From NCBI GenBank assembly GCA_002221725.1, contig NJFT01000070.1, positions 62,001-126,000 on the forward strand: DNA of 64,000 nt. The letters are read 5' to 3'. The position numbers and the translations under genes are program-made. The DNA is from Scedosporium boydii (lineage: Eukaryota; Ascomycota; Sordariomycetes; Microascales; Microascaceae). Every line of letters begins with the position of its first letter. Position 1 is the first letter of the stretch. This document shows, in pieces, positions 1-64,000 of this stretch. The notes below the pieces were generated by a model that saw only the letters and a program-made list of their open reading frames with translations, did no database searches and had not been told where the DNA came from.

Positions 1-173
1 GGCGCGAGGTTCTTGCAGTGGCCGCACCACGGCGCGAAGAACTCGACGAGCGTGGGCTTGCCGCTCTTGTGGACTACTTGGTCGAAGTTTTTGGGGATGA
101 GGTCGAGGACGGCGGATTTAGCGGCTGCGGCGGCGACGAGGCCGCTGAGCAGCAGGGTCTTGAGAAGCACCAT
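1..173 (-). CDS. ER protein disulfide isomerase-like protein, N-terminal part (gene continues before base 1)
   Basis: The start codon is the CAT at 171-173. The visible 57 residues begin with a hydrophobic signal peptide ([18 protein letters not shown]), followed by the first part of a thioredoxin fold ending in [18 protein letters not shown] is the redox-active dithiol of protein disulfide isomerases. The short spacing from signal peptide to CGHC fits the fungal ERp38/TigA-type PDI, which oxidises and isomerises disulfides in the endoplasmic reticulum; the assignment to that subfamily is inferred from the N-terminus only. The C-terminal part lies outside the window, so domain number and the ER retention signal cannot be seen. 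Its promoter lies in the long spacer that follows. Confidence 0.92.
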
Positions 174-3100
174 GGTGTGGTGGGTGTGGTCGAGGTCAGA
201 GGGTGACGTCGAGCTTCAAATTAGCCGGGGAAAGGAGGAAAACAATTGAGTTGAGGGGGTCGGATTCTAAGGGAGGAGATGGTGGGTTGGGTGGTGTCTG
301 CAAAGCTCAACTCTGCAGACTAGTATATTGAGGTCGGTATAGAGCTGTCAATAGGAGCTCGGGTGATATCTCTGGAGCAAGGACTTGGTTGAGCTTAGGA
401 ATGATGTGAAGTGTCCTTTCCAGTGCTTACCCCTGAGACAGTGTTGGATGCTAGCAGCTGGTGCCAGGTGTCTAAACCAACTCGTTGAGCTTCAAAAAAG
501 TACCAAGTAAATTCACGTGGAGATCTATCTGGTGGTCCAAGCTCCCCCGAATATCGGCACCATCAAGAGAGGAAGACTTGGCCTGGAGCTTAGGCGACCC
601 CGCTTCGCCTCTTCGCCTCTTCGCCTCAAATGCTGGCTACATTGGTTGGGAGATGTTCAGTGAATCAAGTCAATGAAAGGGTCTAGCTCGATGTCCACTG
701 TGGCAATGCAACAGGAGATCTTAATTCGCTTCTCGGGAGGTGTACGGCTCAACGACATTGGCGATGTAATGCAGATCCCGGTTAATGAGCGGCGATGATA
801 TCTCAGAACAATATCCCACCAAGAATTCGCGTGCCCCATCAAACAGCATCCTCCTCGGATCATAGAAATGTGCGAAGTAGCAAAATACATTCCTCAGTTG
901 CAATCCATGAACCAGCTAGTCGACAAATATCATGCAGGCTTTACATGAGGATTCTAGGACCCCAAATGCTAAAAACCTAGCGCCACAGAATCCTCGATCT
1001 GGACATCCACGGTCCTTCGCCTTTGCATACCAGGAGGTTGAGACTGGACCGTTAGTAAATCCCAGCCCGAAGAATAATTCAAGGATCAGCAATCCTCAGA
1101 GTATAGCAGTGATGGAAGCAAAAAACTTTTGAGCATATCCAAGGACAGTTCAATAAGCCAGCACAGGTGAACACATCTTAATATTCGACCATAGCAGAGC
1201 GTAATTGTCCGATGTCGTCCAATTGCAGGCTTCGGTATGGATCTTCTGCGGCTGTCATTAGAAATCGCCGGGTCCGGATTCGTGCAAATGGCTGCATAAA
1301 ACATTTTTAGACCCATCACTTTTCTTCGAGAGATCTGGCCAGAGTGCGCAGCTGCCGGGACTTGGCCCCGTTCTGCGCTCTCGTTTTTAACCCCACTTGT
1401 GGTACCCCAGGACCCCCAAGACTCGAACCATGCGTCCTCTGCCAGTGTCTCATGAATGACAGGCACAGAGCCTAAAAAATCTGATTCTGACTCGGTTAGT
1501 ATATCATGAAGTGTATCAGGCCGATTCTTCGTCGCAGATGCAGTAGGACAACGAGGTCGCGAACGATGACGAAAGTGTCAAGATGGCTGGGAGCAATTCG
1601 GGTCGAGAGTTAGCGTATTAACGTGGTACCGGTGAAGGATCATTAACACTTGGCGGTCCTAATGGCAACCCGCTCCGTTCAGCCATTCCTTGCTAATTTC
1701 GAAATGGGTTCCGGCAGTCCCCACCCTCTTTTCCTTGGCCAAGTGCTGCCTAGCAGGACTCGCCGCGGCAAAGAGTTTCTCAAGAAAGATCGGCAACCTC
1801 GGTGCGCGATGCGCCTCGAAACGAGAAAAGCAAAGACGTTGGAGACGGTCTCGATGAGGATCACAACTTCACCTTGAGGCGAGGGGTGCTTCCCATACCA
1901 ACGACCCGACAGCCAGCGGCTTTTTTGCCTGCGTTGTTATTGCTGGAAAGAAGAAAAGAAGGGGAAAAAATGTCTGAGCTTCGGCGCGATGCCCGGCAAC
2001 GTTTTTGGATGCAACATGTCCAGCCAGCCCACCATGGCAGATAATAGTGGCCTCGGCGGAACAGCCAGCCGTAGATGCCCCATTCATGCCTAATGAGAAC
2101 GATCTGGTCATCCCCCGTCAGCACTCCCTGCTGCGTCGTGGGTATTGTCAATGTAATATCCATTTTCCGGTTTGCATCTGCCCATGGCTCATTTATGTCC
2201 CATCCTCGTCGAGCCAGTTTCGTTCGGCTTCGTTCGAGGTAATGGAGTTGAGATTCCTTGCCTCGAGATAAGACTCGTACGAAGGAAAAGGGGGTAGGTT
2301 AAGACGCTAGATGGAAGGGGGTGGTGTCCTTCGTCCGTCGTGGCGTCGACCATTCCAAACCTTAGGACTAATTAAAAATGCTAATAGTTGATGTTGACAA
2401 GATCCCAAGAATACCCCAGCTTTGAAGTGGTCTCAGAACCAGCCTCGACGGCGGGGATGCAGGTCGTGCATCAGTAAGATGATCCCCGAATTCCACCTCG
2501 TAACTCGTAGTAATAAAGTTGTATAAACTGAGATTCATCCTTTATCATCGCATCGCGGTACGAAGTAATAGATTTTCGTTTCTTTTCGGGTGTAATGGTC
2601 CGTAGGGGGGGTGTGCGATTCGAATGAGCTCGCGGTTGCTGGCTGAGAGAGGGTCAGAGGTGGCTCGATGTCCGGTGGTCGGACATTTCCCAAGTCCCCG
2701 CAATTCCCCCCTTCGGAGTAGCTCGGACGAAAGTTCTTTGTGGGTGGGCAACACGTCGGCAGAGTGGTGCTCTCTCGATCCTTATCTTGTCCTTCATTTC
2801 AGGCGGCGGCGGCAGGGGAAAAGGGAATAGAGTGTAGCGTTGAAAATGCGTCTCGGCCAGGGAGGTTCCTTTTTTTTTTTTTTTCGTCCAGCCGTTTTGC
2901 GACGATTTTGTCGATTTGTCGATTTGACTAATTCGGTTTACAAACCTCAACCGCTGTGGTGCAGTCAACTCCACATCCGACCCCGGACAGCAAGCGCCTT
3001 TCAATATTCAGATTCCCTTCATGCGACGCAGATTCTATTGCAATGTTGGATTTCGCATGGGAGAAACTAAGAAAATGCGCACTTTGATTGTAAGCGATCG

Positions 3101-6100
3101 ATTCTAGCCTCACAACGTGGAGAGAACTTACCATCAAATTATCCATGCCACGTACTTCGTACGTCCCCTTGTCACCCCGGCGCGTTCCCGCCTCCATATT
3201 GCAGATGAGCGCATTTGGAGCATTTTCCAGAATTATATCGTTTTATATCCGGGAATCGTTAAGGATACAATTCGCGAGGGTTCGGTTGAGGATATCGAGA
3301 TCGCACGGTAAACAGGCTGGAAGCTGTTAGTTCACCGAAGACGGAGCCTACTTTCTAAACTGCCAGCACATTTCCCGCCTTCATGGGATCCTCTAGACTA
3401 TTATATAGCCATCTACGCCCAGAAATCCTTCTCTCTTCCTTTATCTGTTATCTACATATAGCCTGGAGCGTCGCGTATTCTCGGCATAAATGGACGTGTG
3501 TGGTATTGATGGGTGTACTTATATGGGGTCTGCCATGTGAGGGCAACCGACGTCACTCAAGTCTGTGCTAACTAACCACATGCTAAAAAAAAAGTTGACG
3601 ATAGATAGTAGAAGGAGCGATGAAGTCACGATGTATAGAATTACTCTTTTCGTCGCCCCGACAGGAAGGTTGGGCTGGGGAATTTGGGGCAGCACCATCC
3701 ATCATCGTCCGCCCTTCCGCCCGTCGGTGGTTCGCCAAATCTTTTTAGTTTTCCTTAATTCTCATTGGCGAATTCCTTATCTTTGGAATATCGATCCCAC
3801 CCGGTCCAACTTCCCTTGTCCCTTCCCTGCATGAGCCGCAGCAACTTTGTGGGGTCCCCCCCTACAGGCGTGTAAATATCTAGACTAACCCCCCCTCCCG
3901 ATCTACGGGGGGGCGTGGAAGTGGGAAGAAAATGTGGGAAAAACCGAGAGGAAGGAAGCCCAAAGGCCCACTATAACCTTCCAGATGTAAACCAGGGGCT
4001 CTGATTCGACGAAGCGTACGAAAGGAGTAAAATCGCTCAAGAACCCGGACATGCGATTCCGACTTTTTCCTAACCCACTCAAAGAGGCCACGAAAAAGAA
4101 TCGGAAGCCAAGCTGGCACTCTTTTGCAGACCCCACCATTGTCCCGGACCATCACACCGAAGGTCGGCAAGGGGTTCTCCAATCGAGAAAGGGCTCGTAC
4201 TACCCGTTTTTGGGGCTCGGTGGTTGGTGGGCTGGTATTGTTTGAAGTCGAAATTAGTCAATTCTATCTGCCAAGCTCGCTTTTTCCTGCCATAGGCCAT
4301 CAAATCAATCTTTTTGTTGGTCCAAACCTGCATAACAAAATGGTGGAGATAGGGCTTTCTTTTCCCGTCCGACATTTTGATGCGACGACGCTAGCTTCAT
4401 GTCAGTCCTTGATGGAGCCATGAGTTCTTGTTACAGCAAACTACCGACAACGGCTACCCCTTGTCCATCTCGTCACAGAAGTGGGTGCTAGCAAAAGCCT
4501 TGGACGAATTGTTACGAAGTAGTTCGTAAATACGAAGGGTAGTGTTTTTGCTTGCTCCTCGTACGCATACAGGGACGGTAATTTGGATACGTGGACTGAA
4601 GGCGTGTACGAAGGAAGAGAACGACTAAAGAGATGATGATCCTGGTGTTGGGCATCCATATCAAATCAATCATCGATGAGCACACTTACACAGTCAGAGC
4701 TTGAGGTTTCCCACGCGTCTCCTTTCCTATTTGGAAACTCTTGTCACGAAGTGTTTGCTTTTCCCTGCTCCCCAGTTTTATACTATCCCCCAAGTGCTTC
4801 AGCAATTGTCATCGAAGTTAGTCAAGCCCACAGGGCAGGACAGAGTGTGTCAGAGCCTGCACGTTGTACAGGATGCATGCACTCCGGATAGGTGGACTTG
4901 CCAGAGAGCACTCTAACGCTGTAAGAAGGGGCTGTGGTGCTACACTCCCATGCTACGAAGAGTAATAGTGCACATCGAAGGAGATTTGAGCGCACCAATC
5001 CCACCGATAGCGGGGGGTGTACATCTCCAAGTGAAAAGAGACAGCCGAACAGCCTCCATCTGGCCCTGGCAGTTGATGTACCGATGACGTACGTGCGCAT
5101 GCGAACCACTGCCCAGTTAGGAAAGATATCGGAAGACGAGGAGTGCGCGAAAAGTGGTTATATTAGCTGTATTACCTGAAAGTACGAAGTGGCTCTATAG
5201 AACTAGCAAAAGTAGTAATGCTCATGGGCAAAGTGAGCCAGAGTGGGTAAAAAAAGGCAGCAGCAATGGATGGACGAAAGCGAGACGAGGGGGTGAGTCA
5301 GTGACCATGGGGTGTGGCTGCAGCAAAGTGATCCTCCCCCAGGCTTCCCTGGACAGGCCCGGAAAAGTTCAATGTTACAGGGAGCACACGCTACGCAGCG
5401 CAAGCAGCGACTATCATCTGCAGGGAATCAACCCATCCAAAAGGCAAAGCTCCGATTTTATCTCCGCATTGCCGCAGCCTGGAAACGGACATGAGGACCG
5501 CCAGCGAGTAGAAAGAAGCGCTTTTAAAAGCCTTGTACTAATAACTTGTTGTCATACTGCTTGCTATCCTCATGCCCTTGGCCTTGGGCGAATGAAATCG
5601 CTCCTTTTCTATTTTTTTTTTTTTTTCCTCGTCTCCGTCTCAGCCCAATCTGCATCGCTTCTTGTCTCGCTCGAGATTACTTTTTTGACTGTCCTCGGAG
5701 GAAACAGCCCACGTCGCCGTCGCTTCAAAACACGACACAGGCACACCACCCCGCCAAAAACACTCAAACACTCCTGCTCGACAAAGGAACGGGGCTGACG
5801 GAAAACTGCTAATCATCCACGGCACTTCCCTGCAGAGCAACACCACAATCGGCCCATTGACAGGTGCATTTTCCTGGCTGTGTTCATAATATCTACTCGT
5901 CATGGCTTTTTCTTGATATCGAAAGAACATAGCTGCGCGTCCTTTTCTTCCTTCGAGTTTCCAGATGGGAAAACCAATTGATCCAATCAATATCGTTGTA
6001 GTATAATGACCCCCCCTGCTGTATGAGCCTTCTTTTTTCTCGGCTTCGCCTGGCCGACATTGGACTAGGTCCTTTTTAGTGGGGGTTTAATAAATTTTCG

Positions 6101-6539
6101 TCCCCCAAAACTGGGTCGCTTTTTTGGATAGTCGCAAACCCATCATGGCGGGGCCGAAGGCCTCAGGTTTTCTGATTCGCCTCCACGTTAGCGTTTCCAA
6201 AGCGTACGGAGTAGGACCAGACGCCGCCCCAGACAGATACACTCACACACTTTGCACACACAATTCATTCTGGTAATACTTTCTTCACTCTCTGAGAGAC
6301 CGACGTTTGCGCCGATGTGGATATTATTTTCGCCCCTTCCGCCCATACCCCCCTCCCCTGTCTCATCCACCCCTCCCCTACCAGGAGCTTATCTCCAGCC
6401 CACTACGAAAGTAAACGGCCTAGTGTGGTCCCTTGCTCCTCCGTAGACGGCGCGCCGTGTTGCCCTCCCGCGGCATGGGCGTGGGTAGGAGAGAACAAGT
6501 CTTTAGTCCCTGCTTCGTAGTTCGATTCAGTCTGGAGAG
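174..6539. other. 6.4 kb spacer without a supported gene
   Basis: Only short, compositionally random ORFs are present; the longest (5154-5798) contains a Phe run from a T-tract and has no recognisable domain. The stretch holds poly-T tracts near 2869-2884 and 5611-5626 and several copies of a short motif: TACGAAGTA at 2559-2567 and 4513-4521, its reverse complement at 3153-3161, and TACGGAGTA at 6205-6213. Variants with the TACGAAG core occur near 2278, 4531, 4607, 4954 and 5183. It separates the PDI-like gene (transcribed leftwards) from glutamate dehydrogenase (transcribed rightwards), so it contains both promoters. Non-coding RNA genes cannot be excluded by reading. Confidence 0.6.
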
Positions 6540-6810
6540 TCCATCATGAAGTATAAAGAGATCTTCTCCCCTCCCATCTCCTCCTCCTCTTCGCCTCTTC
6601 CGCTTCACCTCTTCCTCATCCACAAAAGTCTTCTGCTCTTTTCTCGATTTTGATACCCACCCCACATCCTCTACTCCCAGAGACCAAAAGAAGCTTTCTT
6701 GGCAGAAGCGAAAACATCATCTTCCTTCCACGCCTCCCTCCACCAGCTATTAATACATCTTGATTCGAGTCTCCCGACTCTTCTCCTCTAACAACCAAAC
6801 CGTATTCAAT
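6540..6810 (+). promoter_or_regulatory. CT-rich promoter/leader of the glutamate dehydrogenase gene
   Basis: The strand just upstream of the glutamate dehydrogenase ATG is strongly pyrimidine-rich (for example 6565-6615 and 6630-6680), as is usual for highly expressed filamentous-fungal genes in which transcription starts in or after a CT block. The transcription start cannot be fixed by eye. No clear TATA box was assigned. Confidence 0.45.
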
Positions 6811-8609
<1,799 letters not shown>

Positions 8610-11600
8610 ATGCATTTCCCCACGATATGAAAAAGCTGGGGGCGTGTGGGGACGATGGCAGGCCCGAGTTAAAATCGGGCCTTGCTAGTTAATGTGACAA
8701 GGAAGCAATGTAGGGTTCACGATCAAAACCCTCGCTGCCTGGAGCAGAATGTCGACTCATCTTCTTGACGATGCAAAGATCATGAAAGTTCCATGACCTT
8801 TTTTTCTTTTCTTTTTCTCTCTGTTAACGAATTTGTCATTGGCTTGGGATACGCATTTGCTTGGGATACTTTTCTTTTTGGATGTCTAGCTTTTTTTTTT
8901 TTTTACAAGTGGGCATCTATCTTGTTGTACATAACCTTTGGGAACCGGAGCGGAGTACACTTCATTGGCGGATACCTTAGCGAACATAGAATATTGATTT
9001 TATTATTTCAATGATCTCTCTTCGCTCTTCTCGTGAAATCTATTTTGGGCAACTAGAAATGTATCACACTTTGCGAGGTGTGCAGTGCAGGGTGTTGGCA
9101 AAAGCTATACGAGCCCATGAAGTCGGAGTTGTCCACTCGGCTTCGTTTGAGACTCATATACGAGGGAGGCGTTTAAGAAACAAGGATGAGGCCACGTTTC
9201 GTGGAATGTGGGAGACAAGGCCCTTTCCGGAAAATGTTATCTTGCTTGGGTGAGGAATTTCTTGATCGATGTACGAGCCATTATCGTGAGATGCCATTTT
9301 TTGATGGTATCGCTGTCTTTCGGCTAGTTCCGAAGGATGACATGCGGAGGCAGGCTTGGGCAGACAAGGACCGTCCCGAAGTGGGTTCAGGGACAACTGG
9401 AAAAAGGGAGAGGGTTCAATGAAATCAGCCGGTTGATGCGACGGCAGGGCGAAGATCAGATGATGCATGAGCTGAAATCATGCCCTGGCTCACTTCGGAT
9501 AAGGGTCTAAAGGGGGTCTCCAGTGCACCCCGGCCATGGTGTAGCTCAAGATGTGGGAGCTTATGGCTCCGAGATAAACGATAACGCAGCTTATAAAGTG
9601 GGCTGTCTTTATAAAGCACACCAAACATTGATAATTACGGAGTACGCGCCGAAAGTTGACGAGCTAGAAAGCGACCGGAGATTTATATTTACGTCCACGA
9701 GACGACAAGCGCTCGTCTCAGACGCCTGGAAGCATGCATCCGCTGGTTTTGCTGTCCACTGGCGGGCGAGAAAGACCCCAAGCCGATCGCAAGCAGCTTG
9801 TATGTTCAAACGACACAGTAGCTTGAATTTTCCGTATGAAGCATTGGATTGTAGTCGCACCTTTGAAATGATACTGATGATACGGGTCTGATGGGGAAAT
9901 CGAGGCGAGAACATGGGGAGCCCACTACCCCACGTCCTGACGCTATCTAATCTAGCGGATTGACTCGGTCCAAACGTAACACGGCTATTTTGTGGGGAGA
10001 CACGCGGGGATATTGGACGAGGGTAGTTGCAATGACTTCAAATGATGAACTAAGTCCGTCGGTGACTTCATCTTGGCGCGGAAGTCGCCTGGTCAAAGTC
10101 TTCAGATCAGGGCAGTAATTTGGGCAGGAGCATTCCATTTATTATGGCTGTGGGGTGACATTTGTCTTTTGGCCCTCATGCCGATGCCTCCTGGATTCTA
10201 GTTTCATAGGAAGGAACTACGGAGTACGTAAATGAGGAGATTCGTCCGGGAATGAGCCATGATGACAGTCTTGATTCGGCGTGCGCTTAGAGCGGACCCC
10301 CCTCCTCCTTCCCCACGGTGGGGGTGTTTTCTTAATGGATGGCAGTAGCACTTTCTGTAACTGGTTAACTTGTTTATATGTATCAAATAAAAGCCTGTGA
10401 TCCGTTCATCGTGAGGAAGGCGGGATGCTCAACGACGCTTGTAACCCAGTACTTGATGAGCCACTCCGAAGTTGTCGTATTCACCCATCCACCTTGATAT
10501 TTATAAAGAAGATCCCCTTTATAACTGCTGATCCTTACAAACCAGGGCAAATTCATGCTTCATTATAGGCCCAATGTGTCTCCGTGCTACCCTCGGAACG
10601 CCTTCGGAGCCACTGCTGTCTCATGATGCTCAAGTCTTGGATAGACCATGGCTGAGAGAGCTCTGATTTGACGATGAAAAGGCCTGACGTGGCCAAAGAC
10701 GATTTCTCTCCTCTTCCCATTTCCTTGCTTTCCCCATCGGAGATTAGTTCAGCCGTCTCGCCTCCTAGAATATTCCATAAATAATGTTAGGTGGCACGAC
10801 ACGCTCCTCCGTGCAACCAAGGATGATCACTTTCACCTGACAAAGAAGGATTCGAGGCGGTGGCTCGTGGGCCTGCAGGATTCCGCTCCAATGGCCATCA
10901 TTCCGCCATGGCACACCGGCACGGCGTGGATAGCGGAGCGAGGTTTGCAATCTAGCCCCACGCTTTCCTGCAAGGGATTAAATGTCGTCCTTGGCGGGTC
11001 GCCGCTAACCTTCTGCGAGGTAATGCCACTCGGGCTTCGAGGTCTTATGCTGTGCCGTGATGTATTCCGCCGCGGCACTGCTCCGCACTCTAGAGCGCGG
11101 CGAGGCGGCAACGGTATTACTGCCCGGACGTTTGGTAATTCTTCATCCTATTTTATCAGGGGACTGTTGTCGGATCGGGCCCCTGCAGAACTCCATTTGC
11201 TCAGCCTTATAGCAGACTCGTGTGACGGGGTATGGATTAATCTTGTTTTCACTGTTTCGGACTCTCCAACTCTCACCCTGTGGTCGTACCAATTCTGTCG
11301 ATCAATCCTATTTTTACTTGATTTTTTTTTTCCTCCATCCATACATCGTCTGCGTCATGGAGATGCGATCCTCGGACGCATGGATGGCTTGGTCGGCGAC
11401 CACCAATTCTCAAATTAGTGCAACCTTCCTCATTACTTACCATCCATCGTCTCAGGCCGCGTTGAGTAAACCGACTTCGACGTCTAGTTTTCGCTAACCC
11501 TTGTCTCTCATAGATCCTTCTCGCGCTCTGGATAGGACGAGACTGGCCGATTATCGGAATGCAAGAGATTGATAAACCTGCATGATGCCCTTGGCAAATC

Positions 11601-14071
11601 TCTCAAATGGCCAAAAACCTCGGTTGGTATCCCAGCACTGCCAGCCATCAAGGCATCGTTAGCGTGATATGGTCTGCAGTTTGAAGGAGGGAAGGGCTAT
11701 TACTCGTGGTTCGGACTTGGAACGTCCAGTGGACGTGGGTTGTGAGAAGCTAGTGACTTCTACGATTATCGTTAGGTTACATCGGCTGAGTTTCGCTAGT
11801 AGTGAGTGCTTCCTTGCATTTTCCTTGGGGGTCCTTGCTACCGCCACAGATGTGGCTTCTTCTTTGCCAAGAATAGAACCTGGGGCCCTCCAGACCGTTG
11901 CGTTGCGGGCCAATCATACGTTGGTGTCGAGCCTCGAAACCAAACCTGATATCTTAGCCTTCAGCTCCGGTTGTGCCGAGCCATCCCGTTTTCAGACCAA
12001 TAACAGGGCCGGCGTCCTGCATAAGCTTCCCTCCAGGAACAGGTACCCCCAATCAAGACCTGGGCCGGTTGCCTACCGCAATCCCCCCGATTGACAACTC
12101 GCGATATCCGGATGCTGAAAAATCAAGGACATCCCCTCCATCAACTGAACTGGATAAGGCAGAAGAAGGAGGACTCTGATGCGGCCTTACCGAGATTGAG
12201 ACTACTCTCCTCCTGCACCTGCGGTTGTATTATTGATGCGGAGCAACCCCAGCCCAAGGCCATAGCAGCAAGAGTACCTGTTCTGTGGAGTTCGTGCAGC
12301 ATCAAGTGGTTCCTTTTTCAGAAAGTTCCTGAATAAAGAAAAAGGATGATTTAACACGAGCCGTCTCCTCCCGTCCCGATAAACCTACTCCACTATGCAC
12401 AGCCAGCATGAGGCTTCTTGTACCCCAATTCCCACTCCAATTTCTGCCATCCGCTCTGAGGAAGCTAAAGTTGCGCAACAATTCTTCCTTCGTTTGCGTT
12501 TCCACAGCCACCCGGAACTAGCGGTTCTGAGATATCCGCCCCCCCATGTCAGCAAGCCGAGCTCACCCATCCTTCGTTGGGAAACCCGGCGGCGTAAGCA
12601 GCGCCCGTAAGATGAGAGTCATCGGCTGACGGCTAACCGAGAAAATTCCCTCTAAAGCGTCCAACCAACGACCAAGGATGGACGATATGATATTTCTGCT
12701 TCTGGCCGATGACTCCTGTTTCTCCCGTTTTCGTGCGTCCTCTTACGGGCCGGCCTCTCCTTTGAGAAAATGAGCCGAGTTCTCGACAGATCAGAGACTT
12801 CGTGTTTTCTCCAGGAATGATCAACGTCGCACCAGATACAATGATATGTCACTCTCCTGGAATCTATTTGGGTGGTGAGGACTTTTCTCAAGCGAACAAG
12901 CTGGCTGCCTGAAATTCGAAATATGGCAGACATGTGTTGACACTTACACGAGTGTGGCCGTTCAATGTGCGTGGAGGATGTTAAGACCAGGGGCAAGGAG
13001 CGGCCTGACCCCCCCTTATTCCGCATTCCCTCATCCCCTGGGTTACTTCGCAGCTTCAGCCCTCTTCCTTCCCGCTTAGCCGAATTGTACCACTACGAGG
13101 GAAGTGGTAGGGTATCGAGCGAGAGTAACCGCCACGGTGCCATTCTCCCCCCATCACGAAATGACTCCCCTGCCCGAGTCCCCGGTCTTGTTTTCTCGCT
13201 TCTCCCCGAAAGGCTTGGGATGCAGGAAGAAGGAATTGACCTTCGTATTTTCCTGCCGCTAAAATCCGTTCTTAGTCTGGTACGCTAAGCTACCCCGATG
13301 AGACCGGAAGAAACCATGAGCTCATGGATGCATGTAAGTGTGGAAAGAGAGCGCCAAGCGGCACTGACCGGAGCTAGTGTCCCGTCGTTTCGACGCGCTG
13401 ACCACTCAGTGCCGCTTTTTACCTTGCCCTCGACCAGGATGAGGTTGCGATGCTGAGCTGTTTTTCTTGAAATCACCTCCCGATCTCGGATTCGGAGAAT
13501 CCTATCGTCCAGCCCTCTTGGGCAAAGGTGGTGGGGGGCTGCCAAGGATGGCCCCCTCTCTTTGGTAGTTCCATGTTCTGCATGCGTGGCTGTAGTGTCG
13601 TCTTGAAGAAAGGAAAGAGAAGATGGTCGACTAGATACTTCCGCCCTGTGCCTGTCTGCAATATATGCGGAAGTACACCGTTCAACATGGTTCCTTGTCT
13701 CATGCATCAGGTTGTAACCTATTGGTGCGCCCGCTTCCCCCTTACCGCCGGGTCAGCCACTCGCACTGCCTTCCGTGGCCACCAAGCTTATCCTTTATTC
13801 TGTTTTGGTCTGTGTAAGACTTTTGACGAAAGTGAGAATAGAGGGGAGGGTCTTCTTGCCCTTCCTCCAGTTGGCTCTCTGCTTATTTATGTTACGACTC
13901 TTTCCCCTTGTTTTTGTGAAAATGGTTTACGTTATTTCCTCGCTTGCACTGATGCCCCATGTTTTATATTGTCTTTACTGCTCTTATAGACCTTTTATAT
14001 CTTTTATATAAGTAGACGTAAGACAGAAGAACACGAGGAGTGGGTTCGTAGCTAGCATCGACCCAGACAGA
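8610..14071. other. 5.5 kb spacer without a supported gene
   Basis: Begins with the 3' UTR of glutamate dehydrogenase and ends with the promoter of the GMC-hydrolase fusion gene. Poly-T tracts lie near 8891-8904 and 11323-11332. Two exact copies of TACGGAGTA occur at 9636-9644 and 10218-10226. ORFs of up to 183 codons (10867-11418) have no start context, domain or splice support and look random. No tRNA, rRNA or repeat array was seen. Confidence 0.55.
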
Positions 14072-17000
14072 ATGTTGATCTCCCTTCCACCCAGCCCCAT
14101 GGCGAGCCCGCCTCTCTGCACCGATGCAGATCAAAGCTCCTTTCCTTTGGGCCATGGGACCACTGCCCCAAAACCGAACGGATACCGCTCCCGACCTGCT
14201 GGCCTCCAGACCCCCGAAGAGCGACCCCAGTCTCTGGCAGGTTCCAAGGACCACACGACACAAGTCGACGATGAACTAGACGAAGAATTCGAAGAGCTCG
14301 AAGAGTTATTTCACCCCGAGAAGAAGACTTTCGAACAAAAGGCCAGCGAGCCACGGCACCCACGCACAAGGCAGCACATACACAGCTATACCGGCTCCGG
14401 CGATGAAATATACCCGAGGATCTCCAGGCCCGTGGAGCTCATGCGGAATAGCTACGACTACGTTGTCATCGGATCCGGATACGGCGGTGCCGTAGCGGCG
14501 TCGAGACTTGCGCGGTCTGTGGGGCCCGACGGCCGGGCTTCCATTTGCGTGCTGGAGCGGGGCAAAGAGAGGTGGCCCGGTGAGTATCCAGCAGGACCGA
14601 TTGACGGGCTCAAGAATTTGCACGTTTCCGGAGAGTTCTCATCCGAGAACGCGCCGGGGGTTCCTGTGGCTAGAGGGGATCCGACGGGTATGTATCATCT
14701 TATTATGGGGAAGGGAATCAATGCAGTTGTTGGAAATGGTAAGTTTTAGAGCCAAAAAACTCGCATTTAAGCTAGCCAGCGTGTGTGTTGAACGGCATGT
14801 TCTTTTTTAAAAATAGGTCTTGGCGGCACGAGTTTGATGAATGCCAATGTGTTCCTCAGAACGGATCACGAAACGCTGCGCTCTTCACCCTGGCCTGAAG
14901 AGATTAGAAAGAATCCAGAGTCTCTAGATCAGTGTAAGTTCTTCTAGACTTTCCTTCCGTGATATGCCGGAACCTATTCTAACTTCTGGCGCGTTCCCTC
15001 TAGACTATAAGAAGGTCGAGCAGGTTCTCGAACCGACAACCTACCCTGACGATTGGCCTGAACTCTCCAAGGTTAAGCTCTTCGAGCACCAAGCCGAAGC
15101 CATAGGCATGAAGGACAAGTTTCGACTCGTCCCGCAGACGACTCGCTTCCGCAACGGCCCCAACAGCTGCGGTGTCGAAATGAACCCCTCGGCGCTAACG
15201 GGCCAAGACGCCACAGGCCTTAACGACGGATCGAAGACGACGACGTTGGTGACGTACCTCGCCGATGCGTGGAACTGGGGCGCCGAGATGTTTTGCGAGT
15301 GTGAGGTGCGATACGTCCAGGAGTGCACGGGACCCGAGGGCGGGTACATTGTCTTTTTTGCCTGGCATGGGCGGAAGAGGGATGTGTTTAAGGAGCACTT
15401 TCATGGGGATCTGATGTGGGTGCATGCGAAGAAGTGCGTGTTTTTCGGGGCGGGGAGTATTGGGACGACGGAGATTTTGTTGAGGAGCAGGCAGATGGGA
15501 TTGGAGCTGAGTGAGAGGGTTGGGCAAGGGATGAGCGGGAATGGGGACATGTTGGCTTTTGGGTAAGGTGGATATGGCTGGATAGGGGCTGGGAGGTATA
15601 ACAAAATACTAACTGGAATCTAGATACAATACCAACTACGAGGCCAATGCCATTGGCAAAGACTATCCCGATCCATATAATCCCATCGGCCCGACCATCA
15701 ATTCTATAATCGACAATCGACAGGGTCACTCTAATCCTCTTGATGGCTATGTCATTGAGGAGGGCGCCATTCCGAGTGCCTTGGCGCCTTTCTTACAGGC
15801 GATGCTCGAAACGCAGTCTCATCAGTCTGTGCTAATGGGAGGAGGCGGTCTCCTCGACCAGGTAAAGTCGGGAGCGGCGATACTAGGAAGTTTCATGTTC
15901 GGGCAGAGGAGAGCACTGGATAATACGCAAGTTTACCTTGTCATGTCTCACGACAGTAAGTCTTTTATTCTTGCGCAGTGGTTTTTGACTCCCCATGGAT
16001 AGCTTACACTACTCTTCGCGTTGTAGGCAGTCAAGCGAAATTGACTTTAAAGGACGACAAACCCATCCTAGACTTCCATGGTATTAGCCGAGGCGATCAA
16101 ATAAAGAAGATTAACAAGATCCTCGAGGAGGCGACAACAAAAGTTGGGGGTACGTTTGTGCAGAACCCGTTTTATGCGCTCATGGGCAAGCAGCAGATTA
16201 CAGTCCATCCGATCGGGTAAGCCAAGCGGCCTCGTCTATTAGTTCTCAAAATGCGATTTTCTGCTGACAAGCGTAGTGGCGCCTGCATGGCTCGCGATGG
16301 TACGGGCGTGACTGGTGCTACGAACCACAAGGGCGAGCTCTTCAAGGGCGCCGGAAGCGAGACGCACTCAGGTCTTATTGTCATGGATGGCGCCACCATT
16401 CCTGCTTCGCTCGGAGTAAACCCGTTCGCCACTATTACAGCCCTCGCTGAGCGAAACATTGATCTCTACGCCCAGAAGGAGAGCCTCGTGATACAAGACG
16501 ACCGAAACGGTATTCTCGACCTCCTAGGAGAACCGGCGCACCCGTTCACGGACAAAAAATCAGAACCGGACGAACTTATTGAGCGGCAGGAGATAAAGCA
16601 GGTGGCCTCCGTTATTTCCATTGCCAAGGCGATGAGAGCTCCGGGACTGGGATTCACAGAGGTCATGTCCGGGTTTATCCACAGGAACCGAGAGGACACA
16701 CTTACATCCAACAAGAGGGAGACGTATGAGATGGCGTACCTGACAGCGAAATCAATGTGTGAGAGCGCGCGATTCTTCCTCAGCGTGCAGTCCTTCGACA
16801 CGAAAAGTCTCGTCAGCAGGCCCGACCACCCGGCCATGCTCACTGGCACGTTCGTCTGCCCTACTCTCGAAGGGTCGCCTTTCATGGTGCAGCGTGGAGG
16901 GTTTAACCTTCTTGTCGTGGACCAGAAATCATCCTGCACGAGGAACTTGACGTACGACTTTGACATGCGTGGCACGGATCGGCGTCTCCTCCACTTCCAC

Positions 17001-18644
17001 GGATACAAGGTTGTCGATTCGTCGGTTGGTCTCTCGGTGAGGGAGTTTTGGAAAGCGACGAGCACCCTCTACGTCACCATCACGCGCTGGCCCGAGGGTG
17101 CTGCCGCCGATGATCCTCAAGGTTGGCGGAGGGGAAACGTTATTGCCAAAGGCATTCTGAACATTGAACCCGAGGACTTCAGACAACAGCTGCGGACCCT
17201 GGCTCCGACGGGAGATACTTTCCTCAAAAAGGCTTGGAGCGTTGGCAGTTTCGTGCACTACTTCAGCCGGACGAGTTTACAGCACTTCCTCGGTCCCTTT
17301 GCGCCGCTGCAATATCCCCTGGCTACGTATGACGGCTACATAAACGACACGCCGCCCGATAGGTCGCACGTCATCATTGCCGACGACCAGATGAAGACTC
17401 GCATGCACATGTGGGAGTCTACGAATCCGGACATCCCTACGCGCAACGTCTTCCTCGTCCCCGGCGCGGGCGTCGACCACCAGATCTACGCCTTGCCGAC
17501 GATCCCATACAACTTGGTCAACTACCTCACGCGAGCGGGCTACCGAGTCTTCGTCTCGGTTCACCGCATCGGACAGCTTATAGTGGCGCAGAACGACCAC
17601 ACCACGTACGACTGCCGTCTGGACCTGCGCGCCTGTATCGACTACATCCGCACCAACTACCCCGAGCCGGCGTCGATCAACCCCGGTAATAAGGTGTACA
17701 TCCTCGCGCACTGCATGGGTAGCGTGGCGCTGTCGGCGGGCATGCTCGAGGGAGATATCCCCGCGGAGTGGATCTCGGGTGTGACGTGCTCGCAGGTGTT
17801 TATGAACCCGATATGGGGACCGGCGAACATGGCTAAGGCGACGGCCGGGCCCATTCCACTTGATCGTCTGTACAAGAAGGTTGTGGGGAATTGGTACAAC
17901 ATCACGACCGGGACAGGTGATGTCGTCGTGCAGAGGGTTGTGAACCAGCTTTTGAGATTCTACCCTGATCCCATGAAGGAGGTTTGCAATAATGCAAGCT
18001 GCCATCGTAGCTCTCTTGTCTTTGGGCGGTAAGAAACCACACTCCCTCCCATTGTATTCATCTTCCCTTTCTTTTGATCCGACTAACATGCCCACAGCTG
18101 CTGGAACCACCGCAACCTCAACGAAGCAACCCACCGGCAAATCGACCGCTTCTTCGGCGGGGTCAACATGACGCTCATGAACCTCCTCATGCGCCAGGGC
18201 CGGGAAGGCCACGTCATGAACCAAGGCTACGAACATCTCGACACGCCCAAGAACGTCACCCGGCTGCGCGGCGTGCCGTTTTTGTTCTTCGTGGGCGCGG
18301 ATAACGCGGTGCTTTCGCAGGCAGCGACGGAGAGGACTTATTCGATCTTGTGCGAGACGTTTGGGACGGATGGGTCTGTGGGAGGAGATGGAGAGGATGG
18401 CGCTTCGGTTATGGGGAACAAGGGAGAGGCAAGAGAGGATGCGGACTCTGAGGTTATGTATAGGAGGGTGGCCGTCCCTGGATACGGCCATCTTGATGGG
18501 TTTATGGGCAAGGATGCGTGGAGGGATGTATATCCGATGTTGAGGGAGGAAATGGATCGGGTGGTCAGGGGGAGGGAGTATCAATTCGTTGAGCCGAAGG
18601 ATAAGTTTTCGGAAATGGTGTTTAATGGGGAGTTGTTGTACTAG
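14072..18644 (+). CDS. GMC oxidoreductase (cholesterol oxidase-like) fused to an alpha/beta hydrolase
   Basis: Seven exons (14072-14738, 14817-14933, 15004-15562, 15624-15955, 16027-16216, 16277-18028, 18098-18644) join in frame to 1387 residues. An ATG at 14099 has a better context and would shorten the protein by 9 residues. Order of parts: an acidic low-complexity leader (about 1-125); an FAD-binding GMC domain starting YDYVVIGSGYGGAVAASRLAR (glycines from about 134) and ending with the family signature VHPIGG...GLIVMDGATIPASLGVNPFATI (to about 690); a middle beta-rich region of about 300 residues (SGTFVCP-like to LQHFLGPF); and an alpha/beta hydrolase from about 1010 (RNVFLVPGAGVDHQ) with nucleophile elbow AHCMGS and a late YGHLDGF histidine. 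The elbow carries Cys (about 1101) where lipases have Ser. The likely substrate is a sterol or other lipid alcohol; this is inference from family resemblance. No signal peptide is visible. Confidence 0.88.
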
Positions 18645-19323
18645 TTGTTTTGAGGGTTGTCTATGAAGGAAGGAGGAAAATCTATGAATGATTCTGATAG
18701 ATTGATACCACATTCGAAGGGTTAGATAGACGACGAAAGAATTTCCCTGTGCCAACAGGCAGTATTCGCAAGGCTGTCTCCGATGTTTGGAATGGGAAAA
18801 AAAAAGAAAAGAAAAAAAAAGGCAAAAAGCGAGGGTAGCTTGTGTCGAACACGCGCATCCTACGAAAACAGTCCGGGGCGGTTTTCTAGCCTTGTGAGCG
18901 CTTGGGTTGGCTAGACCACATCGCATTGGCAAGTGCTTGAGCTGCTCGGCTAGTCGTTTGTCGCCGTAACCTCATATATATAGTATAATCGAGCTGGGTT
19001 TCTGGAGGGTGGGAGCCGGGAAGGAGCGAGAGGAGAGGGGGTTCAGGTTCCTTCCTCCCCTGTGAGGAGGGAATCTCAACGCTGCGCAAGATCGTGGAAC
19101 ACGGGTGCGAAACGAAGCGTTGGGTCCTTGGTGTATAGAACCCCTTAATCTTATCCCCGTGCTCAATTAGGCGCCAAGTGGTACTTAATGTCGACAAATG
19201 CTTCCATTCTATAATGCAAAGATCTGTACAGCGGGCCAGACTGGACCGGGCTCTATTCTCTATTCGTACATACCCTCCAAGTCTAATGCTCTACTATATG
19301 AGCATGTTCCTTTCGGCTGGTGG
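18645..19323. other. Convergent 3' intergenic region
   Basis: Lies between the stop codons of the rightward GMC-hydrolase gene and the leftward AIM32-like gene, so it should hold both 3' UTRs. An A-rich purine tract sits at about 18799-18822. No gene or hairpin terminator was recognised. Confidence 0.5.
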
Positions 19324-20508
19324 TCACACCCTCATAATCCTCCTCTCAGCATCCAACCCACCCCGAAAATGCTCCAAAATCACATTCCCCTCCTTCACCG
19401 TCTCCCTCACGATTCCCTCCACATTCTCCGGTCCTACCCTCCCATACCAAACTCCGCACCCGGCAAGCGGATGTTTCCTCCTCGCGCCCAACACCTCGTC
19501 TTCGATCGTCGCACCGGGGGGCACATAGACGATGACGTTCCCGGCAAATTTGTGGCCTCCGATGTGAGAGATTAGACCTACCCTCGCCGTCATGCGGGAA
19601 CTATCCCCCTTTGTCGTCTCTGCCGGTTCAGAAGGGGGATGATCATCTTCCGCGAGAGAAATCCCGTCCTCGCGGGAAAGCACACGACGGAATTCCTCCC
19701 GGAGAAGGGGCCCCATGACACCGCAGCGCAGATCTCGTGAGCCGTGACCGCAGATGAGAATCATGACGTCGCTAACGGGGACGGGAGGGACCGTGCCTCC
19801 CAGGGAAGGGTCGCGCGTTAGATGGGCGCGAGATTCGGCGGGGAGGGAGGCGTGGATTGGGTGGAGGGTTTCGGGGAGGAGGAGGGATTTGGAGAGGTGC
19901 GTGAGGGACGTCGGAGAGGGGGCGATGGAGGGGATGTAAGTGAAGGAGGGGAGGAGGTAAGCTGATGGATTGGGGCCCGGGGAGGAGGGGAATGAGGAGG
20001 CTAGGAAGGAGATGTTGTGGTAGGGCTGGAAGGGGGGCCATCGATACGATATGGTTAGCCTGAGATTCTGCACAGTTCGTTTTAATGTAACTTGAAGAGG
20101 GGTTTTGAAAAGAAGAGAGTTTATTACATCTGCGAATTTCCCCCCTCGACCAAAGAGCCTCTTAAACCCTCGTAGGACCTCTCCCCCTCCATCCGCCCCT
20201 TCATCCTCCTCCACACGACTCGCCCAGTCATCTCTCCCCGTACATACGAGGACCTGCTCAACATAGGGCACGAAAACCCCCGCCAGCTTACTCTTGCGAT
20301 CGATTTCCAATTCTGGCGCGGGCGCGCACTCGCACGTCGGGGCGGGACATTCTTCAACAGTGGGAAACGTCCGGGTCGAGGATGAGGAGGGTGGTTGGCG
20401 TGGTTGGCTACGATGTGTCGTTGTGTGGAAGGAGGTGTATGTGTATGGTTGGAGGATGCCGCGAGACCGCGGGGAGGGCCTGAGGCGGATGAAGGGCCGT
20501 GGATTCAT
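19324..20508 (-). CDS. AIM32: AIM32/Apd1-type thioredoxin-like [2Fe-2S] ferredoxin, probably mitochondrial
   Basis: Single exon, 394 residues, starting at the ATG complementary to 20506-20508. The frame is open further upstream but without a nearer ATG supported by context. The first 40 residues (MNPRPFIRLRPSPRSRG, then many Ser, Thr and Arg) look like a mitochondrial presequence. The C-terminal half has the sucrase/ferredoxin-like fold of the Apd1/Aim32 family: ILICGHGSRDLRCGVMGP supplies two cysteines and LISHIGGHKFAGNVIVY the H-x3-H pair, which in this family ligate a [2Fe-2S] cluster. In yeast Aim32 acts in mitochondrial matrix and intermembrane-space redox quality control; that role here is inferred. 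A Gly/Asp/Glu-rich insertion lies around residues 105-130. Confidence 0.85.
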   Translation of the reverse strand: MNPRPFIRLRPSPRSRGILQPYTYTSFHTTTHRSQPRQPPSSSSTRTFPTVEECPAPTCECAPAPELEIDRKSKLAGVFVPYVEQVLVCTGRDDWASRVEEDEGADGGGEVLRGFKRLFGRGGKFADVINSLLFKTPLQVTLKRTVQNLRLTISYRWPPFQPYHNISFLASSFPSSPGPNPSAYLLPSFTYIPSIAPSPTSLTHLSKSLLLPETLHPIHASLPAESRAHLTRDPSLGGTVPPVPVSDVMILICGHGSRDLRCGVMGPLLREEFRRVLSREDGISLAEDDHPPSEPAETTKGDSSRMTARVGLISHIGGHKFAGNVIVYVPPGATIEDEVLGARRKHPLAGCGVWYGRVGPENVEGIVRETVKEGNVILEHFRGGLDAERRIMRV

Positions 20509-20921
20509 GATTGGACTTGTTTGAGATGTTCTAGATGAGATGTCACTTATAAAAATGATCTGAGAAGAAAAGAAGTTGATGAAGGCGATGTTGAAATTTG
20601 TCGAGTCTCTTAGTAAGCATCTTTTTTGCGGACTTGAACTTGCCTCCGAGGTTTGCATCACGACTTCATTTTCCAGCTTCACCACACCGACAGGAAAGCG
20701 AATTATATGGAACGAAGCGGAGAGAAAATCAATGGAAGAAAGCAATCCAAAAGAATGGCATGACATAGACCTGTCATAGCCGCATCTTACCTTCAATGTC
20801 CCTTCAAAATTATAAAATATTTTGATAATATCCTGGACATGAGTCTGTCTGTTGTATTCCAACAGCCAGTGAATATTAGGTTATATTACCCCAACTTCGT
20901 TAAATAGCATTCTATGAAACA
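20509..20921 (-). promoter_or_regulatory. Upstream region of the AIM32-like gene
   Basis: The 413 bases between the AIM32-like start and the 3' end of the next leftward gene (tannase-like). It must contain the AIM32-like promoter and the tannase 3' UTR. An AT-rich stretch lies at about 20808-20835. No defined element was recognised. Confidence 0.4.
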
Positions 20922-22606
20922 TCAACTGCTACAGGACCAACAGTGTTCTTCCTCCGGGAACTCGCAGCCTTTATTGAAGATTGCCTTCCGAGGATAGGGG
21001 CACAAGATGCGATCATGAACAGCGCCTTCCGTATCCCGGACCTTGACGGGTGTTTGCTCTGGCGTAGTCCCATTCTCGACCCACGCTCGAAGCTGGTTGA
21101 ACAGACTGGTCGGCTCTCCGCTCGGTCCTCCAGCACAATGACCCATTCCAGGGACTTCGAAGTGGCGATAGAAGTCACGCACGTCCGGAGAGAGCGCCGA
21201 GACTTTGTTGTAGTACATAGCAGTGCCCTTCGGGGGAAGGAGTTGATCGATCTATCTCGGCGTCAGAGACTTCTCCTCGCATCGTAAAAACTGGGTTATA
21301 TGACTCGGGAGGAGAATAGTAGTACTTACAAGACCGTGGGCGGTGACAAGCTTGCCGCCAGCTTTCTTAAATTCAGACAAATCAGGATCATCAGTCCCAA
21401 TAATGGATCTATACTCCTGCCCACTTTGGTGCGCCAGCCAGTCAAACTCAGCATGCGTCAAACCCGCCAAGTCCAGCTCTGGATCCCGCGAAACGAACAG
21501 CGACAGCCACTCCACGGCAATCGGGAGCGGTACGCCTACGCAGGTCTCCGTGGTACAGTTCGTAATAGCGACGGCGGCGGTGAGGTCTGTACCTGGATTC
21601 AAACCTGGCCAGGTCTGCACGCCCTGCGAGTTCCGCATCCCGTGCCATGTTGCGTTGACGACGGCAGCCGCGGTTGAGCTGACCTCGAGCGTTCGATTCT
21701 CCTGGGAACACTGAATAGTTGAACCAACGAGCTCAAAGGGGTCAAAGCTATTCAGGCAAGCATCCACCTCGCCAATCATACCGTCAACGATACCATCTAA
21801 GGCGTCACAGAACGAAACGGCAGCATTCGTGATGGCACCTAGCTCGCAGGCATGCGGGTATTCACCCAACATGTTCATAAACTGCTGCGGCCAGTACATG
21901 CTAGGGAAGAAATCCGTCCACTGGATGCCCGGAGCAACCGCTGCGATCCCGTCATAGGCCGTGGGATACCGCTGAGCCAGCATGAGTCCTTGTCGACCGC
22001 CCTGCGAGCAGCCGTTCCAATACGAGAAGTCTGGGCCACGACCGTAGTAGGACTTGATAAGGAGCTTGCCGAGAATGGCCTGTAACTTGAATGAGAAAAA
22101 CATATTTTCGGCCTAGAGAAGGACAAACTCATCTCGTCTTCTAGCGACACCGACGCCAGGTTCTGCAGATTATACAGATTCACATTCCCAGGACTCACCA
22201 ACGCCCAAGGACCCGCATCCTCAGCACCACCGAGCCCCGCATCCGTCGTGATCGTCGCGTAGCCATCGGCAACGGCTCCGCTCATAGCGCCGTACGATGG
22301 ATCATAGCGGCCCGCCACCCAGCCGCCGCCACCCACAGCCTGGAGGCGGCCATTCCACGCGTCTACGGGAAGCCAAGCTTCAACAATGATGTTGTCGCCC
22401 TGCCCCGGGTGCGTGTACGAAACGGTGATGTTGCAAAAGGAGACGTTCTGTACTTCGATGGATGGCTGGGTGAACCGCACTGCTGAGGGAACCGAGGCGC
22501 TGTGGTTTGTGACGAGGGTTGCTTCGAGAGTCAGTATCTCGGCTCCGAAGAGGGTGAGATTACTGAAGGTTGCTGGGGTGCAAGCTGCTTCCAACTGCGC
22601 CGCCAT
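20922..22606 (-). CDS. Tannase/feruloyl esterase family hydrolase (intron 1 junction unresolved)
   Basis: Hydrolyses phenolic esters such as feruloyl or galloyl esters. The fold shows NGCSQGGRQGLMLAQRYP (nucleophile Ser next to Cys) and, late, GMGHCAGG (His next to Cys), the CS-D-HC pattern in which a disulfide links Ser and His neighbours. The last intron is clear: exon 21330-22079 joins in phase 0 to 20922-21251 across 21252-21329. For the first intron the only canonical pair I find that keeps frame is donor 22150/acceptor 22080 (71 nt), giving exons 22151-22606, 21330-22079 and 20922-21251 and 511 residues. This removes about seven residues that look conserved (SLEDEM, before AILGK). The better-looking donor after ATGA shifts the frame by one base. 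Unlike most family members there is no signal peptide on the first exon, and no secretory exon was found just upstream. It is either a cytosolic form or a slightly damaged gene. Confidence 0.78.
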
Positions 22607-23435
22607 GATTTAAGTTGAATAACAGAGCTCAGAGCTCTCTGGAACAATGGGGATGTGTGTGAGAAGCGAGTTTTGTGAACTGGGAATGGACATGGTATGG
22701 TATGCCGATGGGTTTAAGTAGTTTCCAGCAGTCCAACGTCTTCCAGCTTAAAGGCGCCGACATCGTACTCTAGGTTACATGCTCCTCCGGGCTATGGTCG
22801 TGGACACTACGTGAGCAGACGGCATGGACAGAACTATACACTGCTACCGGAGAAGTGCTCGCAACCCTCAAGCTCCTCTTTTACCCCGGCCGGAGAGCGA
22901 CTTTGAGGTAGTTCTAATTGGCTCCCGCCCGTGCCGTAGGATCCATGAATCCTTCGGCCGGATCCTCGCCAATATTTACCAAGGAGTGTAGTTCTCGGGC
23001 GGAGCTGACACTCAAACCAATCGTTGTCGTTTCCGTCCCCGTCACTATCGTTCTCAACTTCAACTCATGGTGGAAAATGTTCTCTTTCCTCCCCCCCCGT
23101 CTTACTCTAATGATGCCCGCAACCAGGATGCGAAATGCTAAATACAAGGTTGCCCGATGCCCGGCCAACCCAAGAAAGGAAAACAAAGGAAAAATCCAAA
23201 ATCCAGCGTAGGAAAACCATACACAACGACAGGGAAAGGAAAAAGACACTGCTGTCTAAACAGAAAAAGAAATAGTCTTTCTCGACCATGTCAAGTCCCC
23301 TCTGACAAGAGGACGGGAATCCCCAAAACCCTCCAAAATCTCCCAAAGACCCCAACACTCATTCTCTCTAAGTCTCGGCTCTAAAAGCATTCATCTAATC
23401 GAAGTCTATCCGCTCTGAACCCATTTCTCTCAGCT
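22607..23435. other. Intergenic region between the tannase-like and transporter genes
   Basis: Contains the promoter of the leftward tannase-like gene (22607 to about 22750) and the 3' UTR of the transporter gene. No ORF with recognisable content. A short C-tract lies at 23091-23098. Confidence 0.45.
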
Positions 23436-25817
23436 CTACCTCCCATCGCAGTATCCCGGAAGTGTAGGACCAGACGGCGCCTTGGCCCAGCTGATAACCG
23501 TCAAGGTAGTCGCGTACACCATAGCCACAAGACCAAACACGCCGAGCACGATGTCTGAGATCTTCCACGCCCGACTCTTCGCTACGGCTTTATAATGCAG
23601 CATAGGCTGTGAAAACGTTAGGGCCTCGTTCTAACGGTAAGGGGAGAGAAAAAAAAAATGAGAAGGGTACAGGTTCAAACTTACCGGGTAGATGTAAACC
23701 AGCGGGATGCACGCAAAGTTCCCCACCAACGCCACAAACTTATCCAAATCATCCGCACCACCCCACGCAATCAACGTACACGCCGTAACAAGGAAGAACC
23801 TAAAGATATTCTTCTGCCACTTGATGTAAGGGTTATACTTTCCGCTCTTAGTAAAGAGGGCATTTTCCGAAATCTTGATAGCCGGGAAAAGCTGCAAGGG
23901 GGTCGAAAGCAGGATGGCCACCGAGTACAAAAACTGCGTGGCGTTGACGAGCTTGCTATCTTGCGGAAGGTTGAGCAGCACGACGGTCTCGGTCTTGGAG
24001 CCGTAGGCGGCGTAGGAGACGGCGCCCATGGTGACGAAGAGGGTGGTGATGATGATCATGACGGCGAACATGACGCGGGGGAATTTCTGCGGGTGCTTCA
24101 TGGATTCCTGGATGGGGATGATGAGACCGATGCCCTCAAAGGTGAAGATGGCTGTGCCGATGAAGAGCGTCCAGTCGTTCTGGTTGAACTGGATAATGTC
24201 GGCCACGCCGTTGGCGTTGAGCGTCAGGATGTCGTAGTAGAGGAGGTAGGCGAGCCCGACGAGGATGAAGGCGTCGGCGACGAGGGCGGTGAAGCCGAGC
24301 TTGCCGATGTCGCGGAGGAGCGAGAAGGGGAGGAAGATGATCATCTGCAGTATGATGAGCCACGTTATGGGCACGTGGGTCTTGCAGTCCGACACGGCCA
24401 TGATGACGGCGCGCAGGTTCTCTGACGTGAAGACGATGTAGGCTGATACGAATCCAATCTGGCTGATGACGATCGAGAATAGAATCAACTTGCGGAACCA
24501 CCCGCCGAAGAGGATACCACCGAGATCACCAAACGAGCCGTCAATCTTGAGCCGCACCGACACGAGCAACACGAAGCAGTAGTAGCTCAGGGCTGCAACA
24601 AAGAGAAGGACGAGGTTGCTGAAGAGCATACCACCGTTGAGGTAGGCCCTGGGGAGGAAGAGCACGCCGGTTCCGACAAACGACTTGAGCAATAATAACG
24701 CCGCTCCCATGGGTGAGTTTTTCCCGCTGCCTCCTCTCTCCTTCCTCCTCCTCTTGCGACGCGACGGCGTCAACAAAGCGCTATCCTCCATCGGTTCCCG
24801 ATCGGACTCGCTTTCCTCGTCTCCAAAGTAACCACCATCCTCAGCGCCCGAAGAGAAGTACTCTCCGGGAAGCAAAACCTCGTCATCCTCCTCAAGCTCT
24901 TCACCGGCAAAGTGACCGTACAGCGTTAAAAATTCCAGGAAGCTCGTCGTAAACAGCCTCGGTGGCTGACCACTCGCCTCGCCTGCTTCCTCGCGACCCA
25001 ACGCGCCCTGCTGATCCTCGGCCGTTCTCCGAATGTAATCGCGCCGGAAGCCTCCAGGCACCTTCATGTTCTTAATATCCAGCACCTCGCTCTCGGGCAA
25101 CGGCCGTGGTTGCACGAAACTCTGGCTCCTCTGCACTTTACTCCGCGTCTCGGCATCTTGGGTCCACTTGTAGATGCCTCTCGTAATGTCGCCACCTTGT
25201 AACCGTAAGCTCGAAAACTCTTCGTCGTCGGCCGAGGCGTCCGCGGCACTATCGGCAGGCTGCTTGCCCTTGGTAGCATGTTGTCCCGAAGATGTATCGG
25301 AGGTCGCGTCGGTGGGCTGAACTAGATGTCGCTTGACCACCTCGTGGTCCTCGTAAGCTACGGGACGAGACCTGTTGTCGAACGACCCGTAGTTCGTGGG
25401 CGTCGCGGACGGCGGGATGTTGCTAGGGGCAGGGGAGTTCGCTCGTAATGTCGGGTCAGCCTGCGCAGCGCGGCTAGATGGTGTACCGAACCTCGGCGGT
25501 GACGTTCCAACGGAGTTGGATAACGCCGCTGCGAGGGCCGATACTCCAGGTCCAGACGTAGTCGCGCCGGCACCTGCTAATGGCGCGGGGCCACCCGTTT
25601 GCTGTCCGTTTGTATTCGTACCACCATTGTTGCTACCCCGAGGAACGGAGCTGTGCGATAACGCTGGAGATGTTCCGGGCGCTGGGACGGGAGACGCTAA
25701 TCGAGCAATCGAGGAAGCACGAGGGACGGATGACGCTACGCTAGGTGCCAGACCTCTATTGGAAGCAGGAGATGCCGATAAGGGAAAATCCGGCGGTTGT
25801 CGGGGTGTGGAAGACAT
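23436..25817 (-). CDS. Vacuolar amino acid transporter, AVT3/AVT4-like (Aa_trans family)
   Basis: Two exons, 23685-25817 and 23436-23606 (intron 23607-23684, GTAAGT...CACAG), giving 767 residues. The first 370 or so are hydrophilic and low-complexity (Ser, Pro, Ala, then acidic EELEEDDEVLLPGEYF and a basic RRKRRRKER), as in fungal Avt3/Avt4 proteins with long cytosolic N-termini. The transporter core begins at SPMGAALLLLKSFVGTGVLFLPRA, the first helix signature of the AAAP family, and shows about 11 hydrophobic segments, including FTFEGIGLIIPIQESM. Yeast Avt3/4 export amino acids from the vacuole; direction and substrate here are inferred. The last exon adds the final helix (VLGVFGLVAMVYATTLTVI) and a short tail ending GYCDGR. 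Confidence 0.9.
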
Positions 25818-27234
25818 TGCGTCACGTCACCCGTAGCAAGAGGGTGAGCGTCGAGGAGGAGGAGCGGGGGGGCGGTTAAAAGAGGTTGAAGAAAAAAGAA
25901 AGCCAGAGCAAGAAGTGAGGCGAAGGAGAGGAGAGGATTAAAAAGTCAACACCGGACAAACGAATCACAGGAGAGTTTCGGGAGGGAGGGAGTTGAAAGG
26001 CGGTGCAGGTTTGGGGGAATGAAGACAATTTGGAAAGGTCAGAAAGTTAATCGGTTTCGCTGCCTCGCAAAGGTGCGCTAAGAGGGGCGGGTTTTGGAGA
26101 GACGGCAACTTGGGGGACCTGGACTTAAGCGATCGGCTCTTCCGACCGCAAGCGTACTGAAGTATTATTTTGGAGATAAGGAACCGGGTGGCTAAACTTG
26201 AAGACCTAGTGCAATTGTTGTGTAGTGCCAGCGATTGATGAATTAGGTACGAAACATTAAGACTCCGCCGATCGGCGGGTGGGATTGGCCTCCGAAGGCG
26301 GCAGAGATCTAGAGTTTAGATGAAAAAGGCACGAGACAATTCAATTGAAGGAACAAAGAGTCATGTCGGATACAAAAAAAAGAGAGAGCGAGAAAATGAC
26401 GGATTCGTTGAGAAACTTGAGGATACCTTCTCTTTAAGATCGAGCATCGTTACATTAAAGATCTAAGTCAGCATGGGTACTTTCAATGTTCACTTCTGCC
26501 TTATCCGTGCTTCTTGCTAGGGCAGGAACTGGACTGGGAAGGTCTCGCTGAGGCTGGCTGGGAATACGCATATGAATCGGCACTCAACCTTGGCTTTGCA
26601 GTGGGGGGGCGACAGCCGCGAGAGGCAGGCACAGGGGAGACGAGTTGTGATCGACGAACGAATCAGGGCCTTATCATTGGTACCAACCTAGTTCCAAGTC
26701 CCCGCTGATGCCGTTGCAGGTCTGCTGACCAAATCAGTTGCCAAATGTCTGCCATACAGGTACGAAGTACTTCATAAAGTACAACGGTGAGGCTGTAGTG
26801 TACCCCGAAGCGCTCGGTACGAATTACTTCGTTCAGGTCTCGGCATCCGTCTCAATTTATACTGCTCCGTGCGCTATACATTATTTCCAGCACAACAGCG
26901 CTGAAATATCTCAGCCAGAACAAGAGCTTGTGCTGCAAATACAGTGGAAGTCTGAGACATTGCATCACGATTTCGGCCGCCGAGGTGTGGATTCGAAGAT
27001 GGCTAAAATCGACCAAAGTATCCAACCACTTGTAACTACTTGATACAAATACAAGTCTATATTCGGACTAAATCTGACATCTCTAACGAGAAGTGGCGTC
27101 ACGCTCCCCCCATTTCATCCCTTCTTTCCTTTTTTGTTTTTGTACAGCAAATGTATAATAATGATGATACACTGTCTTCAAGCCCCCTTCGGAATATTCC
27201 AAGACAACGGAAAAACTCTCGGCGGGCCGCGTCT
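25818..27234. other. 1.4 kb spacer upstream of the transporter gene
   Basis: Holds the promoter of the leftward transporter gene and the 3' flank of the mL57 gene. An exact TACGAAGTA at 26761-26769 is followed directly by CTTCATAAAGTAC, making a near-palindrome, and a degenerate second copy lies at about 26818-26832. No gene supported. Confidence 0.5.
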
Positions 27235-28304
27235 TTAATTCGGCAGCCGCTTGAGCAGCTTCTCTTGTATAACCCTAGACGCTACCTCGGCGCCGTGTTG
27301 CAGTTGTATAGCTCCGATGACGGCATGGATGGCTCCGCTGAGAACGACCTGCACACCTGATCCGGGAAGATTCTCGGGCTGTAGTAGAAAAGGAAGAAGG
27401 TTAGCAGTCGTGATTTGTAGAATGTGACAGTAGCCGATATATAAGTTCCTCTTGGAAACGGAGAGGAGTGTCGAGAGGAAAGAGGGATCGCCAACTCACC
27501 AGTCTGGGCTTCCACCTTAACACCTTGAGCAGCCCAACCTCCATTCCAAGCTTGTGTAGGGCCTCCCGCGATATAACGTCATGAGGCTGCTTCACGGCAA
27601 AGTTCTCCAGACCCGCCAGAGACGGGTGCTCGAAGGGCTGGCGTCCAAACGCATCGGCGGGCGGCTGAGGTGGCTGCGACGAGATGATGTTCTTTGTAAC
27701 CTCGAGAACAATGGCTTGCTTGCCTAATCCAGGGGGAAAAAGAAATAGGGCGTTAGCGAAATGGATCCGTCCTCTCACATTCGTCATGACCTTTCAAAGG
27801 CTCCCCCATAAGACGAGAGTGCAGAGAAGGAGATATTTTCTTACCAATATACGCCAAGCGATCATTAAACCCTCTCCTCCCCTGATCGAAACTCTTATGC
27901 GTAACCGCCAACCACTTCAACTCATCCGACAATAGCCCCGGCCCCTGCGGTCCCAAAAACCTCTCGTAGAACTGATCCAGCACCTCCGGATCCTCGTTCG
28001 TCTTCCACACAGACCTCTTCGGGTTTTTCGGTCGCTGCATCGAGACGGGCGCCTTCATCGCCGGCGGCGTGTACGACCACCTCGGCTTTCCCTCCACGTT
28101 GTTAGCCGCGGGAGGAGGAGCGGTAGCAGCGTCGGCTGCCTTCTCCGCCTGGGCTGCGAACTCGTCGAACTTGGTCGTCTGGTTCAGCTGGGCGGGAGTC
28201 GAGGATAGCCATCGCGTCGTGGAGGGTCGGAGGATGCGGGTGGTGCTGGGGGTTAGGCCGAGTCGTGCGGCGCGACAGACCGTTCGCGCGCCTCCTGACG
28301 CCAT
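27235..28304 (-). CDS. Mitochondrial large ribosomal subunit protein mL57 (RNase III-like fold)
   Basis: Three exons, 27845-28304, 27500-27723 and 27235-27378, with phase-matched GT-AG introns, encode 275 residues. The N-terminus (MASGGARTVCRAARLGLTPS, then a run rich in Arg, Ser and Thr ending WLSSTPA) is a typical mitochondrial presequence. The domain LLSDELKWLAVTHKSFDQGRRGFNDRLAYIGKQAIVLE follows, in which THKSFDQGRRGFNDRLAYIG is the ribonuclease III-like signature adapted in mL57 (yeast Mrpl15). The acidic catalytic residues of true RNase III (E..xxD) are not evident, as expected for a structural ribosomal protein. It acts in mitochondrial translation. The Ala/Pro-rich linker around residues 55-70 is ordinary for the family in filamentous fungi. 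Confidence 0.92.
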
Positions 28305-28852
28305 TTTCGGTTTAAGCGGAATGCTTTTTGATGGATGAGTTTCGCGGATTAGTGAAGGGCCTCCAGGGATCGCTAAGGTTTGTTTTCGCGCAGTCGTGTG
28401 ATCCCTGGTTTTTGGTGAAGAATCTTGAAGGAAGTTGAATTGAAGCTTAGAGCAACTTTTTAGGTGGGTCCGTAAAATGTGAATAGCGGCCTCTGATTCG
28501 CTGAATGGTCCGGGCGACATGAGACCATGGACGCCGTGTCGAATTATCGCATTATCCAGTATATGCATCTATTATGACAAGACCGAAGAGCTTCATCGAG
28601 GACAAGATCAAGCTCGAGTAGATATTTGTTTGAGGAAAACCACCTCGTCTTCATTGAGTAAAGAGAAGGACATCGCGCCAAAACAGCTCCCTTCTCACCA
28701 AAAATACTTGTACAAGTTAGATTAACCTCCTACGCCAAATCCATAGATACGAACCAGACCGTCCAAATCCCGATGTATAATCCTACATTTTGTAAATCCC
28801 CATGCTCCAATCATCCGCCAGGCCATCCGACCAGAGGACAAAGAAAAAAAAA
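28305..28852 (-). promoter_or_regulatory. Upstream region of mL57 and 3' flank of RTT109
   Basis: 548 bases between two leftward genes. It must contain the mL57 promoter and the RTT109 3' UTR. No element was assigned. Confidence 0.4.
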
Positions 28853-30586
28853 TCATGAATCCTGCTTTTTCGGCTTCTTCCTCACAAGCCCTCCACCAAG
28901 CACATTCACCTTCCCCTCCTCACTCCCCACATCCCTCTTCCTCTTCACCAACCCCGCCAAATTATTCACCACCGCCGTCCCACCACCAGCCCCTTGCCTC
29001 GCAGCGACGACAACCTCCTTCTCACCCGTGACGTCGACGCCCCACGTCGAACCCATACCGACCTCGCCGACCCACCGCCTCGTGCTCCCAACCGCGAGTT
29101 CGAGCGTCGAAAAGTCGAGGTGCAGCAGCAGCTCGATCACGCGCTTGTAGCCCTTCTCGTCGAAGAGCCGTTCGCCTCGGCCTTCCGGCGGCCAGTAGTA
29201 GTAGGCGCTGGTGATGGGGGTACGTTCGGAGAGGTGGTTTCGTTGGTGGGTCTTGATGCGCGGTGGGCGGGTGGTGATGGGGCCTCGTAGATGCTTCGAC
29301 TTTTTCGTTGTCTTCTTCTCGGACTCGGCGTTTTTCTTAGTGCTCTTATCATCGGCGGTAGAGTCAGAAGTAGAGGTAATCTTCGTGGGCGAGCTGATAT
29401 TGTTCTCCCGCTTGGCGGGCGAGAGGACGACCTTCCGAGGCGTAGAGAACGGCGTCGCCAGCGTTTTTCCGTCTTGAGGAGGCGTCGAAGGACGCACACT
29501 CTGCTGCTGCGTCGCATCTTTCTGGCCAGCAGCTGCAGTGCCCGCGGGAGCCTTGTAGTCCACAGCATCAAACACAATCCACAAGAAGCCCGTCATCCTA
29601 CCGCTCGAGCACTCCTGCCGAAAGGCCATGGTCTCCCAAAACTGGTCCAGGCTCTTCACGCTCTTCCACGACCCCCCGACCTGCAAGATCGCCGACTTCG
29701 ACGCTTCCTCGTCCAGCTCATCCCTGAACCGCGCCTTGGGATCGTCGGGGAAGCCCGGTATCAGACACCTAGGCGGCACGTAATCGTATTCGCGGCAGTA
29801 GTGGGAGATGAGCTCCAGCGGATGTCCCAGCTCCCAATTCTCCGCCACAGAGGGCGAACCACGCGGTAGGAGCGCTCTCGTCTCGTACTTGTCTAGACCC
29901 GGCACGACAAGGTAGGCTTTGACGCGTTTCCACGGGGCATTGTTATTTCCGCCAGACGGTGGCTTCTCGACTAGAGGATTCATCGTGCGACACCACCATC
30001 GAACGAGACCGCGATCGTCCAGCACGTGCTTCCCTTTGTTGTCGACGCTACCGGGAAATAGATATTGCGACTGCGCGCGAGCGAACAGGCTAACGACGCA
30101 TTGTAAATCCTTGCGACGGCGGTTCTCGACGAGGTAGGAGACAAAAGTCGTAGATACATCCCGTATGAGGGACGGCGCGCCCTTGGGGAGGTTGAGTAGG
30201 TGGAGGTATCCCGTCGAATCGGCCTTGGAGACGAAAAAAGTGCTCGAGTGAGCGGTGGTGAAGATGAATATTTCGAGAGCAAAAACTAGCACCCTTTGCG
30301 TTTCCGACTTGGTGCCATTGGCGGGCTCGGAGTTTGGAGTGTCCTGTTTGGTCTGGGGTTTGGCGACGTCGATGGAGACCGCGAAGAAGTGGTTCTCGAC
30401 GAAGGTCTTGTCGGCGCGGTCTTTAGGAGGGGCGTGGCAGAGGGGCTCGGTCTTCGTCGGAGGAGTAGAGAGGTGGTAGACGCCGAACTTGTAGCCTTTG
30501 GGGAGGACTTCGGCGAGGCGGCCGGGGAGAGAGCTCTGGGGAGGATCAGCTATAGCAGAGCTTCGGACTGGTAGCGGGGTCAACAT
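28853..30586 (-). CDS. RTT109: Histone acetyltransferase RTT109 (H3 Lys56)
   Basis: Single exon, 577 residues, starting at the ATG complementary to 30584-30586. The N-terminal segment LPGRLAEVLPKGYKFGVYHLSTPPT and the block ENHFFAVSIDVA, VFALEIFIFTTAHSSTFFVSKADSTGYL are characteristic of fungal Rtt109. YLFPGSVDNKGKHVLDDRGLVRWWCRTM and PGFPDDPKARFRDELDEE follow; the acidic pair of the latter probably matches the catalytic-site aspartates of the yeast enzyme. Rtt109 acetylates newly made histone H3 at Lys56 (and Lys9) with the chaperones Vps75 and Asf1 and is needed for replication-coupled nucleosome assembly and genome stability. A low-complexity Ser/Thr/Lys-rich insertion (about residues 375-470) separates the core from a C-terminal block (PITSAYYYWPPEGRGERLFDE) and a basic tail. 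It lies head-to-tail upstream of mL57. Confidence 0.93.
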   Translation of the reverse strand: MLTPLPVRSSAIADPPQSSLPGRLAEVLPKGYKFGVYHLSTPPTKTEPLCHAPPKDRADKTFVENHFFAVSIDVAKPQTKQDTPNSEPANGTKSETQRVLVFALEIFIFTTAHSSTFFVSKADSTGYLHLLNLPKGAPSLIRDVSTTFVSYLVENRRRKDLQCVVSLFARAQSQYLFPGSVDNKGKHVLDDRGLVRWWCRTMNPLVEKPPSGGNNNAPWKRVKAYLVVPGLDKYETRALLPRGSPSVAENWELGHPLELISHYCREYDYVPPRCLIPGFPDDPKARFRDELDEEASKSAILQVGGSWKSVKSLDQFWETMAFRQECSSGRMTGFLWIVFDAVDYKAPAGTAAAGQKDATQQQSVRPSTPPQDGKTLATPFSTPRKVVLSPAKRENNISSPTKITSTSDSTADDKSTKKNAESEKKTTKKSKHLRGPITTRPPRIKTHQRNHLSERTPITSAYYYWPPEGRGERLFDEKGYKRVIELLLHLDFSTLELAVGSTRRWVGEVGMGSTWGVDVTGEKEVVVAARQGAGGGTAVVNNLAGLVKRKRDVGSEEGKVNVLGGGLVRKKPKKQDS

Positions 30587-31306
30587 GGTTTGGATTTCGT
30601 ATCGGATTACGGATGGTCGGAGGACGGGGTTTATTTGGATATGATGGAGGGAGCTGTAGGAGTCATGGGTGAGTGTGGGCCATTTAATTGTTTCGTGTCT
30701 CTTCTTTTTCGTCCGTGTCAATGGAAGGGGGAAGGTTTGGAATCTGCAGGATGCAGGCGTGAGACGCGAGGTGAGGCGGGATGGATTTGCATTGATCGCA
30801 TTGACGAATTTATGTCAGCAGCTCGATGCGAGGGTTACTGCAGGCCGGGGCAGTAGATTAGGGGCTAAGCGCTGGAAATTTAGTGGCTTCCCCGTGCTGA
30901 GGATTCAATTGATGCTGATCAGATCAGCATTTCAGACCCGAGCGTTTATGACATCACTCTACTAATACTCAGTGAATATGTGAATATCCTAGACCAGTTT
31001 CCGTTTCCCACTTGTTTACTATCGAGATCATATCTGAGAAGCCCATTCCGGAATACCGCCATCGTCTAAGAGACTAGATTTCTAACCCGTCTGCGCCCAA
31101 CCCTCGCTCTATCAGACTATCGCCATCACAGGACCGGTCCAGGTCAGGACTCATCTCATCCATCTTATCTAGAAGAGACCAATTCCGAACTCCGCGAAAC
31201 CGTAAGAAAGGACGCATCCAACCGGACAAGTAGAAGAGAACACTTCTCTCTCGGCCATCCCCCCCTTTCCCAGATCCCCCCGGCCGATTGTCGTAAAGCC
31301 CAGCCC
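30587..31306. other. Intergenic region between RTT109 and the 2-hydroxyacid dehydrogenase gene
   Basis: Contains the RTT109 promoter and the 3' flank of the dehydrogenase gene. No gene, repeat or RNA recognised. Confidence 0.45.
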
Positions 31307-32588
31307 CTACTTCCTCACAAGATACTGCATATTCACCGGAGTAATAGCCTCACCCCCTGCCAAAACAGCCATGATATTCCTCATACTCAACTCCTCGAAC
31401 CCCCTATGCGTATCCACCGTGCCCCCGGCGTTATGACAGGTCAACATGGCTCGATCCCCCGCAAACTTGAGCAACCTCGGATGCACATGCGGCTCCTCTG
31501 CATGAACATCCAACGCAACAGTGCTCACCGTCCCATCCTCAAGCGCATCAGCAAGTGCCACCTCATCAACCAGGCTTCCCCTCGCAACGTTGACGAACCT
31601 CGCGCCCTTCTTGAACCAAGCCAGACTCTCCCTCGTAATGACCTTGGGACCCGAGGGTGTGCACAGTACCACGCAGTCCGAAGCACGAACAAGCGACTCG
31701 AGCGTCTCGTGGAAGGTAGCATCAAAGGTCCGTTCGAGAGAGACCGGTTTCCGCACGACGTCGTGGTAGTGGATCTCCATACCGAAGCCGTGGCGCAGAC
31801 GCGACGCCAGCTGCTGGCCGATGTTGCCGAGCCCGATGATGCCGAGGACGTGGCCGCGGAGGTTTCTAGAGATGGCGGTGGCGCGGGTGTGGCAGTCTTT
31901 GAAGGCCGGGGCCGAGGAGGATGTCGCGGCGGTCATACACCAGGGGAGATGGCGGAAGGTGGAGATGATCATGGCGACGCCAAAGTCGGCGACTGCTTCG
32001 GCGGCGGCGAGGCCAGAGTTGCAGTATATGATGCCTTTTCAGTTGAGCGTTTGTCAATAAAGATAGAATATAAAGAGTGAGAATAATAATAAAAAATAAA
32101 TAAATGCCAACGCCAAGTGAAAATGGACATCTTTTACCTCTACTACCCAGAAGCTTCGTATCAGCCCAATCGAACCCCGCCCCAGCACTCGCAAACACCT
32201 TCACACTCTCCGGAAGCAAGCCGATAAGCTCGGCATCCCACTGTCCCATCTCGCCGCCAGTTCCCCAAAACGGACGAAAGATGGCATCGAAGCGTCCCCA
32301 CCTCTCCTCCTTGAGGGCCTTGATGAACTCGGGTCTCGCGCGCTCGGGGGTCGAGGGGCGCACGATGTCGCAAGCGGCCGAGAAGGAGGCGTAGGTCTCG
32401 AAGTTGTACTTGACTGGGTCGCCGATGTGTAGGACGCGGGGTTTCGCGAGGGGGGCGAAGGCGCGGAAGTGTGAGGCGATGCCGTTGGCGGTGAGGTCGG
32501 GCAGGGGAGGGGCTGGAGAGGTGGATCGGGGGGTTCCGGATGGAATTGGGGTGCTTGGGGGCATTGGGGTGTTTGTGGGATCTGCCAT
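31307..32588 (-). CDS. D-isomer-specific 2-hydroxyacid dehydrogenase
   Basis: Exons 32138-32588 and 31307-32034 (intron 32035-32137) encode 392 residues. It oxidises or reduces D-2-hydroxy acids/2-keto acids with NAD(P)(H), probably in the cytosol. The NAD-binding motif VLGIIGLGNIGQQLA is followed by the family catalytic set: Arg in NVARGSLVDE, Glu in DVHAEEPHVHP and His in LTCHNAGGT. The protein resembles fungal glyoxylate/mandelate reductase-type members; the actual substrate cannot be told. The first 45 residues are Pro/Ser/Thr-rich and disordered. The reading frame extends upstream of 32588 with a hydrophobic stretch, but its first codon is not ATG, so 32588 is the first usable start. Confidence 0.9.
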
Positions 32589-34448
32589 GGTGAGAGAGAC
32601 GTGGAAGATGCGGACGAAGGAGAAGAGAAAGAAAAGGCCGAAGGTGAAGATGAGATGAGCGTGATGTTGGTCCAATTGAAGCTGTGAAGAGTATATCGAG
32701 CTAGTGTTGGGATTTGAAAGAAGAATGGCGTCAGAGGTCAGTCAATACGGAATGTGGCTGGGCAAAAGTGAGCGAAAGAGGAAAGGATCGGTATCGTGAG
32801 ATTCAACTTGAAGGGATTCTGCTGCTTCAATTGTTGAATTTGCTCAATTGTTCTTTTGTTCTCTTGTTCAATTCTTCCTCGGTGTAACTCGGATTTGGCT
32901 CATTCGCAAATGGGGAAGGAGTGCTTCGGCCCGTGGTTCTGGTTCTAGTTCTGGTTCTCGTCTTCGTCGCGGTCTTGGTTGTCGTCTTTATCTTTTTGAT
33001 CTGTCACAATGGCCGTGGTTTCATCCAGATTTGATTTCTTATAAGCTCAAGATTATTAGAATCTGAAAAGAGGAAACTTCAATCCCAGCCCAAGTTTAGG
33101 TTTTGTATCCAACGACTGTTTTTGCTCCTCCCGTCCAGTCTGTCTCCTCAGTCTTCACCGACTGTTGACGAGATTTCCTGATAATGTGACGCATTATTTC
33201 CGATATAGGCCTCCTCCAAATCGACCCGGGGAATAAGAATCAATAAGAATCTAAGACTCTTTTGTTGTTTCTTGTCTCTTTCCCAGCCGGGCATTGACGA
33301 TGCATGAGTTTTACTGCCCTCCGACGTGGGCTACGAAATATGTTCAATATTATTGAGGTTCATGCCCAATCTGCCATGCCGAGCGGCAGAGGATTGGTTG
33401 ACTCAATTTCTCAACCTCTTAACTGACTCAATTCCGTGGGGGCACAATGGGAAGGGATGGGAAGGGAGATGAACGGGAAGCGGAACATGAGTTGGATCCG
33501 GCATTGAGTGCGCTCGTTCCCGCCTGTAGGATTTGGGATTTGGGACTTGGGATTGACGACGAGGCTCAAAATCGGATCCTTGGACAATCGCATCAATATT
33601 GTCGACTTCTGCCTGTGTTGTTAGTGAGGGTTCTTGACTTGTCGGTTCTCTATCCATCATTGATTTTTTCGTTTCTTTTTTCTCTTCTTTTTCTTTGCTC
33701 CTTTCCTCTCAATTTTTCAAGCCAGTTTTCTTATCTTCCTGGAGATGTGACCCCTCGGGAGGCCAAGTTCCAACCAGCCGATGTCGCCCATTCTTGGTTG
33801 GTTGTTGGTTGGCCCGGCCCTATTTCCGTCTCACCGGCCGGATAAGGAATGGCAGCATTCATCGGCATCATGGATGAGCTGCGTCCATCTGGCAAACGGC
33901 TGCCGGCATGAACCTAAGCTATTCCTCTCACCGACAATGTCGAAACTTTGGAACGGGGAGCGAACACCAAGAATGAGCATTGACCCTGCTGGTCAGGTCA
34001 CACGCCCAACTTGACGGGCGCCAGGAGAGGTCCGGGCCTGGACCGGATAAGAACGCGAAGAGCATTTGCAATCCGGTGCGGGATCAGTCTATCCGGGTGC
34101 TATTATCACTTGAAATCATGGTTTGTTGTTATTCGTCACAGCCGACTCTTAACACACCAAATTCGCCAGGGGTCTTCCAACTGTATCCACCATCACAGAC
34201 ATGGAAAGGTATGGTTCGGAAGACGCAGAATCTTAAAACGAACGGACGCTGTCAATTTTCTAGAGCTACTCACTCAACCCGCGAGCGATCGACACTCCAT
34301 CCTCTCACCCTTTCTCAATCTCCATCTCACACTCACACATCCATAGATTCCCCCACAATGATTCCCTTTCCTCATCACTCTCTCAAAGCTAACCGCGACC
34401 ATAACAGCCGCACATCTACTTCAATGAAGACGAAGGATAAAAAACCCT
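32589..34448. other. 1.9 kb spacer without a supported gene
   Basis: Holds the promoter of the leftward dehydrogenase gene and the 3' flank of the next leftward gene. A stretch at 32935-32975 alternates CTNGTTCT-like units (repeated GTTCT/GTTCTGG words) and could be a decayed simple repeat. Nothing else recognised. Confidence 0.5.
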
Positions 34449-34972
34449 TCACTTCTTCAAAACCTCACCAAACTTCCCCTTAAGCACCTTGGCAATAATA
34501 ACCGGATCCGGCCCCGTCGCCCCAGCCTCCCTCACCTCCTCCCTCGTCGCCTGCACGAGACCCGTTCCGGGAGCCGCCTTGTTCACGAGCTCCGTCACCT
34601 TGCCGACGTCCTCGGGCGAGATGGCACCGGCGAAGAAGACGATGACGGGGACCTTGCGCTCGGCGGCGGGGCGGTCGACGTTGGTTCCGAGCTTGGAAGA
34701 GGGCGTGATGGTCTTGTCGCCTTGGAGGAGGGGGAGGAGCTCTGCTTCGGCGGCGGCGAGGTTGAAGACGGTGTGGACCACTGGAACATGGTTAGGAAAA
34801 GGAAGGGATAAATTTGTTTTCAGTCTGAAATGGAGAGGTAGAGGGAGAGGGAAGAGTGATGCTCACCGTCATATTCGGGCAAGAGGGCCGCTTGGATCTT
34901 CTGGGAGAGCTCGACCTGGAGGCCGAAGAAGGCCACAGGGATGGGGGTGACAGCGGAGGTGGCGGTGGACAT
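34449..34972 (-). CDS. Conserved-looking small fungal protein of unknown function
   Basis: Exons 34867-34972 and 34449-34780, joined by a GTGAGC...CCAG intron in phase 1, encode 145 residues. The sequence reads as a compact alpha/beta protein: PVAFFGLQVELSQKIQAALLPEYDVVHTVFNLAAAEAELLPLLQG, then VPVIVFFAGAISPEDVGKVTELV and a closing VIIAKVLKGKFGEVLKK. The alternation of beta strands ending in small residues with amphipathic helices suggests a Rossmann- or receiver-like fold, but no catalytic or phosphoacceptor residue can be identified. No signal peptide or membrane segment. I recognise the type as a recurrent fungal hypothetical protein and assign no function. Confidence 0.75.
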
Positions 34973-36457
34973 TTTGAAGTTGGAAGCGGTTGACTTAAGG
35001 TTGTTCAAGTAGGTCCTTTATTTTTTTTTTCTTGAAGATTTGGAGTGAAGATTGTCTGCTTTGACCAGGAGAATATTTCGAGCGAGGTAGGAAGAGGGTT
35101 GATCCAGCCCTTTTTATATGTCTCGGTTGCATCCCTTTGAGGAGGTCGGCGTCGTTGGGTCCCTGAGTCTTCCTGCACGACGGCGGGCTTTCCCCAACGC
35201 ACTTCCCTCGATGACGCGACCCAATCATCTGCATACTGCATGAGACACAGAGGGAAAAAACAAGAGACATACACAGAGATGGGCGCTCCCCGAAGTGTTG
35301 TCTGTACCCATTTTCCCTCTTTGATTGTATCATCACCGGTCTATTTGTGGAATCGTTTGTCGTTCTGCTGTCCAGATGGATGACATCCTGCGTCAGCTCG
35401 AGACCGCAAAACTGTCCCTCTTGTGGAAGGCGCTGAAGCGATTTCAGTGAACTGAAGAGTGAACCCCAAACGCCCTGTGTAGAACTCGAGCACTGCTGCA
35501 CTTCGCTAATGAGTGAGGCTGACGATGGGCAACTCCCATCTCACAAAACGAAAAAAACAAAGTCGGTCAGAATCCATAGCCCTCTCCAGGACGTTCTAGC
35601 TCACTATGCTGTCCTCCCTTTCCCCCTGTTTGTGCTCCCAGTGCACGATTCGTCAACAAGCCAACGTCATCAGTCGGAGGTTCATGAGCTACCGAGTCAG
35701 AAACAAAGGCTATATGGCTGCGTGTTGCGTTTGTAGAACCTTTCCAACCCCTGGGTTTTTGACCGCGCAAGTCATCCGAGGCCGAACCTCAAGAAATTAT
35801 TGGATCTTTCGATTTCCTTCCCTTCGCGTCCTTGCTGAGGAGACACGACGATGGGTCGGACATAGAGCGGCGGTTCTTACTTTGTGGATTATGTCGTACC
35901 GGAGTTTGTTGCGTTGTTCCTGCTCGTGCTCGTGTCCGGCTATTGCGAATCTTTGCGTTGTCGGTGGCAGCCTCGTTTTAACTCGCCTCGTCCAACTTCC
36001 CATAATCCGCAAGGGCAAACTCTCAAAATAGAGCAAAGTCGTAGATAATCAATGTGTGTCCTGTAAAGCACGTCATGGGTATCACAGAAAGGGGTTCGGC
36101 CTGCAAGGGAAAAAAAAAGCCAACAAGTTGGTGGAACATCTCTCTGCCTCACCTCTCTGACGTGTCCCTGCTTACCCCCACTCGTTCCTCAGTTGCGCGG
36201 CCGGAGTAAAGATGATTCTGAACGTGATGCAGATCCTGATATTACTTGTGCGAGATGTAAAATGCATAGCATGCTAAACTACCAAACAAAATGCCTCCTT
36301 ACCTCAGTCGTGTCTAACGTTTCCCTCCAAAACAGCCTCATGATCATTAAGAGCAACCATTCCCATTCCTTTGCTCATTTCACCATTCCCCTCCCCCTCT
36401 TCTGATTCCCAAACACCGAAACGTAACATAAACGTACTCGTAGAACTCTCTGCCCCC
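34973..36457. other. 1.5 kb spacer without a supported gene
   Basis: Contains the promoter of the small leftward gene and the 3' flank of the membrane-protein gene. An A/T tract lies at 35019-35033. ORFs present are short and random-looking. Confidence 0.5.
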
Positions 36458-37660
36458 TCAACTCAACAACGGCGTCTGCTCACCCACCGCACCAAGCTCC
36501 CCTTCTCCTCTCTGCTCGCTTCCCCTCCTACTACTGCTCCTACTCCCACGCTCGCTTCCCAATCCCCGTCCAAACAACTCATGCCAATACCCCTCCCTAT
36601 ACACCCACCCAGCACAAATCCCCGCCCCAGGCCCCAACAAAGCCGAAACCCCCAGCATCACAACAACGACCCTCCACCCCGTCTCGACAAGAAGCCAGTA
36701 CAACACCGTCAGCCCCGTAAACACGACGTCGATAACAATGAACCCCAACGTCTTCCGCGTCATCATCAGGCGGTCATCTTTCCGCGCAGCGACGTGCCAC
36801 AGTAACAGGCCGTGCGAAAGAGCAGAGCAAATCACCGGCGCAGCGTAGACGAGCGCCAAAGACATGCGGTGAGATTCCAGGTGAAGGGATTGTACCTCAC
36901 GCGTAGAAGACGTCTCTTCCAAGACGCGCTTGAAGCGGGGGACGAGGGCCCTCACGGCTCTCCGTATAAGCGTAACGTAAACGGGTGAAAAGAACCAAAT
37001 CGCCACGGCCACGGGCGAAGCAGTCGTAATCATCAAAATAGACGGCAAGATGAACCCCAGCGCCACGCCCACAGGAATAGCAACAGCCTCCGAATCATCC
37101 CTCAAATGCCTCGAATCCTTGCCCAAATCCGGATCCAGCGGACTCACATCGTGCTCCCCGTCGCCATGCCGTCTCGCCTCAGCTCTCGCCCTCAGAATCG
37201 ACCTCGCGCGGTGGAAAAAAGCTGGGATGATAAGCAACTGCCAAATGAACGCGCCCCCGATAAGATTGAAAATGAGCATGGGGCCCGTGGGGTACGCGAT
37301 GAGCACGTTGGGGAGGTTACAGATGCGCGCGCCCTCGACGATGTACACGGTTAATAGGCCGGCGACGAAGCTGAGGACTTCGGCCATGACGGCGAAGGCG
37401 CGGGCGGAGTCGACGGCGGATTTGAAGAAGCTGACGAGGTAGCAGGCGGGGGGGCCGATGACGGGGAGCCGGCTGAGGGAGGGGAGGCGGGCGTGGGCGT
37501 GGCATTGGGAGTAGAGGGCTACGAGGTTGTAGTCGGAGTGGTTGAAGAGGGTTATGGCTGTGGCGATGGCGAGGAGGATGGGGACTATTATTAGGAGGCG
37601 GAAGGAGTGTTTTTCGACCGAGGGGCGCCAGCGCCAGCGCAATGGTGTTGTTGTGTCCAT
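36458..37660 (-). CDS. Uncharacterised polytopic membrane protein
   Basis: Single exon of 400 residues, start at the ATG complementary to 37658-37660. About eight hydrophobic segments can be seen, at roughly residues 21-39 (RLLIIVPILLAIATAITLF), 88-108 (FAVMAEVLSFVAGLLTVYIV), 124-146, 193-212, 216-236, 270-290, 305-325 and 330-350. A hydrophilic loop of about 45 residues rich in Arg, His and Asp lies between the third and fourth. The tail is Ser/Arg-rich and ends EQTPLLS, a dileucine-type ending common in fungal vacuolar or plasma-membrane proteins. I do not recognise the family; the even number of helices and lack of charged residues inside them give no clear transport signature. It is a leftward gene with no obvious functional link to its neighbours. 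Confidence 0.75.
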   Translation of the reverse strand: MDTTTPLRWRWRPSVEKHSFRLLIIVPILLAIATAITLFNHSDYNLVALYSQCHAHARLPSLSRLPVIGPPACYLVSFFKSAVDSARAFAVMAEVLSFVAGLLTVYIVEGARICNLPNVLIAYPTGPMLIFNLIGGAFIWQLLIIPAFFHRARSILRARAEARRHGDGEHDVSPLDPDLGKDSRHLRDDSEAVAIPVGVALGFILPSILMITTASPVAVAIWFFSPVYVTLIRRAVRALVPRFKRVLEETSSTREVQSLHLESHRMSLALVYAAPVICSALSHGLLLWHVAARKDDRLMMTRKTLGFIVIDVVFTGLTVLYWLLVETGWRVVVVMLGVSALLGPGAGICAGWVYREGYWHELFGRGLGSERGSRSSSRRGSEQRGEGELGAVGEQTPLLS

Positions 37661-38627
37661 GGTTGTGAGGGGGGAGGACTAGATATTAATGGAAATATTA
37701 TGGATATATACAGAGAATTACTCTCTGCGGTAAAGTAAGATATTTTCTTCTCTCATGGGTATCGCGGGTCTATGAGGGTTGAGAGACGGTCGCCTGGAGA
37801 GAATACTGTGGATGAGGGGAGCTTGAGTGAAGAGCTGAGGTGAGGTTGATCTTGAGTGTCTTCCCGTCTCATGAGGTGGAGTGGAGCAGGTCACTAATTT
37901 GGCTGACCAGGTGACCAACTTTTAGCATTTGGCATTTAGACTTGGACTGGACATTGGACACGCTGCTTCTCGCTGAACCGAGACAAGCATTAACGCCAGC
38001 TCGCCTGGTCACGAAGTATATTAAAACATGCCGCTCTCTCAACTTGTATCTTCTTTTCTTGCAATCTCCAACGCTGAGATGGAGCTGGAAAAATATCTAC
38101 GGAATCTTCCAAAAAAAAAAAAGTCCAGAGCTTCTCACATTTGCAAAGGGTATATGTATGATCGATTATTGGTCCACGCTTCGGCTCTCTCTTCACTGAT
38201 TGGAGCAAGCTTCCAGATTTGATCTGTGCTTTGCGTTTAGCTGCCTTCGAAGTCTGCGGGCCATGACGTAGTGGTATCGTTTCAATAATATTCCAAGTCC
38301 ATTTCCCATAACGCCCCACGGTTTGTTTCCTCACAAAGAACAATGAATGCCCATGGTATCTCCCGGCAAAAATCAGCCCCCAATCCAACGAGAGTAAAAG
38401 AAGGGGAACAGCAGAAGAACGGCCGTTAGTTGCCCTCCTAGAGAAAGACAAAAAACACCCATTCATCCTTGTAAACCCCAATGCCAATTCCAGTCCCAGG
38501 TTCAAATCCCCGCAAAGAATCCATCCCTACCCATCCGTAGGCCTCATCATATTCCTTAGCGCCAACAAGATCGAGTGCGATTACAGCCTAGCCCGTCACA
38601 AATTATCCAAAACACCAAATCATACCA
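37661..38627. other. Intergenic region between the membrane-protein and RING-H2 genes
   Basis: Contains the promoter of the membrane-protein gene and the 3' flank of the RING gene. An A-rich tract lies at 38111-38121. No gene supported. Confidence 0.45.
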
Positions 38628-39810
38628 TCATACCATTGTCCCGGCGCCTACTCTCACAGCATCAACGTTATAGTTTGACGTCAGCCACGTCGAGAGAGGC
38701 CCCTTCTTCGGCTTTCCAACCCAGTAGGGCTTCCGACATACGGGACAGTCGTATCGATCAATCAGGAACCACGATGACAGGCAGCGAGCGTGGAACCAAT
38801 GTCCGCAGCTTTTCAGCTTTAAAATCTCGACGTCGCGATCGGGAGCTATTTTGCACTTCTTTTGCAGGCTCGGTGGTAGCCATCTCGTAATCCATAGCAT
38901 TATGGGAGAGCATCCTCCCTCCTTGGTCGATGTTGGTGGGGTTTGGGTTTCTGCAGCACCTTCGTCTCCTCCGCCTCTTTGAGTTTCGGCCGTTGAGCTC
39001 GTCGGCGAGGCCGTTATCTCCTTGCTGCTCCCAGATCCATCTGCGTCCCGGGTATTGTTTTGGGCGCTGCTCCCGGCGACGGGCGGCGTTGCCTCAGTTG
39101 TGGCTTCCGTTGTAGCCTCCGTTGCGCCTTCTGTTGTAGCCTTTTCCGTGGAGACATTCTCCGTGGAACTTCCGTTGGCCTGTGCAGCTAGCGGGCCGAT
39201 GCATATAGGACTAGTAGACGTTTTATTAGTAAAGTTCTGGTCCCAGAACATTGGGGTTGGTAGTAATTGGGTCTCAAAGAGAGCCTAAGTATAATGGACA
39301 CCGAGTCGTATGCATATCCTCCAGCGGGGGGGATAGAGAATGCGGGGAATGAGGGTGGATTGGTGGGGTTCGGCGATCGAGGAATAACCTTGAGGAAAAG
39401 GCCCGAGAATCCTTCGCACGCATGGAAGGGAACGTGGCGAGAGAGAGTTTGGCATGAGATATAACTCAAACTTACCAGTTGCCGGTCCACTCAGAATCAC
39501 CTCCACCAAGGTGCCTTTCGGTGTCCTTCCTACACTCGGCAACCGTCGCCAGCTTTCGCCGCGCCTTTCGGAATGCGTTCGGCGATGGGTGGTATTTCCT
39601 GTGTTCTCGCCTACGAGCCCAGACAATACAACCTCTAAAAAGTAGAAAATTAGTTAGAATATTGCATCTTTATTTCCCAAGACCCCTCTCACGAAGAGAG
39701 TTGGGGGAGGGAGGAAGCTCTCTCGACACATACGCAGGCGCAATGACTGCGAAGAAGATAAAGATGCCCAGGATAATGACACCTATGTGTTCCTTGACCA
39801 CGCGCGACAT
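38628..39810 (-). CDS. RING-H2 finger protein with N-terminal membrane anchor (splicing partly unresolved)
   Basis: Start at the ATG complementary to 39808-39810. Exon 1 (39693-39810) encodes a signal anchor, KEHIGVIILGIFIFFAVIAPAYV. Exon 2 (39476-39634) encodes a basic segment ending GTLVEVILSGPAT. The last exon runs to 38628 and encodes a Thr/Glu/Ala-repeat segment (TEGATEATTEATTEAT) and the zinc-ligand run KSCGHWFHARCLSSW...DCPVCRKPYW, the C-H-H-C-C-C part of a RING-H2 domain, the class of E3 ubiquitin ligases. The acceptor of the last intron is uncertain: a TACTAAT branch site precedes TAG|T at 39212/39211, which would keep PICIGPL but does not match the phase of exon 2, whereas the phase-matched acceptor near 39192 drops it. 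The first RING Cys pair is therefore not located with certainty. Function as a membrane-bound ubiquitin ligase is inferred. Confidence 0.68.
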
Positions 39811-41749
39811 GGTGGTCGACCATTCAGGTCGCGCATCGCAACCAAAAACACACTTCCAATAGACCAGCTGTTTTCCTCTCTTTCGCTCTTTTATCCGTCT
39901 GTTGAGGCCCGTGTTTTACTCCACACTCGGGACGTTGTGGAGCTCGTTCGCGGGTTTAATGACTCGGTGGTGCGTGCTCAGCGTTCTCGTCGGGGACCCG
40001 CCTTCGTCAACGTCACCGCCGGCGCTTGATTACAGTGGAGAAGGTTTGTCGGGTATTCGCTGCAGGAATCTGAAGTGATTCACGACTCGTCGGATCGACA
40101 ATGCAAAATGAATGTCGGCGGACGAATGTAAACTCCAAAAAAAAATAAGAAAAAAACAAATGAATAAAGGTTCTATGCTTTCTGCCTGCGTGTGCTCTTG
40201 TCAGGTCAAGACAAAGAGAAAACCGCATCAATTATTCCAGTGACACCATGTCTTCTTGTCTTTGCAGGGACTCTATAACGGTCGGGAATGGGGATTCATG
40301 GTAAATTGCGCGGGGAACAATGCGGAGAAATAAAATGCAACCAAGCGAGGCTGGGGATGGAGGAAGAGAAGAGAGAGGGTGAGGGATCAATAGGGTTGGG
40401 CAGGGGACTAGATTTGTCAATGCCACTTACTTGACCTCAATGCGTCTGTCTTTGCGTAAACTCGATTACAACTGTACGGCTACATCATGAATCGTGACAA
40501 GAGTTCGAGCCACTGACGGGATTGGACAGATGGTGGTGTGGAGGGTGTGAAGGGCGCCTTCCCATGGATTATCATCACGCCATGCATCACAAGCTACCCT
40601 CCAACTAGCGCCCGCTACCAGTAAACTAAACCACATAGGCAAGGTGCGACCGCAGCCCCAGAAGGAAAGGGTCGAACCTTCCGTCGCCGGCCTTTATCAG
40701 GGTTGAAATGCCAAGTTTACTTCGTTACTTGCCAGGCCATGCTGAGAAGGTTCAGGCGGGGCACGAGGGCCACATGCGTCCTGCCTGCATAGACTTCGAC
40801 CGTTGAGATAATGGACCCTGCTTAAGGTGGTCAAACATCAATCATTGATCAAATCAGAGTTTCTTTGTGAGAACTCTGAGTGAGACCCCTATCGCAGCGT
40901 GGAAACTGGCTATTTTTGAATCCCTAATAATTTAAGACCCGTTTGACCGGAAACAGTTCATCGCTCTGGGATGAAACTATGAAACTGATCTGTCGAGCTA
41001 ATCGCCAAGGTTCGCTTACACTGTGTCAGCAATGCGTGGAGGGTTCATGCAACATCAATGCATTCGCATACTGACACAGCTCGCAGTAAATATCACTATC
41101 CTATTGTGCAGAATGTTGGTAAACGAGACGCAACCTGCAGTCGGCAGAGTTACTCCCGCGGACTTGCCATTTTATTCTTATTCTTACTCTTTTCTTTTCC
41201 TACTGAAAACTAATACTGGGGTTTGAAGGGTCGTGTGCATGTCTGGACATTTTGATGATGTCGCTTGCCTTCGAGAACCGCATTAATGACATCAGCAGAT
41301 GTCGAAGCGGGGGAAACGACGACGAACAATTTGATGGGTGAGATTGTATTGACGATCAGATGTTGCTTCGTACAGAGTACAGAGAACGGCACAGTTGTAT
41401 GAAATAGTTGCGAAAGGAGATTGTAAGTCCAATTGTGATAAGGATTGATGTTTATCAAATGTTAGCCAACCCTTTTCCTCTTTTGCCCAGTTTAACATTA
41501 TCAAGATGCCAGGGGGACAGTGAAGCAGAGGTTCTTGGAGCTCTGTGCTTTCCAGCACCATGGGGTTTGGCAGTAGCGAACTCCATAATACCATCATCCC
41601 TGATCTAGATGCATCATGAAGTCCGGATTTGGTTTGATAGAGGTAACGGGGGCGGGCCTTCTATAGATATGGAGAAGACTATTAGTAGTAGCTGAGACGG
41701 GGGAAACTATCGGCCTTGTCTGAAGTCGTTGTTGATGGTAAACCATCCG
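39811..41749. other. 1.9 kb spacer without a supported gene
   Basis: Contains the promoter of the leftward RING gene and the 3' flank of the small Cys-rich gene. A degenerate motif CTTCGTACAGAGTAC lies at 41366-41380. No RNA gene could be supported. Confidence 0.5.
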
Positions 41750-42022
41750 CTAATTTCCCTGGTTGGGCGCCGGCGTCACCACAATAAGTGGATTATTGTC
41801 ATCTTCATTCCAAGCCGGGGATGGAGACGGAGCCTGTGCACAGGTATCACAGCTGCCCCAGTCCTCAACTTTTGCAGGTATCGCGTGAGCAATATAGTTC
41901 GTGCAGGTCGCCGATCCCTTCTGATTCGCCGCAGGATGCGCTTTGCTCCAGTCATTACAGGCCGAAAGGCTGGTCGCAGAGTGGCCGCAACCTCGAAACA
42001 CCATCCAGAATCCCTGGTACAT
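41750..42022 (-). CDS. Small Cys/His-containing protein of unknown function
   Basis: An ATG-started single-exon ORF of 90 residues. Beginning MYQGFWMVFRGCGH, it places cysteines and histidines in a spaced pattern: CGH near residue 12, a Cys before NDW near 22, a Cys in ATCTNY near 40 and CDTC near 58-61. This recalls the small zinc-binding-like proteins frequent in filamentous fungi that start with a CGH element and end with CxxC. The last 28 residues are Pro/Asn-rich and probably disordered. No signal peptide. I think it is a real gene because the Cys spacing is orderly and it stands alone in a long spacer, but the support is pattern-based. A short upstream open frame (ATGTCACCGTAG on the same strand) lies about 38 bases before the start. 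Confidence 0.55.
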   Translation of the reverse strand: MYQGFWMVFRGCGHSATSLSACNDWSKAHPAANQKGSATCTNYIAHAIPAKVEDWGSCDTCAQAPSPSPAWNEDDNNPLIVVTPAPNQGN

Positions 42023-44719
42023 GACGCTGAGCTTGGGGGATTCCCTGGCCAGCTACGGTGACATGGTTTTTTATAGAGATGCCGCGTTCTAACTGCAGAA
42101 GGGGTCTACAAGACGTGTTAGCGAACAGGGAGACCACGGTGCGACAGCGTAGACATCGGGTGAGGGAAGGATTGGCGAAATTACCAGTTAGGGATATGTT
42201 TTCCTCGAGAACGGCGAAGGGTTCGTTTGGGCATCTACTTTCTCAAGTTTACATCAAGCCGTGGACAGCGATTTATACCAACAGAAACATACATAGCATC
42301 CAGCAAAGAGAATAAGTCATTCACGGCCCTGTGGTGATTGAACTATCGATTCACTCTTCTCTATGTGTTTCTCTCGGACTATCTGTGAAGAATACGTCAA
42401 TTGTACGGTCTGATGAAGCATAGGTGAAAAGGTGAATTGGAGTAACGGCTAGGAGCTGTCTCTGCTTTGGTGCAGGGTCCAGACAAGATCAGATCTGTGG
42501 CATCACGTCTACTGAATACCTCAATCAGGGCGTGCTTCGGCGGTCTGGTGGCATTGATAAATGCCATTGAGAACGCTGGCCGACTTCGGGCTGTCTTCAA
42601 TCGAGTTTCATTATTGACAAGACTAATATATGTCTCGATCAACCTCGATCGATATTGGCAGTCACTTTATTCTGCGCATGTAGGAATGCGGCTTATTACA
42701 GTTCAGATGTAACACATCAAGGAACCCATGAGTACTCCGTACTGGCATCCTGGTTGGAAGTATCAAATAGCTCAGAGACATGCAACCCAAGCAGCGCAGG
42801 TCTCTCAGTAAAGTTGTGTAAGTCAAGCTGTCACAACATCAACTGCCAAATTCGACAGCAACTGCCTTGCAATGGACGTGGTTAAGTTCTGACAGCAGCG
42901 GTTCTCCATTGAGGCTAGTTCGGCTGCCAATATCCCGATATCTTCGCCGTGTCCGTGTTATTTTCGCCGGCATTGGAGCCATCAATCATTCCATTCCAAG
43001 ACGCTAATGTGGCTCCCATATGGTCTGCTTTCAAACTCCACAAGAGCGTTTCGCATGCGTCTGTCCTATTAGCTTATCTATCTCGCTCACGAGAGGGCAT
43101 TGCGATAAAAACGAGTCCGTGTCCGTCCCTCTGGTTCGTCGATTCGCTCGAGGCACCAAGTGCACGAACTTGCACTAGTTCGCGGCGGCAAATCTAAATG
43201 CGCTCCCGAAGTCTCAATAGTGCCGAAGCTACGGCAGGCCCCTCGTAGAGTAGTAACCTTAACACGCCCCCGGGCGAAGCTAGTTTTATCGTTGACAAGA
43301 TCTCTCCATGAGTGTTCTTTTCTTTGAAGAAATACTTTGGATCGATACTCGGGGTTTCCGACTTTTGCCTACGCTTAACCTTGTACCTTACCGAGGGGAA
43401 TCTCTTGGCGTGCTGATTCGATCCCAAGTTCACCTGTCTTCTGGTAGACTTTCGTGCTTGCGAACGCCTGCCGTGTACTCCCCTCCCCTCCACTACCCCC
43501 ACCACCCCAAGATCGGGGCGCTTGGCATCTTGGCGATGATAGGATGGGGAAGGCGGTGTGGCGCAGTGGCGAATAACAAATTATCACGTGAATATCCTTC
43601 TCACAAGGCGAATCCGAACTTGCTTCCATGGAAGCTTCAAAAACATCTGGAGACTCGTCGCCTTTCTGCTAACCTTATCGGTCCACCCTGCCAAGCCTTT
43701 CGTTGCTTCACTGTTTCCCTTCCCTGCGCGCCCTCGGTCCAATCGTCGTCGAATGACTCGGAATCGACGAGGGCACAGAGCCGCAGGTTTGTCAATGGCG
43801 TGCCCCGGCTTCTCTTGGCGGACCGGGAAATGGTGATGACGTATTCCACGGAAGTCTTCTTTCTTCTTTCTGCACTCACGCCAGCCACTCTTGGCGGTTC
43901 CTATCTCGAAATCCTTTTTGAGGCCCCTGGCACCTGCTGAGTCTTCGGCTTGATAGTGTTGGGAGTCTGAAGAAGAGCCTCTTTGCGGACCGAACCAATG
44001 CTCTCGTGATTCGATGCCAATGCGAGTTTAAACTGGAATTGAACATATGTGCATCATCCCCATCAGGGTTCATTGACTGCGCCTGAGGAGACAAGGATCA
44101 CCCCGGTGGAATCCGGCTATTTTGACTAGGGCATCCAGCTCTTGGACAATCCAATCGCCTTCAATGGGGCTCTTTGCTGCGGGAAACATGGGAAACATGG
44201 TGGGTCAAGATTATCATCTCCAGCCTTGGCCCGGGGACCGCTTCCCCGATGTACTTTGCCCCCACGGAATGCCCGGAGAGGTACATACTTTCGTTTATGA
44301 ACGCCGTCCCTTGAGATCGGCCCCTCCATCTCCATATACACTCCCATCCCCCTCCCTCGAGTGGAATCATCCCGAGATACATTGAATATCTTGCGCCTTC
44401 TAAAAGTCTTGGCTCGGATAAGACCGACGTAAGAGATGTAGAGTACAAACCGAGAATTCAAGTATAAACTTATCGCATTCCCTCCTCCTCGGCCAATTCT
44501 TTGTGTTCTCTCGTAACTATTCCCATTGGTACACTACTTTGGTAAACTATATTGGATATCAACCTTTTTCTTGAAGGAATCCAATTTTTAGCATTCCGCT
44601 TCGCCCCTTTGCCCACTTTACCCCGGATCATAATAACACTTCGTACCAAAGAACTCCAAGCCCCCGTCCGAGCCTCTCCGGCCTCGTCCGCTCCGCCCAC
44701 CGGGCCAGACGCTTGCAAG
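42023..44719. other. 2.7 kb spacer upstream of the ENA-type ATPase gene
   Basis: Contains the promoter of the small Cys-rich gene (leftward) and that of the ATPase gene (rightward). One exact TACTCCGTA (reverse complement of TACGGAGTA) lies at 42733-42741. No gene supported; ORFs such as 43308-43940 look random. Confidence 0.5.
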
Positions 44720-47700
44720 ATGGCGAAGAAGCAGGACCCTGCGATCGCCGCTCACGTGTCGGGCCAGTCTAATAAGCCCATCTCTGCACCTCCCCATACC
44801 TTACCTGTTAGTCAGGTCATCCAAGAGCTCCATACCAACCCAAACGAAGGTCTTACTCCTGCGGAGGCTAAGCAGCGCCTCGAGGAATATGGCCGGAATG
44901 AATTTGGTGAGGAAAAGGGCGTTCAGCCCCTTAGGATTATAATGGGCCAGTTGGCCAACGCCATGACATTGGTATGTTCTTTTTTTCCTTTCTTCTTCTC
45001 TTTTGGCTGTGTTTTTCTTCTCGCTTAACTTCGATTCCTGCCTCCCACTTTTGAGCACGTAGAAGCTTTCGTATGCGCGTGGCCTCTTTGAAGACACACG
45101 AGTTAGAGATGTGATATCCTCCAAAGCTGGCTTGTATCATTTGCCTCAATGAGGAACCATGGCGAGCCCTCATTTTATTCTCTGCCGTTCGCCGTACAGT
45201 AGCTTACCATGCTCGCCCGCCACATAGGTCCTCATCCTCGCCATGGCCGCCTCCCTTGCCATCAAATCCTGGATTGAAGGCGGTGTCATCGCCGCCGTCA
45301 TAGTCATCAACGTCACCGTAGGGGCCACCCAAGAGTTCAAAGCCGCCAAGACCATGGACTCCCTACGCTCCCTAAGTTCTCCCACAGCTAGTGCCGTCCG
45401 AGGCGGCCAAACCATCGTCGTACCCACCGTCGAGATCATCCCCGGCGATATGGTTGATCTAAAGACTGGCGACACCGTTCCCGCCGACGTGCGCCTAATC
45501 GAGGCCATAAACTTCGAAACTGACGAGGCTCTCCTCACTGGCGAATCTCTTCCCGTTCGCAAGGACGCCGAGACTACCTTTGAGGCGGACACGGGCCCCG
45601 GTGATCGCCTTAACGTCGCGTACAGTTCATCTACCGTTACGAAGGGCCGTGCCCGCGGTATCGTCTTCGCTACTGGCATGTATACCGAGATTGGTCAGAT
45701 TGCTGCCGCTCTGCGAGGACACCAGTCGAGGCGCCGACCCGTCAAGAAGAAGGAAGATGGAACGGCTAATATTGGACGTTATGGAATCGCTTATACCCTT
45801 ACCGTGTACGATGCTCTTCTTCGCTTCCTTGGCGTCAGTGAGGGAACGCCGCTCCAGAAGAAGCTTTCCAAGTTTGCCATTCTGCTGTTCTTCATCGCTA
45901 TCATTTGTGCCATTATCGTGCTGGCTGCCAATAGCTTCTCGTCTAAGCAAGAGGTGGTTATTTACGCCGTCGCGACTGGTGTTTCCATGATCCCTGCATC
46001 GCTCATCGTCGTGCTTACTATTACCATGGCTGCTGGTACTAAGCGGATGGTTGAGCGACATGTCATTGTTCGAAACCTGCGAAGTTTGGAGGCTCTGGGT
46101 GCCGTTACCAGTACGTTTCTTCTCCGTCTCCACACCACCCTTTCTAAGATTCTTCAGCCACTAACAGAAGATTGTTTTGTCTTTCGCAGACATTTGCTCC
46201 GATAAGACCGGAACCCTTACCCAAGGTAAAATGGTTGTCCGAAAGGCCTAGCTTCCCGGAGTTGGCACCTTCTCCGTGGGCCACTCAAGCCATCCTTTCA
46301 ACCCAACCGAGGGTGAAATCACCCTAGCCAAGAAGCCCCCCAGGGAAATCAGTATCGCCGAAAAGGAAGAGATCATCGACCGGGAGACCGCCACTAAGGA
46401 TAACAACACCCTCGTCCAGTTTCTCAACATCGCCTCTCTTGCCAACACGGCAACCGTCCGCCGCGCCGAAGGCGACGACGACGTCTGGCACGCCCGAGGT
46501 GACCCTACCGAAATCGCCATCCAAGTCTTCGCCTCTCGATTCAACTGGAACCGACTGAACATCTCGGGCGAGGGTAACCAGTGGAAGCAAATCGCCGAGT
46601 TCCCCTTCGACTCCGACGTCAAGAAGATGTCTGTCATCTTCGAGGACGCCGCCGCCAAGCAGCAGCAATGGGTCTTCACCAAGGGCGCCGTCGAGCGCAT
46701 CATCGACAGCTGTCCCACGATCCACGTGGGCGACGAGAGCGTCCCAATGACCGAGGATATCAAGGCCGGCATCTTGGAAAACCTCGAGGCGCTGGCCCGT
46801 CTCGGCCTCCGCGTGCTTGCGCTCGCCAGTCGAACCGGCATCAGGAAAGTATCCTCCAAGGAGGAACTCGATCGCTCCGAGTTCGAGCATGGTCTCATCT
46901 TCCGTGGCCTCGTCGGCATTTACGATCCCCCGAGGCCCGAATCGGCGCAGTCTGTGAAGATGTGCCATCAGGCGGGTATTGGCGTCCACATGCTTACGGG
47001 CGATCACCCCGAGACGGCTCGCGCCATCGCCAAGGAGGTTGGCATTCTACCGAGCCGCATGCAGGAAATCTCTGCCGATGTCGCTAAGGCTATGGTCATG
47101 ACGGCCCGCGAGTTCGATAGGCTTACTGACGACGAAATCGATCAGCTTCCTCTCCTGCCCCTCGTCGTGGCTCGCTGCGCCCCCAGCACCAAGGTCCGCA
47201 TGATTAAAGCTCTCCATAGGCGTAAGCGGTTCGCCGCCATGACGGGTGACGGCGTCAACGACTCCCCTAGCTTGAAGCAGTCCGACGTCGGTATCGCCAT
47301 GGGCCAGGCCGGTTCCGATGTTGCGAAGGAGGCCTCGGATATTGTGCTTATGGATGACAACTTTGCTTCGATCCTCAACGCTGTGGAGGAAGGGAGGCGT
47401 ATGTTTGATAACATTCAGAAATTTGTGCTGCATGTGCTAGCACAGAATATTGCGCAGGCGTGTACGCTGCTTATTGCGCTGGCTTTTAAGGATCATACGA
47501 GGCTTTCGATCTTTCCTTTATCTCCCGTTGAGATTATGTGGGTTGTAAGTATCTTATCCCGCCCCAGGTCGAAGGGTCGATTGATCTTCGAAGTTATGTC
47601 ATTGACGGAATACTAACCTTGATATAGATTCTCATTACGTCCGGGTTCCCTGATATGGGTCTCGGTTTCCAGGAAGCCGCGCCGGATATCATGAGACGAC

Positions 47701-48424
47701 CGCCCCAGAACGTAAGTCTTCGGAATCGCTGCTTGCTTTTCTCACCTTTCGCACTTACTAACTTTATCGCCAGTTGAAACAAGGCATTTTCACGCCCGAG
47801 CTCATGCTCGACATGCTCGTCTACGGCCTCTGGATGGCAGCCCTCTGCCTCAGCAGCTTCGTCCTCGTCCTCTACGGCTTTGGCGACGGCGAAATCGGCG
47901 AAAACTGCAACAACCACCACTCGCCCGGCTGCGACCTGGTGTTCCGCGCCCGCGCAACCTGCTTCACGGCCATGGTGTGGTTCTCGCTCTTCCTCGCCAT
48001 CGAGATGATGGACCTCCGGCGCAGCTTCTTCCGCATGAAGCCCAAGACGAAGCACCCTTTTACGCAGTGGGCGAGAGATCTCTGGCACAACCGGTTCCTG
48101 TTCTGGTCCATCGTCGCGGGGATGGTGTCTATTTTCCCCATCCTTTACATCCCCGGGCTTAATAGGGTCGTGTTTAGGCATGAGGGGATTTCGTGGGAGT
48201 GGGGGATTGTGTTTGTGGAGACGGCGGTTTTCTTCGCTGGCGTCGAGATGTGGAAGCTGGCAAAGAGGATACACTTTAGGAGGGTGGCTAAGAAGAAGAC
48301 GGGTGGTGTGAAGGATCTTGAGTCCAGGGTCTTTGGAAGGTATTACAGCATTGGGAGGTCTGATTCGGATACGGATAATCCGTTTGTGAGGACCAAGATT
48401 AAGGATGAGAACCGGGAGGTTTAA
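44720..48424 (+). CDS. ENA-type Na+/K+ efflux P-type ATPase with an in-frame TAG at codon 399
   Basis: P-type (IID) ATPase that exports Na+ or K+ across the plasma membrane at the cost of ATP. Exons 44720-44971, 45228-46110, 46190-47544, 47628-47711 and 47774-48424 join in phase to 1075 codons, the usual ENA length. Motifs in order: N-terminal cation-ATPase segment (LTPAEAKQRLEEYGRNEF), actuator LLTGESLPV (TGES from about residue 188), membrane helix with SMIPASLIVVLTITMAAG, phosphorylation site CSDKTGTLTQGKM (Asp383), nucleotide-binding FTKGAVERI, and MTGDGVNDSP. Codon 399 (46249-46251) is TAG, in VRKA*LPGVGTFSVG, where ENA proteins carry Trp. All downstream codons are open. A protein ending there would lose the ATP-binding domain and six helices. 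Intron 1 is 256 nt, long for this genome. The stop may be edited in mRNA, a null mutation, or an error; see findings. Confidence 0.92.
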
Positions 48425-48592
48425 GGTCTTTTCTGGTGCGAGCTGCGGATATATTTGTTTAAGCTCTCGGCGTTTTTCTTTTGCTTAGAGAAAGATCATG
48501 GTTGAGGTTTAGATGGAGGCTTCGTCTCTTGCAACTCTTCCCTAACGATTAATGATACATGTACCTCATTTAGACGCATCAGAGCAATCAAG
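48425..48592. other. 3' flank of the ATPase gene
   Basis: Short spacer between the ATPase stop codon and tRNA-Gly, probably the ATPase 3' UTR. No element recognised. Confidence 0.4.
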
Positions 48593-48678
48593 GCACTAGT
48601 GGTTTAGTGGTAAAATTGGTCGTTGCCATGTTTCACACAAGTTTCGACTAGCCCCCGGTTCGATTCCGGGCTAGTGCA
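48593..48678 (+). tRNA. tRNA-Gly (anticodon GCC) with a 15-nt intron
   Basis: The acceptor stem GCACTAG (48593-48599) pairs with CTAGTGC (48671-48677), followed by discriminator A. The D arm GGTTTAGTGGTAAAAT and the T arm CCCGGTTCGATTCCGGG match fungal tRNA-Gly(GCC) closely. The anticodon loop reads TTGCCA, then a 15-nt insert (48629-48643), then T and the 3' half of the anticodon stem (CGACT pairing with GGTCG, one G-T pair). The insert sits one base 3' of the anticodon, the canonical position of nuclear tRNA introns removed by the tRNA splicing endonuclease. The mature tRNA would be 71 nt before CCA addition. Internal A and B boxes for RNA polymerase III are present as part of the D and T arms. 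Confidence 0.95.
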
Positions 48679-48687
48679 GATCTTCTA

Positions 48688-48692
48688 TTTTT
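48688..48692 (+). terminator. RNA polymerase III T-tract terminator of tRNA-Gly
   Basis: A run of five T begins 10 bases after the tRNA end, with a second run of six T at about 48700. Such T-runs on the coding strand are the standard RNA polymerase III termination signal. Confidence 0.75.
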
Positions 48693-50323
48693 GGCACATT
48701 TTTTGCCTTTGCGTCGCCTGAGTCGCCCGCGCTGGATTCGTCACCCCTCACTTTTTGGGGTGGTGTCTCTGTACAGCAGCACTGAGTGGACAGTTTTTGA
48801 TGAGAAAGCACGATAGCTCTTCGCTGACGGAGGCGTGCTAAGTCCTGATTTCAAGCCCAAGGTGTTGTTATACACACGTGCACCTTAATATTGGCAGAGC
48901 CATCGAGATATGTCGATGTCACTGGTGTGTATGCGTAGGCTGTAAGTAGTACTCACGCGAGTCACACCAACAACTTAAACCACTGTGCCTTACGATAGAC
49001 CTTGCATGAAGACGTGCATGAGCTGAAATGCTTTTGCTGCTTGAGGGGATCACAGACAAGATCAGTTCTAAACTGGAATAATTTGGGCCTGACAAAAGAT
49101 TGTCAGTATGAAGTACTTCTTGCCCGGATGACTTAAGGAGAGGAAGGGATGCATCTCTGCCCTCGGCACACTCGGAACGCAGATGACGGATGACATCAAT
49201 GTGCCCAGTTGGCAATTGCTGTAAGATTATTTGTTACGCTGTGATAGTGATAGGCCCTGGGTGGAGTGACGAGATTCGCCAGGACAATGGATCAGGACAA
49301 AGTAAGGGTCAAGCTGTTGGCAACCCCGAGAGTGGTGGCACAAGTGTCCACGTGCAATGTACCAATGAAGTGTTTGTGGCGTCGGCAGCCTGCGACTTTG
49401 GACTTGGGTTGGGCTTGGGCAGATTCTCGGCGATATACCCGACTGCACCTGTGTCGCGCTCTTCCATCTCTTCCATGAACTTCGTCGCAATCAAGTACCC
49501 CACTCCACCCCTCCCATTTTGGTACTTGACCCCGCCAGCTCGACGCCCAGTCTGCCACGCAAAGACAAAGACAGAAGGCAGAGACAGTTGTCGCCAGCGC
49601 CCGCAGCCCAGCGACAGCAGAAACAGCAGGCACGCCAGACAGTGTCTTGAGCCTCAACTATCATGTCGTGCTCTGCTTCCCCCCTCCCCCCTCCCTCTCA
49701 GCCCAGCCAGCTGTCTCCTGCCTAAATGCCTAAACCGGCTTCCCCCAAAAGTCTTCCCACTCTTCCTGCAGGTTGCCAACTTTTCCTTCTCTCGGCTTCT
49801 TTTTAAACCTCCCAAAAAGACCATCCTTCCCATCTGACCCTCGGAGATCTCCAGCCTACCCTTCCAACTCCCAGTGTTCCCATACTACCACCTGACCCCT
49901 CCATCCTCTCTCTTACTCATAACTGCCAAGCCTCTTTTGATCTCGTCCGACACTTAATCAGACTACGCTAGATTAAGGCCAAACCACTTCCAGGACTAAA
50001 TTTCCCCCCCCTGCAAGTCGTTTCCTCTATCACCTGTTCATGCGAGAACGCGACCTAGGGAGACCTGTGGACCTCTATTGCTCCTTTTTCCACCTGCGCA
50101 TGCCGAGTGACTATTTTACTAGGGAATGTCGCTGTGACTGCTGCTTGAACATTACCTAGCCTAGCCTACCAAATCAAATCATTACCTCACACACATTCTA
50201 CTCACCCACATCACACACATTCCAAGCAAAGAACTTTTTTATTTGCATGCGGAAAACACACGGAAACAAACACGAACTAGCTTAACCTCAACCTTTTCAC
50301 TGCGGCTATATATCACCGAAACC
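48693..50323. other. 1.6 kb spacer and leader of the phosphatase inhibitor gene
   Basis: No supported gene. The last 500 bases (about 49840-50323) are rich in C and T with many CACAC/CTCAC words, the look of a fungal 5' UTR and promoter for the phosphatase inhibitor gene that follows. Confidence 0.5.
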
Positions 50324-51275
50324 ATGGCGTCGACGAGTCCTGTCCTGCACTCGCCTGTGCACTCACCACCTAAGCAACCCAAGGGTACGCTACCCCGCCT
50401 CCACAATCTCCCATGATAGTCTCTCCCTCAAGTGGGAAAAGGAGACCTCGTAGATGAGACGCTCTGCTAACTTTTTCTGGGGTTGCGTAGGCATCTTGAA
50501 GAACGCTTCTCACCATTCTCCTCCCATCTCCCCCGTCTCTCCAGACCACCGAACCCTGAGCGCTAAAGAGCTCACCATCGTCAACACTCAGTACAACGCC
50601 GGTCGCCGCCGCTCGTCCTCGGGCGCACAGCTCCGCCGCCTCTCGAGCCGCACTCCCTCTCACCACGGCGACGACGAGGAAGAGTCAGCGCAGCGCCTCA
50701 AGTGGGACGAGGCCAACCTCTACCTAACGGAGCAGGAGCGCACCTCCACCATGAAGATCACAGAGCCCAAGACCCCGTTTGCCCGAGGATACGACCCTCT
50801 CGAGGACCCCAGCGACGACGATGAGATCATGGGCGAGGGACTGGGCGAGCCAATCACTGGCGCAGCTTACGCTACGACTCGCCCGGCTCACCGCGAGCTC
50901 AGCCGCGAAGACAGCATTCCGAACCTGGACATCGGCGAGCCAGAAGAAGCGGTCCCGGCGCGCGAGTTTTCGCCGTCATCATCGGCGGACGGCGAGGCGC
51001 ACCACCACCGCACTGTGCATGTTGATGATTCCGGCAGCGGTCGAGATGATGATGAGATGGTGGGCATGTCGCCAGAGGAGAGGGAGAAGCACCGTCGTTT
51101 TGAGCAGCTTCGGAAGAAGCACTACGAGATGAGGAATGTCGTGCAGCTGCTTGGGCACCCGGAGGATGTGGAGGACGACGATGACGATGACGATGACGAT
51201 GACGCACCTCCGGCCATACCTCCGATGCCTCCGCTCCCAGCGAATTTCCGGACTTCCAATGGCCCTACGTCATAG
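50324..51275 (+). CDS. Protein phosphatase inhibitor 2 (GLC8-like regulator of PP1)
   Basis: Exons 50324-50384 and 50491-51275 encode 281 residues. Three conserved inhibitor-2 elements are visible: KGILKN split by the intron (near residue 20), the PP1-docking start of the family; LKWDEANLYLTEQERTSTMKITEPKTPFARGYDP (about residues 95-130), containing the PxTP site whose threonine is phosphorylated to switch the inhibitor; and RFEQLRKKHYEMRNVVQLL near the C-terminus, the helix that covers the PP1 active site. A run of ten Asp (from 51174) and a Pro-rich tail follow. In yeast Glc8 acts as an activator of PP1 (Glc7) and affects glycogen and chromosome segregation; that role is inferred. The start at 50324 has a strong context (ACCATGG). 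Confidence 0.93.
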
Positions 51276-52080
51276 TCCGTCCCGATATGCGAGCATTTAT
51301 TTATCACTGGTATCGCACATCTTTTGTGTGCGAGTGTGTGTATTTTTCGTTTTTCCCTCCCTTCTCATGTTTGGCTTCCCCGTTATTTCAATCGGTTGCC
51401 CCCCGAAGAAAGATGGAACCAAAGGTTGATGATGACACGAACTTGCCTACATGAATGAGCCCAAGCCTATATAAGGTTTTGGAGTTTTATGTTTTTTTTT
51501 TTTTTTTTTTCCTTGTGTCATCCTCGAGGACTTTGCCATTGGTAGGAGTGGCGGCGTTACACCGGTGGCTATCTGATTTTGGACGAGGTTCTCATTCCTC
51601 ACACATGTGGTTGTACAATTTTGATTATCGTCATCCCCATCGCTCTCATCATCATCACCATCATAGCTCGGCATATACTATTTGCATATCCCCCTGCCCT
51701 TGCCACCTCTTTATCGTGGTTTGCATGAGGATGCCTGGATTGGGGCAACGGTTGTATAGGAATCTTAGTTTAGAATATGCGACGACACCCTTTTCAAGTA
51801 TCCAAGATTGCTTGTGTGTAGCCCTTGATTACTGTGCTATGTACTGGTGCTTTTTTCGTAAATGAGACCCTATATACTGTGTCTAATACCCTTAACGCCG
51901 CAAGTCTTCGTGCAATTCTGTCGCTTTCCAAGTTTCTCTCGGAGCAGCATCCCTCCCTCCTATCCACTCATCAAGCCAAACAAAACTGGATTCGGTATCA
52001 CCAACAAAATAAGAACGCCGTAACATCTTCCAATATAACCGCGCTCTGGAACGCGCTTCGCCGCTCCCTTCTCTTAACCC
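51276..52080. other. Convergent 3' intergenic region with a poly-T tract
   Basis: Lies between the stop codons of the rightward phosphatase-inhibitor gene and the leftward LCL2-like gene. It contains a pure T run at 51492-51510 and a short CAT repeat at about 51643-51661. No gene recognised. Confidence 0.5.
51492..51510. repeat. Poly-T homopolymer (19 bases)
   Basis: Uninterrupted T run in the 3' flank of the phosphatase inhibitor gene; a simple sequence likely to vary in length between strains. Confidence 0.8.
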
Positions 52081-52685
52081 TTATATCAACCCTTTCCGTG
52101 CAAGCTCGACCTTCCTCGCCGCCTCGCCGGGTTTGAATCCGCCCCTAGACACGCAAATCTTGGACCCTTCGCCTAGCTCGAATTTCTCCTGGTGATTCGA
52201 CCAGGGGCAGGGACAATGGTGTGGAAAGTGAACGCATGCTAGAAAAAGTGAGCTTTATTAGTCTTTTTCCTTGTTTCTCTTCTTCTTTCATTCTTCTGGT
52301 TCCAGAAAGAAATGTGTCGCGGGTCTCGAAACGGTTCTTTACCTAAAGTGTCAGGACAGAGATACTTGTCACAGTAAGCTGGTCCAAAATTAGCATCCAA
52401 GTCCACAAGCGCAAGAACGCGACAAAAGCTCCCCCCAGCTTTGTCTATGACGTAACCAGTATTTCGGAACAAGTAGGAAAGAAAAAATATGGGAAGGGGG
52501 GAAAAGAACGCACATGACTTGTAGTTGTGTTGGTATACGGAGGAATCGCTGGGGACGTTTTGTTGGCGCTGTTGTTGGTGGTGGTGACCGTGACCGTCAT
52601 GCCCGCCGAACATGTGGTCGAAGAAGCCGAATTGGGCGGATGCTGCGCCTGTGAGGGCGAGGAGGGTGGGGAGGACGGAGCGCAT
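52081..52685 (-). CDS. LCL2: Long chronological lifespan protein 2-like secreted protein
   Basis: Three exons, 52514-52685, 52343-52378 and 52081-52238, with phase-1 introns, encode 121 residues. The middle exon is only 36 nt. The N-terminus is a signal peptide ([17 protein letters not shown], likely cut before QFGFF). The mature start [21 protein letters not shown] is the His/Gly/Gln-rich signature of fungal Lcl2, followed by [12 protein letters not shown], the Cys pattern [24 protein letters not shown] and the closing [18 protein letters not shown]...[12 protein letters not shown]. Yeast Lcl2 is an ER/secretory-pathway protein with phenotypes in lifespan and ERAD; a biochemical role is not established. 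It is transcribed divergently from the bL27m gene. Confidence 0.9.
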
Positions 52686-53123
52686 TGTGTTTTCGGTGTG
52701 TATTTCGGAGAGGATGAAGGTCTGCGGTTGTTATCGAGAGGGAGAGTGAACCTGGGAAATCGAGTTTTCGTTTTTAAGCCATGGATTCGGAATGGACTCG
52801 AGGAATGAAGTCGAGGTGTCTGGACAACTAACAATTGGAACAGTCTCATTGTCCGCAGCCAAAGTTGCATCGCTGGCAATTCCATTGTCCTTATCGATAA
52901 AGCCTATATTAACGATGACTCAGCATATATGAGCTGAGAAGAAGAGGAGGAAATATCTTTGTATTTTGCCGAGAATTCTCCAAGCCAGCCAAGGTTGCAG
53001 CAAAAATTCCGAGAAAGCCTCAAATTTGACCTTCAATCGAAAGACCACATTCCGAAGGGGGCCGCCAAAAACCAGATCCGGAGTGGCCACAACCGCGAAC
53101 GACGGACAGGAAAACCGAAGACC
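52686..53123. promoter_or_regulatory. Shared divergent promoter region of the LCL2-like and bL27m genes
   Basis: The start codons of the two divergent genes are 438 bases apart, so both promoters and both 5' UTRs must fit here. No TATA box was assigned with confidence. Confidence 0.6.
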
Positions 53124-54111
53124 ATGTCACTCGCTCAATTGCAGCGGCCCCTCCGGGTCGCTGCTTCGGGATTGACCGCGAGGCTGCTGTTGACGACGAG
53201 CTGGGTATCGCGTGGACCAGCGCTGGGAAACATGCTGGTGGAGGGTAGGAGAGGTGCCAAGGTTAAGTCGCAGGGACATTATAACCTCAAGCCTAAGAGG
53301 ACGATTCCGAAGAAGCTTGGTGCGAAGAGGACGGGAGGTATGTCATCTCTTTTCATCTCAATTGGGGTCGTGGAAGAAACCCGATTCTCAAGACTCCTCA
53401 AATCGCATGACTCTCTTTTTCTCTCTTGTGAAGGTCTGCATAGCTAACACCCAATCTTACTCAGACCAATACGTTATCCCCGGAAACATCATCTACAGAC
53501 AACACGGCACGCACTGGTGGCCCGGCGAAAACTGCATCATGGGCCGCGACTTCACCATCCACGCCATGGCCTCCGGCTACGTCAAATACTACCGCGACCC
53601 AGCCCTCCACCCCGACCGCAAATACATCGGCGTAGTCTTCCGCAAGGAAGACACTCTCCCTTACCCGCAACACGCCGAGCGCAAGCGCCGCCTCGGCATG
53701 GTCGCGACGCCAATGCGAGGCGCCGCGCGCGAGCCCGAACTCAGCGACTCAGGCATCCCCAACGTGGTGAAGAAGGTCAACCCGGACAGGCCGCACGCCG
53801 AGCCGCAGGTTCTCCACCTCCGGAAGGATTACACGTACCGCGAGGATAACTGGCGGATTGGACGTCTTGTGAAGACGACGGGCTTGCAGATTAAGGGGTA
53901 TAAGAGCAGGAGGGCGTATTTGCGGCATAGGAGGTGGGCGAGGGAGAGGAGCCTTGCGGGGATGAGGAAGGTGAGGGAGAAGTTGGCGGCGGATGATACG
54001 AATGAGGAGTGGGTGGAGGCGGCGAGGGAGAAGGCTGCGGAGTTGAGGATGAGTAAGAAGAAGAAGGGTCATGCCAAGAGTAAGAAGGGCAAGAATCCTA
54101 AGAAGAGGTAA
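53124..54111 (+). CDS. Mitochondrial large ribosomal subunit protein bL27m
   Basis: Exons 53124-53337 and 53465-54111, joined in phase 1 across GTATGT...CTCAG, encode 286 residues. An N-terminal presequence (LQRPLRVAASGLTARLLLTTSWVSRG) is followed by the bL27 core: KPKRTIPKKLGAKRTGDQYVIPGNIIYRQHGTHWWPGENCIMGRDFTIHAMASGYVKYYRD, in which the GNIIYRQHGTHWWPG and MGRDFTI segments match the family. A fungal-specific extension of about 170 residues (yeast Mrp7 type) ends in a Lys-rich tail. The protein acts at the peptidyl-transferase region of the mitoribosome. With mL57 it is the second mitoribosomal protein in the window; the two are not adjacent, and no co-regulation can be claimed. Confidence 0.93.
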
Positions 54112-55070
54112 TAGGTGTCAGGATTGAGCTGTTGGTGGTTGAGTTGGGTGTTGCGTGCTGGGGAAATGTATGATAGCTCTGAGTGTACAATGGCCTGTTG
54201 TTCTTTTATGGGTTCATAGACTCTGATGTCATTATTATTTTTTGGATAAACCAATGTAAATTCAACTGAAAAGAGAGAGCTTGATGTGTCTGTACAGTTT
54301 GTGACAAGATGCTGAAAAAGCACACCGATTTTCCAGCAATGTCTATCTTTTGTTTTAGCCACTCTTGATCTGAAGGAGCAGCTGATACCTAGGTACTGGC
54401 TGCGCCACATCGGCTGCACACCTTGGTAGAATTGAAGAGATCAATTGACTGATGCGTTGGTTCTCCTTTTCTTATATATGCGAGAAGGAAAATAATGTAT
54501 TAAAATAGGAATAGAGACTATCGAAGCTGGGCCTGGTATAATAATCTTCTCTGCAGATCCTGAAATGAGGAGCAGATCCATTTAAAAGTTATAGTCTTTA
54601 ACTTTCTTTAAAAAGACTTTAATTTAATTAATTTAAATTTTTTATTTTTAAAGATTTTATTTCTTTCTAATATCTTTTTTTTTAATGTTTTTCAAAGAGA
54701 TATATCTTAATGTAACGATATACCTAGAAGTGGCTGGATTCCGCCGCGATTAAGAGGGTTCTTAAATGAATGTAAGGGGCAGTTCCAGCTATGTGGAGCT
54801 GGAACTGACGGATCTTTTGGTCTATTGGGCTAATTGTCACCCCTTGCAATTATCTTACACTTAACTTTTTATATTTCATTAACTTCGGCTCCTTTTATGT
54901 ATCTAAACCCTTTAAGCCCTTCGCTATGCTATTATTTAGCTTTCTAATAAAAGGTTAGCGCTCTATTACCCCGTCACCCCCTCAACCCCGGCCCTGGCTT
55001 AGCGCCCTACAAACGCGTCAAGCTTAAAAGAAGCGCGATTCAGCTCTCCGCCATCGAAAGGGGGATAGTC
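54112..55070. other. Spacer with an AT-rich island, left edge of an accessory-looking region
   Basis: The bL27m 3' flank is followed at about 54580-54720 by a block made almost wholly of A and T words (TTTAATTAATTTAAATTT-like), then GC-normal sequence leading to the zinc-finger gene. The block looks like a repeat decayed by C-to-T mutation, but no element ends or target-site duplication are visible. No gene supported. Confidence 0.5.
54580..54720. repeat. AT-rich island (possible decayed repeat)
   Basis: About 140 bases of nearly pure A/T in a region otherwise near balanced composition. A second island of similar character lies at 58600-58735 on the other side of the zinc-finger gene. Identity of any parent element cannot be recognised. 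Confidence 0.5.
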
Positions 55071-57789
55071 ATGGGAAGCGATTCAGACGACGACGAGTTT
55101 CCAGAATTTCGGGTTCAAAGCGACTTATTTCCCAGCCGCTCCCAGTCCCTGGACGGTAGCCCCGCGAAGCAGAAGCAGGCAGCAACTATGGCTGCCAAGC
55201 CTCAGCTAGCGAATCGCCAGGAGATTCAAGGGCTTCAGGCACAGTGGCAGAAGGCTAATACCTTGGCCAATGGCAGTTCGGGGAACTCGCTATTCGCGTC
55301 GTCGTCGCTTCAGACGGGGACTAAACGACAGCGTTCGAATGAAGGCGGGGGCCGGGAGGGTTCGAGGAGTAGCTCCAAGCGAAGACAGGTCGCAGACGAG
55401 AATTGGGGTGGATCGTCGGATGGGCTTGACTTCTTAGCCCTATATTCGTCCACCGGGGTTCCATTTCCTTCCAGCGCGCCGTCAAGCGTGTCGAGGCCTT
55501 CTGCGAGCAGTGGAGCTGGACCGAAAGGCTTGGTGCTGATGGAATCAGCTGTGTCGTCGTCGTCGGTTACGTCTACACCAACTGCCAGACGACCAGTCGT
55601 AGCGCCTACCGCGCCGGTGATTAGGACTCCTCGAACGGCTGGCAACACGCCATCAAAGGCGAATTCAACCCCTACAGCTCGGCCTAAGCCCTTTAACAGC
55701 GGATTAGACCTGGCGGCCCCTATTATTTCCTGTTCGAGCGGGTCGGAAGATGAGGTACCCACCGTGCCAGCGGCCTTGCGAGAGAAAGCGACAACGCAAT
55801 CCCGGGGAACACCCGGAACTACGGTGGCCCAGCGTTCAGCTAAAAGCACTAGTGGTAAACCCGCTACGCCGTCCTACGTGGTGCCCGCAGTCATTACCCC
55901 CGTGCCTATCCCGATCTTCGGCGCTGCGCCGTCGCGAAGTCCCGCTGTGGCGAGCACCGCTACGAGGACCCCCGAGACGAAACCCCAACCTGTCGGCCTC
56001 CTTACTACGAAGTCTAAGAAGTTGTACTCGCTATGGGTCGGTAAGTTAAACTACAGATCTCAGGATCTCGGGGTCGTTTTCTTGAATTTTCTTTTTTTAA
56101 TTAATTTCTTTATTTATTCGTACATTTCGGCTAACGCAACCTCTGGTTAGACGAGCAAGGACGTGCCCTCTCTGCGAACGGCGCTCTCATCCCGGACCAT
56201 TACGAAAAGCATCCGGATCCCAAAACTCCATGGTCCTGTCCCATCATCGGCTGTCCGAGGCGGTTTGTTGATTTGAGAGCTCTCGGAGGCCACTTTTCGG
56301 TAAGCGGTGGATTTTATTTTTCCCTCAAGCCAAGCACTCAAAAACCCTTCCGTATGAATTATCTAATTGGAGTTAGGCTGGTCACCGAGGACTACAACTC
56401 AATGACAACTGTGACGGCACCTTCTCCATGCTCGACAAAGTGGGACAGAGCGCGCCCATTGTTGTCTCGCAGGTTCCCCGCGATCCTAATGGGACTCCCG
56501 TGGGCGTCCGCGCGCCGGCGGCGACGACCAAGGCTGCCGGTTCAGCACCGAGGTCTCGGAAGAGTACGCCCACAACCACCAGGACAAACTCGACAGCGTC
56601 GCGGGCAGCATCCACCGAGCAGAGGACGGGCCAAGGATCAGCATCAGCCCCAGCACCGGAAAAGACCTATTCGAGCATTCCCGATTATCTTAAATTGGTC
56701 CTACCTAAGGGCTACAACATGCGCATCTTCACAGACCACAAGGAATGGAACGAATTCAAGGTCCTTCGGCTAAGACGTTCCTGGTCAGCAGAGACGCTAG
56801 GCTTTTGCTTAAAGCTGGCGATGGCTAACAACAACCCCGCCCTGGGGCTCCTCCTTTACCTAACGGGTACTGAGGTGAAACGCTCGTGCGAGGTGTGCGC
56901 TTCTCGCAAGCAAACGTGCGTCGTGACTGACGATTCTTTCCCCCAGAGTATTATTGACTTCTTTGGGGATTGCTGCGCCCTATGCCACTACCGAGCGAAG
57001 AAGTGGCATTGGCGGCATGAGTGTACCCTTGGCGACGTGCAGAAGAATCGGTCCGAGGATGGTGATAGCACAGACAGTGATGACAACTCACCAGACGCCG
57101 TGGGCCCCGGGAGCGAGGCGACATCAGAACGGAGCGGCACGCTTGGCGAGACGCAGCAGCCTGTCCGGCGTATGGTGACTTTACGATCCGGTAGGATTGC
57201 TGGGCTTGGGGCCGGCCTTCAAAGACCCTCAAGTTCTACTCCTCCTACAAATACTACACCCGATCCTGCTTCTACCGAGCTATCACAGGGTGGGAATGGC
57301 CAGCCCGTGGTGTCGGCGGATTCTCTCGCGATGGAGGATTGGGAGGTCGCGCCAGGCCGGATTAGCACCGCGGGTCCAGACGGCGAAAGTAAGTCGTTTG
57401 CAAACAAATATCCATTTCGCCCCGGTACCTTGCTCGCCGTTTGCTAATTTTTGTTTTATTACTTTTCTTTTTTGAATCTAGACGTGGTATTTTCAAACGC
57501 GTACCTAACACGCAATAAAACGGTCCCAATCGCAGACGGGATTGGTTTCAATGTCATATTTATCAAACCGGGCTCACCCTACAATTGGCAGCCAGAGGCA
57601 GATAGTATAAGAATCTGCGTTGTTTCGGCGGGAAAGCTGGTGGTGAAGCTAGGTGATGGTGACGGGGTGATAGACGTCAACGTTGGTCCGCATGGCATGT
57701 TCAAGATCCTACCGGGGGTGGGGTGCGTGGTTAAGAACCGACTCTATATCGATGCTGTAGTACATGTTACGACGATTGATATGGGTTAA
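55071..57789 (+). CDS. Large protein with C2H2 finger, DUF3716-like Cys-rich domain and C-terminal cupin-like domain
   Basis: Exons 55071-56040, 56151-56299, 56377-57388 and 57482-57789 join in phase to 812 residues. The first 315 residues are acidic at the start (GSDSDDDEFPEF), then Ser/Thr/Pro/Ala-rich and disordered. Next comes a C2H2-type finger, WSCPIIGCPRRFVDLRALGGHFSAGH (Cys-x4-Cys, His-x4-His). After a second low-complexity stretch there is a Cys-rich block with VCASRKQTC and CCALCHYRAKKWHWRHEC, resembling the fungal domain catalogued as DUF3716. The C-terminus (NVVFSNAYLTRNKTVPIADGIG to VVHVTTIDMG) has the strand-turn rhythm of a cupin: GKLVVKLGD, MFKILPGVGCVVKN. It recalls the Mif2/CENP-C-type cupin; that match is inferred. 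A nuclear, DNA- or chromatin-binding role is plausible but unproven. AT-rich islands flank the gene on both sides. Confidence 0.8.
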
Positions 57790-59112
57790 ACGATGGTGCT
57801 TCTGGGAGTCGATGTTAGACTCACTTTGGTTCCGGCGGTCGTGGGGTTGGTGAGTAGGAAGGTGTGGTGAAGATGTTGGAGTTGACCCCCCTCTTTTTCA
57901 GTCTGGGAATAGTTTTATTAGGGCAGGAGAGTGGAGGGCATGCTCGCGAAGCACTAGCCATCAACGTGATACCCGATAGTCCTTGTATGTTATGGATAGC
58001 AAATAGGCTGGTTAGATGTAGGATACTATGGGGATTGTTCGGAGTTCTGAAAATAATACCCTTGATTTGAGTAGCCTGGCTGAGAACCTTCCCCCACTGC
58101 TTGCATAGACTTTCACTGATTTTACCACGCAACCTTTATTGCCTAGATAGTTCCTGACTTGGGGGTCAGACTAAGGCTTGACAGGACATCCTGGCGCGCT
58201 GAGCTCAGTACTGGCGGGAGCTACTGGGCTCATCACCTCAGTATAGCGTAATACATATTAACGTAAAACCACTCCTGGAATTCATATAGTATTCTAGACC
58301 TTACATCTCTACCTGCTCCAATTTGTACATCAATCGGTGTCTTCGGTAGGCCGTACCCAGTGTCACGGCAACTGCTACGGCGCCAATATTGTGGCTCTTT
58401 AGTGTTTTACTTCAGTGGTCGCCCAGGAATTAGGGTGCTGTAATATCCTCTAATGCTGTGCACTGCTGTGTGCACTGCCTGAAACGTCGCCCCCGCGCCC
58501 CTGTCTTTGCCCCACCATCAGCATTGCCTTCAGCGTCGAGACAAGGGCAAGGCGGCCTTGCGTCCTCGTGGTTCTGTTTCTGCTACAGTTCGAGAAAACC
58601 AGAAGTATTAAACTTTATCTTAAAATATTTACTATATATATCCTAAATAATACTATTTATTTTAAATATAAATCATTTTTTTTTTTTTCACAAATATTTA
58701 AAGAGAAATGTTATGTTATCTATATTAAATACAGTAATCGACTCGCACGGCTCGCATTTAGTCCAATCTTGATGTTTTTTTCCCCTTTGTCTAACTCTTA
58801 ACGGCTTGGAAGTCGGAGGCGCACCTGAGGGCGCTTGCCTGTCAACAAAACCTCGCAACCAGCTGCATCTTGGCCACTGCGCATCCGCAAGGATCTCTCC
58901 ATGCAAGCTATCGTGGCCCTCGCCAGGGAAAATGCTAGATCTAGCATAGAACCGCTCAAGAGTACCATAGAGAAGAGGAGAAGACTCGTTATCCATGAGG
59001 TCGTCTGTCTCTCCTATCACTTACTAGTTAGGAAGGAAGTAGCTAACACGGCGGCGACGATAATCTACTAGAAATCAAACATAATTTGCTTCCAGTTCGA
59101 TTGCATCGCACA
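57790..59112. other. 1.3 kb spacer with the second AT-rich island
   Basis: Contains the 3' flank of the zinc-finger gene, an AT-rich block at about 58600-58735 (including a T run at 58676-58689), and the promoter of the frameshifted gene that follows. The part at 58800-59070 has an open frame of 79 codons without recognisable content. No intact gene. Confidence 0.5.
58600..58735. repeat. AT-rich island (possible decayed repeat)
   Basis: A block of almost only A and T, with ATATATAT-like words and a 14-base T run, to the right of the zinc-finger gene. It could be RIP-degraded repeat sequence; no parent element is recognisable. Confidence 0.5.
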
Positions 59113-59912
59113 ATGCCTCCACCCTCTTTCGTCAGGAAGACTACGCTTACTAAGGATGATATCGATCACGGTAAATTCAAATAACCGGTGTGGCCCGAGC
59201 TAGTTCCCTGTTCGAAAACCACTATAGCTGATCTACTTTTGGGCCTAGCCTTGGGCGCGCTTGACGCCGAAGTGGGCAAGTCAGAGCTCCTCATGAGCCT
59301 CGCCCCCGTCCGCTTGAGTGTGCCGGAGGCTGCGTGGCAGTCAAATACTTCCAACTCCGCAGCGCCACCAAGGACGTCGATTGCCTGCTCGACCCCAACA
59401 TCGACGCGGTCGAAGACTACCGCAACGACTTTCTCGACGCCGTTCGCAAGGTGGCTGATAGATGCGGTCTGATGGGGGACTGGATGAATGACGAGGTGAA
59501 GCTCTTCATTAGCCGACTGAAGCGGTTGGATCTGTTCTTGCGGTCGGTTGAGCAGAATATCGGCATATATGAGGGCACGAACATCGTCGTGTACGTTGCT
59601 AACTTGGAATGGATGCTGGAGCGTAAGCTACGTCGTGTCGAAGGCGCTGGTAGAAATGCTCGCGAGCAGGACCTTTCTGATGCCGTGGCCATTGTCCGGG
59701 CATTGAAAAATGGCGGCCCGCCTCTCGGTGTGGACTACTTGAGTCGCCTCAATTACAATGGCTTTGAACCTATATTGACTAAGGGGATCGAAATTGCCAA
59801 GAAGGAGTATGAGAGGGTCCATGGTGAAGTTGGCATCGCTGAGATGGTCTGGGATGAGGACGCCGGGAAGAACCGATACCTCGGCCTTGATGAGGAGTGG
59901 CACTGGGCCTAG
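59113..59912 (+). pseudogene. Nucleotidyltransferase-like protein gene with a frameshift
   Basis: A coherent protein can be followed only by changing frame. Exon 1 (59113-59170, MPPPSFVRKTTLTKDDIDH) joins in phase 1 across a 57-nt intron to 59228 onward: DLLLGLALGALDAEVGKSELLMSLAPVRLSV. At about 59320-59327 the frame moves by two bases, after which GGCVAVKYFQLRSATKDVDCLLDPN continues to the stop at 59910-59912. The V...GG...R.xTKDVD pattern resembles the start of a nucleotidyltransferase fold (GG loop, then Asp-x-Asp). The later part has WMNDEVKLFI and YVANLEWMLERKLRR with a helical C-terminus, as in minimal nucleotidyltransferase-type proteins. The downstream frame has no ATG at its beginning (first usable one in LMGDWMNDE), which supports a lost start rather than a separate gene. 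Assignment to the fold is inference. Confidence 0.55.
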
Positions 59913-60057
59913 GCCAGAGCGCGGATGCGATGGTTAGCAGGACTACACTGTATTGTACGGAAAGTCCCTATTCGTGTTTGCGCAACTGAGTTGCAGCCGC
60001 TTCGACGCTGGCAACTCCCAATTAAATCTGTCGCGCAGCATCCGTAGGGATCCTTCG

Positions 60058-60801
60058 CTACACCGTCGTAAGATATCCAGTTCCGGCTTCGATATTCCGT
60101 CTCAAGTACAGATCATCCGAATTGTCCATGTCAGGGCCCCACCGTCTCTTGTGAAGGACTAGCCTCTCAGGCAACGGAGGCACGGACGCCACCCAATTGG
60201 GGCAACGCTCCGGAACGAACGGCGCCGGTGTGCCATCATCAGCGCGTTCCACCGGGGGCGCCCCGCGTCGAAGACCTAGCGCGAGGCGCCAGTTAAACGC
60301 ACCAACAACGTCTTCCAGGAACGAGGCCATGACGGCATCGCGCTCTGAGTCGTCATTGTTGCCAACACGAGGGTCGGGAAGCAGGTGCAGCGCCCAAGCC
60401 GGGTCGGAATGTTTGAAGAAGTACTCGGCCTCGTAACCGAGGAGGATACCCTGATCGACCACGAAATCCTCATACGTGCGGTAAAAGGACCGCTGCGGCG
60501 TGTCGCGCCACCGCCATAGCGGCATGGTCATGCGCGTGTAGGTGAGAACTTCGCGCTCAGCAACCGCCTCTGCGTTCTGCACTAGGAGGCGCGGCGTCCC
60601 AGGTTTGGGAACCGCCATGTGCCATGGAATCGGCCAGATAAGTTTGAATAGGCAGAGGGCGGGGGTCGGTGAGATTTCACGTAGGCGGCGGTAGGTCCGG
60701 CGCAACGCGAGGGGAGACTCTAGCTCCAGCAGCTTGGACCAGCGCCAGCGCCGCCACCAGCCTCGTAACCTTGCGAAGAGGCTTCGCTTGTTTGGAGGCA
60801 T
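60058..60801 (-). CDS. Uncharacterised protein
   Basis: Single-exon ORF of 247 residues with an ATG start. The N-terminus is basic and Trp-rich (LFARLRGWWRRWRWSKLLELE), followed by a helical-looking part and short Pro-containing segments (LIWPIPWHMAVPKPGTPRLL). The centre contains acidic/aromatic runs (SFYRTYEDFVVDQGILLGYEAEYFF) and the C-terminus is mixed. There is no signal peptide, clear membrane helix or catalytic motif. It converges with the frameshifted gene to its left (145 bases between stops). I do not recognise a family. It may be a lineage-specific gene of the accessory region; length and codon use favour a real gene over chance, but only moderately. Confidence 0.55.
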   Translation of the reverse strand: MPPNKRSLFARLRGWWRRWRWSKLLELESPLALRRTYRRLREISPTPALCLFKLIWPIPWHMAVPKPGTPRLLVQNAEAVAEREVLTYTRMTMPLWRWRDTPQRSFYRTYEDFVVDQGILLGYEAEYFFKHSDPAWALHLLPDPRVGNNDDSERDAVMASFLEDVVGAFNWRLALGLRRGAPPVERADDGTPAPFVPERCPNWVASVPPLPERLVLHKRRWGPDMDNSDDLYLRRNIEAGTGYLTTV

Positions 60802-61547
60802 GTTTTGTCTTGGGACATGCTTCGTTGCGACCGCCGTGTCGCGTGTGTTCGAATACTGCGCGTTGAGTGAAGATTTGATGGTTGGAAGTTAGTGGTCGAT
60901 GGTCTGGGTCTCAATTAGGTTGGCCGCGGAAAATCGGTTGGCCCGGAATTCTAGGGCAGACATTGACGCTAAAGAAGACCTCGTCCAGTGGCCTCTTGTT
61001 GGCCTGTGTCCTTCTGCCGGCTTCCACTTTTCCCTCCCAGCATTTGAATTTGTAAGTCTGTGACGGCTTCTAGTCCCGTGTACGCGACTTTTGCAAATGC
61101 ACATAAAATCAAAACTGAAGTTGGTGCGCTCAGGTGGGATTTTGTGCAACCCAGTCCAGGTGATCACGACACCCTCCATTACGACAACGGTTGATTCTGA
61201 GACACGAGGCGGGTCTTTGCTCAGCTGGTCCCGCTGAGCCATTTCCATGAGTGGGGTTACGTCCCCTGCAGGGCTTCGCTCAGTTGGTTTCTTTTCTTTG
61301 TTTTATCGTCACGCAGGTGTCCAGGGAGGGGGGGATGATAGATGTATTTCGCGTGATGGGTGGGCGTGGTCTTGGGAGTGAATGGGTCTGGAGGCAGAAA
61401 TATAGGTTATTTAGAGACAGTATATACAGAGAATGCTGGCTTAAGTCTTTTTCTTCTTTTTTTGGACATATTTTTTTTTTTTTTCTTTTCGACCTCCCGG
61501 CATTATTTATCAAGTATTAGAATATAGACTAGAATCGCGAAGCGAAG
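60802..61547. other. Divergent intergenic region before the hydrolase gene
   Basis: Holds the promoters of the leftward orphan gene and the rightward hydrolase gene. A T-rich block lies at about 61442-61490. An ORF at 60889-61248 (minus) has no recognisable content and was not called. Confidence 0.45.
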
Positions 61548-64000
61548 ATGATGTTCGGTGCAAGGGCCGATTCGGAGCCGATCCTGCCGAGTGGGGACGG
61601 ACCAGATCGGACCAAGACTTCGGCGCCGGCGAGCGCCCCGACAACGGAAAATGGAGAACACGCCAATGAGTCGCAGCGAACGACACGCGAGAATGACTTG
61701 GTCGGAGAAACTATCCCTTCTCGGGGTCGGTTTGTCCAGATTGATGGATCGATAGGAGGATCAGGCTATGACGAGACAACTGTCGAGTTAGTTCTTGCCC
61801 TTTTGCCTGCAATTTTATTTTTATTTCATATTTATTTATATGTATGGAAAAATAAAGCGGTTAACCAAATATTTATAGCGTCATAACGGTACCATGTCCG
61901 GGGGCCGACCCCGTAGAAACCTGGTCCCGCGACGCCCTTGTGGAAAACTACTTCGGCGCGCCCTCGATGCGGAGCTCCCAGCGAAACTCGGACATGCGTG
62001 AGAGCCAGAGGAGCGGTCGGACGGGTAACAGCGGAAATAGCAGTGGTAATAGGACGGCGCAGGCGGCTCCGAGCTGGGTGAGGCTTGGGGTGAGGAAAGA
62101 GGCGCATCATGCGAGAGTGTTGATGTATGCTCATGGCGAGATCGAGGAGGGGACGACATTGAGCAAGTTGGCGGACGATTTACTGAGGCAGGTGTTGGAT
62201 CTGCGGGTCATGAGTGTGAGTTGTATACTCGGGGGGAAGAGATGCGTGTAAGCGAGAATGCGGAGCTAACCTTCAGGTTCAGAACTCACCGTCGAGGCCT
62301 CTGTTCTTTATCTGCCATAGCATTGGCGGTTTGGTGGTGAAGATGGCGCTGGCGAAAGCCAGGAGAAATTCGCTGTATGAAAGCATTCTGAACGACTGCT
62401 ACGGCGCCGCATTCTTTGGTAAGAACTGCCGAGATCTTCTGGTTTATTCTCTTCTTCCTTGACTGACAATAAGCTCGTATTGCTCCGCAGCAACACCACA
62501 TCGAGGATCTACCTATCTCAGCATGCCAGACATCTCGTCAAGCATCCAAAGCCTCCTGCAACTATCCCAGCCTCTGCCTAGATCCATCACCGATGAACTT
62601 CGACCAGGTCATCCTCTCCTGCTACACATCGACGAAGAGTTCAGCATCCTCGCCAGCGACCTCCAGGTCTGGACCTTTTACGAAACTATCGAGTCGCGCA
62701 TCTGCAGCCAGGCCGAGTCCCGTCCGGGAGAGGTTTCCTTTACGGCCCCCATCACATCGGTAAAGTCCGCCATCCTCGGGATCAGACAAGAAACCATTTA
62801 CCCCTTGCAGAGCGACCACGCGAATTGTGCCTCGTTCGGCAAGAACAACGCTCAAACGATGAAGTTATTCCTCAAGACTCTTGCCAGATGCATCGCGAGG
62901 GCCGACGAAAATAGCGGCGGCAAGAGCCACACGCCACTGAATCTCGAGCAGAGGGTTCCCATAGAGGTCCACGGGTTCTACGAGGATCCCGTCGCCATGA
63001 CCAACATGGAGACCTTGACCACTATCCGAGCGTGGTCTACGAGGGTGGCGTTGAAAGATTTCCTTGACAAGGGTCCCGTCGAGTGTCTGAACGATAGGCT
63101 CAACGAGGTCAACGATGGAGAGGAACCAGGTCCGACGGAGGGCCAATTCCTGGCGGCGCGTCGGAGGACGACGAGGTTGAGAGAATCCGACTTTCCTTCT
63201 CCGCCGACAACTCCTCCGGAGCCAGGCGAGAATCTGCTGGGTATCGGCCAGGTGTACCACGGTGATGAACGCAGCGCTAATTCGGAGACCGCCCTGCTGC
63301 TATCAAAGGCCGCCGACATGCCCGAAGCCACGCCGGGAAAGAACAGCCCCGATCCGGAGGCATCTTCGCGTGAGCAGCGAGGTCGTGAGGTCGACCTCAT
63401 CCCTGATTCTGTCGAGGCCGTCCGGAGCCGGTCAACTAGCGGGACGCGGGCTACTCGTTCGAAAGGCTCTGCCGTCCCAGTGGACTCGACTAGGTCTAGA
63501 AGGCGAGTGGCCCTCATGAGGCGGTTCACCGATCAGTTCAACGCCAAGTGGAGCGGGCCGCTTGAGAGGTCATTTTTCCATGGATCGCCTTTTGCTCCGA
63601 ATCCTGAGATTCCTGCGTCGGATCCTTTGATTCCGGTGTTTGCGAAGCCAGATGAGAAGAATAGGCGGTTTATATGGACTCATTTGCCGTTTACGAATCC
63701 GGCCTGGGTCAAGGTAACTCCTCCCTCTATCCCTCACGTTTTCACCAGCAACACTGGAGCTAACTTAGCGGACACAGAAAGTATTCGAGACTCTGCAAGT
63801 CAAGGACGGGAGAGATTTTACCGAACTGGTTAATCATGGCCAATGGTATTCCAAACACACTCGCGGGCGACATTCCCAGCACTATGCGTTTTTTGTTCGC
63901 CCAGCTTGTAGCTTGATTCCACCCATCCCAAGTAAGGAACACCTCCAGCCTTCGATTTTTGCTTAACGGCCCTAGTAGACTAACGTCCCCTCCCTTGTGC
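61548..64000 (+). CDS. Large alpha/beta-hydrolase (esterase-like) protein of the fungal NLR-associated type, 5' part
   Basis: Five exons are visible, 61548-61786, 61879-62215, 62277-62418, 62491-63713 and 63778-63931, all phase-consistent (the first junction gives YDETTVDVITVPCPGADPVETW). The next intron begins at 63932 and the gene runs past the window end. After a disordered leader (about 75 residues) comes a hydrolase domain: VPCPGADPVETW (oxyanion-hole region), RPLFFICHSIGGLVVKMALAKA (nucleophile elbow HSIGG) and FFATPHRGSTYLSMP, the block found in serine esterase domains that begin many fungal NLR-like and related large proteins. LDLVWTFYETI-like and LQSDHANCASFG segments (the probable His) follow. 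The rest of exon 4 is a Ser/Pro/Arg-rich linker ending FIWTHLPFTNPAWVK, and exon 5 (KVFETLQVKDGRDFTELV, then KHTRGRHSQHYAFFVRPAC) is typical of the large family members that may end in a CorA-like membrane part. That ending is outside the window. Confidence 0.85.

Follow-up and report, generated by a model that had tools for sequence, protein, structure and literature searches.

Fungal ENA proteins, the type IID Na+/Li+ P-type ATPases, are the closest described counterparts of the Scedosporium boydii gene analysed here, which shares with them their domains, the motifs DKTGT and TGDGVND, and 70–82% identity to Sordariomycete ENA proteins among the matches listed. It differs from these proteins in carrying an in-frame TAG where all of 120 homologues (the best 120 of 7353 matches) have Trp.

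A second comparison is offered by the genes of Fusarium and Neurospora subject to premature-stop-correction (PSC) editing (PUK1/STK-21, RID, AMA1, and AMD1), with the S. boydii gene sharing their UAG at a Trp codon, open frame, and Sordariomycete host. In F. graminearum, 54 of 69 PSC genes are perithecium-specific or up-regulated in perithecia, and 34 of 47 PSC cases have similar sites in F. verticillioides, with the other 13 lacking them (PMC4817773). A TAG common to near relatives is usual for PSC sites without being required; at the ENA site no such sharing was found. In contrast to the edited genes, the S. boydii TAG is absent from the nearest relative, sits among poor flanking bases in a fold that is not robust, and is read here from genomic DNA.

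Correction of UAG outside sexual tissue is recorded for the OLD-ZAO/CHE1 systems (PMC11169179, PMC12754623), whose reported targets are zinc-finger regulators, with OLD-1 also acting on other sites (PMC12754623). The type of correction would be the same at the ENA stop, and eight matches (L053–L060) to the OTT_1508-deaminase family, which includes the N. crassa OLD editing enzymes (PMC12754623), are present in the S. boydii genome; the targets differ, and nothing links ENA to these systems. The editing literature drawn on here is PMC11156358, PMC4817773, PMC11087585, PMC11169179, PMC12754623, and PMC7306014. A literature search found no published RNA editing in Scedosporium and no published A-to-I mRNA editing in Microascales, and the matches listed held no report of an editing site in an ENA pump or P-type ATPase, or of an ENA premature stop or pseudogene, subscription papers and the F. 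graminearum supplementary gene lists lying outside this scope.

An ENA-type gene with a single internal stop

The window, the whole 64,000-nucleotide stretch analysed, spans C70:62001-126000 in a draft genome (G000) of 42.9 Mb and 442 contigs, and contains the following features.

44720..48424, + strand: ENA-type Na+ P-type ATPase gene, from spliced translation, splice sites, homologues, and Pfam domains
44720-44971, 45228-46110, 46190-47544, 47628-47711, 47774-48424, + strand: five exons of the spliced model
46249..46251, + strand: in-frame TAG, codon 399, at a column with Trp in 120/120 homologues (best 120 of 7353 matches)
46252..47544, + strand: remainder of exon 3 after the TAG, open, with amino-acid replacements not in excess on the S. 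boydii branch

All four introns are of the GT...AG type, and the spliced frame comprises 1075 codons, terminal stop included, in which the TAG at codon 399 is the sole internal stop, confirming what the earlier note had read from the letters. No second lesion was found across these 1075 codons. The frame downstream is open across three exons and two introns, as that note had also claimed, although its count of 676 open codons includes the final stop, leaving 675 sense codons. The other two frames hold 15 and 30 stops over the same 675 codons, and the openness of the ENA frame is therefore not due to chance. DKTGT lies 5' of the TAG and TGDGVND, said by the note to be intact, is indeed present 3' of it, whilst of the Pfam domains Cation_ATPase_N and E1-E2_ATPase precede the TAG and the exon-3 part downstream of it carries Cation_ATPase and Hydrolase, so that the domains and catalytic motifs of a P-type ATPase occupy one frame split by the TAG.

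The tryptophan column in homologues, paralogues, and relatives

The best 120 of 7353 homologue matches all have Trp at the codon-399 column, in agreement with the claim that Trp is usual there in ENA proteins. Among these 120, the closest are annotated as Na+ P-type ATPases, and the nearest named protein, at 82% identity, is from Parascedosporium putredinis (Microascaceae, Microascales, Sordariomycetes), supporting the Sordariomycete host assumed earlier and pointing to Sordariomycetes as the source class. The genome holds three ENA-like Na+-ATPase genes, with both paralogues (on C284 and C170) having TGG at the codon-399 site; the C284 paralogue is stop-free in every matched stretch, and the stops of the C170 paralogue are confined to stretches resembling introns. 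At the DNA level the ENA locus is single, other matches being 64–79% identical, except for a 38-nt piece at 92%.

A TAG in relatives was sought with the part of the gene before the stop and with exon 3 (X at the stop) as queries, the records of the relatives resembling ORFs called exon by exon from unspliced contigs. P0128 matches exon 2 at 99% and P0241 matches exon 3 at 96%, and as each comes from a contig of 15,216 nt, we infer that both belong to the same contig and to one relative. P0241, which starts MVVRKAWLPGVGTF, reads VVRKAWLPG and thus has Trp at the site; it is the nearest relative covering the site among the seven proteins read of 120 listed. The more distant relatives P0242 and P0002 also have Trp. 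No TAG at the site was found among stop-truncated gene models or in the seven exon-3 proteins read of the 120 listed, one of which (P0297, a 97% relative) stops short of the site. The sharing of the TAG by related species, which the earlier note had put forward as a check, is not borne out by P0241.

Downstream constraint and the age of the stop

The rate at which the gene would change if unconstrained was gauged from an intron.

46111..46189, + strand: intron 2, neutral yardstick, with at least 12 of 78 nt (at least 15%) differing from the nearest relative

Over the 436 aligned codons of exon 3, four replacements are assigned to the S. boydii branch, six to that of the relative, and four are ambiguous, all in columns variable among homologues, whilst the 289 codons of exon 2 yield one, none, and one respectively. 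With P0297 as the third sequence in a 307-column alignment, the replacements number six for S. boydii, three for P0297, and five for P0241, and the share of the S. boydii branch, 6 of 14, does not significantly exceed one third (p = 0.57). Approximately 85 replacements would be expected on the S. boydii branch had the gene been unconstrained throughout, compared with the four to eight observed, and the locus has therefore been constrained until recently; the 95% bounds limit any period without constraint to 11% of the branch at most (4 observed) or 17% (8 observed), an estimate built on protein sequences and a minimum intron divergence.

These few replacements, set against the divergence of intron 2, reject an old unrepaired pseudogene. 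Judged on these figures the TAG is either young or repaired, and the constraint data fit both. The earlier argument that the clean downstream frame speaks against an old unrepaired stop is borne out by this constraint, but a very young null allele fits equally.

Local fold and bases around A46250

46238..46260, + strand: putative short-range hairpin, UCCG..AGGC-CUA-GCUU..CGGA, placing A46250 in a 3-nt loop, favoured in short contexts only

The letters of the hairpin reported around A46250 do occur at the coordinates given in the earlier note, but the hairpin proves not to be robust. The probability that A46250 lies in a hairpin loop is 0.97 and 0.67 with flanks of 15 and 20 nt, which would favour editing, but fades to 0.35, 0.02, 0.00, and 0.00 with 30, 40, 50, and 75 nt each side, which would not. 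Edited sites were folded with 30-nt flanks by Liu 2016 (PMC4817773), and at this length the minimum-energy fold leaves A46250 outside any hairpin loop, against an ensemble probability of 0.35. The folds are no more stable than those of shuffled sequences (z of -0.25, +0.42, and -1.18 for 61, 41, and 101 nt). With the 14 other UAG triplets of the ENA coding mRNA giving a mean loop probability of 0.29 (20 nt) and 0.32 (30 nt), A46250 stands above background at 20 nt and near it at 30 nt. Folded from genomic DNA with introns ignored, the control sites gave 1.0, 1.0, and 0.88 at 20, 30, and 40 nt for the TAG of a PUK1-like kinase gene, 1.0, 0.19, and 0.13 for that of a RID-like gene, and 0.05, 0.16, and 0.01 for a TAG on contig C205.

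Around edited adenosines, G, U, G, A/G, and A/G are enriched at positions -3, -2, +2, +3, and +4 (Liu 2016, PMC4817773), whereas A46250 has C, C, C, U, and U, matching none of the five preferred bases beyond -1/+1. The PUK1-like and RID-like sites both have G at +3 and +4, and so fit there. It is true that A46250 follows U, as editing prefers, but U at -1 and G at +1 are automatic in any TAG, and the remaining preferred bases are missing.

Editing background in the genome

Three DUF726 loci (five profile matches) are present in the genome. The protein of one (L050; C118:83158-84225, +) carries GHSLA where its two paralogues have GYSLG, and Met-Val where these have Leu-Asn and Leu-Asp, with Asp at +58 and His at +98 from the nucleophile Ser. 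The equivalent residues of F. graminearum Ame1 are MV500-501, S531, D589, and H629, giving the same +58/+98 arrangement (Feng 2024, PMC11087585), and the Met-to-Ser distance is 30 residues in L050 compared with 31 in F. graminearum Ame1. By these residues L050 is likely orthologous to the editing activator Ame1.

A PUK1/STK-21-like kinase gene (L045; C18:87054-87242, +) reads GRCD[TAG]WSIG, the TAG being followed by TGG and aligning to the first of the two Trp in the DWWS motif of CBK1; a UAGUGG arrangement in N. crassa is reported to be edited (Liu 2016, PMC4817773). In a RID-like DNA methylase gene (L046; C52:201479-202357, -), a lone TAG has 486 open codons before it and 252 after, with Tyr as the aligned residue of DNMT1. 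The F. graminearum rid orthologue is a known edited gene, and genes of both the PUK1 and RID types are edited in other Sordariomycetes (PMC4817773). No stop was found over profile positions 2–247 of 274 in a gene resembling SPO22, the orthologue of which is edited in F. graminearum. Given the Ame1-like protein and the candidate TAG sites in the PUK1-like and RID-like genes, editing in the S. boydii genome is possible, and RNA-seq at these sites would make editing in the group directly testable, whichever reading of the ENA stop holds.

Lone stops in kinase genes

A kinase profile search gave 141 matches, 24 of them with internal stops; the 19 with a single type of stop (8 TAG, 6 TGA, and 5 TAA) were examined, and the five with several types were left out. 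Intron candidates were found in 12 of the 19 and none in seven, by simple consensus rules that an unusual intron may escape. Four of these seven stops lie well inside the domain (the PUK1-like TAG, the C205 TAG, the C88 TAA, and the C124 TGA), whilst those of L044, L146, and L150 lie at most three codons from the start of the match and likely mark an exon edge. The C124 match (L144; C124:18291-18999, +) is a decaying copy of an Aurora-like kinase, carrying a frameshift as well as a TGA at the point where DFG is followed by SVHAPSNRR; Aurora kinases have Trp at this place. Two further genes have no intron candidate by the same rules: L148 (C88:33075-33803, -), a germinal-centre-type kinase gene interrupted by a lone TAA, and L043 (C205:49932-50270, -), an ankyrin-like/kinase gene interrupted by a lone TAG; in comparison with solved kinases the residue replaced was not evident for either stop. 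The C88 TAA, together with the C124 TGA and frameshift, shows that genes broken beyond easy editing repair exist in this genome.

Origin of the stop

The TAG is probably a recent, lineage-specific nonsense allele at the invariant Trp of one of three ENA-like genes. The truncated product would end eight residues after DKTGTLTQ, with the nucleotide-binding domain missing along with the membrane helices that come later, and the locus would therefore make no pump; Na+ efflux would be carried by the C284 and C170 paralogues, and the time since the TAG arose would have been too short for further decay. This reading is favoured because P0241, P0242, and P0002 have Trp and both paralogues have TGG, because the few replacements relative to the divergence of intron 2 indicate constraint until recently, and because other lone stops (C88 and C124) exist whilst the flanking bases and fold at A46250 disfavour editing. 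It is weakened by the arithmetic of nonsense mutation, since Trp-to-TAG, the sole class that editing repairs, would make up 5.5, 8.6, or 12% of random one-step nonsense changes in the ENA gene at transition weights of 1, 2, and 4, and also by the editing background, the lack of a second lesion, and a downstream constraint that fits a repaired stop as well. If true, the null allele represents ordinary gene loss buffered by paralogues. The weights given here to a null allele, to editing, and to an assembly error are judgements, not calculations.

That the TAG is instead a young PSC site, with the ENA pump made in sexual tissue only (or under stress, as for CHE1), is unlikely, though it is the reading that the earlier note had preferred. 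A Tad2-Tad3-Ame1 deaminase in perithecia would turn the A of the UAG into inosine, read as UGG (Trp). Part of that proposal stands, with the TAG at an otherwise invariant Trp in a Sordariomycete, the candidate Ame1 orthologue L050 with its Met-Val, Asp +58, and His +98, the PUK1-like TAG-TGG and RID-like TAG of the same genome, and the constraint on the downstream frame all consistent with it; lineage-specific PSC sites are moreover known, as in the 13 of 47 F. graminearum cases noted above. Against it, the TAG is not common to a relative 96–99% identical in protein, the fold and flanking bases are poor, and the gene product is an ordinary ion pump, for which the genome has two paralogues. The fuller version, a newborn lineage-specific PSC site in Microascales that makes one of three Na+ pumps specific to the sexual stage (or to stress), is a shade more doubtful still. 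Were the site edited, premature-stop correction would extend to an ion pump, and the site would have been caught soon after its birth from TGG. Editing affects almost 9% of the UAG/UAA triplets in the cDNA of F. graminearum (PMC4817773), and it would thus be unsurprising to find even a null allele weakly edited; only a high level of editing would argue for a functional site, a weak one being insufficient.

A single-base assembly error, the true genome having TGG, is rather improbable. The 442-contig draft and the isolation of the one base would suit such an error, but the rest of the 1075-codon frame is without lesion, and base errors are rare in consensus assemblies.

Removal of the TAG by splicing, or ribosomal readthrough of it, is very improbable. 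FgBUD14 provides a precedent in pairing PSC editing with alternative splicing of its stop-holding intron (PMC11156358). However, a branch-point-like motif occurs in 0 of the 31 GT...AG pairs (45–150 nt) spanning the TAG, none of which is plausible as a hidden intron, and an intron over the TAG would remove conserved residues. As for readthrough, UAG CUU is not known to match any readthrough motif.

The RIP-type origin that the earlier note had listed is rejected as extremely improbable: whilst a G-to-A change of TGG to TAG equates to CpA-to-TpA on the opposite strand, and 15 of the 49 possible RIP-type one-step nonsense changes in the ENA gene are of this kind, no copy exceeds 79% identity (the 38-nt piece excepted), the RIP indices of the gene (0.65 and 1.14) resemble those of the whole window (0.70 and 1.15) and fall short of the usual thresholds, and four of the six replacements peculiar to the S. 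boydii branch, as deduced from amino acids, would fit A to G and not G to A.

Two further observations concern the locus and its matches. P0161, filed as a protein of Candidatus Bathyarchaeota archaeon, has 83% identity to the ENA pump over 73% of the query, a record that likely reflects fungal contamination. A tRNA gene, reported without type, lies at 48593-48678 (+), ~170 nt past the terminal stop codon of the ENA gene, and resembles tRNA-Gly(GCC) with a short intron.
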